Shown: one piece after another, positions 1 through 41,920 of the stretch
Numbering within the stretch: the stretch's first letter is position 1
Layout of the letters: every line of letters begins with the position of its first letter
Origin: a virus
Length of the DNA: 41,920 bases
Virus record (IMG/VR): IMGVR_UViG_3300028595_000024
Location: 1 to 41,920 of that record
Direction: 5' to 3' (one strand)
The notes under the pieces: model-generated
Seen by the model: the letters and a program-made list of their open reading frames with translations, nothing else
Databases searched by the model: none
What the model was told of the DNA's origin: nothing
Translations under genes and position numbers: made by a program

Positions 1-127
1 TGTTTATGGTTCCAGGGCCAGAAGCAAAGGAGCCTTTTCAGGCTCACTCTGCCGGGTTCGGGTGCTGTTTAATACATAGGTCTGTCTTTGAGTCGTTGGA
101 TGATCCGTGGTTTAAATTCGTGTATGG
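1..127. repeat. Terminal direct repeat, left copy (circular overlap)
   Basis: These 127 bases are identical to 41794-41920. The glycosyltransferase frame entering here is the same as the one leaving at the right end, so joining the copies restores one intact gene. A 127-base overlap equals a common assembler k-mer, so it most likely marks a circular contig and not a biological terminal repeat. Confidence 0.95.
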
Positions 128-302
128 AAAGTGTTCCGAGGATTTTTATTTCTTTGTGAACGCCAGTAAGAAAGGGTTTAAATTGTGGGCCGATCCGTCT
201 TTACGGATAGGACATGTGGGAGATCCGTTGATTGTTTATAAAGACCACTGTTACGAGAAAATGAAGCAAAACAACACAAATCTAGAACCAATAAAATTAT
301 AG
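3..302 (+). CDS. GT-A type glycosyltransferase, C-terminal part (continues from 41382)
   Basis: This is the 3' part of a gene that starts at 41382 and runs through the contig junction; the joined protein is 237 aa. The part here begins at Phe 139 and holds the acceptor-side half: Cys-Cys near a GFGCCLI strand, the segment GKCSEDFYFF, which looks like the ED-containing motif of family 2-like enzymes, and RIGHVG, a late histidine that often completes metal binding. It stops with TAG at 300-302. The next gene starts 8 bases on, after an AGGGGG ribosome site. Likely role: sugar transfer to a phage or host component; substrate unknown. Confidence 0.8.
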   Translation, partial: FMVPGPEAKEPFQAHSAGFGCCLIHRSVFESLDDPWFKFVYGKCSEDFYFFVNASKKGFKLWADPSLRIGHVGDPLIVYKDHCYEKMKQNNTNLEPIKL

Positions 303-310
303 GGGGAACC

Positions 311-865
311 ATGGCATTACCAAGCATATTACCAGAAGTGAAAATCAAGTTGTGCAAACAAGGGGCGGGAGATTCAGTCATCATAATTGAAAATCTTCCA
401 AAAGAATTCATCTACCGAAGGAAGCCTCTCAGGGCTCCGAAACTGAACAGGGACGGAGAATTTACGGGGGAACTCGTCAACATGAAAGACACGGAGGACG
501 CCGTACACGAGAAGTTGTCGGTTGATCAGTCCGGTAGAGGATTCATACATTTTGAAATAAGAAACGCGGAAGTCATGGATATGTACAAGAGGATTATGGA
601 CTATGTGGAAACAAGTATCCCACGAGGGGAAATTATTCCACGGCCTGTTCCTTATGCCGCCATGCCGGGACATCCTATGTCCCCTCCGATTAACGACGAT
701 CAAATTCCGCGGGTGACGATACCGATCTCGTCTCCCCCTTCGGCGCAAGCCGTTGAGGTCGGTACACCCGCTAAAACTGTGACGACGGATGACCTGCGAA
801 AAATGCAGGAACGAGCTGCCAAAGCCAGAGCAGCAAAACAAGCCAAGAAGGATAAAACAAACTAG
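311..865 (+). CDS. Hypothetical protein, 184 aa, structural-module location
   Basis: I do not recognise the family. The start has a strong AGGGGGAACC leader before ATG. The first 110 residues look like a compact alpha/beta domain; about residues 115-150 are rich in Pro and Ser (PVPYAAMPGHPMSPP), typical of a flexible linker; the last 30 residues are a Lys/Ala-rich helix. It lies between the glycosyltransferase and the head-tail adaptor, with an 8-11 bp gap on each side, so it is translated with the virion genes. A minor virion or assembly protein is an inference from position only. Confidence 0.75.
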   Translation: MALPSILPEVKIKLCKQGAGDSVIIIENLPKEFIYRRKPLRAPKLNRDGEFTGELVNMKDTEDAVHEKLSVDQSGRGFIHFEIRNAEVMDMYKRIMDYVETSIPRGEIIPRPVPYAAMPGHPMSPPINDDQIPRVTIPISSPPSAQAVEVGTPAKTVTTDDLRKMQERAAKARAAKQAKKDKTN

Positions 866-875
866 GAGATAACCT

Positions 876-1787
876 ATGAATTACTCTGATCTCAGAGCGA
901 GAGTAGCCGAAATGTTGGGATTACCAGACGACGATTCGGAATTCTCAACTAAAATAAACAAATGGATAAACGAATCATACAAAGCTATTTCAGCTCTAGA
1001 TCAATGGCCCTGGCTTATTAAGAACGATGTTATTCAAACTGTAACCGAAATAACGACGGGGACGGTGAGCGTGACGAACGATTCAACGTCCATCACATTC
1101 TCTAGCGCCCCGTCGGATTCGGTTGCAAACGATTGGCGAATACAATTTGAAGGGGCAGACGACTGGTATGACATATCGGCTCATACGGCAGGGGCGACAG
1201 GAGCGACTTTGGCCGATCCTTTCCTTGGAACAACCGACGCCACTTCAACATACACATTGAGAAAAGTTTACTACAGCCTTCCTTCCGATTTCAGCAAAAT
1301 GATGACGGTGAGACAAGCTGTAACAGACATAAAGCTACGGCCCGTAGACCTTCGAGTATGGGACGCCAACATACCAGATCCAACAAGAGTACACACTCCC
1401 GCATGGTATTTGATTGTGGGACAAGACTCTTCACAGAACTACCGCATTACATTCCATCCCATTCCAAACGACGAAATAAATATTGATATCAGATACTACC
1501 AAACTGTGTCGGATTTGTCCGCTGATAGCGACGAACCGTTGATGCCGGATCAATTTCGGCCTATCATCGTGTTCGATGTTTTATCGAAATACGGATACAT
1601 GTTTTTAGACGACACGAGAGTGACTTTGGCCTCTCAGTTAAGAGAGAAGTTTATTAAGGATATGAAGGGCCATGGATGGCCAGATCCAGACAAAACTGTG
1701 TGCAGGATACCTTGGGATCGAAGTATGTGGAGATCCAGAGGACACTATTCAAGACTTCCTTTTGATTTTCCAATACAAAACCCCTAG
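876..1787 (+). CDS. Head-tail adaptor-like protein
   Basis: This 303-aa protein opens with a helical stretch of the type INKWINESYKAISALDQWPWL, typical of podoviral and siphoviral adaptor proteins that dock under the portal ring. A beta-rich middle (about 50-130) with Thr/Ser strands looks like an inserted beta domain; the C-terminal helix has RPIIVFDVLSKYGYMFLDD, also typical. It precedes the plug-like protein, the usual adaptor-then-stabiliser order of P22- and T7-like genomes. The start follows AGGAGATAACCT. Confidence is good for an adaptor and low for an exact family. Confidence 0.7.
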   Translation: MNYSDLRARVAEMLGLPDDDSEFSTKINKWINESYKAISALDQWPWLIKNDVIQTVTEITTGTVSVTNDSTSITFSSAPSDSVANDWRIQFEGADDWYDISAHTAGATGATLADPFLGTTDATSTYTLRKVYYSLPSDFSKMMTVRQAVTDIKLRPVDLRVWDANIPDPTRVHTPAWYLIVGQDSSQNYRITFHPIPNDEINIDIRYYQTVSDLSADSDEPLMPDQFRPIIVFDVLSKYGYMFLDDTRVTLASQLREKFIKDMKGHGWPDPDKTVCRIPWDRSMWRSRGHYSRLPFDFPIQNP

Positions 1788-1797
1788 GAGATAGATA

Positions 1798-3336
1798 ATG
1801 GCGACAAGGCAAAGCACAGAGATATCGTTCGCTAACTTCGGGGGAGGCAGAGCAAGCGTAAAAAATCCCACGACGCTAACGTTAAACGAAGCCAGCGATT
1901 TAGACAATGTTGTTATAAAGCCTTCCGGAGCCGGATTTAGAAGCCGAGACGGAAACACAGAATTCAACGCGACGGCCATGGTCAGCGGATCTACCCCGGT
2001 GACGGGACTGGGATATTTTAAAGACACGTCTTCTTCTGAATGGCTTATGGCTGTGGCAGGAACAAAGCTATATAAATCCGACAGTTTAGACGGGACTATG
2101 GATGACATCACAGGGGCGGTGACTATTACATCAGGACAGAACAATTTATGGGACATATTTACATTTAACGATTTAAGCATCGGCGTTGGCGGCGCGCCGG
2201 ACGCTCCTTTTAAATGGGATGGGACTGGAAACGGAGCGGCGTTAGGGGGCAGCCCGCCTAGTGGGGAGACAGGTTTAGCGTGGAATAACCGAGTGTGGAT
2301 AGCTTCGACTTCGACAAATCCTTCCGTTATTTATTGGTCTGTGTTAGCAGATCCGGAGGATTGGTCAGGAGACGGAAGCGGTAACGCGACTGTCAATAAA
2401 GATGACGGAGAACCCATTACAGCCATAGAGCCGGTTAATTCCAATATTCTTCTTGTGTTTAAGAAGAACTCCACACATCAGTTGGTGGGAAGATCGGCTC
2501 CTTTTTCCGTGTTTTCCTTGTTTCAAAATACCGGGTGCGTTGGGAAACACGCCGTGGTGTCTGTTGACGGATTGGTATATTTCGTGACACCGAGAGGACA
2601 CATGATTATCACAGACGGTAACGAAATTATTGACGAGAAGGTGTTGCCTTCTTTGAGCAGCGCGGATGATGTATGGGACGGATTAAATCGAAGCCGTTTG
2701 AAGTATATACAGGGGTTTAGATACAAGGGATATGATTTCGATCATATTGTGTGGATGGCGTCAAACGGATCTAGCACGACGAATAACTACGCCGTTGTGT
2801 GGGACATATTGAATAAATGCTGGCTCACTCATTCTACGGGACATCCCGCCAACGCTCGTGTCGTGACAGGCGATAACGTGCCGTATATTGGAGCCTATGA
2901 CGGGAAGATATACAAAATGTATGTGGATGGAACTCATGCGGACGCTTCCGACAGCGGCGCAAATGTGGCTTGGTATTGGAGATCGGATTGGTTCACTAGT
3001 GACAGTTTACAGAAAATAGCGCAAATACAAAGAGTGAACATAGCCTATGAAACACAGGCTAGCGGGAGCATGACTTTAGGATACGGCTACGATTTTGTGA
3101 AAAACTCAAGATCGAAAACATTTTCAATAGAAGAAAAAGGAGATACTTGGGATGAATCATACTGGGACACAGCCATATGGGGCGGGTTCTCGGATATCAT
3201 AAAACCTAATTTTATTGTGGGGCGCGGCAACGTGTTTAATGTCCAGTTTAGCGGTAGTGACGCTGTAACATACAATATAAATAGATATTCAATTTTTGGA
3301 AAACAACAATCAGACAAACATTTTGACGCAAGCTAA
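1798..3336 (+). CDS. Tail hub / packaged-DNA stabilisation protein (P22 gp10-like)
   Basis: A 512-aa, beta-rich protein. The N-terminus (ISFANFGGGRASVKNPTTL, then LNEASDLDNVVIKPSGAGFRSRDG) resembles the opening of P22 gp10-type and T7 gp12-type tail hub proteins, which close the portal channel after packaging. Repeated strands with WxGTGN, NNRVWIASTS and VYFVTPRGHMI fit a beta-propeller. It follows the adaptor directly (10-bp gap, AGGAGATAGATA leader), which is the expected order. Its length is close to the usual 470-560 aa. The assignment rests on sequence pattern and position. Confidence 0.72.
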   Translation: MATRQSTEISFANFGGGRASVKNPTTLTLNEASDLDNVVIKPSGAGFRSRDGNTEFNATAMVSGSTPVTGLGYFKDTSSSEWLMAVAGTKLYKSDSLDGTMDDITGAVTITSGQNNLWDIFTFNDLSIGVGGAPDAPFKWDGTGNGAALGGSPPSGETGLAWNNRVWIASTSTNPSVIYWSVLADPEDWSGDGSGNATVNKDDGEPITAIEPVNSNILLVFKKNSTHQLVGRSAPFSVFSLFQNTGCVGKHAVVSVDGLVYFVTPRGHMIITDGNEIIDEKVLPSLSSADDVWDGLNRSRLKYIQGFRYKGYDFDHIVWMASNGSSTTNNYAVVWDILNKCWLTHSTGHPANARVVTGDNVPYIGAYDGKIYKMYVDGTHADASDSGANVAWYWRSDWFTSDSLQKIAQIQRVNIAYETQASGSMTLGYGYDFVKNSRSKTFSIEEKGDTWDESYWDTAIWGGFSDIIKPNFIVGRGNVFNVQFSGSDAVTYNINRYSIFGKQQSDKHFDAS

Positions 3337-3348
3337 GGAGAAAAAATC

Positions 3349-4266
3349 ATGTCGCAATTAACCATAACCAATTCATTTACCGCCGGAACGTTAATACAGT
3401 CGGCTCAGGTCAACACAAATTTTACGGACATATCGACAATATGGAACGCTCACGATGCCGGTACGGACGCATGGCAAAATGTTGTGGTCACGGCCACGGC
3501 GGCGAACCCCGTTCAAATATCCAGCAACCAGTCCACAACTGAAGTATCAATAAATAATACAGCAACAGACGGAGATCCCATCCTCAGCTTTGAGCTTGGA
3601 GGAACCGCCGCTTTTACGGTGGGCGTGGATGACGGAGATGGCGACAAGTTTAAAATAGGGACAACGGCGATAGGAACAAGCACTTCTATTACCATATCAG
3701 GAACAGAGGTCACTTTTCCAGGGACAACCATTACGACAGGTGTAGCCACATTCAGTGAAGCCGCCGAATTTAAATTGGGTGCTGATGATGATTTGGCCAT
3801 TAGATTTACCAGTGATACAAATACAGGTATTTGGGCCAACAATGATTCAATAAATATAGTGACAAACGGATCAAAGAAAATTGCCGCTGACGCATCGGTT
3901 ATTTATGTTTATGGACAATTTCAGCCAAACGCGGATGATAGCTATCCTTGTGGTGTGGTGGGAGCGAGATGGTCGGATGTTCGTTCTGTATTAATTAATG
4001 GATCAGACTATGGATTTGCTAATGGATATATTTTAAGAGAGTTTCCGGCGACGCATGATGACGTAAAACAAAAAGATGAAGCTTGGATGAAAGAAAACGC
4101 CAATGTCGGGATACAGGTTATTAACGACTTGGGCGAAACTGTGGCTGTCATAGGACGAGATGGAACAATATATGCCAAAGCGTTTGCTCCTTTGACAGAT
4201 CTTCCAGATTACTCCGAGATGGAAAACGCCGAGAAAAAAAGAAAATCCAATAAAAAGAAGAAATAA
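3349..4266 (+). CDS. Fibre or appendage protein with beta-repeat stalk
   Basis: The 305-aa product starts with SQLTITNSFTAGTLIQSAQVNTNFTDI, a common N-terminal anchor of podoviral tail appendages (the sampling pattern AxxVNxNFxxI). It is followed by Thr/Ile/Ser-rich beta repeats, then ADDDLAIRFTSDTNTGIW, a motif seen in trimeric fibre shafts (compare GDASIYYDG in the large fibre at 33654). The C-terminus is helical, with a Lys-rich end (KKRKSNKKKK). Likely a virion fibre that contributes to host contact. The following gene overlaps by one base (TAATG), so translation is coupled. Confidence 0.68.
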   Translation: MSQLTITNSFTAGTLIQSAQVNTNFTDISTIWNAHDAGTDAWQNVVVTATAANPVQISSNQSTTEVSINNTATDGDPILSFELGGTAAFTVGVDDGDGDKFKIGTTAIGTSTSITISGTEVTFPGTTITTGVATFSEAAEFKLGADDDLAIRFTSDTNTGIWANNDSINIVTNGSKKIAADASVIYVYGQFQPNADDSYPCGVVGARWSDVRSVLINGSDYGFANGYILREFPATHDDVKQKDEAWMKENANVGIQVINDLGETVAVIGRDGTIYAKAFAPLTDLPDYSEMENAEKKRKSNKKKK

Positions 4267-4787
4267 TGGCTCTTGAAATAAAGTATGTGTTCCCGGCGGT
4301 AGGAGAGGCGAAGAACGCTCGTGTAAGAGAGGCGTTCGATGATATTGTCGTGTATTTTGAGGATGTTGATATATCCTCCACACAGATAGATGTGGGGGCT
4401 CTTGATATTGTCACAACAGGCGGCGTGGAAGCCTCTTCCTTTTCTGGTGGATTTACAGCGTCGGTAAACACTCCTTCACAAATCACATCAGATCAAAATA
4501 ACTACGCTCTCCCATCGGCAACTGTCGCCAGACTGTCAACAGACGCGTCAAGAACCATAACGGGCTTTGTCGCTGGCGACACTGGACAAATAGCGTACAT
4601 AATAAACGTCGGCAGCAACGATCTTGTTTTGGCAAATGAGTCGGGAAGCAGCTCTGCCGCCAATAGGATTTTAACAGGCCTAGGAGCCAATATCACATTA
4701 TCACAGAACCATACCGTCACCATACTATACGACGGGACATCATCGAGATGGAGAATAATAGGGAACAACGCGGGATTTTGGAGCTAA
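4266..4787 (+). CDS. Small virion fibre-like protein
   Basis: The 173-aa protein starts one base inside the stop of the previous gene (TAATG), so it is probably translated by re-initiation. It is rich in Ser, Thr, Ala and Asn, with no Cys and few charges. Its C-terminal half (residues about 75-173) has alternating strands such as ITGFVAGDTGQIAYIINVGSN and NRILTGLGANITLSQNHTV, a jelly-roll-like pattern common in tail fibre tips and appendages. I infer a partner or tip protein for the product encoded just before it. No catalytic motif is visible. Confidence 0.65.
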   Translation: MALEIKYVFPAVGEAKNARVREAFDDIVVYFEDVDISSTQIDVGALDIVTTGGVEASSFSGGFTASVNTPSQITSDQNNYALPSATVARLSTDASRTITGFVAGDTGQIAYIINVGSNDLVLANESGSSSAANRILTGLGANITLSQNHTVTILYDGTSSRWRIIGNNAGFWS

Positions 4788-4807
4788 CAAAAGAGTCGGG
4801 GGGACAT

Positions 4808-5293
4808 ATGGCAGTATTGAAATTGGTAAAGGGTGCTTTGCCGTCGTCATTGAAATTGGCAAGCCTAGAGAAATGCGTGGAAAGATGTTACGAGGAATCA
4901 GGGCAAGCCGATAAAGGTGTGGAGAAAAGAGGGTACATAGACCAGACGTTAGGCGTTGTAGCGGGATCTACTTTTCTCAATAAAGGCGGAGATTGTTGGA
5001 TTATTGAAAACGAAGACGGCACATGTGGGGGGTACTTATTGGCCAGCTTTGTGGTGGATATAGATAACAAGCCGTGCTATTGGGTGAGTCAGGCGTATGT
5101 GGATAAGGAGCATAGAGGCGGTATAGGATCATTCAGGGATTATTGTTGGCAAATTGTGAGGCAACACGCCAAGAGTCATTTTTGTCACCATTTGGTTGTT
5201 GTTTCATCGAGGGAAAATTCAAAGGCTTATTGCAAGTTATTAGGGAGAAATTTCTTGGAATACGCCGCACTACTAAAAGAGGATTTAAAGTAA
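4808..5293 (+). CDS. GNAT-family acetyltransferase-like protein
   Basis: I chose ATG 4808 because a GGGGGG run lies 5 bases before it; a longer reading from 4748 would overlap the previous gene by 40 bases. The 161-aa product has the GNAT layout: a beta strand VSQAYVDKEHRGGIGSF carrying the acetyl-CoA pyrophosphate loop (about 97-112, HRGGIGS in place of the usual Q/RxxGxG/A), then a helix DYCWQIVRQHAK and a late strand HHLVVVSSRENSKAYCKLLG typical of motif B. GNAT-like genes sit among the tail and internal protein genes of many podoviruses; the acetylated target is unknown. Confidence 0.7.
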   Translation: MAVLKLVKGALPSSLKLASLEKCVERCYEESGQADKGVEKRGYIDQTLGVVAGSTFLNKGGDCWIIENEDGTCGGYLLASFVVDIDNKPCYWVSQAYVDKEHRGGIGSFRDYCWQIVRQHAKSHFCHHLVVVSSRENSKAYCKLLGRNFLEYAALLKEDLK

Positions 5294-5308
5294 CGAGGAG
5301 ATTTAATT

Positions 5309-6322
5309 ATGGCTATGAGAAAAATCAGGATCACGGACAATCCGAGCGCGTTGCCGGACGCTTTAAAAATACAGAGTTTAGAGGATTTTAACGCTTTCCT
5401 ATCAGACATAAAAGGGGAAAGGATGAGTCCGGAACTTCGTGTTAGCGCTCTTGCGAGGTTGCGGGAATTAACCGAAGCTGGGGACGTTAAGGTGTCCGAG
5501 TTTCTTAATGCGGGGGAGAAGGTAGGGAAAATGCTTTCTCAGGACTTTCGCGCTTTCGGGGCGGGGAGTTCTCGTGGTACAGGCGTAGCCAACGCGTTTG
5601 AATCACAGTCTGGTTTTAGGTTTAAAGACGCCGGGACGGGAGCCGTCGAAATACAATCGGAGCTATTTGGTTCTGATTTTCAAAGACGATTTAGGGAAGA
5701 GATACTGCCCGACGATTTACCTGAAGATCAAAGAGAGGCTTTCTTGTCGCAGATTCCTTCGGACATTCCCATAGAATCAGACAGATTTGCCGTCGAAAGA
5801 GAAGGCATAAGACAAGCCATGCAAGCCCAGGCTGCCGAAGCCGAGGCTGCCACCACCAGAGAATCGAGGCTGGCGGATCTAGCCGCACTTCTCCAACAAC
5901 AAGAAGAATCCACATTCGCAAGACTCACACCTCAGTTAGCCGAGCAAGCTCAAGCGCAAGGTTTGTTTGAGACTTCGGCCTTTGGCGAATCGTTAGCAAG
6001 GGAAAGAACAGCCTTGGCCGAGCAAACACAGCAAGCTTTGGCATTGCAAGGGCTATCAGATAGGGACGCGGAAATACTGGGGCAACTTCGTGCCGATGCG
6101 ATACAGAGGGGATTTCAAACAGGTGGCCTACAAAGGCAGTTTGGTCTAGAGGACATTTCGTCAGACTTTCAAAGGCAATTGCAGATAGCGGCACTCACTC
6201 AACCGCAGACGGGCGGGGGGAAATCGTCTGGTGAAAAATGGGCTCAAGGGGCCTCGGCTGTGGGCGGTCTACTTGGTGGAATTGGATCAATGACTGGAAG
6301 ACCTAAGACCACAGGAAATTAA
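5309..6322 (+). CDS. Internal virion / ejection-like protein 1
   Basis: A 337-aa protein, largely alpha-helical. From about residue 170 it is very rich in Ala, Gln and Glu (QAMQAQAAEAEAATTRESRL, then TPQLAEQAQAQGLFETSAFG). The C-terminus is glycine-rich (GASAVGGLLGGIGS). First of three consecutive genes between fibres and lysis with this character, which is the place and composition of DNA ejection proteins in P22-like and T7-like phages. The segment SQLAEQA...ALAEQTQQALALQGLSDRDAE suggests helical bundles. I infer it is packed in the head and leaves with the DNA. No enzyme motif is seen. Confidence 0.6.
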   Translation: MAMRKIRITDNPSALPDALKIQSLEDFNAFLSDIKGERMSPELRVSALARLRELTEAGDVKVSEFLNAGEKVGKMLSQDFRAFGAGSSRGTGVANAFESQSGFRFKDAGTGAVEIQSELFGSDFQRRFREEILPDDLPEDQREAFLSQIPSDIPIESDRFAVEREGIRQAMQAQAAEAEAATTRESRLADLAALLQQQEESTFARLTPQLAEQAQAQGLFETSAFGESLARERTALAEQTQQALALQGLSDRDAEILGQLRADAIQRGFQTGGLQRQFGLEDISSDFQRQLQIAALTQPQTGGGKSSGEKWAQGASAVGGLLGGIGSMTGRPKTTGN

Positions 6323-6332
6323 GGAGATAATT

Positions 6333-7658
6333 ATGGCCAACGGAATACCGGATTTCACACCGAAACGAAGTGGAGACATCGGAGCCATAGCTAGGCTCAT
6401 GATGCAGAAACAGCAGATGGAACAACAGTTTCAGTCTCAGAAAAGACAAGAGCAGAGACAGTTTTTCAATGATGTGCTACAAGCCGTGCAGCAAGGACAG
6501 CAGATAGCCAGCAACGCTATGAGACTGTCCGAAGAAAGGAAAAAACGACAAGCTATTTCTGAATTAGCAAAAACATTTGAAGAGCCTTCACAAGAAGCCG
6601 TTGTAGCCAGACCTGGAGGACAGCCCATCACATTCTCGGAAACAAAGAGAGGCATGACACAACCTCTGCGCCGACAGGCCGCCGCAATAAAAGCGGGGAT
6701 ACAGCCTCGCGCAGAAGAACTATTTAAAAAGAAGACGGACGGGCCAGAAAGAGGAACCATTTCAGGCAGAGACTTTACTCCCAAAAACCTTGTATTAGCA
6801 GGAGAGAAAGAGCCTACTGCGGTTATGATTGATGAAGTTAAGGTGGGCCAAGGATTGCCCGGAACATTTTACCTTGATGGATCGCCTGTACCAAAAGAAA
6901 AACTAATCGGATCTAGACCATTTATCACGCCTGTGATTGGAATAGATCCTGTGTCTGGACTACCCATATCCATACCAAAAACGCCTAGTCCAAAAGCCAC
7001 ACCTGTAGAAACTCCCTCAGATAAACTTGCCGAAGGAAAAGGTGGTTCCTTGGAACTTAGGGCAAAAGCGCCTAAAATATACACAACGTATGAAAACATC
7101 AAGAAAAAAGCATTTCCTGAAAACAATAAATTTCTTGAAACGTCTGTAACGGGGGGATCAGCGGCAGCGCAGGTAGGACATATACTAGAGGCTGTCGGAG
7201 AAGGAGAATTTACACAGATAGGGCTCCAGTCTTTGGGATTTTATTTTGCTAAGATGAGTGGATCAAACAGCCAATTATCAGACAGAGAAAGAGAAGTGTT
7301 TGAAAATCCGTTGTCGCTAATAGACGCTGTTGTGAATAAAGGATATAAATTGGCGGCGGGAGACTTGAGCCCTAAAATGAAGCAAGACCTGAAGAACCTG
7401 TCCAAATTAATTGAAAAGAAATCACTTATACAAGGACAGAAAATTATAAATGGAATTAAAAGACAGGCCGTAGATGCGACTGGTTCGTTTTGGAACGCGG
7501 GTCTGAGCAAAGAATTTCCGTCTATGAAAGAATTAATTGTGACAAGAAAAGACATGCAAGAAGCGATGTTAAACAGCGCAATAAAAGATTCAACGGATTA
7601 CACAGACGAACAGATTGAACAGCTTGGGTCATTTTTAGGTTTACCTAGGAGGAAGTAA
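6333..7658 (+). CDS. Internal virion / ejection-like protein 2
   Basis: The 441-aa protein starts after AAGGAGATAATT. Residues about 24-80 are a Gln/Arg-rich coiled coil (MMQKQQMEQQFQSQKRQEQR). The centre (about 95-260) is extended and Pro-rich; the C-terminal 180 residues are helical and contain SVTGGSAAAQVGHILEAVGE and TQIGLQSLGFYFAKMSGSNS. It lies second in a row of three long helical proteins before the lysis gene, the usual site of ejection proteins. Assignment is by composition and position; no hydrolase motif is seen. Confidence 0.58.
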   Translation: MANGIPDFTPKRSGDIGAIARLMMQKQQMEQQFQSQKRQEQRQFFNDVLQAVQQGQQIASNAMRLSEERKKRQAISELAKTFEEPSQEAVVARPGGQPITFSETKRGMTQPLRRQAAAIKAGIQPRAEELFKKKTDGPERGTISGRDFTPKNLVLAGEKEPTAVMIDEVKVGQGLPGTFYLDGSPVPKEKLIGSRPFITPVIGIDPVSGLPISIPKTPSPKATPVETPSDKLAEGKGGSLELRAKAPKIYTTYENIKKKAFPENNKFLETSVTGGSAAAQVGHILEAVGEGEFTQIGLQSLGFYFAKMSGSNSQLSDREREVFENPLSLIDAVVNKGYKLAAGDLSPKMKQDLKNLSKLIEKKSLIQGQKIINGIKRQAVDATGSFWNAGLSKEFPSMKELIVTRKDMQEAMLNSAIKDSTDYTDEQIEQLGSFLGLPRRK

Positions 7659-7660
7659 TT

Positions 7661-8590
7661 ATGGCCGGATTAAAAGAAAGACTTGAGCAGGCCGGTTTTG
7701 ATACATCCGGTATAGATGAGAAGACAATTTTAGCCCGACTTGAAAAACAAGGGTTTGACACAACTGAATTAAAGCCTAAAAAATCACTTTCAGAACAATC
7801 TTTAGACACTCTAAAGACACTCAATAAATATACGCCAGGTGGCCAGCTTATTGAAGCAAGGGAAAGGTTGGGCGAGACATTTGATACTTTAGGAGAAAAA
7901 GTAGCGGAACTACCTGAAGTTATTCGCGGTCTTCCTCCAGAGATCGCCGCGGGCTTAGGAACGGCTGTTAGCATGGCTCCGGACATAGCTGAAATAGCGT
8001 TGTTGAAAAGACCTACCACAAGGACTGCCGCAAGAGCTTTCCCAGGAGAAAGAGTATTAAAAAGAGGCATAGAACAAGCTGAAGCAAGAGCCGGCATTAA
8101 ACAAACAGGTGTTATATTGGAGGACGTGGCAAAAAGACTCGGCATTTCAGAAACAAAACGCATCGTTCGTGCAGGTAAAATGGCCAACAAACAAATTAGC
8201 AAAGGAGAAAAATTAAACGCTGTTTTAAATAGAGTATTAGAGATGAGGGCAACAGGACAGCAAACATCGCCTCAATTAGCTAGAGATATTGTTAAACTTT
8301 TTGAAACAGAATTAAAAAAAGGACAGGGCGTTGCTGGCATGATTGCAAAAGCGGTAGGAAAAGCTCCGACGTTACAGAGGGGGTTAATGGCCCGCGCTAA
8401 AAAGACAGGCGAAAAAATAGTTGCGTCGGCTGCGCCAGACAGATCTAAATTTGCCAAAGCATTGGGCAGGACAATTAAAACAAAAAAAGTTACAAAAGCC
8501 GTAGCAGGAATATTAGCATTGGAGTTGCTGAGAAGGGCGTTAGGCGGAACTCTTGGAGGCGCTATTGGTGGCGCTATTGGAGGGAAGTAA
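7661..8590 (+). CDS. Internal virion / ejection-like protein 3, Gly-rich tail
   Basis: Starts 2 bases after the previous stop, behind AGGAGGAAGTAATT. The 309-aa product begins with two copies of a short helix-turn unit (KERLEQAGFDTSGIDEKTIL and ARLEKQGFDTTELK; residues about 4-42), an internal duplication. A hydrophobic Ala-rich segment follows (GLPPEIAAGLGTAVSMAPDI, about 90-112). The C-terminus ends in a glycine zipper (LGGTLGGAIGGAIGGK), which favours membrane insertion. A membrane-spanning ejection protein that helps form the DNA channel is a reasonable inference. Its last base is the first base of the holin-like gene. Confidence 0.58.
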   Translation: MAGLKERLEQAGFDTSGIDEKTILARLEKQGFDTTELKPKKSLSEQSLDTLKTLNKYTPGGQLIEARERLGETFDTLGEKVAELPEVIRGLPPEIAAGLGTAVSMAPDIAEIALLKRPTTRTAARAFPGERVLKRGIEQAEARAGIKQTGVILEDVAKRLGISETKRIVRAGKMANKQISKGEKLNAVLNRVLEMRATGQQTSPQLARDIVKLFETELKKGQGVAGMIAKAVGKAPTLQRGLMARAKKTGEKIVASAAPDRSKFAKALGRTIKTKKVTKAVAGILALELLRRALGGTLGGAIGGAIGGK

Positions 8591-8796
8591 TGACTACAGA
8601 CGAATTTAAATCAATTATATTTGATCTCCACAAAGAAAATAGAGAAGAAATACTAGCTATAAGAAAAGATCTAAACGATCTTAAAACAAATTTTAAAACA
8701 CATGAAGCGTCTGTTAAGATGATTGCGTCCCTGGCCGGTATAATTGGTGGCGGTATCTTTACAATTTTATTAACTATGTTCCGTCAATACCTATAG
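8590..8796 (+). CDS. Holin-like small membrane protein (XhlA/BhlA-like layout)
   Basis: A 68-aa protein overlapping the previous stop (TAATG). Residues 1-42 are a charged amphipathic helix (IIFDLHKENREEILAIRKDL...); residues 45-64 form one hydrophobic segment (MIASLAGIIGGGIFTILLTM); the tail is FRQYL. A coiled coil followed by a single C-terminal membrane helix is the layout of XhlA/BhlA haemolysin-type holins. It is the last gene of the plus-strand late arm and its final 6 bases overlap the 3' end of the minus-strand endolysin gene, which supports a lysis role. Holin activity is inferred, not shown. Confidence 0.6.
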   Translation: MTTDEFKSIIFDLHKENREEILAIRKDLNDLKTNFKTHEASVKMIASLAGIIGGGIFTILLTMFRQYL

Positions 8797-9123
8797 ACTT
8801 TTTCCCATCCACATAACATCTTGTGGGAGAGATTCGTCTATATCCACATGTATATGCCTGTCATATACACCTGTCCTTCTAAATCCTGCCGCGACAAGAG
8901 ACACCACCATAGCAAATCTACTACGACTATCGTGACACCGTATATCGGCGGCCAGCCCTCTATAATGGGCGCTGTTTGGAGATCCTTTTGTGTCGCCTGG
9001 TTTTCTCACCGTCTCTGTTAATACGAACGGAATCTCGGCCATTTCCCTGGCATCATCCAGCATGGCGCATAATTCGTCGTTCAATCCTTCAATTTCTTTT
9101 TGTGTGAAATACTTATAATCCAT
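8791..9123 (-). CDS. M15-type L-alanyl-D-glutamate / D-Ala-D-Ala peptidase (endolysin)
   Basis: The 110-aa protein has the full zinc site of peptidase M15: SAHYRGLAADI with His53 and Asp60, and HIHVD with His92 (plus His90 and Asp94). The family cleaves peptide cross-bridges of peptidoglycan. Its length matches compact phage M15 endolysins with no wall-binding domain; no signal peptide is present, so release through a membrane lesion is needed. The start codon lies inside the 3' end of the 40-aa membrane gene (overlap 11 bp). It is read from the early, minus arm, not with the late genes. Confidence 0.88.
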   Translation of the reverse strand: MDYKYFTQKEIEGLNDELCAMLDDAREMAEIPFVLTETVRKPGDTKGSPNSAHYRGLAADIRCHDSRSRFAMVVSLVAAGFRRTGVYDRHIHVDIDESLPQDVMWMGKSL

Positions 9124-9235
9124 ATTTAATTACTCCCATTTTGTGTAATGTGTATATAAATCCCCCCACAATCCCGCATACAAATCCACCAAGAAATCCA
9201 AAACTACAATAGATAAATAAGCTGTAGTAATCCAT
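9113..9235 (-). CDS. 40-aa glycine-rich membrane protein, lysis-associated
   Basis: A short gene read as MDYYSLFIYCSFGFLGGF followed by VCGIVGGFIYTLHKMGV. Nearly the whole product is one hydrophobic helix with a GxxxG-like zipper (GFLGGFVCGIVGG). It starts with TGATG overlap to the preceding gene and ends 11 bases inside the endolysin gene, so all three are translationally coupled. A holin, pinholin or lysis regulator is plausible from size and position; a second holin candidate lies on the opposite strand at 8590. No family is recognised. Confidence 0.62.
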   Translation of the reverse strand: MDYYSLFIYCSFGFLGGFVCGIVGGFIYTLHKMGVIKYGL

Positions 9236-9762
9236 CACTCGAAGTTACCCCCCATGTTACAAGTAGCCCAGTACACCTTATCAGCGTCCCTCTTAAACCC
9301 TATACCGAAGGTAAACATCTTGGTAATACCAAAGGATGATTTATACCTTGGAGGGGATACGACATCCCGTTTACGGTAAATAAACCAACAATTGAAGAAC
9401 AGCGGCCATTGTAAAACTATACCCCATCTGCACCACGGCTGTATACGAGATAAATACACCGGTTGACCCAAAGGCCCGATCATTTCTATAAACCACTGAG
9501 AGTTAAAAATAGTTTTTCGCTTTGACCCTCCGACAGCTCTGCCGTCAGTGTTTTCTATTCTCCATTCCCCATGGCCACGAAGTGCTATTAGAGCCTTGGG
9601 CATTTCTCTCCATTTCCAGAAGCCTTTAGCTCTAGGGCCCGCCGCTAGTAGATATTGCAGTTTCTTCTTTTGCCTCATGAGCCAACCTCTGTTATCTGTG
9701 CCAGCCCACACCCTGTCTACGTCTCCCTTTAAATGTTCCGGCAGAGCGTCAATTGGACTCAC
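9235..9762 (-). CDS. Conserved-looking Trp-rich hypothetical protein
   Basis: I place the start at GTG 9762, which overlaps the TGA of the upstream gene (GTGA) and follows GGAGG; a GTG 7 codons earlier is also open. The 175-aa product begins MSPIDALPEHLKGDVDRVW. It is rich in Trp and basic residues: GFWKWREMPKALIALRGHGEW, then QPVYLSRIQPWCRWGIVLQW and PLFFNCWFIYRKRD, the last a short hydrophobic patch. I think similar proteins occur in other phages but I cannot name the family. It sits between the DUF6745-like gene and the lysis genes. Confidence 0.62.
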   Translation of the reverse strand: MSPIDALPEHLKGDVDRVWAGTDNRGWLMRQKKKLQYLLAAGPRAKGFWKWREMPKALIALRGHGEWRIENTDGRAVGGSKRKTIFNSQWFIEMIGPLGQPVYLSRIQPWCRWGIVLQWPLFFNCWFIYRKRDVVSPPRYKSSFGITKMFTFGIGFKRDADKVYWATCNMGGNFE

Positions 9763-12014
9763 GACACCTCCATCGGCAGACACTTTTTAATTTTATTGTC
9801 CGGCGTTTTTTCTAATTCCTTCAACTCGGCTATTCTCAACATCCAAGCTCTAGCGTGTAAGGCCTTCTTTGTTTCAGGTGGGACGGGTTGAGCGTACCAA
9901 ACACCGGGGAGACTGGCGTGTTCATAATAGAGATACTTCCTATTTATGCTGTTCCCTAATTTCATCTTCATGAGCTTATAGACGTTACCACCATTTTTGT
10001 GCCTATCAACGAAGATATTCAGGCATTTAGCGTTGGTGGCTTTGAGTATTCTTTCGGCGCCAACCTTCCTGATTATCTCTCTTTGAACATCCACGTTCTT
10101 CTCTGTTAATGCGAGCTTGGGATCTATTTTACCGGCGTCTGTCATAACTAACCATTTAGGAACCCGTATCCCATTTAGGTGGTATATTTCAAATCCGTCT
10201 TTCCATCTGTGGGAAGGCCCCGTTTCGCAATGAGGTCTGTTGTTGGCATTAACTTTTAATATTTCAGGAAATTCGGAAACTATGCAAAACTTCTCGTGCA
10301 TTACCCGAAATCCTCCATATATGGAGGCTTGTCTATAAGGCTCAAAGTTTTCCCAACATTTCAAGCCTGTTAATTTAATTACATTTTGCATGGCATCGGC
10401 ATACGCCTGATATGCGCTCCACATATTCCCACCTTGATATACTTGTGTCCATTTCTTACATAAGTCAAGCATTCTTATCGCGGTGTTTTTATCTCCGTCA
10501 GAGAACACCAACGCCAAATTATACAGCCATTTTTTGTTTATTTTGGCTCTATCGGTGGCTGCTCTTGTGGCGTATTTGGTGGCTATGGTGGCGTCTCTGG
10601 TGGCTTCATCGGTGGCTTCTTTGGTGGCTCTATCGGTGGCTTCCATGGTGACTTCCATGGTGGCTTCTCTGGCGGCTTCTATGGTGGCGTCTCTGGTGGC
10701 TTCATCGGTGGCTTCATAGGCGGCTTCTCTGGCGGCTTCTATGGTGGCTTCCATGGTGGCTTCATCGGTGGCTTCTTTGGTGGCTCTATCGGCGGCTTCA
10801 TCGGTGGCTTCATAGGCGGCTTCATCGGTGGCTTCCATGGTGGCTTCCATGGTGGCTTCATCGGTGGCTTCCATGGTGGCTTCATCGGTGGCTTCCATGG
10901 AGGCTTCCATGGTGGCTTCTCTGGCGGCTACATCGGTAGCGTCTCTGGTGGCTTCATAGGCGGCTTCATCGGTGGCTTCATAGGTGGCTTCTATGGTGGC
11001 TTCTTTGGTGGCTCTATCGGTGGCTTCCATGATGGCTTTATAGGCGGCTACTATGGTGGCGTCTCCGGTGGCTTCATAGGCGGCTTCCATGGTGACTTCA
11101 TAGGCGGCTTCTCTGGTGGCTTTATCGGTGGCTTCTCTGGCGGCGTCTCTGGTGGCTTCATCGGCGGCTTCATAGGTAGCGTCTCTGGTGGCTTCTACAG
11201 CGGCTTGTAGGGTGGCTCTGTCGGTAGCATCTATGGTAGCTTCTATGGAGACTCTGTTGGTGGCTTCATAGGTGGCTCTGTCGGTGGCTGTATCGGTGGC
11301 GTCTCTGGTGGCTTCTATTGCGGCTACATCGGTAGCGTCTCTGGTGGCTTCATAGGCGGCTACATCGGTAGCGTCTCTGGCAGCGTCATCGGTAGCGTCT
11401 CTGGTGGCTTCTACGGCGGCTTGTAGGGTGGCTCTGTCGGTAGCATCTATGGTAGCTTCTATGGAGACTCTGTTGGTGGCTTCATAGGTGGCTCTGTCGG
11501 TGGCTGTATCGGTGGCGTCTACAGCGGCTTCTATTGCGGTATTGACGGCGCTTTTAGTGGCTTCATCGGTGGCTTCTGTGGCGGCGTCTATGGTGGCGTC
11601 TCTGGTGGCTTCATCGGTGACTTCCATGGAGGCTTCATAGGCGGCTTCTCTGGTGGCTTCATCGGTGGCTTCATAGGTAGCTCTATCGGTGGCTTCTGCG
11701 ATGGCTTTTCTGGTAGCGATATCGACATCTTTTTTTGATGACTTATTATTGTTAGCTTCCCACCAACCCGCCGACAGTCCATAAGACAGCGCCATAATTA
11801 AAGGAGAAGGAACAATAACAACTCTTGGTTCCTTCAATTTAGCGACTCGATATAAACCTTTAATAGCGTCCTTTAACTTTTCTTTGTCTATCTCACCTGT
11901 TTGAAATGCGTTCTTTATCCATTTGTCTGTAATAATACGCATCTGCTCTTTTTCTTCGTCGGTTATTCCGCCCTTTGCCCTTGTCGGGGTTCTTACTATT
12001 TTAGTCGATAACAT
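9759..12014 (-). CDS. DUF6745-like protein with a long (A-T-x-E/D)n tetrapeptide repeat
   Basis: ATG 12014 is preferred: TGGAGG lies 7 bases before it, while GTG 12047 has none. The 751-aa protein has three parts. Residues 1-97 are a charged alpha-helical head. Residues about 98-489 are tetrapeptides such as ATDE, ATRE, AAYE, ATME, coded by 12-nt DNA repeats. Residues about 490-751 hold the domain: RPHCETGPSHRWKDG, EIYHLNGIRVPKWLVM, then a segment ending KNVDVQREIIRKVGAERIL, which match my memory of DUF6745 (wDG-hG-vPxxv, Nx-EvRRxxxExxG). The function of that family is unknown. The downstream neighbour overlaps by 4 bp and the upstream one by 14 bp. Confidence 0.72.
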   Translation of the reverse strand: MLSTKIVRTPTRAKGGITDEEKEQMRIITDKWIKNAFQTGEIDKEKLKDAIKGLYRVAKLKEPRVVIVPSPLIMALSYGLSAGWWEANNNKSSKKDVDIATRKAIAEATDRATYEATDEATREAAYEASMEVTDEATRDATIDAATEATDEATKSAVNTAIEAAVDATDTATDRATYEATNRVSIEATIDATDRATLQAAVEATRDATDDAARDATDVAAYEATRDATDVAAIEATRDATDTATDRATYEATNRVSIEATIDATDRATLQAAVEATRDATYEAADEATRDAAREATDKATREAAYEVTMEAAYEATGDATIVAAYKAIMEATDRATKEATIEATYEATDEAAYEATRDATDVAAREATMEASMEATDEATMEATDEATMEATMEATDEAAYEATDEAADRATKEATDEATMEATIEAAREAAYEATDEATRDATIEAAREATMEVTMEATDRATKEATDEATRDATIATKYATRAATDRAKINKKWLYNLALVFSDGDKNTAIRMLDLCKKWTQVYQGGNMWSAYQAYADAMQNVIKLTGLKCWENFEPYRQASIYGGFRVMHEKFCIVSEFPEILKVNANNRPHCETGPSHRWKDGFEIYHLNGIRVPKWLVMTDAGKIDPKLALTEKNVDVQREIIRKVGAERILKATNAKCLNIFVDRHKNGGNVYKLMKMKLGNSINRKYLYYEHASLPGVWYAQPVPPETKKALHARAWMLRIAELKELEKTPDNKIKKCLPMEVS
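10549..11722. repeat. 12-nt tandem repeat array coding (A-T-x-E/D)n
   Basis: About 1.17 kb of near-perfect 12-nt units, on the plus strand ggtggcttc followed by a variable triplet (atc, cat, tct, ata, tat or ttt). Read on the minus strand the variable codon gives Asp, Met, Arg, Tyr, Ile or Lys while Ala, Thr and Glu/Asp stay constant. Over this is a longer duplication: 11175-11304 and 11391-11520 match over 130 bases with one mismatch I can see, offset by 216 bp (18 units). Every unit keeps the reading frame. Confidence 0.92.
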
Positions 12015-12318
12015 TTCTGGCCTCCATACTTTCATAATCAAATACACGCTCTATCCCTTTCTCTTTTATTCCAGGGGTGATTGTCTGATTGCCGTGTTCT
12101 TCATGATCTATGTAGGTAATGTCTCCCACTTTCACATACGTCTTCCCGTCTTTCTCGTACACCTCTATTCCCTTAACATCAGGAAATATATGAGTATGTA
12201 CCCCTTCGCCTCGTTCAATAATGAACCCGTTTTTAACTTCTATCTTTTTTGCTCCTGCCGGTATTTTTTCTACCGCGTACAAGATTAAGTCTCCGTGCTG
12301 ATTTATTACTTTTTTCAT
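12001..12318 (-). CDS. Small conserved phage protein paired with the DUF6745-like gene
   Basis: A 105-aa protein starting after AGGAGAAAACAAA. The sequence has the pattern NQHGDLILYAVEKIPAGAKK, then IIERGEGVHTHIF and KVGDITYIDHEEHGNQTITPG, ending with FDYESMEARNVID. I recall this pattern (HGDL-IP-GHxH-YxKDG-HEEH-PGxY-xREYD) from phage and prophage proteins, often next to DUF6745 members. Several paired His and acidic residues suggest metal or ligand binding in a beta-rich fold. Its last 14 bases overlap the start of the DUF6745-like gene, so the two are coupled. Function unknown. Confidence 0.75.
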   Translation of the reverse strand: MKKVINQHGDLILYAVEKIPAGAKKIEVKNGFIIERGEGVHTHIFPDVKGIEVYEKDGKTYVKVGDITYIDHEEHGNQTITPGIKEKGIERVFDYESMEARNVID

Positions 12319-12529
12319 TTTGTTTTCTCCTATTTAGGTGTTTTAAAAGCTTGATTCCTAGACCGATGGCCATGTCGCCATAGCGGTGTTTTATCATTGT
12401 GCCGTCGTCTATCTCATAATTTCCCACGGTGTCGAGTTTAAGATCCTTCAACTCACAGAGGGGGGCTCTCCTAACAGCGGATATTTTTTCCACGACCGTG
12501 TCGTTTATTAATATGGCTACAGTAATCAT
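12233..12529 (-). CDS. Small conserved phage protein, possibly ending by -1 frameshift
   Basis: The 98-aa reading begins ITVAILINDTVVEKISAVRR, then GNYEIDDGTMIKHRYGDMAI and GLGIKLLKHL; the first 63 residues fit a small conserved phage protein pattern I recall (TItINg..v..rsA...Y.vDDG..I.H...G...LA.k.L). The last 30 residues are Lys/Arg/Asn-rich and overlap the next gene by 86 bases, which is unusual here. A slippery heptamer at 12341-12347 would move ribosomes to a TAG at 12330-12332 and give a 66-aa product ending LLKTPK. Confidence 0.65.
   Translation of the reverse strand: MITVAILINDTVVEKISAVRRAPLCELKDLKLDTVGNYEIDDGTMIKHRYGDMAIGLGIKLLKHLNRRKQNEKSNKSARRLNLVRGRKNTGRSKKDRS
12341..12347 (-). 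promoter_or_regulatory. Canonical -1 slippery heptamer T TTA AAA
   Basis: In the frame of the 12529 gene the codons are CTT TTA AAA CAC, so the heptamer T-TTA-AAA has the exact X-XXY-YYZ phase. A -1 shift reads ACA CCT AAA TAG and stops at 12330, overlapping the AGGAG of the next gene. Use in vivo is not shown. Confidence 0.4.
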
Positions 12530-12530
12530 T

Positions 12531-12578
12531 TTATTCAGGTAGCTCTTTTGCTACTTGTGTAAATTCGCCAATTATCAT
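12531..12578 (-). CDS. Possible 15-aa peptide between two genes
   Basis: A short open frame (MIIGEFTQVAKELPE) with a weak AGGT site, ending in TAA one base before the ATG of the 12529 gene. It fills the only gap between the Gly-rich gene and that gene and may serve translational coupling. Evidence is weak: size and position only. Confidence 0.3.
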   Translation of the reverse strand: MIIGEFTQVAKELPE

Positions 12579-12586
12579 AATACCTG

Positions 12587-12939
<353 letters not shown>

Positions 12940-12952
<13 letters not shown>

Positions 12953-13308
12953 GTGGGTGTATTTTTAATTGAAGTTAAAGCCTTTTTTGTTACTGCTATA
13001 TATTCAATCACGTCAGTCAAAATAATCTCGTGAACAGGCATTGCAAAACGGCAAGCATCAGGACATTTTGTTCCTTCCATTGCCAACTGAGACAAAGAAC
13101 AGGCCCCATCCCAGTAATGAATACGAATAGAGTCTAATAGTATTGCATTCCTATCCTCTCTCCTTTTAAGTATCCCCAAATGAACACCTGCCGAATATGT
13201 CCTGAGTAGAACATACTTTCCTATCTCAACCCTCGGTATCTCTTTTTCTTCTCCTTCCACCTGATCTTTAATCTTCTCCCATGTTTCTTCGCTCACATCT
13301 ATTTTCAT
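12940..13308 (-). CDS. DUF6948-like protein
   Basis: A 122-aa protein starting after AAGGAGACATTAAT. Residues about 30-122 match the pattern I know from DUF6948: LLRTYSAGVHLGILKRRE, then IRIHYWDGACSLSQLAMEG, PDACRFAMPVHEIILTDVIE and SIKNTPTW at the end. The hallmark is the conserved YWxGAxSLSQLAMEG block. The family is widespread in phages and plasmids and its function is unknown. An N-terminal 27-residue acidic helix precedes the core. It is the first gene after the structured gap 13330-13716 and the promoter or RNA there may control it. Confidence 0.8.
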
Positions 13309-13329
13309 ATTAATGTCTCCTTGTCTTAT

Positions 13330-13716
13330 TTATTTAAATTCGCCGTGGGGGGAATTTCACCCCCCTCTCAGGCCACGGCTAGCCTGCCCCTATCAGGTCG
13401 CTCAACTGGATAATGCCCACCGAACCATTGCGTTCTTTTTTATGGGATCACAACATGTGCCCAACGGATTTCAGAACGTATTCCCTATCCTACGCCTTGC
13501 GACGATTGCCCTCATTGAGGGGTACATATTGCCCTATACCTTGCACCTAGGCGTTGTCTATGGGGGAAACATCTAGCCTGCTGATGCTTTTCGGGCTCAA
13601 TCTTATTTATCTATTCTTATTTTCCCCGCACTCCCATCCTTAGCGGTTACGTCTGGCACGATCATGGGATATCTTCGCCAACCCTAGATGCGGGTTAAAT
13701 ATTCCGTACAACTTTT
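13330..13716 (-). ncRNA. Candidate structured RNA or structured leader (gene-free gap)
   Basis: No convincing gene fits in this 387-bp gap, although every other part of this arm is packed with overlapping genes. The minus strand folds strongly: GCCGTG pairs with CACGGC around a GGGGG/CCCCC stem (13342-13379); CCCGCA pairs with TGCGGG around TCCCAT/ATGGGA (about 13626-13695); ACGCCT pairs with AGGCGT; CCCTC/GAGGG and CGTTC/GAACG form further stems. It has more G and C than its flanks. Strand is inferred from the neighbours. It could be a free RNA or the 5' leader of the DUF6948-like gene. I could not match it to a known class. Confidence 0.55.
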
Positions 13717-14067
13717 TTAATCTAAAACACTCTCCCAGGCCCATCTTAATCTTGTCACAAATTCGTCCAGGCTTTTCTTACATTCCTCCGGCGACACACA
13801 GTAATATTTAAAGCTAACCCAATGTCCCTCTATTCCTTCGGCGGCAAACCCTATTACACACGTTCGGTAAAGATTTTCCTTCATTTGAAGCTCATAATAT
13901 TTAATCGTAACAGAGGGAGGTTTATCGTTACATCGACAGTCTGACCAATCAGGAAAACTTTTGTATGCGTACCACCTGGAATTCCCAGAATCATATGGGT
14001 CACCCCCAAATTTCCATCCTGTTCTTTTTAACCAAGATTTAAACTGCTTCTCTGTCATCTTTTTCAT
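13717..14067 (-). CDS. Hypothetical protein, end of a six-gene coupled cassette
   Basis: The start at 14067 (MKKMTEKQFKSWLKRTGWKF) is chosen because it gives the ATGA overlap and GGAGGAAGAGAA leader shared by the genes upstream. The 116-aa product has a Trp- and Cys-containing core (DWSDCRCNDKPPSVTIKYYE), then VIGFAAEGIEGHWVSFKYYC and a C-terminal helix SPEECKKSLDEFVTRLRWAW. I do not recognise a family. It ends at the edge of the structured gap 13330-13716. Confidence 0.7.
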   Translation of the reverse strand: MKKMTEKQFKSWLKRTGWKFGGDPYDSGNSRWYAYKSFPDWSDCRCNDKPPSVTIKYYELQMKENLYRTCVIGFAAEGIEGHWVSFKYYCVSPEECKKSLDEFVTRLRWAWESVLD

Positions 14068-14342
14068 TTCTCTTCCTCCCATTTAGTAAGGGCCTGTTTT
14101 GCAACTTTTTCATCCATTGTAATCGTAGGAAAAACTTCAAACCTTTGATTCGCATACAATTTCAACGCCTCCTCCAACACCTTCGCCTTCTCGATGGCTT
14201 CGAGGTAACCTTCACAATAGGCCTGACATCTGAAATGATCTGGATAAAACCCAAGCCTTTGTTGAATGGCGGCAGCTCCGCCGTCAACAGACCGGAGCCT
14301 TATATATTCTTCCGCAATCTCTCTAGTTATTTTCTCATTCAT
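14064..14342 (-). CDS. Small helical protein, paralogue 3 of a tandem trio
   Basis: A 92-aa, all-helical protein: MNEKITREIAEEYIRLRSVD at the start, CEGYLEAIEKAKVLEEALKL in the middle, ALTKWEEEK at the end. The same three blocks recur in the genes at 14339 and 14539, so the trio arose by duplication. It overlaps both neighbours by 4 bp (ATGA). Function unknown; the conserved GYLEAIEKAKVLE helix suggests a shared partner or dimer interface. Confidence 0.75.
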   Translation of the reverse strand: MNEKITREIAEEYIRLRSVDGGAAAIQQRLGFYPDHFRCQAYCEGYLEAIEKAKVLEEALKLYANQRFEVFPTITMDEKVAKQALTKWEEEK

Positions 14343-14542
14343 TTCTCTTTCTCGTATTCTTTCAGGGCTTTTTCAGCGTCACCGGAATTTCCTTTCGTTA
14401 GAGCGTACCGAACACCGTCAGCAAGACGATTCGCCTTCTCTATGGCTTGTAGGTATCCTTCTGCAATCCACATTTTCTCTGTCCAAGAAAGCCATTCGTC
14501 AGGTCGTTTTTCTACTATCTCCCTCGCCTCTTTCTCGTTCAT
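14339..14542 (-). CDS. Small helical protein, paralogue 2 of a tandem trio
   Basis: Start 14542 is chosen for the GGAGGAAGAGAG leader and the ATGA overlap; upstream codons in the same frame lie in the previous gene. The 67-aa product has MNEKEAREIVEKRPDEWLSW, IAEGYLQAIEKANRLADGV and ALKEYEKEK, the same head, core helix and tail as its two neighbours. Function unknown. Confidence 0.75.
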   Translation of the reverse strand: MNEKEAREIVEKRPDEWLSWTEKMWIAEGYLQAIEKANRLADGVRYALTKGNSGDAEKALKEYEKEK

Positions 14543-14757
14543 CTCTCTTCCTCCCATTTCGATATAACCCACTGAGCATGTGGATAGCCTTTGTTAGCCC
14601 CTTCTTTGACATATTCCTCCAACACCTTCGCCTTCTCTAAACATTCGAGGTAGCCCTTAGCCTTACCATCTAAATGCAAGTCTTTATCCCACGGGGTTGA
14701 TATTACATTCTCACTGAATGGATGTTTTAATATCTCTCTCGCCTCTGCCTCGTTCAT
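14539..14757 (-). CDS. Small helical protein, paralogue 1 of a tandem trio
   Basis: A 72-aa protein starting MNEAEAREILKHPFSENVIS, with the core AKGYLECLEKAKVLEEYVKE and the tail VISKWEEER. Head, core and tail match the two genes downstream. The start overlaps the stop of the zinc-ribbon gene upstream (ATGA) after AAAAGGAGGAAGAA. Function unknown. Confidence 0.75.
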   Translation of the reverse strand: MNEAEAREILKHPFSENVISTPWDKDLHLDGKAKGYLECLEKAKVLEEYVKEGANKGYPHAQWVISKWEEER

Positions 14758-14927
14758 TTCTTCCTCCTTTTACCAGGCTTCTTCTCTTTCCATCCACACC
14801 AGGCACACTCCCCAGTGACTACAACAGGCCCATAATTCTCCCTATCGCAAGCGTAACACCACACAAGATATAGCTTGCCCTTCGAGTCCCAAAAATTATG
14901 CCCTTGGCGTTGATTTACCTTTTTCAT
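14754..14927 (-). CDS. Small zinc-ribbon protein, 57 aa
   Basis: The product starts MKKVNQRQGHNFWDSKGKLY and has two CxxC knuckles, WCYACD (C24, C27) and CAWCGW (C41, C44), ending in a basic tail (KEKKPGKRRKK). This is a treble-clef or zinc-ribbon pattern. It overlaps both neighbours by 4 bp and has the cassette's GGAGGAAGAGAA leader. Nucleic-acid binding or a protein adaptor role is an inference. Confidence 0.7.
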   Translation of the reverse strand: MKKVNQRQGHNFWDSKGKLYLVWCYACDRENYGPVVVTGECAWCGWKEKKPGKRRKK

Positions 14928-15064
14928 TTCTCTTCCTCCGTTTCATTTCTCATCACCTCACAACAATTAGCGCACAAATGTCCCTCGTTCGTCACCTTAA
15001 CAGCGTTGTCCTGAGTGATGAGAGCCCCGCAGTTTTGGCATGTCTCGAATTCTTGCTGTGTCAT
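14924..15064 (-). CDS. Small zinc-ribbon protein, 46 aa
   Basis: First gene of a chain of six joined by ATGA overlaps. The product starts MTQQEFETCQNCGALITQDN and carries CQNCG (C9, C12) and CANCC (C31, C34), a minimal zinc ribbon, with an acidic tail. An AGGGGTG site lies 6 bases before the ATG. Function unknown. Confidence 0.68.
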   Translation of the reverse strand: MTQQEFETCQNCGALITQDNAVKVTNEGHLCANCCEVMRNETEEEK

Positions 15065-15088
15065 ATAATCACCCCTATTAAATTGTAT

Positions 15089-15127
15089 GTCCTTTCCACT
15101 CTTACTGGGCGAAAGAGGGAAAGGACT
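15089..15127 (-). terminator. Strong hairpin between the metallophosphoesterase gene and the small-gene cassette
   Basis: GTCCTTTCC pairs perfectly with GGAAAGGAC (9 bp), with an inner CTCTT/AAGAG stem and an 8-base loop. No U-run follows on either strand, so it may be an attenuator, a processing site or an RNA-stability element, not a simple terminator. Confidence 0.5.
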
Positions 15128-15160
15128 GAGCCCGCCTGAAAAGGAATAAAAGACGGACTT

Positions 15161-15895
15161 TTATTGATAAAGTTTACCATTAGCATAGAACTTATTTTTA
15201 TACATCATGTGTATTGTGGGGATAACACTAGCCCCTGTTTTAATGAAAGAGATAAACCCGTTCACCCACTGATTAGGACTGCCCTTCTTCCACTCCGGCA
15301 TCGTGCGAGAGAGACATCCCGCCGTCACGGCGTACCTTGGCCCCATGGTGCTGAACGCCTTCCTCGTTGTGTACGCCTGGAAGTGATGGAGGTGTCCGTA
15401 GATACATTTAAACGGAGTGTGGTCTAAGGCGTATCGTTTAGAATGATTGTCCGGGTATGCTGTTCCGTGCATAAACACCGTGTCTCCCAATCTGTAATAG
15501 GATTTGTAAGTTCCATATTCTATCCACTTAATCCCCTCACCGCAATCCTTCTTTAAATTTACATCAGGGAACAAGTCAGAATATTTATTCGTGAGTCTGG
15601 TGTATCTTTCCTCGTGATTCCCTTCCAGAAAAATAACGTCACAGCCTGGAGAAAATTTTTTCAAATCAAAAAATAAACTTTGAAGATTTATTTTGTCTCT
15701 TTCATACCATTTCATTTTAAATCTCTCGGCTTTCATGCTGTCGACGCCATGCAGCTCTTTGACATCAATTATATCTCCCCCCAGTATAATTTTGTTTGGT
15801 TTAATGTCTTTTATATATTGGAACACGGGATTTAAGTCTATGTTGTCCGGCATGTGCATGTCGCTTAAAAATGCGCCGGTTGTTATTTTAGTCAT
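15161..15895 (-). CDS. Calcineurin-like metallophosphoesterase
   Basis: Start 15895 overlaps the HNH stop by 4 bp (ATGA); 19 further in-frame codons upstream lie within the HNH gene and look out of frame there. The 244-aa enzyme has all metallophosphoesterase blocks: SDMH (D12, H14), GGDIID (D41), EGNHEE (N93, H94), VFMHG (H143) and YGHLH (H168, H170). These bind two metals and hydrolyse phosphoesters or nucleic acids. Next to the polymerase and HNH genes, a role in nucleic-acid processing or end trimming is likely, but substrate cannot be read from sequence. Confidence 0.87.
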   Translation of the reverse strand: MTKITTGAFLSDMHMPDNIDLNPVFQYIKDIKPNKIILGGDIIDVKELHGVDSMKAERFKMKWYERDKINLQSLFFDLKKFSPGCDVIFLEGNHEERYTRLTNKYSDLFPDVNLKKDCGEGIKWIEYGTYKSYYRLGDTVFMHGTAYPDNHSKRYALDHTPFKCIYGHLHHFQAYTTRKAFSTMGPRYAVTAGCLSRTMPEWKKGSPNQWVNGFISFIKTGASVIPTIHMMYKNKFYANGKLYQ

Positions 15896-16191
15896 TTTTT
15901 TCTCTGCTTTTTTGTTTTCTTCTGGTGACATTTGTGGCATAGAAGCTGACATTCGCCGTAGAACATCCTATTGAGCCATTCCGATAAATAGTTGCAGATA
16001 TATCTCGGTCTAGGGCCGAGGGGTTCAATATGATCAGCTTGTAGCCGGGTTTTCGCTCCGCATTTGACGCACCTGTTGCCAAGATTCCGTCTATTCTCAC
16101 CATATTGAAGCCACCTCCTACGAGCATCCCGGCACAACATCATGATGCCCCTCTTTGTCCCTTTGATACGTTTCTTGCGTCTTTTAGCCAT
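15892..16191 (-). CDS. HNH endonuclease
   Basis: ATG 16191 (MAKRRKKRIKGTKRG) overlaps the previous stop by 8 bp. The 99-aa protein has a zinc-stabilised HNH fold: CVKCG (C41, C44), LQADHIEPLG with D53-H54 as the first H of HNH, and CQLLCHKCH with C85 and C88 as the second zinc pair and H89 at the end. Both ends are very basic, which fits DNA binding. It may be a free-standing homing or packaging-associated nuclease. Its place between a small gene and the metallophosphoesterase, far from terminase, argues against the classic cos-packaging HNH. Confidence 0.85.
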   Translation of the reverse strand: MAKRRKKRIKGTKRGIMMLCRDARRRWLQYGENRRNLGNRCVKCGAKTRLQADHIEPLGPRPRYICNYLSEWLNRMFYGECQLLCHKCHQKKTKKQRKK

Positions 16192-16459
16192 TACACTGTT
16201 CACAATTAGGATCAGTGCAATCTACCTTATCTCCATGCTCTATCTTCACTACTATGCGCTTACTATCATAACGAGACCCCACAAAATCAAAATACTCAAG
16301 AAGGCTATAAAGAAAAGCCACCACTCCTTCTGGTTTTGATCCATAATCATCTTCTGTCTCGAATATCTCCGCTTCCGCGTTATTTTTTTCAAGTATAACC
16401 CCATTATTCACCCTCTCCACAGCGGCTTTCCACTCTCTCGGTTTGTATTCTTCTGTCAC
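16184..16459 (-). CDS. Hypothetical protein, 91 aa
   Basis: Starts 4 bp inside the polymerase stop (ATGA). The product opens MTEEYKPREWKAAVERVNNG, is acidic overall, and ends DCTDPNCEQCNG, a small Cys cluster (CxxxxCxxC) that may bind a metal. Family not recognised. Its position between polymerase and HNH suggests replication-linked expression. Confidence 0.7.
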   Translation of the reverse strand: MTEEYKPREWKAAVERVNNGVILEKNNAEAEIFETEDDYGSKPEGVVAFLYSLLEYFDFVGSRYDSKRIVVKIEHGDKVDCTDPNCEQCNG

Positions 16460-18111
16460 TTCATTTCACCCCATCTATTACATATTTTCACATTGACTTT
16501 TAACGGCACACTCAATGTGACGGCTTGCTCCATGTGTTCTTTTACTCTTTGCGACACTTCCTCAGCCCTCTCCTCCAGCACTTCAAAAACCAATTCGTCG
16601 TGAACTTGTAATATAGGCACAACCCCGTTCTCCCTCAGTCGTATCATGGCGATTTTAATTATCTCGGCGGCAGAGCCTTGTATAGTGTAATTCACCACCT
16701 TTCTTTCCGCCGCTTTCTTCTCTCTTATGTTTGACGACTTAATATCGTGGATGGGAATAAACCTATTAAATATAGTCCTAACTCCTCCCCTTCTATAAGC
16801 GTCCCACTTCATCCTCGTCACCCAAGCTGAGGCGGCTGGCATATTGCCCCAATAGGCGTCCAGCAGTTTCCTTGCCTCGTTTTCGGGGATGTCTGCTGTT
16901 ACAGCCAATCTCTTTGGCCCCGCCCCATACAGCGAACCAAAGCCGAATGTTTTGGCCACATTTCTGTTGCTCCCAATTGTGGCGGCCACCTTATCATGTA
17001 TATCCTCGTCATTCCTGTACGCATTTAACAGTAAGGGTTCGGCAGATAGATGAGCAAACACACGGAGCTCTATTTGTGAATAGTCGGCAACTACGAGCTT
17101 GCTTCCTTCTTTGGGAATAAAACAGTTGCGGAGATGTACCCCTCTTTCAGTTCTGGAAGGTATTTGTTGGAGATTTGGATTTTTACTAGATATACGGCCT
17201 GTGATAGTTCTTGTCGTGTTGAATGTGGTTCTTATTCTAGGAATGTCGGGCCTTTTCAGTAGAGGGGCGGTAAAGGCGCTCCGCAATTTAAACGCTTCCC
17301 GGTAGTTCAACAACGCTTTAACAAATTCGTGATCGCTGTGTTCTTTTAGCGCCTCCGCCCCGGTTGATTTGCATTTTATTTTTAAATGCTTGCAAGCGTT
17401 CATCACTTGCTGTGGGCTTCTCACATTAAGATTCATACCGGCTTTCTCAATGGCTGTGCTTTCCAGGTCTACCAACTCTTTTTCCAAGATATAATCCAAC
17501 TCTTTGATGCCGGATATATTAACCATAGCACCCCTCTCTTCCATCTCTGCCACGGCCTTGTAGAATGGAAACTCTACTTCCAAATAGTATTTTTTGCTTT
17601 GGTGCGGCACTTTTTTCTGCCACATACACTCATATAAATTATAAGCGGCCAATGCGTCCATACCACAATACCGTGCCACTCGATTGATAGGCTGTTTATC
17701 CAAGGTTATTTTCTTCTTTCCTTTGCCTACCATCTCTTCATACGTCGGCCATTCGTACTCAAGATATCTTTTAGCCATGTTTTTTAATCCGTGTTTTCCA
17801 TAGCTGTTTATAGAATAATCCAACACAGAGACATCACAATAGATGTCGTCGTAGCTCACTTTAATGCCCCAATTCTTCAACCACCGAATGTCGGCTTTCC
17901 CCCCACAAGTAAGTATTTTTTTACCAGATATATCCACCAACTTTGAAAAATACATAACATGCTTAGGAGATCCACATACTCCCATACCCACGAAGTTATC
18001 TCGTTCATCCGTCTCCACATCAACCGCCACGATATTCGGCAGTTGCCTTCCCTCTATTGGAGGATTAATCTCTAACTCAGCTCCGTATTTGTGAGGCCCA
18101 AAGTCGTCCAT
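16456..18111 (-). CDS. polA: Family A DNA polymerase with 3'-5' exonuclease domain
   Basis: The 551-aa enzyme carries an N-terminal proofreading domain: Exo I AVDVETD (D31, E33), an Exo II-like GGKADIRWL with Asp74, and Exo III YCGMD (Y148, D152). The polymerase domain has motif A VADYSQIELRV (D343 onward), motif B RNVAKTFGFGSLYGAG (R383, K387, F391, Y395) and motif C QVHDE (502-506). The 5'-3' nuclease of bacterial Pol I is absent, as in most phage replicases. Phe at the position matching E. coli F762 predicts normal discrimination against dideoxynucleotides. It starts 1 base after the stop of the primase-helicase gene, so both are made together. Confidence 0.96.
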   Translation of the reverse strand: MDDFGPHKYGAELEINPPIEGRQLPNIVAVDVETDERDNFVGMGVCGSPKHVMYFSKLVDISGKKILTCGGKADIRWLKNWGIKVSYDDIYCDVSVLDYSINSYGKHGLKNMAKRYLEYEWPTYEEMVGKGKKKITLDKQPINRVARYCGMDALAAYNLYECMWQKKVPHQSKKYYLEVEFPFYKAVAEMEERGAMVNISGIKELDYILEKELVDLESTAIEKAGMNLNVRSPQQVMNACKHLKIKCKSTGAEALKEHSDHEFVKALLNYREAFKLRSAFTAPLLKRPDIPRIRTTFNTTRTITGRISSKNPNLQQIPSRTERGVHLRNCFIPKEGSKLVVADYSQIELRVFAHLSAEPLLLNAYRNDEDIHDKVAATIGSNRNVAKTFGFGSLYGAGPKRLAVTADIPENEARKLLDAYWGNMPAASAWVTRMKWDAYRRGGVRTIFNRFIPIHDIKSSNIREKKAAERKVVNYTIQGSAAEIIKIAMIRLRENGVVPILQVHDELVFEVLEERAEEVSQRVKEHMEQAVTLSVPLKVNVKICNRWGEMK

Positions 18112-18112
18112 A

Positions 18113-19738
18113 TCAATATGCCTTCACAGATATTCCATCTGTGCCAATATCTTCCAACCTCACCATAAACGGCTCTATTGTTTTCCCCATGGTCGATTTG
18201 GTATGATATACAATAGAAGATTCCGTTCCATCTTTCCTCACAGTCAAAACTGCTTCTGCCGCAGCTACTTTCGCTGAGCTCCCCAGCATATCATGGGCGT
18301 TAGGCTCCCTGGTATTCATGGGATTTAATATGGCTTTCGATTCGTGATCCAAAAACACAATGCCGCACCCATATTCGTTTCTCAGCTTCTTTGCTTTCTC
18401 AAATACGTTTTGTATTTCCGTCCTGTTATTCTCTTCTTTTCCGTGTATTGTGACAAAGCTATCCACAAGGATAATGTCCGGTTTAAAGTGATCTATTTTT
18501 CTTTTTAGGGCGTTAAATGAGGTTTCATGGGTGATATTTATGGTTGTGCCACACAATATATGGAGGGTGTCTTTCAAATCTTTCTTATTTAAATTCTTCG
18601 CGTTCAATAGCATTTTAAATCGCCTTCTCGTTTCTACCGCCGGACGTTCCTGGTCTATATACATCACCTTTCCGTCTTTGACAGGAAATTTGCCTAGCCA
18701 ATATCCCCCGCCCTTGGCCATTTCCACAGCCAAGTCCATCAATATCCATGACTTTCTTGTTTCTCCGAGTCCCGCAATAAATCCGAGTCCTCTTTCCGCA
18801 AATATTCCATTAACAAGCCATTTAACCTCTGAGTCTCCTTCATCCAAGAACTCATCGATGCCAAGACTTCTAATTTCTTCGCTTCCCTCTCCATTCTTAT
18901 CTTTGGATATCTTTGCAATAATTCTTTCGAGGTCGTCTTTTCGTTCAGGGGCTCTATATCCGTAGTTTTGCAGGACGGAGCGTATATCCTCATCTCCAAG
19001 TCCGTCTCTTTTAAGACGTAATGCAAACCCATAATCGAGGACGGATCTATCGACCCCCGCCGTCTTAGGAAGGGGGGCAACAATTTTTTGTGGTTGTGCT
19101 TCTGAATAAGCTCTAATTGCTTCAGAAATTCTTGGACATCCTCCCAGTTGTCTATTTCTAGAAGTAATCCACTTTGAGTGTCGATGCTGTTTAACCTCAC
19201 CCTTAGTTGCTCTCGTACCAATAATTTTAACCAGTCTCGAACTGTCATATATGCTATCGACTTTAACATGGAATTTCCCCTCTATGTGTTTTCGTATAAT
19301 ACTCTCTAAATTTTTAATGCCTTGCTCATACTGCGTTTCAACACTTCCTAGCGGCCAGAATACCTGGGAACCGTTCCCGCTGCTGGATAAATGCCCGCCC
19401 GGCTGTATTCGCAATGCCTCCTTTCCCGCTTGTAACGCAATGTTAAGCTGTTTAACGCTGGCCGGCGCCCCTTTCGGTTTAATGGGATCAATGTCAATGG
19501 AGAAGCAGGTGATCTTTTCCACTTTGCCTTCTTTGTTTCTTGGGTTTCTCCCAATGAACAAGTCAGCTTTTCCGTCAAACTTCTCGCACCATTCAAGAAG
19601 CTCTTTTTCCCCTTCAATGAGTCGTCTATCCAATTTTCCATATATTCCCTCCTTTTTTCTATCCTGAGCGTGAACCTGTGAGTAATGCCCTTTGTGTCCC
19701 AACACATCGTAGGTGAATCTTATGTGATCCCTTAACAC
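18113..19738 (-). CDS. PrimPol-like primase fused to a RepA-like AAA helicase
   Basis: GTG start overlaps the nuclease stop (TAGTG) with GAGGT before it. The N-terminal half has archaeo-eukaryotic primase features: FSIDIDP (D82, D84), SSSGNGSQVFW (about 118-128) and YDSSRLVKIIGTRATKG (about 164-180). The C-terminal half is a RecA-like ATPase with Walker A GLGETRKS (323-330), which has Arg where most have Gly before Lys, and Walker B DIILVDS (421-427), then FLDHESK. This is the layout of RepA-like phage primase-helicases. It should lay primers and unwind DNA for the polymerase encoded next. 541 aa is a normal size. Confidence 0.85.
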   Translation of the reverse strand: MLRDHIRFTYDVLGHKGHYSQVHAQDRKKEGIYGKLDRRLIEGEKELLEWCEKFDGKADLFIGRNPRNKEGKVEKITCFSIDIDPIKPKGAPASVKQLNIALQAGKEALRIQPGGHLSSSGNGSQVFWPLGSVETQYEQGIKNLESIIRKHIEGKFHVKVDSIYDSSRLVKIIGTRATKGEVKQHRHSKWITSRNRQLGGCPRISEAIRAYSEAQPQKIVAPLPKTAGVDRSVLDYGFALRLKRDGLGDEDIRSVLQNYGYRAPERKDDLERIIAKISKDKNGEGSEEIRSLGIDEFLDEGDSEVKWLVNGIFAERGLGFIAGLGETRKSWILMDLAVEMAKGGGYWLGKFPVKDGKVMYIDQERPAVETRRRFKMLLNAKNLNKKDLKDTLHILCGTTINITHETSFNALKRKIDHFKPDIILVDSFVTIHGKEENNRTEIQNVFEKAKKLRNEYGCGIVFLDHESKAILNPMNTREPNAHDMLGSSAKVAAAEAVLTVRKDGTESSIVYHTKSTMGKTIEPFMVRLEDIGTDGISVKAY

Positions 19739-20337
19739 TATTTACCTCGTATTTCATAAAATATTTCACGTAGTCCTATAAATTGTTGCTTCAACTGTTT
19801 GGTAATTTTAAATTTGTACCTCCTATCTTTAAAATCTTTGCTCACACGGTAGATCCTTCCTTCTTTAATTTTATTGCCGGTCTCTTCCTCGTAGGCCAGA
19901 GCGTAAGCCGCTTGTTGCAGTTTATATTTGTAGACTCTTTCCCTTTCTTCTGATTTGTTTCTAGGGACAGAATCCGTTTTCCAATCCGCAACAAACGGCC
20001 CTATGTAATCAGCCGTACCGTTGTACTTATGCTTATGACTACATAGCACTCTTTCGGTCTCCCCTTTGGGTATCTTGTCTGCCTCAATATTTTCCACAAA
20101 CATGCTATACATTCGAGCTTCTTGATCGGACAATTTGTGAGGGATTGGAGTATCTTTGAGATAAAACTCTATGGCTTTATGGACATTGTGCCCAATATCC
20201 TGAGATTCCCGCATCTTCTTCTCACATTCTGTGATCCCAAATTTGCCATACCAGTATTTTAATCCCGGCTTGTCAATTATTCCGATAATCTCCGTCACAC
20301 TCGGATAGTCGAATTCATAGCGTCTATTTGATTTCAT
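19738..20337 (-). CDS. PD-(D/E)XK nuclease, RecB/Cas4-like
   Basis: I use ATG 20337 (MKSNRRYEFDYPSVTEIIG); a TTG 4 codons earlier is possible. The 199-aa protein shows GHNVHKAIEFYL (H50, H53), then the core NGTADYIGPFVADWKTDS with D110, D118 and K120, and the QxxxY motif QQAAY (Q141, Y145). This is the RecB/Cas4-type exonuclease arrangement, though no iron-sulphur Cys cluster is seen. In phage replication blocks such nucleases usually act in recombination or end resection. The start lies 14 bases inside the upstream gene. Confidence 0.87.
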   Translation of the reverse strand: MKSNRRYEFDYPSVTEIIGIIDKPGLKYWYGKFGITECEKKMRESQDIGHNVHKAIEFYLKDTPIPHKLSDQEARMYSMFVENIEADKIPKGETERVLCSHKHKYNGTADYIGPFVADWKTDSVPRNKSEERERVYKYKLQQAAYALAYEEETGNKIKEGRIYRVSKDFKDRRYKFKITKQLKQQFIGLREIFYEIRGK

Positions 20338-20839
20338 CGCGAATCGCAACGAGCATATTCATTAATTCTTTATACTCTTCCGCTATCTCATCTAATTCGC
20401 TGGCTGATGTTCTGGACGCCAAAAGAGCCGCCACATCATGTCCGATGCCGCCAATCATTTTGTCTCGGTCTTTCTTATCCCAGTCAACTTCTTTTTTATG
20501 TGTCGTATTGTTGACGCTTTTGCCGCCGGTATCTCTTTGATCCCAATCCGCTGTGCTGGCGGGTTCATTGTCTTCAATGGTGTGATTCTTAACAACTGAC
20601 TTATACCCCTTGTCATTTGTTTCGATATCCACTTTATACGTGTTGTCTTTTTGAAATGTTCGCATACCTAGATTCTTTGATACCGTCACCCAAAAATCTC
20701 CCTTGAAGTTTGGTTTGACACCAAGTTCCATCCCGGTTTTCTCACTCACCAATAATGATCCCGACTGAAACTTATTAAACGGCGGCTTCGCCGTCGCATT
20801 AACTCCCTCTACTTGTATATACGCTGTTTCTATTGTCAT
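20324..20839 (-). CDS. Hypothetical protein, possible ssDNA-binding role
   Basis: A 171-aa protein starting after AGGAGTT. The first half is beta-rich (KFQSGSLLVSEKTGMELGVK, then FWVTVSKNLGMRTFQKDNTY, KVDIETN); the middle is acidic and polar (DNEPASTADWDQRDTGG); the end is an acidic helix. A beta-barrel followed by a disordered acidic region is the general plan of single-strand binding proteins, and it lies next to a RecB-like nuclease and a primase. I see no decisive motif, so an SSB function is an inference. Confidence 0.6.
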   Translation of the reverse strand: MTIETAYIQVEGVNATAKPPFNKFQSGSLLVSEKTGMELGVKPNFKGDFWVTVSKNLGMRTFQKDNTYKVDIETNDKGYKSVVKNHTIEDNEPASTADWDQRDTGGKSVNNTTHKKEVDWDKKDRDKMIGGIGHDVAALLASRTSASELDEIAEEYKELMNMLVAIRDEIK

Positions 20840-21135
20840 AACTCCTCCTGTAATTTTTGTTTTATTTTTTTAAATAATCGATGGGCGCGCTGTGGAGAGA
20901 TTTGACATTTCAACCCTATTTCTTTGAAACTAAATCCTTCCAACCTACACTGCAACACATCTTTTTCTTTGTCGGTTAGTTTATAGCCGCCATAATACGC
21001 ATCAAAATATTCTTCGTCGTGCCTATAAACTAAATACCGTTTTCCTTTGTTGTCAAAAACATACTCATTTTCTATGTCGGGATATGCTTTTGCTTCGTTG
21101 TCGCTTATACGACGAACTTTTTTATTAGGCCGCAC
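20836..21135 (-). CDS. Sigma-70 region 4 / LuxR-like HTH protein
   Basis: Read from GTG 21135, which lies inside the 3' end of the 53-aa gene. The 99-aa product has a polar head with many Tyr and Asp, then a clear HTH: LTDKEKDVLQCRLEGFSFKE, IGLKCQISPQRAHRLFKKIK. The pattern (LTxxExxVLxxxxxGxSxKEIAxxLxIS) fits sigma region 4.2 and LuxR-type helices. No sigma region 2 is present, so it is more likely a transcription regulator of phage genes than a full sigma factor. It overlaps the following gene by 4 bp. Confidence 0.75.
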   Translation of the reverse strand: MRPNKKVRRISDNEAKAYPDIENEYVFDNKGKRYLVYRHDEEYFDAYYGGYKLTDKEKDVLQCRLEGFSFKEIGLKCQISPQRAHRLFKKIKQKLQEEL

Positions 21136-21286
21136 TTAAGGGCATTTTAATCCTGTCAATATGCCCATTCATCGCGTCTTGCGCCTCCTCAATCGTTTGA
21201 TATATTTCTTTCTTCATTGTGTAGTCGTCATTGAAAACGACTACAATCCAACCATTTACAGCTTCTTCTAATCTCAATCTCTCCAT
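21125..21286 (-). CDS. Small hypothetical protein, 53 aa
   Basis: Starts after a strong AAGGAGGAAGTAATA. The product reads MERLRLEEAVNGWIVVVFND, then a short acidic helix and IDRIKMPLSAA. The pattern (strand-turn-strand-helix with WIVVVF) is a small alpha/beta domain of unknown family. Its stop falls 11 bases inside the HTH gene. Confidence 0.65.
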   Translation of the reverse strand: MERLRLEEAVNGWIVVVFNDDYTMKKEIYQTIEEAQDAMNGHIDRIKMPLSAA

Positions 21287-21288
21287 TA

Positions 21289-21381
21289 TTACTTCCTCCT
21301 TGTCGCTTCCATAATTGGGAGATTCGCTTCCGTCGGCACATAGATAGCCTCACTCGATCCGTCCTGTTGCTTTGTTTCCAT
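21289..21381 (-). CDS. Small hypothetical peptide, 30 aa
   Basis: Supported by an excellent AAGGAGGAAAAGTAA leader and by fitting exactly between two genes. It reads METKQQDGSSEAIYVPTEAN and ends LPIMEATRRK; the last codons (AGG AGG AAG) form the ribosome site of the next gene. Polar, no membrane segment; function unknown. Confidence 0.5.
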   Translation of the reverse strand: METKQQDGSSEAIYVPTEANLPIMEATRRK

Positions 21382-21394
21382 TTACTTTTCCTCC

Positions 21395-21565
21395 TTAATT
21401 TTCCTCATCTTGTACTTGATCGGCATAAACACCTTCCAAAGCGCTTAACATTTCATCCATATCTTCACAAACAACACAACCTCTCAATACCCTGGTCGGA
21501 CTATATACGTGCAAACAAAATGTTCCTTCCTGCGCCGGATATATCTCAATAATATCTTTTGTCAT
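21395..21565 (-). CDS. Small hypothetical protein, 56 aa
   Basis: The product begins MTKDIIEIYPAQEGTFCLHV, continues with strands and a short CVVCED turn, and ends in an acidic helix. It starts 1 base after the stop of the 21839 gene and ends before the leader of the 30-aa gene. No strong ribosome site, so coupling is likely. Function unknown. Confidence 0.58.
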   Translation of the reverse strand: MTKDIIEIYPAQEGTFCLHVYSPTRVLRGCVVCEDMDEMLSALEGVYADQVQDEEN

Positions 21566-21566
21566 T

Positions 21567-21839
21567 TTATTTTAATATATCCCCATGCCATTCGTTGATC
21601 TCATGGCGAAGTTCGTCGATGTAGCGGTTCCACGGCTTTATCTCGCTCGGTAAATCACTTCGTATAACAGGCTGTGTCGTCGGGCAGGATGTACCAGAAT
21701 AATAACCAGGCGTTCCACCGGCGCCCATTAACGCAAAATTATCGAGCATCCCACCTAGATATAATCTATTCTCGCCCCTTTGTTGTTGCTGTCGCATCAT
21801 AGCTAGGACTTGGTTATAAAGAAGATTATCCGACGACAT
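21567..21839 (-). CDS. Hypothetical protein, 90 aa, Gln- and Gly-rich
   Basis: Begins one base within the stop of the coiled-coil gene (TAATG). The first 30 residues are a helix with QQQQ; a Gly/Tyr/Ser stretch follows (GAGGTPGYYSGTSCP), then a Trp-containing C-terminal helix (WNRYIDELRHEINEWHGDIL). Family not recognised. Confidence 0.6.
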   Translation of the reverse strand: MSSDNLLYNQVLAMMRQQQQRGENRLYLGGMLDNFALMGAGGTPGYYSGTSCPTTQPVIRSDLPSEIKPWNRYIDELRHEINEWHGDILK

Positions 21840-22234
21840 TATGTTGTACTTTTTTTAATCTCCATATTAACATTTGGTAGTCTAGACATAATTTCTTTAT
21901 ATACGTTGTTCATTTCGATTCGAGACTCTTCAATGTTCTTCAAGATTTTATCGTGGTAGGTGTTTTGTAGATCCATTGTTGTTTTCTGATGTTCGTGTTG
22001 AAGTTTGATCTTTTCCTTTTCAAGTTCAATTACCTGTTTCTCCTCCTTCATCTTAACCAGGTGTTTAAGTTCCTGTTCTTCAATGCTCTTTTTAACTAGA
22101 ATATCTTCACGTTCTAATTTCAATTCTTTGATTTTCTCGTTTAGTTTAATGACGCTTTCATAATCGCCTTGAACGGTCTTAACGGTGTCCTGAATTATCT
22201 TTTTTAGTGGATTTTTTCCTATTATAAATATCAT
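21839..22234 (-). CDS. Coiled-coil protein, 131 aa
   Basis: After a short hydrophobic start (MIFIIGKNPLKKIIQ) the product is one long charged helix with heptad character, such as ELKLEREDILVKKSIEEQEL and QVIELEKEKIKLQHEHQKT. An AGGAGAAATT leader precedes it. Probably an oligomeric or scaffolding protein; function unknown. Confidence 0.65.
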   Translation of the reverse strand: MIFIIGKNPLKKIIQDTVKTVQGDYESVIKLNEKIKELKLEREDILVKKSIEEQELKHLVKMKEEKQVIELEKEKIKLQHEHQKTTMDLQNTYHDKILKNIEESRIEMNNVYKEIMSRLPNVNMEIKKSTT

Positions 22235-22245
22235 AATTTCTCCTG

Positions 22246-22563
22246 TTATTTTTCTTTGAGCACATGAAAATGAACCATCATAGCGTCTTCCATTCTTTGA
22301 ATAAATTCGTGTATTGATTGCATGGTGTATTCCTTTTTAAACACGTCGGCAATGACGTAAAAGGCTATGTGGAATAATTCGTGGGATAAGGTTCTAAGGT
22401 ATTGGGTAAGGTTTTTGTTTTGGCGGGAACTAATTTTTATGTCGTAGAATCTTTTGTATTTTTTGCTTTCCATCTCGCAAGCTTCGGCGGCGGCGTGTTT
22501 TAGATTGGAAAGGTTTCTAATTCTTAATTTCTTTCTTTGAGCCCTTGTCACCTTGATCTCCAT
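22246..22563 (-). CDS. HExxH zinc metallopeptidase-like protein
   Basis: The start is set at ATG 22563 because a promoter (22580-22608) lies just upstream and would exclude the longer TTG reading. The 105-aa product has a basic N-terminus (VTRAQRKKLRIRNLSNLKH) and the zincin motif LSHELFHIAF (H61, E62, H65), followed by helices with E83-x-x-Q. Size and plan resemble SprT- and ImmA-like minimal peptidases. With TSS only about 9 bases before the ATG the mRNA would be nearly leaderless. Substrate unknown; host regulator cleavage is one possibility. Confidence 0.7.
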   Translation of the reverse strand: MEIKVTRAQRKKLRIRNLSNLKHAAAEACEMESKKYKRFYDIKISSRQNKNLTQYLRTLSHELFHIAFYVIADVFKKEYTMQSIHEFIQRMEDAMMVHFHVLKEK

Positions 22564-22579
22564 GGTTAGGTATGAAGTA

Positions 22580-22608
22580 AGTATAGCCCTAGTTCCTAGT
22601 ATTTTCAA
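22580..22608 (-). promoter_or_regulatory. Sigma70-like promoter TTGAAA-17-TATACT
   Basis: TTGAAA (22603-22608) and TATACT (22580-22585) are separated by 17 bases, close to consensus. It would drive the peptidase gene and the replication block. The -10 region AGGGCTATACTTACT recurs at about 23436-23450. Confidence 0.65.
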
Positions 22609-22751
22609 CGGCTTTTATTTTTTTCTTTTTGCGCCTCTTCATCTTCCAATTTATGCGTTTCATAGTCCATAAAATAGCATAAATATTCGTTTGATAATAA
22701 TTCTTCCATCGGGTTTTGATCTTTTATCTTGTGCCATGTTTTACTATTCAT
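22605..22751 (-). CDS. Small hypothetical protein, 48 aa
   Basis: Starts after GGGAGGGGAGC with ATGA overlap to the upstream gene. Reads MNSKTWHKIKDQNPMEELLS, then aromatic residues and a Lys/Glu-rich tail. Its last codons contain the -35 box of the promoter at 22580. Function unknown. Confidence 0.6.
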   Translation of the reverse strand: MNSKTWHKIKDQNPMEELLSNEYLCYFMDYETHKLEDEEAQKEKNKSR

Positions 22752-22924
22752 GCTCCCCTCCCAAGACTATCAATATATCTTTGAGTTTCCATCCAATCTA
22801 ATTCATCCTTTCTCATTTTAATTATCTTTGATCTCATTTCATTGCGCATATTTTTAATTTTTATTTTTTTAACTAGCCCTTTTAAGAATTCTTTTAATTC
22901 ATCATTATTTGAATTTTCGCTCAT
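22748..22924 (-). CDS. Small helical hypothetical protein, 58 aa
   Basis: ATG 22924 (MSENSNNDELKEFLKGLVKK) is chosen for GGAGG 6 bases before it. The product is Lys/Met/Arg-rich and helical (NMRNEMRSKIIKMRKDELDW). It overlaps its neighbours by 20 and 4 bp. A DNA- or RNA-binding role is possible from charge alone. Confidence 0.6.
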   Translation of the reverse strand: MSENSNNDELKEFLKGLVKKIKIKNMRNEMRSKIIKMRKDELDWMETQRYIDSLGRGA

Positions 22925-23099
22925 ATGAAGCCTCCCATTCTTCCCGACATTTATCACAAAAATATACTTCCCACTTTTTTGAATAATTCATATCAACGGC
23001 ATCTTTCGTGATCCCGCAAACATCACAATCAACATCATGTTTACCCAGGTTTTTCCTCCTCCAATTTTCTTCCCTTATCTCATCTTTTGACATTGCCAT
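22905..23099 (-). CDS. Zinc-ribbon protein, 64 aa
   Basis: Read from ATG 23099 (MAMSKDEIREENWRRKNLGK), 10 bases after GGGAGG; two nearby in-frame ATGs are alternatives. It has CDVCG and CDKCRE, two CxxC knuckles 23 residues apart, and ends in a charged helix. A small zinc-ribbon adaptor; function unknown. Confidence 0.65.
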   Translation of the reverse strand: MAMSKDEIREENWRRKNLGKHDVDCDVCGITKDAVDMNYSKKWEVYFCDKCREEWEASYERKFK

Positions 23100-23242
23100 G
23101 TATCCCATTCCTCCCTTGCCGATTCTTTACACTCTCTAGAATGTATCACGTGCTTTATTTTTTTGATGTTTCTTTTGTGGCGCTGTATAAGGTTTAGAAG
23201 GTTCTTTGTTGATAGGGATCTAAGGCGGGAGTAGGTAATCAT
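23075..23242 (-). CDS. Small basic protein, 55 aa
   Basis: Starts with an ATGA overlap to the membrane peptide gene. Very basic first half (MITYSRLRSLSTKNLLNLIQ, RHKRNIKKIK), then a Cys- and Trp-containing end. It overlaps the next gene by 25 bases. Nucleic-acid binding is inferred from charge. Confidence 0.5.
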   Translation of the reverse strand: MITYSRLRSLSTKNLLNLIQRHKRNIKKIKHVIHSRECKESAREEWDTWQCQKMR

Positions 23243-23343
23243 CGGTCTAGCCTATCTAAATACCGGGATACAAGAACAGCTAATAGCAAGCAGATGGGAA
23301 GTGATACGAGGAAATAAGACGTTGTGTAATACTCTAGATCCAT
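23239..23343 (-). CDS. 34-aa single-span membrane peptide under hairpin control
   Basis: Reads MDLEYYTTSYFLVSLP followed by ICLLLAVLVSRYLDRLDR: a short polar head, one membrane helix of about 18 residues and a basic/acidic tail. AGGAGG lies 8 bases before the ATG and is inside the 3' arm of a 9-bp stem (23348-23356 with 23416-23424), so translation is probably regulated. Candidate small inner-membrane effector; function unknown. Confidence 0.58.
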   Translation of the reverse strand: MDLEYYTTSYFLVSLPICLLLAVLVSRYLDRLDR

Positions 23344-23347
23344 GACT

Positions 23348-23424
23348 GAGCCCTCCTTTTTGTCATTCTGAGCCTTCCTAAACCGACTCACCATAGTAGG
23401 TGATGAGCCGGAAGAGGAGGGCTC
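23348..23424 (-). promoter_or_regulatory. Leader hairpin that sequesters the AGGAGG of the membrane peptide
   Basis: GAGCCCTCC (23416-23424) pairs perfectly with GGAGGGCTC (23348-23356), which contains the ribosome site. Inside, CTTCC/GGAAG and TCACC/GGTGA form further stems around a TACTAT loop. A TATACT -10-like box at 23440-23445 would start the RNA about 9 bases before the hairpin. Confidence 0.6.
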
Positions 23425-23449
23425 AAGTCCTCAATAGTAAGTATAACCC

Positions 23450-23668
23450 TTATTTATCCCCATTGCTAGGGGAAAAACTTTTTTTCTCTAGCCACCATTT
23501 AATAGCGTTCTGCGCCAAATGGGACGGATTGGCCCTGCCGCTCATCCACCGGGAAATAGTTTCCTGAGGCACGCCTAATTCTTTGGCTAGATCTAATTGG
23601 TTCATATTGTAAGATTTTAGTATATGTTTCAACAGCATTATAAACGGCTTTTCTCTATGTTTCGGCAT
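23450..23668 (-). CDS. XRE/Cro-type HTH regulator
   Basis: The 72-aa protein is almost only an HTH_3 domain: LKHILKSYNMNQLDLAKELG followed by VPQETISRWMSGRANPSH, with the QxxLAxxLGVxxxTISRWxxG pattern. The tail IKWWLEKKS is basic. It starts 1 base after the lipoprotein stop. In a phage with no integrase it may act as an early or superinfection repressor; the TATACTTACT element just beyond its stop is a candidate target. Confidence 0.85.
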   Translation of the reverse strand: MPKHREKPFIMLLKHILKSYNMNQLDLAKELGVPQETISRWMSGRANPSHLAQNAIKWWLEKKSFSPSNGDK

Positions 23669-23669
23669 A

Positions 23670-24086
23670 CTACCTCCCTATGTAGCCAGATCCAACGTGA
23701 GTACCTAAACAATCTGATCCCACAATATCGAAGGTAAGGATGGTTTCGTCCTGGTTTAGTGATCCCGTCAATTCAAACTCCCCGGAACATCCACTAAACC
23801 TTGTCGTCACTCCGAGCGTTATGGTCTTATCCCCTGCCGTTCCTGATACACTTCCCGAACCTTCTTTGAAATGGATTGTGCCTCTCACAAAATCCGCTAA
23901 ACTTTGCTCTAGGTAGGCGCTTATGCCGGCACTTTCCACCAGATTCGTGCTATATGATCCAATCCAATAGCCGGAAAAATCGCTAATAACCTCATCCGGC
24001 ACAATTGGAGGTAGTGGATTAGAGCTGTCTTTAGACTTATTACAAGAACATAACAACAACAAGCCTATTAATATGTATTTATTCAT
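23670..24086 (-). CDS. Secreted lipoprotein, candidate superinfection-exclusion factor
   Basis: The N-terminus MNKYILIGLLLLCSCNKSKD has a short basic head, a hydrophobic core and lipobox LCSC, so signal peptidase II would leave lipid-Cys15 at the start of the mature chain. Mature protein: a Pro-rich linker, then a beta-rich domain with YWIGSYSTNL, SGCSGEFELTGSLNQDETIL and DIVGSDCLGTHVGSGYIG; the two late Cys may bond. Phage lipoproteins in early arms (for example T5 Llp) often block receptors or DNA entry of rival phages; that role here is inferred. Overlaps the upstream stop by 8 bp. Confidence 0.82.
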   Translation of the reverse strand: MNKYILIGLLLLCSCNKSKDSSNPLPPIVPDEVISDFSGYWIGSYSTNLVESAGISAYLEQSLADFVRGTIHFKEGSGSVSGTAGDKTITLGVTTRFSGCSGEFELTGSLNQDETILTFDIVGSDCLGTHVGSGYIGR

Positions 24087-24345
24087 AATAAACCTCCATT
24101 TCCGTCATTTCGAATCTATCCATCATTTTCTTGTAATGCAAAGTATCTTTGAAGGGTTTTAATTTAATGTTACGCCCAATTCGCAAGGCCTCACACAATA
24201 GCCTTCTAAGCCCCATATTTTGATTCTGAGAGCCTAAAATATACCTTATGGCTTGGATATCGTCCCGGTCTAAATTATGCCATTCGCCCTGGTTTCTATC
24301 CTGCCATGCCAATACCCTTTTATTGCTGTTTATTATGTAGTTCAT
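24079..24345 (-). CDS. Hypothetical protein, 88 aa
   Basis: Starts after GGAGGGCTGAAGAT. The first 18 residues are strand-like (MNYIINSNKRVLAWQD), the rest helical and basic: LDRDDIQAIRYILGSQNQNM, GLRRLLCEALRIGRNIKLKP. Family not recognised. Its ribosome site forms the last codons and stop of the upstream repeat gene. Confidence 0.65.
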   Translation of the reverse strand: MNYIINSNKRVLAWQDRNQGEWHNLDRDDIQAIRYILGSQNQNMGLRRLLCEALRIGRNIKLKPFKDTLHYKKMMDRFEMTEMEVYYE

Positions 24346-24349
24346 ATCT

Positions 24350-24748
24350 TCAGCCCTCCTTAATTAATTCCCGAATATCTACCCCCTTCTCCCTTTCCTC
24401 TTCCGTTATTTCGCATTCATCAATGTCCCCGGTAAGCCCATCGACATTCCCGGTGATCCCATCGACATTCCCGGAAATCCCATCGACATTCCCATAAATC
24501 CTACTGACGCACCCGGAAAGCCCATCGATGTCCCCGGAAATACCGCTGACGTTCCCGGAAATACTACTGACGTTACCGAAAATATCACTGACGTCCCCGG
24601 TGATCTTATCAACATTCCCGAAAATACCGCTGGCGTTCCCGAAAATACCGGAGATATCACCGAAAACCCTATCATGAACCCCTGCTGTCATCTTCCCGTC
24701 TTTATAATAATAGACTTTAACTTCCTTTTTCTCTAAACACTTTCGCAT
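24350..24748 (-). CDS. Heptapeptide (G-N-V-D-G-I-S) repeat protein
   Basis: The 132-aa protein has an N-terminal 25-residue head (MRKCLEKKEVKVYYYKDGKM), about 12 heptapeptides of the form G-[ND]-[VI]-[SD]-x-[IL]-[STFY] (residues about 29-110), for example GNVDGISGNVDGITGNVDG, and a C-terminal DECEITEEEREKGVDIREL. I recall the ending DDCEITDEERxxGVDIxxL from other phage and plasmid proteins with the same repeats. A 7-residue period with Gly, Asn and regular Val/Ile favours a beta-solenoid. Function unknown. Confidence 0.75.
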   Translation of the reverse strand: MRKCLEKKEVKVYYYKDGKMTAGVHDRVFGDISGIFGNASGIFGNVDKITGDVSDIFGNVSSISGNVSGISGDIDGLSGCVSRIYGNVDGISGNVDGITGNVDGLTGDIDECEITEEEREKGVDIRELIKEG

Positions 24749-24761
24749 ACCCTCAACCCTC

Positions 24762-25265
24762 CTATAATTTGCAGGGCATTATTAGCCCATAAGTGTTTTT
24801 GTCTGAATTGGTAACTTCTATGGCGTTTTCATGGTTTTCAAATGAGAGAGTCACTACATCTTCCCCCATAGCCTGAGACAGTTCATACAGCTTTTTAGCG
24901 TTTAGCATTACTTGTAACTTAATTTCCCTCCCTTTTTCTGGTATTATACGTTGCCACCTTGGGAAGTATATATCCTTATCTCTATCTCTTTTCTTTGTCA
25001 TGCCATTTACACTTTGCTCGTCCTCAGTTAATTCAAGGGGAATCGATCTTTTTTGTGATTCTTTAAGTAAGTCCTTGTCAACATAACCATTAGGTATATT
25101 TTCCCCTTCTAGAACGTTTACCTTAATTTTAACAAGACTCCTGCCATTGGTCGCTACAATAACTTTCCCCCCGTCATGGTCATCAATATAGGGATTTAAT
25201 AACGGTACCCTATAATTATCTTTGCTAACTACCTTTTCAATCTTGTATCTTTTATCTAGTAACAT
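24762..25265 (-). CDS. Sliding-clamp-like (DnaN-fold) protein
   Basis: The 167-aa protein resembles parts of bacterial beta clamp: VIVATNGRSLVKIKVNV (the DGxRLa strand), FPRWQRIIPE (the FPdy...iP segment), LNAKKLYELSQAMG and the end NTYGLIMPCKL (compare YVVMPMRL). A full clamp has about 370 aa in three domains; this one could hold about one and a half, so it may work as a higher oligomer like PCNA-type clamps or bind the host clamp. It would raise processivity of the polymerase at 16456. The start follows AAAAAGGAGAAATAAAATT. Confidence 0.68.
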   Translation of the reverse strand: MLLDKRYKIEKVVSKDNYRVPLLNPYIDDHDGGKVIVATNGRSLVKIKVNVLEGENIPNGYVDKDLLKESQKRSIPLELTEDEQSVNGMTKKRDRDKDIYFPRWQRIIPEKGREIKLQVMLNAKKLYELSQAMGEDVVTLSFENHENAIEVTNSDKNTYGLIMPCKL

Positions 25266-25367
25266 AATTTTATTTCTCCTTTTTTATCATTTCATTGTGG
25301 ATCACATTAATAATATATTCCTCATCACAAATGCCCCAGAACTCTCAACCCTCCTATTTTTGGATAA

Positions 25368-25559
25368 TTAAAACTCATTGTCATGTTCTTCAATTCTTCT
25401 TTCTTCCTCCGCAATTTTTTCTTGGAACCTGTCCCGCATCTTTTCAACCTCTGAGTCTGGCATCAATATCGCATACGGCCCAAGTGTCCCGATCAAAACG
25501 GTTCGGAAATTTTTAATTTGTTCAGGGGTCATTTTGTCACTCATTTTGAATTTAGTCAT
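25368..25559 (-). CDS. Hypothetical protein, 63 aa
   Basis: Starts after AAAAGGGGGAAGCT. Reads MTKFKMSDKMTPEQIKNFRT, a short hydrophobic turn (VLIGTLGPYAILM), then an acidic coiled helix (EVEKMRDRFQEKIAEEERRI). Family unknown. Confidence 0.65.
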   Translation of the reverse strand: MTKFKMSDKMTPEQIKNFRTVLIGTLGPYAILMPDSEVEKMRDRFQEKIAEEERRIEEHDNEF

Positions 25560-25643
25560 AGCTTCCCCCTTTTACCTTTGATCCACGTCCGGCGCGAGTA
25601 TCCCATACCCGCCCCAGTCCCGGACTAAATTAATCCCCGCCGG

Positions 25644-25958
25644 CTATAGCGTGCCGCGCTCCACGGAGTCTTCAATCTTTACCGCGTACCCTCTTGGATC
25701 TCCGTCGATCTTAAGACCGGGAACCTCGCCGCCCAAGATTTTGCAAACCCTTTTCCTCGCATCCGTTTGCTTTGATCCAAACCTCGCCGTACTTATAACC
25801 CCATTACAGTAATCCTCAACCTCCCGATGTGTGATCCCTTCCAGCCTACGCAATTCCCTAAGCGCGCGCCGCCCATCAAGCTTCTCATTCCCTATCATGC
25901 GCGCCAATTTTTCTAATGCTTCGACTTGCCTTTCCTCGTCTTTTAATAGTTTGCTCAT
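25644..25958 (-). CDS. Hypothetical basic protein, 104 aa, in a GC-rich island
   Basis: Starts after AAGGAGGCGAATACC. Helical and charged: QVEALEKLARMIGNEKLDGR, RALRELRRLEGITHREVEDY, then KQTDARKRVCKILGGEVPGL. The DNA is clearly richer in G and C than its neighbours. After its TAG the same frame stays open for 23 residues reading PAGINLVRDWGGYGILAPDV before a TAA. Function unknown; nucleic-acid binding is possible. Confidence 0.65.
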   Translation of the reverse strand: MSKLLKDEERQVEALEKLARMIGNEKLDGRRALRELRRLEGITHREVEDYCNGVISTARFGSKQTDARKRVCKILGGEVPGLKIDGDPRGYAVKIEDSVERGTL

Positions 25959-25971
25959 GGTATTCGCCTCC

Positions 25972-26166
25972 TTATAAGTTCCTCATTAGGTTTTTTGTTT
26001 TCTGAATTTGGCGGGCCGTCGGGACGACGCACCAATATTTGATCGCGCCCTCTGGGGCGCGCTCGGCGTCGAGTATCTCGCGCTTGGCCGCCTCGACACT
26101 GGCCGCGCGGGTTCTGATTGTTACCTCGCCCGCGTCGTGTTTAAGTGTGAATTCGTACGTTTTCAT
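25972..26166 (-). CDS. Small conserved phage protein, 64 aa
   Basis: Starts after AAAGGAGGACGAAACC. Reads MKTYEFTLKHDAGEVTIRT, SVEAAKREILDAERAPEGAI, VPTARQIQKTKNLMRNL. I recall this pattern (YxFTxxHDxGxxTixtxAxSxExAkxxIcxAExcPexAI) from phage and plasmid proteins of unknown function; a two-strand, two-helix fold is likely. It shares a leader sequence with the 26582 gene. Confidence 0.72.
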   Translation of the reverse strand: MKTYEFTLKHDAGEVTIRTRAASVEAAKREILDAERAPEGAIKYWCVVPTARQIQKTKNLMRNL

Positions 26167-26186
26167 GGTTTCGTCCTCCTTTTATT

Positions 26187-26216
26187 TTAGATCTGATCCT
26201 CTACTTTGTTGTTCAT
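26187..26216 (-). CDS. Possible 9-aa leader peptide
   Basis: An open frame of nine codons (MNNKVEDQI) with the same GGAGGGCTGAGAGT site that precedes several real genes. It ends just before the ribosome site of the 26166 gene. It may be a leader peptide or the remnant of a lost gene. Confidence 0.3.
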   Translation of the reverse strand: MNNKVEDQI

Positions 26217-26270
26217 ACTCTCAGCCCTCCATTATTTTATTGATACGACAACGAAACTTTATCTTTCCAA

Positions 26271-26582
26271 TCAATGTACGTTTAACTCCGGAACCTGATA
26301 TTGAATAGCCTCAACAATATAAAACAATTCGACTTTATCATTATTTTCAAAATACATTATTGCTTTTACTATCCTTTCAATATTTCCAAGTTCCCTTTCG
26401 GTAAGTTTCAATCTCTCTTTTGCTTGTTTTAATAGATTGTAACCTTCCCTATTCAACGGAATAGAAAACTGATAATTGCATATATATTTTGGTTCTTCTG
26501 GTAAATAAAAATCTCCAATATCGCATTTACCAGTCCCTATCAATATATTTATTCTATCTCTTAGTGGATTGTTAGTTTTCAT
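26271..26582 (-). CDS. Mg-chelatase-C / ComM C-terminal-like domain protein
   Basis: First gene of the minus arm. The 103-aa product ends with a helical segment LNREGYNLLKQAKERLKLTE, RELGNIERIVKAIMYFENND and ELFYIVEAIQYQV, which looks like the C-terminal lid domain of ComM/Mg chelatase (LSARAYxRxLRVARTIADLxGSExIxxxHIAEALQYR). The ATPase part is absent, so it may act as a decoy or partner of a host AAA protein, or simply share the fold. It is AT-rich, unlike the next genes. Start follows TGGAGGAATAAGATT. Confidence 0.6.
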   Translation of the reverse strand: MKTNNPLRDRINILIGTGKCDIGDFYLPEEPKYICNYQFSIPLNREGYNLLKQAKERLKLTERELGNIERIVKAIMYFENNDKVELFYIVEAIQYQVPELNVH

Positions 26583-26617
26583 AATCTTATTCCTCCATTT
26601 ATTTTAAATCTGATCTT

Positions 26618-26646
26618 AGTCTAGTCCTATGATTGACAAGTGTCAA
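26618..26646 (-). promoter_or_regulatory. Early promoter TTGACA-17-TAGACT in a palindrome
   Basis: TTGACA (26641-26646) and TAGACT (26618-26623) have 17-bp spacing, about 40 bases before the first minus-arm gene. The -35 box is half of the inverted repeat TTGACA-AG-TGTCAA (26633-26646), so an outward plus-strand -35 also exists. Confidence 0.65.
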
Positions 26647-26886
26647 CAGCTATTTTGAAATAATTTATAAATAGCACAATATCAATCATTTTATACATTA
26701 TAATAATTAGGTATAAATCAAATGCAATAATAATGCAATATACTAGCTTAATAACTGCTCTATATCCTATTTATATAGGTGCTATATTATGAGGTCTGAT
26801 ATATTATTTTATCACCTCCTAAATAAAAAAATATATCTTAGAGCATCAACTGTTTTTAAAATTATTTTCTTTATTTTAGGCTAATT
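26647..26886. other. AT-rich intergenic region, possible origin or control region
   Basis: About 240 bp without a gene and strongly AT-rich. It holds a repeated GCAATA (in AATGCAATAATAATGCAATA), an inverted repeat CCTATTTATATAGG and several TATA-like stretches. Origin or operator functions are possible; nothing definite is seen. Confidence 0.4.
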
Positions 26887-27287
26887 TGCCCTAAAACAGG
26901 GGCATATAGTAGAGGGGCACTGTGCGAGCAGAGCTTTTCTCACATTTCTTGGATCTTGATCGGGTGATACCGGGACATACGGCTGAATGAAGCTGTATGT
27001 GGCATAGGAGCATCATCTCTTATGACACGAAGGAAAGGACACTTTCCAGACTTTCTGTGACGGAAGCAAATGAAAGGATCAATCGCTACCGCGAGCGATA
27101 AAGCGGTTGTTCTCGCTTTGAACTGAAACGAGCATAAACCGGGGTCAACGGAGTGGTTTTGACAGCTTAGGATTCTCCGCCCGTACTAGGGATATAAACC
27201 ATCTGAAGGGTCACTGCACAAATTGGCTGTGCAGGTAACACAAACTTTTTACTAGAGCTATCCCTAGTAAAAAGAAAAGCTGTGTTA
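26887..27287 (+). ncRNA. Candidate large structured RNA upstream of terS
   Basis: About 400 nt with no gene and at least nine strong hairpins on the plus strand: TGCCCT/AGGGGCA (26887-26904); a 10-bp stem ACATACGGCT/AGCTGTATGT (26975-27000); GGAAAG-GACA-CTTTCC (27032-27047); ATCGCT/AGCGAT (27082-27099); CGGTT/AACCG enclosing CTCG/CGAG (27103-27141); GTCAA/TTGAC (27144-27163); CTGCACA/TGTGCAG (27214-27234); and a final stem TAACACA/TGTGTTA enclosing CTTTTTACTAG/CTAGTAAAAAG (27236-27287). TACTAGGGAT (27184-27193) also pairs perfectly with ATCCCTAGTA (27260-27269), which would break the last stem. I cannot place it in a known RNA class. Strand is inferred from terS. Confidence 0.68.
27245..27274 (+). 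promoter_or_regulatory. Switch-like hairpin before terS
   Basis: An 11-bp perfect stem with an 8-base loop, extended by a 7-bp outer stem (27236-27242 with 27281-27287). Ten bases of its 3' side can pair instead with 27184-27193. It lacks a U-tract, so it is better described as an attenuator or switch than an intrinsic terminator. Confidence 0.5.
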
Positions 27288-27305
27288 TGTTTAAATTTAA
27301 ATTTT

Positions 27306-27779
27306 ATGAACGAAGATAAAAGAAAAGAACTAGAAGAAATGCTATCCCCTGCACTAGGCCGTAAGCCTTGTGCAAGAGCGCATTTATTCGATAGAACAGC
27401 TCAGGAGTTATTCTTAAAGCACTATTTTAAAACAGGGAATATGTCTAAAGCTGCCGATGTTACTGGTTTTGATAGGCGTACAGTCTTTTTACAGCTTCAG
27501 AAGAACCCTCAATTCAAACATGATTTCGAGATGGTGAAGAAAGCCATTAAGCACGATTTAGAAGAAGTGATGATGGAGAATGCTAAAACGCCTAGAGGCT
27601 ATTTAGACCGTATAACTTTTTTACGTCGTCATTTCCCAGAAGAGTATAACCCTAAGATTCAGGAAGCTAAGTATCTCAAGCAGGATGATTCAAGGCTCAA
27701 TAAATTGTTGGATATTTTGGATGCTAAGGTCATAGATGTGAATGAGGAAAAGACTAAGGAAAATGACGAAAATGCTTAA
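27306..27779 (+). CDS. terS: Terminase small subunit-like protein
   Basis: I take ATG 27306 (MNEDKRKELEEMLSPALG); a GTG at 27282 lies inside the preceding hairpin. No good ribosome site is seen for either. The 157-aa product has an HTH: FLKHYFKTGNMSKAADVTGF, DRRTVFLQLQKNPQFKHDF, followed by helices and ITFLRRHFPEEYNPK, an arrangement and ending typical of small terminases (helix-turn-helix, then LKARxPExYx). It should recognise the packaging site and load the large subunit. Its distance from terL (1.4 kb) is unusual but the intervening genes are tiny. Confidence 0.72.
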   Translation: MNEDKRKELEEMLSPALGRKPCARAHLFDRTAQELFLKHYFKTGNMSKAADVTGFDRRTVFLQLQKNPQFKHDFEMVKKAIKHDLEEVMMENAKTPRGYLDRITFLRRHFPEEYNPKIQEAKYLKQDDSRLNKLLDILDAKVIDVNEEKTKENDENA

Positions 27780-28165
27780 TAATACGGTGATTGGGATAGA
27801 AATGTATGAGACACAACGGTTTTCGTCATCCTGAACCAAAAATAATGGCCTATTTTGCTCTATTTCGTCCCTATTCAACCGTTTGAATTGCAATATGCAG
27901 GTAGGGTAGTACCAGGACATCATAAAACATTCAATGCAGGGCAAATGTGAGCGATTTAGAGGTATTGTGTAACTTGTAGGCCAATAAACATTCGATATTG
28001 TTTCAATTACGCATCATAATAAACATTATCAGAAGCAAATGCTTTGTAAAAAGCATGCTTATTCAAGCGTTTGAATTGACCAAATCCCCCATAGGGGGGT
28101 GGATATAGTTATAAGACGGTAACAGCTACTAATATAAAATCAAAAAGTGAAAGAGGGGAGAACAC
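27780..28165 (+). promoter_or_regulatory. Gene-free region with two 18-bp palindromic repeats; candidate pac, origin or late promoter
   Basis: ATTCAA-C-CGTTTGAATTG (27873-27890) and ATTCAA-G-CGTTTGAATTG (28061-28078) differ at one base and are 188 bp apart; each is an imperfect palindrome. Also present: AATAAACATT twice (27983 and 28018), a hairpin ATGCTTT-GTAA-AAAGCAT near 28040-28058, CCCCCATAGGGGGG (about 28085-28098), and TATAGT before the first late genes. No open frame fits. Confidence 0.55.
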
Positions 28166-28345
28166 ATGAGATTTCCACAAATAGAGCCCATACGATTGAA
28201 GGAGAGGGCATCGAAGCTGAGGTTAATGGAGAAGTTGGACGAGATAATAGGGGTGGTGAACGTATTGAGTGAGGAGATGACGAAGATAACGGAGGGATTT
28301 GAGAGGGCCAGGGAGAAGCTAAGCCAATGTGAGAAGGGGAAATAA
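28166..28345 (+). CDS. Small helical protein, 59 aa
   Basis: Starts after GAGGGGAGAACAC. Reads MRFPQIEPIRLKERASKLRL, then VVNVLSEEMTKITEGFERAR: a single amphipathic helix with coiled-coil character. It shares its last base with the next start (TAATG). Function unknown. Confidence 0.6.
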   Translation: MRFPQIEPIRLKERASKLRLMEKLDEIIGVVNVLSEEMTKITEGFERAREKLSQCEKGK

Positions 28346-28524
28346 TGATCCCGAACGGCACGTATCTTTCTGTTCGAGTGGAGAATTTGCTGAAGGAGTT
28401 CGCGGAGACGGCGAATCCTGAGAATTTTGAAGTAGAGCTGCCCAAGATGACGATGAGGATGTGCGAGTTGTTTTATGACGAATTGGAATACAAGTACCGG
28501 CTCAGGGTGCCGAAGGGAAAGTAG
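28345..28524 (+). CDS. Small hypothetical protein, 59 aa
   Basis: Coupled to the previous gene by TAATG. Reads MIPNGTYLSVRVENLLKEFA, then ELPKMTMRMCELFYDELEYK and a basic tail YRLRVPKGK. Family unknown. Position in the packaging module suggests late expression. Confidence 0.6.
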   Translation: MIPNGTYLSVRVENLLKEFAETANPENFEVELPKMTMRMCELFYDELEYKYRLRVPKGK

Positions 28525-28526
28525 CT

Positions 28527-28637
28527 ATGTGGCCTTTTTCGAGTAAGAAAACGTGGAAAGGGTGGGTGATGGGTGTTTTGGAGAAAATGCTCATTATGTT
28601 GGCGGGAGCCGCCGTCAGAAAAAATTTTAAAAAATAA
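28527..28637 (+). CDS. Small membrane-active protein, 36 aa
   Basis: Starts 2 bases after the previous stop. Reads MWPFSSKKTWKGWVMGVLEK, MLIMLAGAAVRKNFKK: basic ends around a hydrophobic helix (about residues 13-30). Such cationic one-helix products in phages are often membrane proteins. Ribosome site is weak. Confidence 0.45.
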   Translation: MWPFSSKKTWKGWVMGVLEKMLIMLAGAAVRKNFKK

Positions 28638-28649
28638 GTAAAAGAAGGA

Positions 28650-28706
28650 GTGGCGGATCTAGCCGAGGAATACGAGGCGGAACGAAGAGCTCCGAAGGAG
28701 CGATGA
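28650..28706 (+). CDS. Possible 18-aa peptide
   Basis: A GTG frame (MADLAEEYEAERRAPKER) ending inside the following small gene. The ribosome site is too close to the start, so support is weak; it fills the gap between two genes. Confidence 0.22.
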   Translation: MADLAEEYEAERRAPKER

Positions 28707-28708
28707 GT

Positions 28709-28756
28709 ATGCCTTGCGGTAAAAGAAAGAAGGGAAGAAAAGGAGGACGTAAGTGA
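28709..28756 (+). CDS. Tiny very basic Cys-containing protein, 15 aa
   Basis: Reads MPCGKRKKGRKGGRK, with AAGGAG 8 bases before the ATG; an ATG two codons earlier is possible. I recall small phage products with the same MPCGKK opening. Ten of fifteen residues are Lys, Arg or Gly. Its TGA overlaps the GTG of the next gene. Confidence 0.5.
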   Translation: MPCGKRKKGRKGGRK

Positions 28757-29142
28757 AGAAGATTTTAGGATGTTTGTGTGGACTTTTATTTTTTGTGGGA
28801 ACGGCCCAGGCGGGCGGCCAATATATCGAATCGTTGGCGACGACGATTTATATTAATCAGGTGGAGGTGTCGTCTGTTACGGCGACGGCGCTATACACGG
28901 GGTCGGCGGATCTGGCGGGGAGAACGAAAACATGTTTTCAATCCGTGGATGGGACGTATGGAGTTTGGTTGGGAACATCCAGCTCTGTTACGGCGACAAA
29001 CGGTTGGTATATTGGGGATAAAGACAATCCCAACAATTCCGTGTGTTTTCCTTTTGGGAATAATTACACGTTTTATGGTCTAGGAGAGACAGGACAGCTT
29101 ACAACCAATTTGGCTGTCATTGAGATACGTCAGAAGAATTGA
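28753..29142 (+). CDS. Exported beta-rich protein with Sec signal peptide
   Basis: GTG start after AGGAGGACGTAA, overlapping the previous stop (GTGA). The 129-aa protein opens with a classic signal peptide, MKKILGCLCGLLFFVGTAQA, with cleavage expected after AQA (residue 20). The mature 109 residues are strands: TTIYINQVEVSSVTATALYT, FQSVDGTYGVWLGTSSSV, NNSVCFPFGNNYTFYGLGE. The strand pattern resembles the small head protein at 33383. A periplasmic or surface protein is expected; an exported product between terS and terL is unusual. Two Cys (C62, C97) could bond. Confidence 0.68.
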   Translation: MKKILGCLCGLLFFVGTAQAGGQYIESLATTIYINQVEVSSVTATALYTGSADLAGRTKTCFQSVDGTYGVWLGTSSSVTATNGWYIGDKDNPNNSVCFPFGNNYTFYGLGETGQLTTNLAVIEIRQKN

Positions 29143-31109
29143 TTTTAGATAAAGAGAAGCAAGATAGATTAAATAAGCTGAAGTCGTTGTGCCAAAACGA
29201 CTTGAAGTTTTTGTGTAAAAACATACTGGATATGAAGGATTGGCAAGACGGGCTACACGACGAGTTAGCCGAGTTCTTGATGAGGGAGCACTCAAGAAAA
29301 TTAATATTAATACCGAGGAACCATCTCAAAACAAGCATTTGCACCGTCGGTTTTGCAATCCTTAGCATTTTAAAGAATCCCGACATACGGATTCTCATCA
29401 CCAACGCCACACTGAGAAGAACGGAAGAAATCATGTCCCAAATACAGGGATATCTGAAGGATTCCGTTCTTCCCGGCATCTTCGGGGAATTTGAAAACAA
29501 AAGCACCCGTTGGACGATTGATCAAATCACCATAGCGCAGAGAAAGTCTAAAGCCATAAAAGAGCCCACCATTTCTATTGCCTCTATTACCACAAACGTA
29601 ACTGGGGGTCACTACGACCTCATCATCCATGACGACCTAGTGGAAAGAGGCAATATTGGAACAGCCGAGCAAATGCAGAAGGTGAAGGACTTTTTCACGG
29701 ATTCCCTCAACCTGGCCCCGAATTCCCCCATTGTGACGATAGGGACTCGTTGGGCCATGGATGATCTCTACGGGGATCTTCTAGGAATGAAAGACTTCGC
29801 CAATTTTGTGCGAGCTGCTGTGGACGACGGGGGAAATGTCATATTTCCCAATATGGTGTGCAAAGACAGGTCTGATAAAGACTGGCAGAAGAAAATATGT
29901 TTGGAAGCTCAGCTGGAATTGCAAGGAACCTACTCTTTTCACTGCACACCAAAAGAGTCTCCCGTTTTAATGGGGGATTTTACTTACAAGCCCATATCGG
30001 AAGTTAAAGTTGGGGACGAGGTTATTGGGTGGAAGGTAAGTAAGACGGGAAGAAGGCAGGTTGTTAAATCCCTTGTTTTAGCCAACGGCAAAAGAAAGTC
30101 CGTTGTTCAGACGATGGAAATGGAATCAGGAAGAAAAGTGAGATGTACGCCGGATCACAGATGGTATACGGGAAGACTGGACAAAACACATAAAGAATAC
30201 AGCCCCGCAAAAATAGGCTCGAAGCTCATGTTTGTGGCAGATCCCAAAGACGCTGTGTGTCCGAGCGAAATGTTGTGGGGCGCTTCGTGGCTAGGAGGCA
30301 TGTTTGACGGAGTCGTAGGAATAAAAGAAGACGGAATAGAAGACGTTTATTCCATGCAAACAGAGACAGGCAATTACGTCGTGTGGGGATACGCTTCCAA
30401 AAATTGCCAATACATGAATAATCCCACCTCGGAAGACACCATTGAATTCAAGAGGCCGTGGATTACGACATTCGACATGAACAGCGACCTGTTCAACGAG
30501 TTGAAGGGAATTGAAGGGCTCCTCAGCGTTGATCCAGCGTTCCGGCTAAAACAGACGAGTGATTATTCGGGTCTTGTCGTCACCAAGACGACGGAAGATA
30601 ATATGACGTACGTGTTGGAAGCCGAACAGAAGAAAATGAACGCTAAGGAACTGATTCATCGGATATTTCAGCATGTGGAGACGTACAACGTGAAAAAGGC
30701 CGTTATAGAATCCCAGGCCGCCCAAATTGTCCTCATTCAACTGCTGAAAGAGGAAATGAGGAAACGGGGAAAGTTTTTTGTTGTGGAAGAGGTGACGCAG
30801 GACACGAAGGAAACAAAGGCCATGCGTATTAGGGCCTTGATTCCTCATTACGCCAACGGACGAATACTTCACAGGCGGGGGTTGGCGATATTGGAAGATC
30901 AGCTCGTGCAGTTTCCAAGATCCATGCACGACGATGTGTTGGACGCGTTATCCATGCAGTCAAAATATTGGAGAACACCAAGAGGACGACTGGTGAACAA
31001 ATCACATGTTCAACACTGGTCTTGGGATTGGTGGAAGAAGCAAGTGCCTGACCCACGAACATCGGCAGAGAAAAAATTTAGCGCTGTGACGCGAAGGAAT
31101 TGGATTTAA
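29139..31109 (+). CDS. terL: Terminase large subunit interrupted by a mini-intein
   Basis: TTG start overlapping the previous stop (TTGA). The 656-aa precursor contains a 154-aa intein at 269-422; the spliced enzyme is 502 aa, a normal size. ATPase half: adenine and Walker A region LILIPRNHLKTS (59-66 the P-loop), Walker B DLIIHDD (160-166), coupling motif GTRW (202-205). Nuclease half after the intein: SVDPAFRLKQTSDYSG, VIESQAAQIVLI and MHDDVLDAL supply the acidic metal ligands. The junction reads YSFH-CQYMNNP after splicing, matching the conserved F-x-[CSA]-QY-x-NNP motif of terminases. It packages DNA with terS and the portal. Confidence 0.95.
   Translation: MILDKEKQDRLNKLKSLCQNDLKFLCKNILDMKDWQDGLHDELAEFLMREHSRKLILIPRNHLKTSICTVGFAILSILKNPDIRILITNATLRRTEEIMSQIQGYLKDSVLPGIFGEFENKSTRWTIDQITIAQRKSKAIKEPTISIASITTNVTGGHYDLIIHDDLVERGNIGTAEQMQKVKDFFTDSLNLAPNSPIVTIGTRWAMDDLYGDLLGMKDFANFVRAAVDDGGNVIFPNMVCKDRSDKDWQKKICLEAQLELQGTYSFHCTPKESPVLMGDFTYKPISEVKVGDEVIGWKVSKTGRRQVVKSLVLANGKRKSVVQTMEMESGRKVRCTPDHRWYTGRLDKTHKEYSPAKIGSKLMFVADPKDAVCPSEMLWGASWLGGMFDGVVGIKEDGIEDVYSMQTETGNYVVWGYASKNCQYMNNPTSEDTIEFKRPWITTFDMNSDLFNELKGIEGLLSVDPAFRLKQTSDYSGLVVTKTTEDNMTYVLEAEQKKMNAKELIHRIFQHVETYNVKKAVIESQAAQIVLIQLLKEEMRKRGKFFVVEEVTQDTKETKAMRIRALIPHYANGRILHRRGLAILEDQLVQFPRSMHDDVLDALSMQSKYWRTPRGRLVNKSHVQHWSWDWWKKQVPDPRTSAEKKFSAVTRRNWI
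29943..30404 (+). other. Mini-intein (154 aa) inside terL
   Basis: Block A begins at Cys269: CTPKESPVLMGDFTYKPISE, then VGDEVIGW. Block B is VRCTPDHRW with T337 and H340 (intein T69, H72). Block F/G is VYSMQTETGNYVVWGYASKN with C-terminal Asn422, followed by extein Cys423. The penultimate residue is Lys, where His is usual. No homing endonuclease domain remains, but WLGGMFDGVVG (384-394) looks like a decayed LAGLIDADG helix. Confidence 0.92.
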
Positions 31110-33043
31110 TGGCTAGGAAAAAGAAAGACACGGAAGAACAGGAAGTCAACAACTGGCAGGATAAAATCAGCTCAGCGGAAAGATTCCGCGACACATACAA
31201 AAGAAGCTATCTATGGGAAACCTTTCTCATGGAATATAAGTGTTTATGGGATAGGGTGTTGCCTCCCGAAGTCACGCCATTCAATTTTGTGTTCTCTTGG
31301 GCGAAGACGGAAGTGGCCAGCCTGTATTCCAGAGATCCCCATGTGGAAGTGAACCCGACCAAGAACGCCACTGTGGAACAAGCCAAGCTGCGGGAGCTGC
31401 TCATATCAGATTTTATACGAAGAAAGAAAAGCAAGCGAGAAATAAAAAGAATGCTGTTGGACGGAAAGCTTATTGGCCATGGTTGGCTCAAGGTTGGATA
31501 CAACGCCGATTTCGACACAATGGTGGATCGTGATGGGAACCAGCTTCAAACCATCATCAACGAAGACTATTTTATGTACCGCATCCCTTGGCATCACGTG
31601 ACGTTTAATCCGGATTCCATCAATGTGCCTTACGATTGCCGATGGATGGCGCACGAGTTCTGGATTCCTATTGAAGATTTGAAGAAAAAGAAAGGCTGGC
31701 GGCACGTGGAGCAGATGGAGAAGAACGCCGCCCCTCTTCGCCGGTCTGTGGGAGACAGGGAAAGATACAAGGACAGGAAAGACCTCAGCAACTCACTTAC
31801 GCCGGATAGTCTCAATTATTATGACGACGCAAAAATGGTACAAGTGTACGAGATTTGGGACATCAAAAACAAAGAAGTGAAATATATGTCGCCCGGAGTA
31901 AGCGGGTATGTGTTCAATAAACCGTGGCCATATAGAATCATGAAAGGATTTCCCTTCTCATATTTTTGTCCTAATCCCATCAATGACGAACCGTATGGTA
32001 TTCCCGATCCCTTCACGTGGCATGATCAGTTATTGGAACTTATCAAAGACGACTACACAATTGACGACCACGTGAAAAAGGGCAACAGGCAGATTGCGGT
32101 GTCGGAAGACAATGAAATATTGCCGGAGTCCGTTAAGGCGTATGAGGATGGACAAACAGGCGCCATTATTCGATTTCGACAGGTATCGAGTGACAAGCTG
32201 GCTCCCATGCCGTATATGAACGTAAACCCCGATGTGTACGCGTTGAGGCAAATACGAAAAGAAAATATTTTAAACGTGTCTGGTCAAAGCGCCACGGAGC
32301 GAGGGGCCACGGAGCGCACCAGCACACGTACATTTAGGGAGCTGGCGCTTATTGACAGAGGGGCCAAGAACAGGCGTTCCGAACAAGAGGATGTCATGGA
32401 GGATACGCTGGAAGACGCTTTTGGAAAGATCATGGCACTTCAAGCGGAATTTGGGGATATGCCTTATTACGTGCGCGTGACGGGACAACAGCCTCAGAAT
32501 ATTGTGAACGCTATCATGGGAAGACCTTCCGCGACTCAACCGGGATCTATCACGAATGTTGGCCAGAGCGGGATAGAGGGGTTCACGGTAACGAGAGAAG
32601 ACATTGGAATGGACGGAAAAGAAGAATTTGATGTGGAGATACAGGCCGGTTCCACCATTCCAAGAGACAGGGAAACGAAGATTCAAATGCTGAATTTTGT
32701 GGCCGAGAACGCCGTTCAAAGCGGAGCTATCCCAGGCGGGCCTCTCATGGGTACGATTGCTCGGAGATACTTCGAGGAAATGGACGATCCGGAACTCATT
32801 ATGGCTCTGGAAGCGGAAAGACAGGCTCAACAGCAAATCATTGCTAAAAGGGAAGAAGCGTCCAAGACGGCAACACAGCTTGAAGCGGCTAACGAGGCGG
32901 CACAACTTCAGATAAAAGCGGAGAGGGAAGTCACCAAGAAAGGGGAGGCCGATATCAAGAGGTATAACGCCCAAACGGACAGAATTAAAGCGGTTGAACA
33001 AGGAAAGACGGAAAGAGAAAAAGCAAAGAGAGGGGAACCATGA
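31109..33043 (+). CDS. Portal protein
   Basis: ATG 31109 shares a base with the terL stop (TAATG). The 644-aa product fits a P22-type portal: an N-terminal helical region AERFRDTYKRSYLWETFLME, the wing segment FNFVFSWAKTEVASLYSRDP, a beta region with GWLKVGYNADFDT, the stem and crown helices with FTWHDQLLELIKDDYTIDD, and a C-terminal Gln/Ala/Glu/Lys-rich coiled barrel (about 575-644). The dodecameric ring is the packaging port and the tail docking site. Place right after terL is standard. Confidence 0.88.
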   Translation: MARKKKDTEEQEVNNWQDKISSAERFRDTYKRSYLWETFLMEYKCLWDRVLPPEVTPFNFVFSWAKTEVASLYSRDPHVEVNPTKNATVEQAKLRELLISDFIRRKKSKREIKRMLLDGKLIGHGWLKVGYNADFDTMVDRDGNQLQTIINEDYFMYRIPWHHVTFNPDSINVPYDCRWMAHEFWIPIEDLKKKKGWRHVEQMEKNAAPLRRSVGDRERYKDRKDLSNSLTPDSLNYYDDAKMVQVYEIWDIKNKEVKYMSPGVSGYVFNKPWPYRIMKGFPFSYFCPNPINDEPYGIPDPFTWHDQLLELIKDDYTIDDHVKKGNRQIAVSEDNEILPESVKAYEDGQTGAIIRFRQVSSDKLAPMPYMNVNPDVYALRQIRKENILNVSGQSATERGATERTSTRTFRELALIDRGAKNRRSEQEDVMEDTLEDAFGKIMALQAEFGDMPYYVRVTGQQPQNIVNAIMGRPSATQPGSITNVGQSGIEGFTVTREDIGMDGKEEFDVEIQAGSTIPRDRETKIQMLNFVAENAVQSGAIPGGPLMGTIARRYFEEMDDPELIMALEAERQAQQQIIAKREEASKTATQLEAANEAAQLQIKAEREVTKKGEADIKRYNAQTDRIKAVEQGKTEREKAKRGEP

Positions 33044-33369
33044 GAGACGCGTGTGGTAACTGCGGAGCAACAGACTACTCGCATTGGCGGAAAGTATACC
33101 CGGTAAAGAAGCCGGTATATGAAGTATGTGATAAGTGTGAAAAATTAAATCGACCTAGGACGTATGACGACATTTATAAAGGCGATTGTAACAAGGGGGT
33201 ATCCGAGTGTGAACATTTGGCCGATCCTGATACTGGGCAGCCTATCCCTTATTCTACTCCTGGGGAAAAGGCCGCCATTATGAAGAAGTTGGGAGTTGTT
33301 CAGTCGAACAGAGCTGAGAGAGTACACGGCGCGCGAAACGAAACGATTCGCCGCACATATTTTTCCTAA
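33040..33369 (+). CDS. Zinc-ribbon protein downstream of portal
   Basis: A 109-aa protein coupled to portal by an ATGA overlap. CGNCGATD (C5, C8) and CDKCEKL (C30, C33) form a zinc ribbon at the N-terminus; the rest is polar and extended with GDCNKGVSECEHLADPDTGQ. Small Cys-rich proteins of this kind are common after the portal in podoviral genomes; their role is not known to me. Confidence 0.7.
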   Translation: MRDACGNCGATDYSHWRKVYPVKKPVYEVCDKCEKLNRPRTYDDIYKGDCNKGVSECEHLADPDTGQPIPYSTPGEKAAIMKKLGVVQSNRAERVHGARNETIRRTYFS

Positions 33370-33382
33370 TTAGGAGGGCCTA

Positions 33383-33652
33383 GTGCCTAGCACATACAAC
33401 ACGGTATCCGTAGCGACTACGGCCACACAAATATTGTCTCCTGACGCCACCAGGAGGGGATGGGTTATTTATAACGCCGGGGCAAACGCCGTGTATTACG
33501 GCCCGGATGATTCTATAACGACAGCGAATACCGTGGCGCTGCAACCGAAGTCAACAATTTTGAGCAGCGACGTTGTGAATTATAAGGGATCAATATACGG
33601 CATTGTTTCGGCGGGGACGGAAGACGTGAGATATTGGGAATGGGGAACATAG
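33383..33652 (+). CDS. Small beta-rich head or decoration-like protein
   Basis: GTG start after AGGAGGGCCTA. The 89-aa product is a beta-sandwich type: YNTVSVATTATQILSPDATR, RGWVIYNAGANAVYYGPDD, IYGIVSAGTEDVRYWEW. Proteins with this strand order decorate capsids or fibres of many phages. Similar strand patterns occur in the exported protein at 28753. Its stop is one base before the start of the big fibre gene. Confidence 0.65.
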   Translation: MPSTYNTVSVATTATQILSPDATRRGWVIYNAGANAVYYGPDDSITTANTVALQPKSTILSSDVVNYKGSIYGIVSAGTEDVRYWEWGT

Positions 33653-33653
33653 C

Positions 33654-35873
33654 GTGTCCATATATTTAAACGATGGAGGATCGATAACAGTAGGAGCTCC
33701 GATAGTCGGAGGAGATTCAAATACTGTTGTTTATTGTGATTCAAGTGGAAATATAGCGACTTCAACGGATCTTGCTTGGAACGGAACCAATTTTTCTATT
33801 AATGGCGTGTTGGTGTTACAGGATACGGAAGCTATTGATGAAGGTGTTATATTTAAAGGTGGTAGCGCTTTCCTTCATAATTTTCACCATCCAACAGGCA
33901 GCACCGCCGTTCCGCAAGGCTTTAATATTTTTCTTGGCATAGGCGCTGGAAACTTTTCGACAGGATCTACGGCAACGGATGTAACGGACGCTTCATATAA
34001 CATTGGCATCGGCTATTACGCATTACATGATGTGACTGTCGGCAATTATAATTCATGTATTGGTTATAAAGTTTTAGAAAATATAACTACCGGGTTTCAA
34101 AATTCGGCTGTAGGAGAGTCGGCATTAAACAGTTTAACCACAGGGGGAAAGAACTGCGCTGTTGGTTCTGATGCTCTTAGGAACATAAGCGGTTCGGATA
34201 GCAATATAGCTATTGGTGTAAATGCGGGAAGATATTATGGAGCCTATGTTGATGGTAATGCGTCCTCAGAGGAGTCAATTTATATAGGAGAAACAACTAG
34301 AGCTTCCGCTAATGGAAATACTAATGAAATTGTCATAGGCCATTTGGCCCTCGGTAATGGATCAAATACTGTTACTGTTGGATCGTCTGGTTATACAGGG
34401 TTTTATTTGCCGGGGGATGACTATAATATTTATTTGGGGGCTTCAAACGACTATTCTATATGTTGGGACGGCTCTGATGCTGTTCATACCATAAGTGCGG
34501 GTGGTTTCAAATTCACTGCGGGGTTAATTTCCACATATCAATCCGCTGACTCAGAAGGTATCAGAATATACGGGTACGATGATAAAGTAGCTGATTACCT
34601 AAGACTCGGAGTGAGTTCCGCCGGCTCAGGGACAATATATACAACTTCTGGATTTACATTCTCTACGCCGGGGTCAATATGTTTTAACTCCGTTGGCGTA
34701 ACCTATGATTTAAGCGGAAATTTACTAATAAGAGACGCTGATGATAGCTATGCTGTCAGAGCGTTATGGTACTCCCATAACGGCAATTTGATTTTTTATA
34801 GCGGGGCTCCAAGGATACAAAGCGATAATACTAAGCTGTTGTTAGGCGCAGAAGGCGATGCTTCTATCTACTATGACGGCTCTGACATGTATTTCAACAG
34901 TCAAGAAGTAGGTACTGGTGACTTTGTATTTACTGGCGGTAATGTTGGTATACATAATACTAACCCATCGTACCCACTAGATATTTTGATGAGTGCGACC
35001 GATGAACGTGGTATTAATATTGATGGTCTAACAGATTACACAGGCACAGGTAACACAACAGCGTACGCCCTACTATTCCAACGTGATTTAAATTGTGGGA
35101 ATGGAACAGAACCGACAAATTTTATAGGTCGTGCACTTAATATGAATCTAAAGCATACTGATGGTGATTTAACTAACAACAATAAGTCTTTAAGGTCAAC
35201 TCAAGATTATATTACAGATACATCGACATGGAGTAATACGTCAGGTAGTACAAGGTCTGTTAATGTAAGATGCTTTGATGCGGGGATAGGCGGTTCACCG
35301 ACAATATCTAATGACGGTGCAGGTACACTATTATACATGCAACGTGGATTTGACAGCAGGTTAAACGGTACGCCAACATTTGAAAGTACAAGTGGAGTTA
35401 ACCATTGGACAACACACGGTATATATATAGACCATGATTTTTCAGCGACTTTAAGTAGTGGAAGTTTAACTCAACGTCATTATGGTGGATATTTTGATGT
35501 GCGTGGCGATACAACAGGTAGTTCTTTTGGATATGGGTTATATATAGCTGAAACATCTGGATTTGATTTAAATTACAGTTTTTATAATTCTGCATCTTCA
35601 AATATGCACTTGGCAAATGATAATGTAAAAGCATTGTTTGGAAATGGTAATGACGCTTCTCTCTACTACGACAGCGCAGATTTAATTATTAGCTCTGATG
35701 ATGTCGGCACAGGGTCGTGCAAGATAAACTCGTTGGAGATTGATAAAGACGGATTCATCAAACCCATTACTTCGGCAGACGCGGCGGCCCCAAACAACTC
35801 AATTTATTACAGTAGTGACGCGAGCAAACTTGTTTACAAAGATTCTGGTGGAACTGTAAACAACTTATACTAG
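33654..35873 (+). CDS. Large trimeric tail fibre / receptor-binding protein
   Basis: GTG start one base after the previous stop. The 739-aa product has a short N-terminal anchor, then repeats of the type YNIGIGYYALHDVTVGNYNS and NSAVGESALNSLTTGGKNC (about 115-205), a pattern seen in triple-beta-helix fibres, then DNYNIYLGASNDYSICWDGS-like units also found in the 3349 gene. Residues about 435-660 are encoded by DNA that is richer in A and T and uses different codons, so this domain was probably acquired by exchange. The end SADAAAPNNSIYYSSDASKL returns to phage-typical style. Likely host-range determinant. No chaperone (S74) dyad is seen. Confidence 0.75.
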   Translation: MSIYLNDGGSITVGAPIVGGDSNTVVYCDSSGNIATSTDLAWNGTNFSINGVLVLQDTEAIDEGVIFKGGSAFLHNFHHPTGSTAVPQGFNIFLGIGAGNFSTGSTATDVTDASYNIGIGYYALHDVTVGNYNSCIGYKVLENITTGFQNSAVGESALNSLTTGGKNCAVGSDALRNISGSDSNIAIGVNAGRYYGAYVDGNASSEESIYIGETTRASANGNTNEIVIGHLALGNGSNTVTVGSSGYTGFYLPGDDYNIYLGASNDYSICWDGSDAVHTISAGGFKFTAGLISTYQSADSEGIRIYGYDDKVADYLRLGVSSAGSGTIYTTSGFTFSTPGSICFNSVGVTYDLSGNLLIRDADDSYAVRALWYSHNGNLIFYSGAPRIQSDNTKLLLGAEGDASIYYDGSDMYFNSQEVGTGDFVFTGGNVGIHNTNPSYPLDILMSATDERGINIDGLTDYTGTGNTTAYALLFQRDLNCGNGTEPTNFIGRALNMNLKHTDGDLTNNNKSLRSTQDYITDTSTWSNTSGSTRSVNVRCFDAGIGGSPTISNDGAGTLLYMQRGFDSRLNGTPTFESTSGVNHWTTHGIYIDHDFSATLSSGSLTQRHYGGYFDVRGDTTGSSFGYGLYIAETSGFDLNYSFYNSASSNMHLANDNVKALFGNGNDASLYYDSADLIISSDDVGTGSCKINSLEIDKDGFIKPITSADAAAPNNSIYYSSDASKLVYKDSGGTVNNLY

Positions 35874-35882
35874 GAGAAAAAT

Positions 35883-36128
35883 ATGGCAGATTATGTATTT
35901 ACAATGACAATTCCGGAGGCAAAAACGCAGCGTGTCGTTGACGCTATGAAGGGGATATACCCCGTTCCAATAAATGTTGAAACAGGAGAACCCTTATTCA
36001 ACGACGCGCAATGGGCGAAAGAATGCGTTATAAATTTTATAAAGAGAACCGTGTATCGTTATGAGTCATCGGTTGCGGTTAATACAGCAAAAGAAGGTGT
36101 CGAAGAAGACGCCGACATTGTGAACTAA
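35883..36128 (+). CDS. Small conserved phage protein, 81 aa
   Basis: Starts after AGGAGAAAAAT. Reads MADYVFTMTIPEAKTQRVVD, FNDAQWAKECVINFIKRTVY, with a polar acidic tail. I recall the pattern (YVFTxTIPdaKxqRVxDA...AQWAKxxIIxFIK) in many podoviral genomes next to fibre genes; function unknown. Confidence 0.72.
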   Translation: MADYVFTMTIPEAKTQRVVDAMKGIYPVPINVETGEPLFNDAQWAKECVINFIKRTVYRYESSVAVNTAKEGVEEDADIVN

Positions 36129-36139
36129 AAGGAGAATAT

Positions 36140-36316
36140 ATGGATAATATTATTGAATGGGTTGTTAAGTGGTATCCGGTGATTTCATCGGTTATCGGCA
36201 CGTTTGCCATTGTTGCCACTATTACGCCTAACAAAGTAGATAACAAGATTTCTCAATTTTTGATGGATCTTGTGAACTTCCTTGGTGGAAACATCGGGAA
36301 AGCATCAAACAAATAA
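36140..36316 (+). CDS. Small membrane protein, 58 aa
   Basis: Starts after AAAGGAGAATAT. Reads MDNIIEWVVKWYPVISSVIG, TFAIVATITPNKVDNKISQ, then FLMDLVNFLGGNIGKASNK. One clear membrane span (about 12-30) ends at TPNK-DNK, followed by an amphipathic helix. I recall this layout from small proteins near fibre genes. A holin-like or virion membrane role is possible. Confidence 0.65.
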   Translation: MDNIIEWVVKWYPVISSVIGTFAIVATITPNKVDNKISQFLMDLVNFLGGNIGKASNK

Positions 36317-36336
36317 TAAAAAAAACAGGGGAGACC

Positions 36337-36522
36337 ATGACAGAAGAAATTAAACCAGAACAAGCAAAAGAAGTAATCACAAAAGAAATGAAAGAGCGCG
36401 AGGAAAAATGTTCTCAAGCAATAAAAAAAGCTCTTGAAGATAACAAGTGCGTCATGGATGTGGCCATACTTGTGATGGGGCGCGGGAACATGCCCCAAAT
36501 TAAAGTGACAGCCCAGCCCTAG
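36337..36522 (+). CDS. Hypothetical protein, 61 aa
   Basis: Starts after CAGGGGAGACC. An acidic/basic helix (MTEEIKPEQAKEVITKEMKE, KKALEDNKCVMDVAILV) followed by a short extended end (NMPQIKVTAQP). Family unknown; lies in the head gene block. Confidence 0.62.
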   Translation: MTEEIKPEQAKEVITKEMKEREEKCSQAIKKALEDNKCVMDVAILVMGRGNMPQIKVTAQP

Positions 36523-36532
36523 GAGATAAATT

Positions 36533-36790
36533 ATGTCTTTAGATGAACTTGACACAATGATGCAATCAGCGAAAATACAATCCCAGTATACAAGAATACC
36601 ATTCACACTTCCAGGCGTCAAGCCCGGAGACATGGTTATGGGAAAAGTCAAATTCATTGTGAAGGCGATAGACGAAGGCGGGATGCAGATTATGCTTATG
36701 GAGTTTACACCGGGAATGCCGGGGGAAACTTCAGATACCGGGAATCCCGGTAGATTGGGGGGAGGACAGATTATTCCAAGTCCTTCTTAA
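36533..36790 (+). CDS. Hypothetical protein, 85 aa, Gly/Pro-rich end
   Basis: Starts after AGGAGATAAATT. A beta-barrel-like core (LPGVKPGDMVMGKVKFIVKA, GGMQIMLMEFTP) with a disordered tail (GMPGETSDTGNPGRLGGGQI). It precedes the scaffold and capsid genes. A minor head role is inferred. The 35-bp gap after it can fold as CGCGG-AGGCC-CCGCG. Confidence 0.6.
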   Translation: MSLDELDTMMQSAKIQSQYTRIPFTLPGVKPGDMVMGKVKFIVKAIDEGGMQIMLMEFTPGMPGETSDTGNPGRLGGGQIIPSPS

Positions 36791-36825
36791 GCGGATAGCC
36801 GCGGAGGCCCCGCGAAGGAGACTAT

Positions 36826-37623
36826 ATGACAGAAGAAGCAAAAGCTAGTAACGAACCAAAGGCGACAGAACCGGCTCAACAGGAGCCCTCAGAAGCGCCG
36901 CAACCGACACAGAACGATCAAAGCCAAGGAAAGCCTCAACAGGCCCCGGCCAAAGAAGATAAATGGGAATTCAACGGCAACTTTGACAAATTGAAGGAAG
37001 AGAAACCCGAATTATACAAGTACGCTACCGGCATACGTCGGTATCTTACGACTAAGGAACAAGACTACAGCAAAAGCGTGAAGTCGGCTCAAGAATACGA
37101 GCAGATCAGGCAATCACCTGTTTGGAACGAGTTCCTTAACTATTACCAGAACAAACAAAATGCCCCACAACAATCTGCACAAGAAGAGACCTATATAGAT
37201 CCCGACACGCAGAAATATGTGGAAAGCAAAGAACAGCTAATCCTGAACGAATTAAAAAACGTGAAAGACGAGCTGGGGAAAGTTAAAAAAGAAAGCGAAA
37301 TCGCCCTTTTTGCCGACTCTCACCCCAAGTTTTGGGAATACGATGAAATTGGGTTAATTCGACCTCTATTACGTGAAGGGAAATCATTATCCGAAGCCTA
37401 CACCCAGGCCGAGGGCATCGTATCGAAATTGAGGAAGGAACAGGTACAACTCAACAATCAGAGAGTACAAGAGAAGATGAACGCCGCCAATACGGTAGGC
37501 CCGTCTATTTCAAATGACTCTGACACCGTGTGGGTAGACCATCCTAACGACGTTTTGACCGCTGCGACTGAACTAGCTATGCAGGGTATAAAAAACAAGA
37601 AAGTCCGTGTTAGGAGAAAATAA
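36826..37623 (+). CDS. Scaffolding protein
   Basis: The 265-aa product lies directly before the capsid gene. The N-terminal 45 residues are Pro/Gln/Glu-rich and disordered (EPAQQEPSEAPQPTQNDQSQ); a helical middle (EEKPELYKYATGIRRYLTTK, QLILNELKNVKDELGKVKKE) shows coiled coil; the end is a basic helix-turn (ELAMQGIKNKKVRVRRK), the usual capsid-binding element of scaffolds. Start after GCGAAGGAGACTAT. Very typical of scaffold proteins that leave before DNA packaging. Confidence 0.8.
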   Translation: MTEEAKASNEPKATEPAQQEPSEAPQPTQNDQSQGKPQQAPAKEDKWEFNGNFDKLKEEKPELYKYATGIRRYLTTKEQDYSKSVKSAQEYEQIRQSPVWNEFLNYYQNKQNAPQQSAQEETYIDPDTQKYVESKEQLILNELKNVKDELGKVKKESEIALFADSHPKFWEYDEIGLIRPLLREGKSLSEAYTQAEGIVSKLRKEQVQLNNQRVQEKMNAANTVGPSISNDSDTVWVDHPNDVLTAATELAMQGIKNKKVRVRRK

Positions 37624-37626
37624 ACT

Positions 37627-37656
37627 CCTCTCATGGATTAATCCAACATAGAGAGG
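37627..37656 (+). promoter_or_regulatory. Nested hairpin in the capsid gene leader
   Basis: CCTCTC pairs with GAGAGG (37651-37656) around the perfect palindrome TGGATTAATCCA (37634-37645). GAGAGG is the best ribosome site for the capsid ATG at 37667, so the structure may adjust capsid translation or protect the mRNA end. Confidence 0.45.
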
Positions 37657-37666
37657 TTCAATTAAA

Positions 37667-38635
37667 ATGGCACCAGGAATTGACAGTAACCTTTTCACAT
37701 ACGGCCCAGGCAATGTATCGACTCTCTTAACTACCACCAACTCTGCTCGCCACGGCGACATTAAGGATGGGGTATTTAATGAGATTCCGACTCTTAGCTG
37801 GCTAATGAGCAAAGGCAAAGCAAGTCTGCGTGGCGGAGCGACGATTCTGACTCACATTCGCAACAACGCGAACAGCACAGCGAGTTCGTATGCGGGATAT
37901 GACATCATCGACACCACGCCGCAGGACGAAATTACCACCTCACAAGCGGAATGGAAGCAGTACGCTGCGTCCATCTCCGTTTCGGGAAGAGAAGAACGTA
38001 TTCAAAACGCCGGGAAAGAAGCGGTATTTGATCTCGTTCGTTCCAAACTGGATGGAGCTGATCGCTCCCTCCGAGACAAGATTGCGGCTGATTTGTTCGC
38101 TTCTTCGCAAGCGACGAAAGCTATTCGCTCCCTTGTCACCCTGATTGATGCGACAAGCACCGTTCAGGATATTAACAGTACCACATACAGCTTCTGGCAA
38201 GCGGATTCTAACTCCGGTGGGAGCTTCGCTGCGCAAGGTCTTTCGGACATGCGTACTTTGTGGAATGCCTTAGCAAAAATCCCCGGAAAACTCACTGACT
38301 TAATCGTGACGACTTCGGATGTCCATGGCTACTATGAAGGGGCTTTGACCCCTCAGCAACGCTATCAGCAAGTTAATGAAGGAAACGCTTCGTTCATGAA
38401 TCTCATGTTCAAATCGGCTCCTGTTATCTTTGATAACGATGCGACTAGTGGCGTCATGTACTTCTTAAACTCCGATGTGATGGATCTCGTTATTTCCAGC
38501 GACACCAACTTCGTTCTTACCGACTGGGTAAAACCAGCCGAGCAAGACGCGAAAGTGGCCCAACTTCTTGTTGGCCTGGAACTCGTGACCACCAACCGCA
38601 GGAAACTCGGAAAAATCACGTCTGTTTCGGCTTAA
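37667..38635 (+). CDS. Major capsid protein (HK97-fold expected)
   Basis: The 322-aa product follows the scaffold gene. N-arm: APGIDSNLFTYGPGNVSTLL; then FNEIPTLSWLMSKGKASLRGG and ITTSQAEWKQYAASISVSGR, a common block of capsid proteins in this group (shell domain E-loop and long helix EERIQNAGKEAVFDLVRSKL). Later strands DLIVTTSDVHGYYEGALTPQ, APVIFDNDATSGVMYFLNSD and TDWVKPAEQDAKVAQLLVGLE carry the P-domain. Codon use is more biased to frequent codons than in neighbours, as expected for the most abundant protein. Confidence 0.88.
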   Translation: MAPGIDSNLFTYGPGNVSTLLTTTNSARHGDIKDGVFNEIPTLSWLMSKGKASLRGGATILTHIRNNANSTASSYAGYDIIDTTPQDEITTSQAEWKQYAASISVSGREERIQNAGKEAVFDLVRSKLDGADRSLRDKIAADLFASSQATKAIRSLVTLIDATSTVQDINSTTYSFWQADSNSGGSFAAQGLSDMRTLWNALAKIPGKLTDLIVTTSDVHGYYEGALTPQQRYQQVNEGNASFMNLMFKSAPVIFDNDATSGVMYFLNSDVMDLVISSDTNFVLTDWVKPAEQDAKVAQLLVGLELVTTNRRKLGKITSVSA

Positions 38636-38650
38636 GGGAGGGTATTAATT

Positions 38651-38893
38651 ATGGCTTCTCTTAGAGACAGTGATATTACCACAAACGATGGTGGACAAGG
38701 AGTTATCAGGATTATCAAGCTCGCGACGTGCGTTACAGGTGACACAATCACCTATAAAGGCCCGGTCAGAGCTTTCATCCCGGTGAACGAGACCACGGCT
38801 GACGCTATCAGCGCGACCTACGATGCCAGTACACAACTGTTTACTGTAACCGTAGCCAACACGCCCGATATCGCCATCTTGGTCATAAACTAA
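38651..38893 (+). CDS. Small head-associated protein, 80 aa
   Basis: Starts after AGGGAGGGTATTAATT, right behind the capsid gene. Beta-rich: GQGVIRIIKLATCVTGDTIT, AFIPVNETTADAISATYDAS, FTVTVANTPDIAILVI. Location and size suggest a capsid decoration or cement protein. Inference only. Confidence 0.65.
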   Translation: MASLRDSDITTNDGGQGVIRIIKLATCVTGDTITYKGPVRAFIPVNETTADAISATYDASTQLFTVTVANTPDIAILVIN

Positions 38894-38898
38894 TCGAC

Positions 38899-38988
38899 AG
38901 TGAAAAAACGGGAGGCAGGGGAACCCTCCGCCAGTGAAAAAACAGAGGTACAACTTGTACCTCGCTAGTGAAAAAACGGAGGATTAAA
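38899..38988 (+). repeat. Triplicated leader with exact 34-bp period
   Basis: AGTGAAAAAAC occurs at 38899, 38933 and 38967, exactly 34 bases apart, each followed by a GGAGG- or GAGG-type site. In unit 1 GGAGG can pair with CCTCC (38911-38929); in unit 2 GAGGTAC pairs with GTACCTC (about 38945-38963). Unit 3 is unpaired and provides the ribosome site GGAGGATTAAA for the gene at 38989. Confidence 0.85.
38900..38968 (+). CDS. Possible 22-aa leader peptide across the 34-bp repeats
   Basis: A GTG frame (MKKREAGEPSASEKTEVQLV, PR) spans units 1 and 2 and ends TAGTG at unit 3. There is no good ribosome site, so it may be chance. If translated it would open hairpins in the leader. Confidence 0.25.
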   Translation: MKKREAGEPSASEKTEVQLVPR

Positions 38989-39444
38989 ATGCTACTTCAA
39001 AAACTGAACAGAGGAGACGCTGAGAAAGTCTTCATTATCTGTCGGAATACTTCGGGAGCGACGCTTGCCGCGAACCTTCCCGTGTATTTTGAAACGGATG
39101 CTGTTACCGACGGGAACGCCGTTAGCCAAATGGTGACGGGTGGACAACACCTGTTAGCCGGTATTAATGACGCTTCTTTAGTCGATGACGGCTATGGTCT
39201 TGTGCAATGCTACGGTTATCGTACTAGCGTTGTTGTGAGCGCCGTTGTCAGCTCTTATTCAATTGTTCCGGGGACTCCCCTAGTGGGTGTTGCCGGTGCT
39301 GCTTATCTTGCTTATGGAACTATTTTGTCTGCGGTGACCACCCAGGCGAATTATGACCGACAAATATTCAGCATGGAAACAATTGCGTCTGCGGCTGATA
39401 AATCAGCGACAGCTAATGCGCGTTGCTTAATTAAAGCGATGTAA
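38989..39444 (+). CDS. Head-associated beta-rich protein (decoration or fibre base)
   Basis: ATG 38989 with GGAGG 6 bases before it; a GTG at 38968 in frame lies within the leader repeats. The 151-aa product reads MLLQKLNRGDAEKVFIICRN, then ATLAANLPVYFETDAVTDGN and VQCYGYRTSVVVSAVVSSYS, IVPGTPLVGVAGAAYLA. The pattern (N-GD-KVFI-x-N-SG-L-P-x-xD) resembles small capsid-associated proteins encoded just after the capsid gene. Likely on the capsid surface; inferred. Confidence 0.68.
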   Translation: MLLQKLNRGDAEKVFIICRNTSGATLAANLPVYFETDAVTDGNAVSQMVTGGQHLLAGINDASLVDDGYGLVQCYGYRTSVVVSAVVSSYSIVPGTPLVGVAGAAYLAYGTILSAVTTQANYDRQIFSMETIASAADKSATANARCLIKAM

Positions 39445-39454
39445 TTTATTTCTT

Positions 39455-39481
39455 AGGTCGGGGGTTTAACTCCCCCGGCCT
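39455..39481 (+). terminator. Strong GC hairpin after the head genes
   Basis: AGGTCGGGGG pairs with CCCCCGGCCT (10 bp, one wobble) around loop TTTAACT. No U-run follows, so it may reduce but not end transcription into the glycosyltransferase cassette, or protect the upstream capsid mRNA. Confidence 0.6.
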
Positions 39482-39498
39482 GAGATACAGGGGAGATT

Positions 39499-40560
39499 AT
39501 GAAGAAGTTACTATTTATTGATTCTACGCCGGGGTACAGTCCGGATAAGAAGGACACCAAAGCGTGCGGAGGGATTTTAACAAGTTTAACAATTATCCCC
39601 AGGTATTTGGCTAAAAAAGGTTGGGATGTAACTGTTAGCTGCACACACGATAAGAAGGAAAAGATAGACGGAGTAACATACGTCCCATTCAACCACAACG
39701 AAGCTATTCCAAAATGGGACATATCCATCATCAATAGAAACGGCGTTACAAACGAGATTGTGGGATATTCAAAATCAATAGGAGCCAAAACAGTTTGGTG
39801 GCTGCACGACATTGTTGATTTTCGATATTTGAATGATGCCGCCTACAAACATGTGGATAGCATAATCGCGTTGTCGGAATACTGTAAAGAGTCATATTCG
39901 CAGTTTTACGATATACCGCCGGATAAGTTTACCGTAATACCCAACGGCGTGGACAAGAGCGTATTTTATCCGGGGGAATACGGAGACAGGAAAAAATACA
40001 AGTTAATAATGGCTTCCGCGCTTATCAAAGGTTTTATGCCTGTGTTCGATACATGGACAAACGTGAAGAGACATTTTCCGGGGGCGTCATTGACGATATA
40101 CGGTAGCCAGAAATTGCACGGCTTGGAAGATAACAAGATACAGCAAGCGTTTTTAGATGAAATGGAAACTGAGGGAGCGACTGTACAGAACCCAATTCCA
40201 CAGTCCATATTGGCCGATAAGATGAGGGAATCGTGGGTGCTTCTTATGCCAAATTCTTATCCAGAGATATGTTCAAATCTTTTGCTTCAAGCGCAAGCGT
40301 GTGGATTACCTGTCATCACATCAAACATAGGAAGCGTTGGAGAATTTATCGAAAACGATAAGACGGGGATATTAACTTCCCATTACCCTCACGACTTATT
40401 TTTATGGATAAAAAAGTATGTGGAATCAACAGTAAGGCTATTAAAAGACGACGATAAACACAAACGAATAAGCGAACAAGCGCCAAAAGATGTGAAAGAT
40501 TGGGACACCATAGGGGAGATGTGGAATGAGTATCTTAGCGGTATTGCGGGAAAGAATTAA
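39499..40560 (+). CDS. GT-B glycosyltransferase (GT4-like)
   Basis: The 353-aa protein starts after AGGGGAGATT. N-domain: MKKLLFIDSTPGYSP and an IIPRYLAKKGWDVTVSC beta-alpha unit; linker VIPNGVDKSVFYPGEYGD, typical of GT4; C-domain with the donor site PNSYPEICSNLLLQAQACGL (a variation of E-x7-E) and PVITSNIGSVGEFIENDKTG. It uses a nucleotide-sugar donor. Part of a cassette with a methyltransferase and a GT-A enzyme within the virion gene block. The acceptor (capsid protein, LPS or host surface) is unknown. The 3' end overlaps the methyltransferase start by 35 bases. Confidence 0.88.
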   Translation: MKKLLFIDSTPGYSPDKKDTKACGGILTSLTIIPRYLAKKGWDVTVSCTHDKKEKIDGVTYVPFNHNEAIPKWDISIINRNGVTNEIVGYSKSIGAKTVWWLHDIVDFRYLNDAAYKHVDSIIALSEYCKESYSQFYDIPPDKFTVIPNGVDKSVFYPGEYGDRKKYKLIMASALIKGFMPVFDTWTNVKRHFPGASLTIYGSQKLHGLEDNKIQQAFLDEMETEGATVQNPIPQSILADKMRESWVLLMPNSYPEICSNLLLQAQACGLPVITSNIGSVGEFIENDKTGILTSHYPHDLFLWIKKYVESTVRLLKDDDKHKRISEQAPKDVKDWDTIGEMWNEYLSGIAGKN

Positions 40561-41197
40561 AAACATAAGAGACAGCATTAAAGCGCCGGGGCCAGGAGCC
40601 AGTATAACGTACATGAAATATCCTCCTGAATGTAACTTCGATGGAAAACGGGTGTTGAATTTAGGGTGCGGCAATACCACATATAAAGCAAAGAATGTCG
40701 TTAATTTAGATTCATTCGATATACCGGGAGTAGACGTTGTTTGGGATCTCAGTAAAACTCCCATGCCGTTTAAAGAGGGAGAGTTTGATCTTATCGTAGC
40801 GAATCACATATTTGAACACATAGAGAATTGGTGGGGGTGTTTCAAAGACTGTGCCAGGATATTGAAGGTAGGTGGGAAGATAGAGATATGGTTACCCGGT
40901 GAAAACACCTATTCGCAGATGGGTTACAGGGATCATATAAATCACATTAATTACGTTTCGTTCGCGGGGACGAGAGGGAAAATAAGAAACTTCGCTAACG
41001 CTTGGGAATTGGATCAAAAAAAGAAAAACGGTTTTGCGAATGATATGGAGATGGTGGGATATATGGTTCTTCTTCAAAGGTGGTGGTGGCTTCATGTACT
41101 ACCTAATTTTATGAGGCAGTGGTGTATAGATCATTTGAATAATGTGATTAATGAGATGGGATATGTTTTTGAAAAGTTACTGCCGGAGGGGAGATAA
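40526..41197 (+). CDS. SAM-dependent methyltransferase (type 11-like)
   Basis: The 223-aa product has VLNLGCGNTTYKAKNVVNLD (motif I and acidic end of strand 2, Asp at 62), VDVVWDLSKTPMPFKEGEFD, LIVANHIFEHIENW (motif IV/post, with EHI) and CARILKVGGKIEIWLPGENT (post III). This is the methyltransferase_11 plan, commonly found beside glycosyltransferases. The target may be a sugar made or moved by the neighbours. Later, RWWWLHVLPNFMRQW could contact a membrane or a lipid-linked acceptor. Starts after GGAGATGTGGA within the GT gene. Confidence 0.85.
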   Translation: MSILAVLRERIKNIRDSIKAPGPGASITYMKYPPECNFDGKRVLNLGCGNTTYKAKNVVNLDSFDIPGVDVVWDLSKTPMPFKEGEFDLIVANHIFEHIENWWGCFKDCARILKVGGKIEIWLPGENTYSQMGYRDHINHINYVSFAGTRGKIRNFANAWELDQKKKNGFANDMEMVGYMVLLQRWWWLHVLPNFMRQWCIDHLNNVINEMGYVFEKLLPEGR

Positions 41198-41385
41198 TGG
41201 AAGTGGAATTTTACAGGTGTTATAACTGCGGGAGAATGGAAGAGAAAAGAATCCTGCTAAAGAGACCGGGATGTACATGCGGAGCCATGAGAGTAAGGCC
41301 GACAATAGCGACAAGGCTTGAATTGCTGTGGTTCGCTATAACACATCCAAGCTATATAGTTAAAGACATTGTGGGGGAAAAATGA
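41197..41385 (+). CDS. Small zinc-ribbon protein, 62 aa
   Basis: TAATG-coupled to the methyltransferase. CYNCGRMEEKR and GCTCGAMRVRP form a CxxC/CxC zinc knuckle pair, then a helix with a hydrophobic face (ATRLELLWFAITHPSYIV). Overlaps the GT-A gene by 4 bp (ATGA). Probably a partner of the cassette enzymes; function unknown. Confidence 0.68.
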   Translation: MEVEFYRCYNCGRMEEKRILLKRPGCTCGAMRVRPTIATRLELLWFAITHPSYIVKDIVGEK

Positions 41386-41920
41386 GCGTAACTATACTGT
41401 GTCCGATATCAGAAACAGTTCATCCCATTGTGTTTCAGTCTGCCATGTCTATGGTCAATTATACGGCCAACAACGGGATAAAAATAGAGTACATGGGAAC
41501 AACGGAAAGAACGCTAGTAGACACGGCCAGAAACACGCTAACGAAAGAGCTGTTAAAGACACCTAGCGAATGGGCTTTTTGGATGGACGCGGACATGGTT
41601 CTTCCTAAAGAAACTATTGTGAGGCTTTTAGAAGTAGCAAAAGAAAAAGAAGCAAAGATGGTGACAGGGGTGTACTACCAACGAGGACGAAAGCATTGGC
41701 CCGTACTGTGGGCTCGTAGTCCAGAGCTAGAGAAGGGCGGCACACCGCAAGTTATAAACAAAGACGAATACGACCAGAACGGATACATAGGCATGTTTAT
41801 GGTTCCAGGGCCAGAAGCAAAGGAGCCTTTTCAGGCTCACTCTGCCGGGTTCGGGTGCTGTTTAATACATAGGTCTGTCTTTGAGTCGTTGGATGATCCG
41901 TGGTTTAAATTCGTGTATGG
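41382..41920 (+). CDS. GT-A type glycosyltransferase, N-terminal part (continues at 3-302)
   Basis: ATG overlaps the previous stop (ATGA) after GGGGGAAAA. The reading runs off the right end and resumes exactly at the left end, giving 237 aa. This part holds the nucleotide-sugar domain: MSVTILCPISETVHPIVFQS, the segment TTERTLVDTARNTLTKELLK and the metal site WAFWMDADMVLP with DAD (a DxD motif). VTGVYYQRGRKHWPV lines the donor pocket. It is related to family 2-like phage glycosyltransferases that also show PGPEAKEPFQAHSAGFGCC further on. Cassette partner of the GT-B and methyltransferase genes. Confidence 0.85.
   Translation, partial: MSVTILCPISETVHPIVFQSAMSMVNYTANNGIKIEYMGTTERTLVDTARNTLTKELLKTPSEWAFWMDADMVLPKETIVRLLEVAKEKEAKMVTGVYYQRGRKHWPVLWARSPELEKGGTPQVINKDEYDQNGYIGMFMVPGPEAKEPFQAHSAGFGCCLIHRSVFESLDDPWFKFVY
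41794..41920. repeat. Terminal direct repeat, right copy (circular overlap)
   Basis: Identical to 1-127 over the full length. Removing one copy leaves a 41,793-bp circle. Confidence 0.95.

Follow-up and report, generated by a model that had tools for sequence, protein, structure and literature searches.

A structured leader RNA candidate before terS in a phage lineage that lacks close described relatives

A heavily folded, gene-free stretch of about 370 nt was found between a promoter-like element and the terminase small subunit gene (terS) of a viral contig of 41,920 bases (IMG/VR record IMGVR_UViG_3300028595_000024, positions 1 to 41,920; this whole stretch of DNA is referred to as the window). 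The candidate is well placed, gene-free and structured, and stands without evolutionary proof as a family. We tentatively read it as the 5′ leader of the late transcript, acting in cis on late transcription or on terS expression; we infer its transcription, its fold in the cell and its role. A late-operon leader describes it better than a GOLLD- or ROOL-like RNA. Should the leader be functional, packaging and the late programme would be under RNA-level control from their very beginning, in a lineage of phages that has no close described relatives. The pre-terS element common to four divergent phages is a concrete place to map a late promoter or packaging site.

Genome setting

The first 127 bases of the contig recur exactly as its last 127 (1–127 = 41794–41920), so that the genome was probably assembled as a circle with the repeat as the assembly overlap. 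Minus-strand genes, including those for DNA polymerase A and an AAA-domain protein, lie left of about 26.6 kb; plus-strand genes run from 27.3 kb, with terS, TerL and portal first. The candidate (26887–27287) sits at the point where early (leftward) and late (rightward) genes diverge, and terS follows at once. This position, and a gap of about 400 nt without a gene, had been noticed in an earlier, sequence-only reading; both observations were confirmed. ORFs of at least 42 aa are absent from both strands of 26887–27281.

Two start codons are candidates for terS, GTG 27282 and ATG 27306, neither with a good Shine–Dalgarno sequence. A terS homologue (35% identity) is encoded at 1577–2098 of the related phage contig L014.

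The early protein at 26271–26582 (minus strand, 103 aa) gave a weak Mg_chelatase_C match, below the Pfam cut-off. Highly repetitive minus-strand proteins are encoded at 9759–12047 and 24350–24748 (EATDRATxEAT-type and GNVSGISGNV-type repeats).

Fold strength

On the plus strand, 26887–27287 (401 nt) gave a folding energy of −135.9 kcal/mol (z −4.63), which none of 100 shuffles equalled; the minus strand gave z −3.33. For calibration, 104 stretches of 380 nt were sampled from the genome, and one, in a repetitive coding region, was more extreme than the candidate. Among 200-nt windows genome-wide, 1.2% had z < −4, and comparable folding was seen at 28446–28752 (z −5.2), which appears to hold small ORFs, for example one of 36 codons from near 28527. 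The fold signal, at about the top 1–2% of the genome, is therefore unusual, yet not unique.

The 5′ excess was located at 26801–27100, with z between −4.7 and −5.8 on the plus strand and weaker values on the minus strand. The middle portion (27001–27250) is of ordinary fold strength, and the 3′ palindrome at 27235–27288 again carries an excess, on both strands and at least as strongly on the minus strand. Folding of 26912–27291 as a whole, with 20 shuffles only, gave z −3.6 on the plus and −4.0 on the minus strand, so that no strand preference is claimed for the stretch as a whole.

Predicted helices and alternative 3′ folds

The features are listed in Table 1. About ten helices have a mean pair probability of at least 0.5, and five or six of these reach about 0.9 or more; at least nine strong stems had been counted from the sequence alone. 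Stable GACA tetraloops had been described in the plural: one is present (27038–27041), and GACA is not a GNRA loop. By mean pair probability the strongest helices are 26975–27000, 27003–27024, 27032–27047, 27149–27179 and 27214–27234.

The 3′ end has two mutually exclusive pairings, a local hairpin or two long-range helices, built from perfect helices of 11, 11 and 9 bp. The possible GTG start of terS lies inside the 3′ arm of the local hairpin. In the other state this arm is taken up by two upstream partners, and the outer helix closes almost the whole structured stretch. When the upstream sequence was shuffled 300 times, one shuffle matched the score of the long-range pair of helices.

L014 carries a hairpin (1238–1299) shaped like that at the 3′ end of the candidate, and its 3′ arm has two nested upstream partners (1084–1092/1291–1299 and 1105–1111/1277–1283); 20 of 300 shuffles were as good, and the gene-free stretch of L014 overall folds no better than shuffles (z 0.03). 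The sequences are unrelated, and the likeness of layout is suggestive only.

Table 1. Features at the early/late divergence point (window coordinates).
Feature	Position	Strand	Basis
AT-rich half of the divergent intergenic region without genes, to the left of the promoter-like element	26583–26880		21–24% GC; sequence and ORF list
Promoter-like element GGGGCATATAGTAGAGGGGCACT	26899–26921	+	best window site of the L092 23-mer
Structured leader RNA candidate, from promoter-like element to terS	26912–27288	+	z −4.6 (26887–27287), helices, no ORF
Long-range closing helix, 5′ arm (26932–26940 × 27273–27281, 9 bp)	26932–26940	+	fold and pair probabilities
Three successive hairpins	26975–27047	+	most robust part of the fold; plus-strand excess stronger here
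Hairpin 1 (10 bp)	26975–26984/26991–27000	+	mean pair probability 0.94
Hairpin 2 (8 bp)	27003–27010/27017–27024	+	mean pair probability 0.99
Hairpin 3 (6 bp), GACA loop	27032–27037/27042–27047	+	mean pair probability 0.99
Alternative partner of the 3′ arm (27184–27194 × 27259–27269, 11 bp)	27184–27194	+	pair probabilities
Hairpin CUGCACA/UGUGCAG (7 bp)	27214–27234	+	mean pair probability 0.98
3′ palindromic hairpin (arms 27235–27242/27281–27288 and 27245–27255/27264–27274)	27235–27288	+	pair probabilities
terS, first gene of the late operon	27282 or 27306 to 27779	+	PHROG terminase small subunit phrog_4044, E 2.6e-5

Promoter-like element and related phages

Relatives were obtained from MCP and TerL searches of viral contigs and comprised L005, L012 and L014 (TerL 66–68%) and L092–L097 (TerL about 38–54%). 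The terS region is covered in four of them, namely L014 (TerL 66%) and L092, L093 and L094 (TerL about 43% identical). Contigs related by MCP alone were set aside, since most have no recognisable TerL of this kind, which makes their terS regions unsuitable for comparison. Single-query searches of viral contigs with TerS or portal gave no relatives, and none was found with TerL and MCP alignments against genome contigs.

The window and the four relatives each have about 650–870 nt of gene-free, or nearly gene-free, DNA at the divergence point, ahead of terS or its operon. In L092 terS is preceded, at a distance of about 19 nt, by the element GGGGTATATAGTGTAGGGGTACT. When this 23-mer was used as a probe against both strands of the entire window, the best site (26899–26921) agreed at 19 of 23 positions and the next best at 15. 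The best sites of the probe in L093 (3717) and L094 (2578) were also found just before terS and on the same strand. There is one clear site per genome. A consensus built from L092 and L094 only had a single match in the window, 26905–26921, against a chance expectation of 0.23. When the intergenic regions of L014, L092 or L094 were compared with that of the window by plain local alignment, no significant match resulted, and the case for the element thus rests on position and best-site rank. A best-site search found no such element in L014, and a search for the exact pattern across IMG/VR returned only the contig of L092 and a single site within an unrelated coding gene.

In the element a G run comes after TATAGT, and a short stretch with a Shine–Dalgarno-like sequence separates it from terS in L092 and L093. 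On these features we read it as the late promoter; it could also be a packaging or replication site. The distance to terS is roughly 20–40 nt in L092–L094, which do without any leader, whereas about 360–385 nt of structured sequence intervene in the window. Since terS starts so soon after the element in the other three phages, the extra sequence of the window falls inside the would-be 5′ UTR, and if the element is a promoter, the 361–385 intervening nt are a 5′ leader. The sequence-only reading had counted a first stem at 26887–26904 within the RNA; its right arm overlaps the conserved element, so the body of the RNA more likely spans 26912–27288.

Upstream of terS in L092 (2063–2151), L093 (3458–3546) and L094 (2319–2342) a conserved block TATAACCCAAACTACCGCCAGC and repeats TATCAACnnTTTTC were observed. 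They are possible activator or terminase sites and are not clearly seen in the window. The TATCAAC repeats of L092–L094 occur in the window at chance level only and are not claimed for it.

Searches for RNA families and homologues

Rfam 15 was searched with cmscan over the whole window at gathering scores, which returned nothing, and over 26600–27500 up to E 5, which returned nothing in the candidate and a lone chance match (Atu_Ti4, 26775–26838) in the AT-rich sequence outside it. The sequence-only reading had likewise been unable to place the RNA in a class and had suggested that it may be a new family. Models for GOLLD, ROOL, OLE, HEARO and raiA were unmatched even at E 5; those for group I and group II introns, tmRNA and RNase P were also unmatched, and ARAGORN found neither tRNA nor tmRNA in the whole window.

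The candidate is present once in the genome, and blastn against phages and plasmids gave no match. Covariance models of each half, which are weak because each was built from a single sequence, recovered only the window itself from about 1.05 Mb of related contigs, and the 3′-half model, equally a weak single-sequence model, gave no match in the complete records of these contigs. The long gene-free stretch of L014 holds no detectable homologue of the RNA. Phage, plasmid, viral-contig and related-phage sequences thus yielded no homologue, and so no compensatory changes by which a family could be supported.

A gene-free stretch of 444 nt in the related phage L010 (4255–4698) folds with z −3.7 and has no match in Rfam at gathering scores.

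Proposed late-operon leader and alternative explanations

The leader reading is favoured by the element, whose position and orientation agree in four phages and which is each time the best match in the sequence searched. The fold excess, stronger on the plus strand in the 5′ half, and the exclusive 3′ folds also favour it, as does, weakly, the layout of L014. Against it stand the lack of a homologue and hence of covariation, the stretch of L014 with neither a fold excess nor the element, and the other relatives, which manage with no leader at all. Transcription would start at or just after 26899–26921 and traverse the folded RNA of about 370 nt before it reaches terS and the long late operon. 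The first hairpins and the two-state 3′ end may then gate read-through of the polymerase into the late operon, by antitermination or attenuation; alternatively, the leader could gate translation of terS.

The put RNA of phage HK022 comprises two adjacent stem-loops in about 70 nt of nascent transcript near a promoter, and the terminators that it affects can be 10 kb or more distant (PMC9378689). The candidate recalls it in its predicted adjacent stem-loops, which would lie in a nascent transcript near a putative promoter and before a long operon; three such hairpins lie 54–126 nt behind the conserved element, and the comparison covers this layout. Unlike put, which stands behind early promoters, the candidate is about 370 nt long and stands before late genes, so that the resemblance is one of layout and not of membership. 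Structured 5′ leaders such as attenuators and riboswitch-like RNAs are similar in that the candidate occupies a presumed 5′ UTR and can fold in two exclusive ways at its 3′ end, with the possible start codon of terS inside one of the folds. Unlike these, it has no plus-strand terminator hairpin with a T run, and no ligand or regulator is known.

One alternative, which we consider unlikely, is a DNA site, either a cos or pac site for the initiation of packaging or a replication origin, at which TerS or another protein would bind the palindromes and the TACTAG repeats. TACTAG occurs three times, once inverted, within 27184–27269; the 3′ palindrome is no weaker on the minus strand, and an AT-rich neighbour and a switch in GC skew coincide with this place. 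A lambda-type cos region upstream of terS likewise has repeats and palindromes beside the gene, and the candidate resembles it in these and in its single conserved element per genome. It differs from such a region in that the fold excess of its 5′ half is mainly on the plus strand and in that the spacing of the element in relatives is promoter-like, with the Shine–Dalgarno-like sequence of L092 and L093 within the roughly 20 nt before terS. The repeats of the L092–L094 type, at chance level in the window, also speak against a DNA site.

Similarly unlikely is a noncoding RNA in its own right, produced abundantly at late times, processed off the terS message and with its own function, as is supposed for GOLLD and ROOL. 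The dense multi-helix fold, the helix that closes almost all of it and the location behind a late-promoter-like element are consistent with this, as GOLLD is made around lysis and rises during it (PMC12286853). In being a long, heavily folded and gene-free phage RNA candidate it is loosely like GOLLD and ROOL (PMC12286853). The closer likeness to these RNAs drawn by the sequence-only reading was not borne out: their models are unmatched at E 5, the candidate has about 370 nt whereas many GOLLD members exceed 800 nt (PMC12286853), their tRNA neighbourhood is lacking in a tRNA-free window, and there is neither a homologue nor covariation support. The 3′ end on the plus strand also has no terminator-like site.

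It is improbable that the stretch is a lineage-specific insertion, such as a MITE-like or other small element, or a spacer that folds by chance, without a function of its own. Its absence from L092–L094, the lack of detected conservation, the similar z values elsewhere in the genome and the imperfect 12-bp terminal inverted repeats (26929–26940/27273–27284) would fit. Against this stand the single genome copy, with none in phages or plasmids, the lack of a clean target-site duplication and a fold strength in the top 1–2%.

More improbable again, in our judgement, is a new class of ornate phage RNA of about 370 nt, made from a late promoter, closed by a long-range helix and serving as a switch or free RNA at the start of packaging. 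A leader-peptide attenuator, in which translation of short ORFs at 27022 (12 codons) or 27070 (18 codons) would alter downstream folds, is very improbable: AGGAG and AUG sit on the two facing arms of a single hairpin (27003–27024), but we estimate that about 0.1 such combinations of short ORF and motif are expected by chance in this length, and no homologue offers codon conservation.

Terminase large subunit

In the TerL gene of the window (29139–31109) two conserved terminase blocks are separated by an in-frame mini-intein of about 150 residues, with weak Pfam matches to Intein_splicing and Hint. TerL of L005, L012, L013 and L014 has no mini-intein at the corresponding site. In L092 (3121–6843), L094 (3199–6930), L096 (263–2710) and L097 (481–4617), TerL is split into N-terminal and C-terminal ORFs with 1–3 kb of other genes between them, and in L095 each half is encoded on a different strand.
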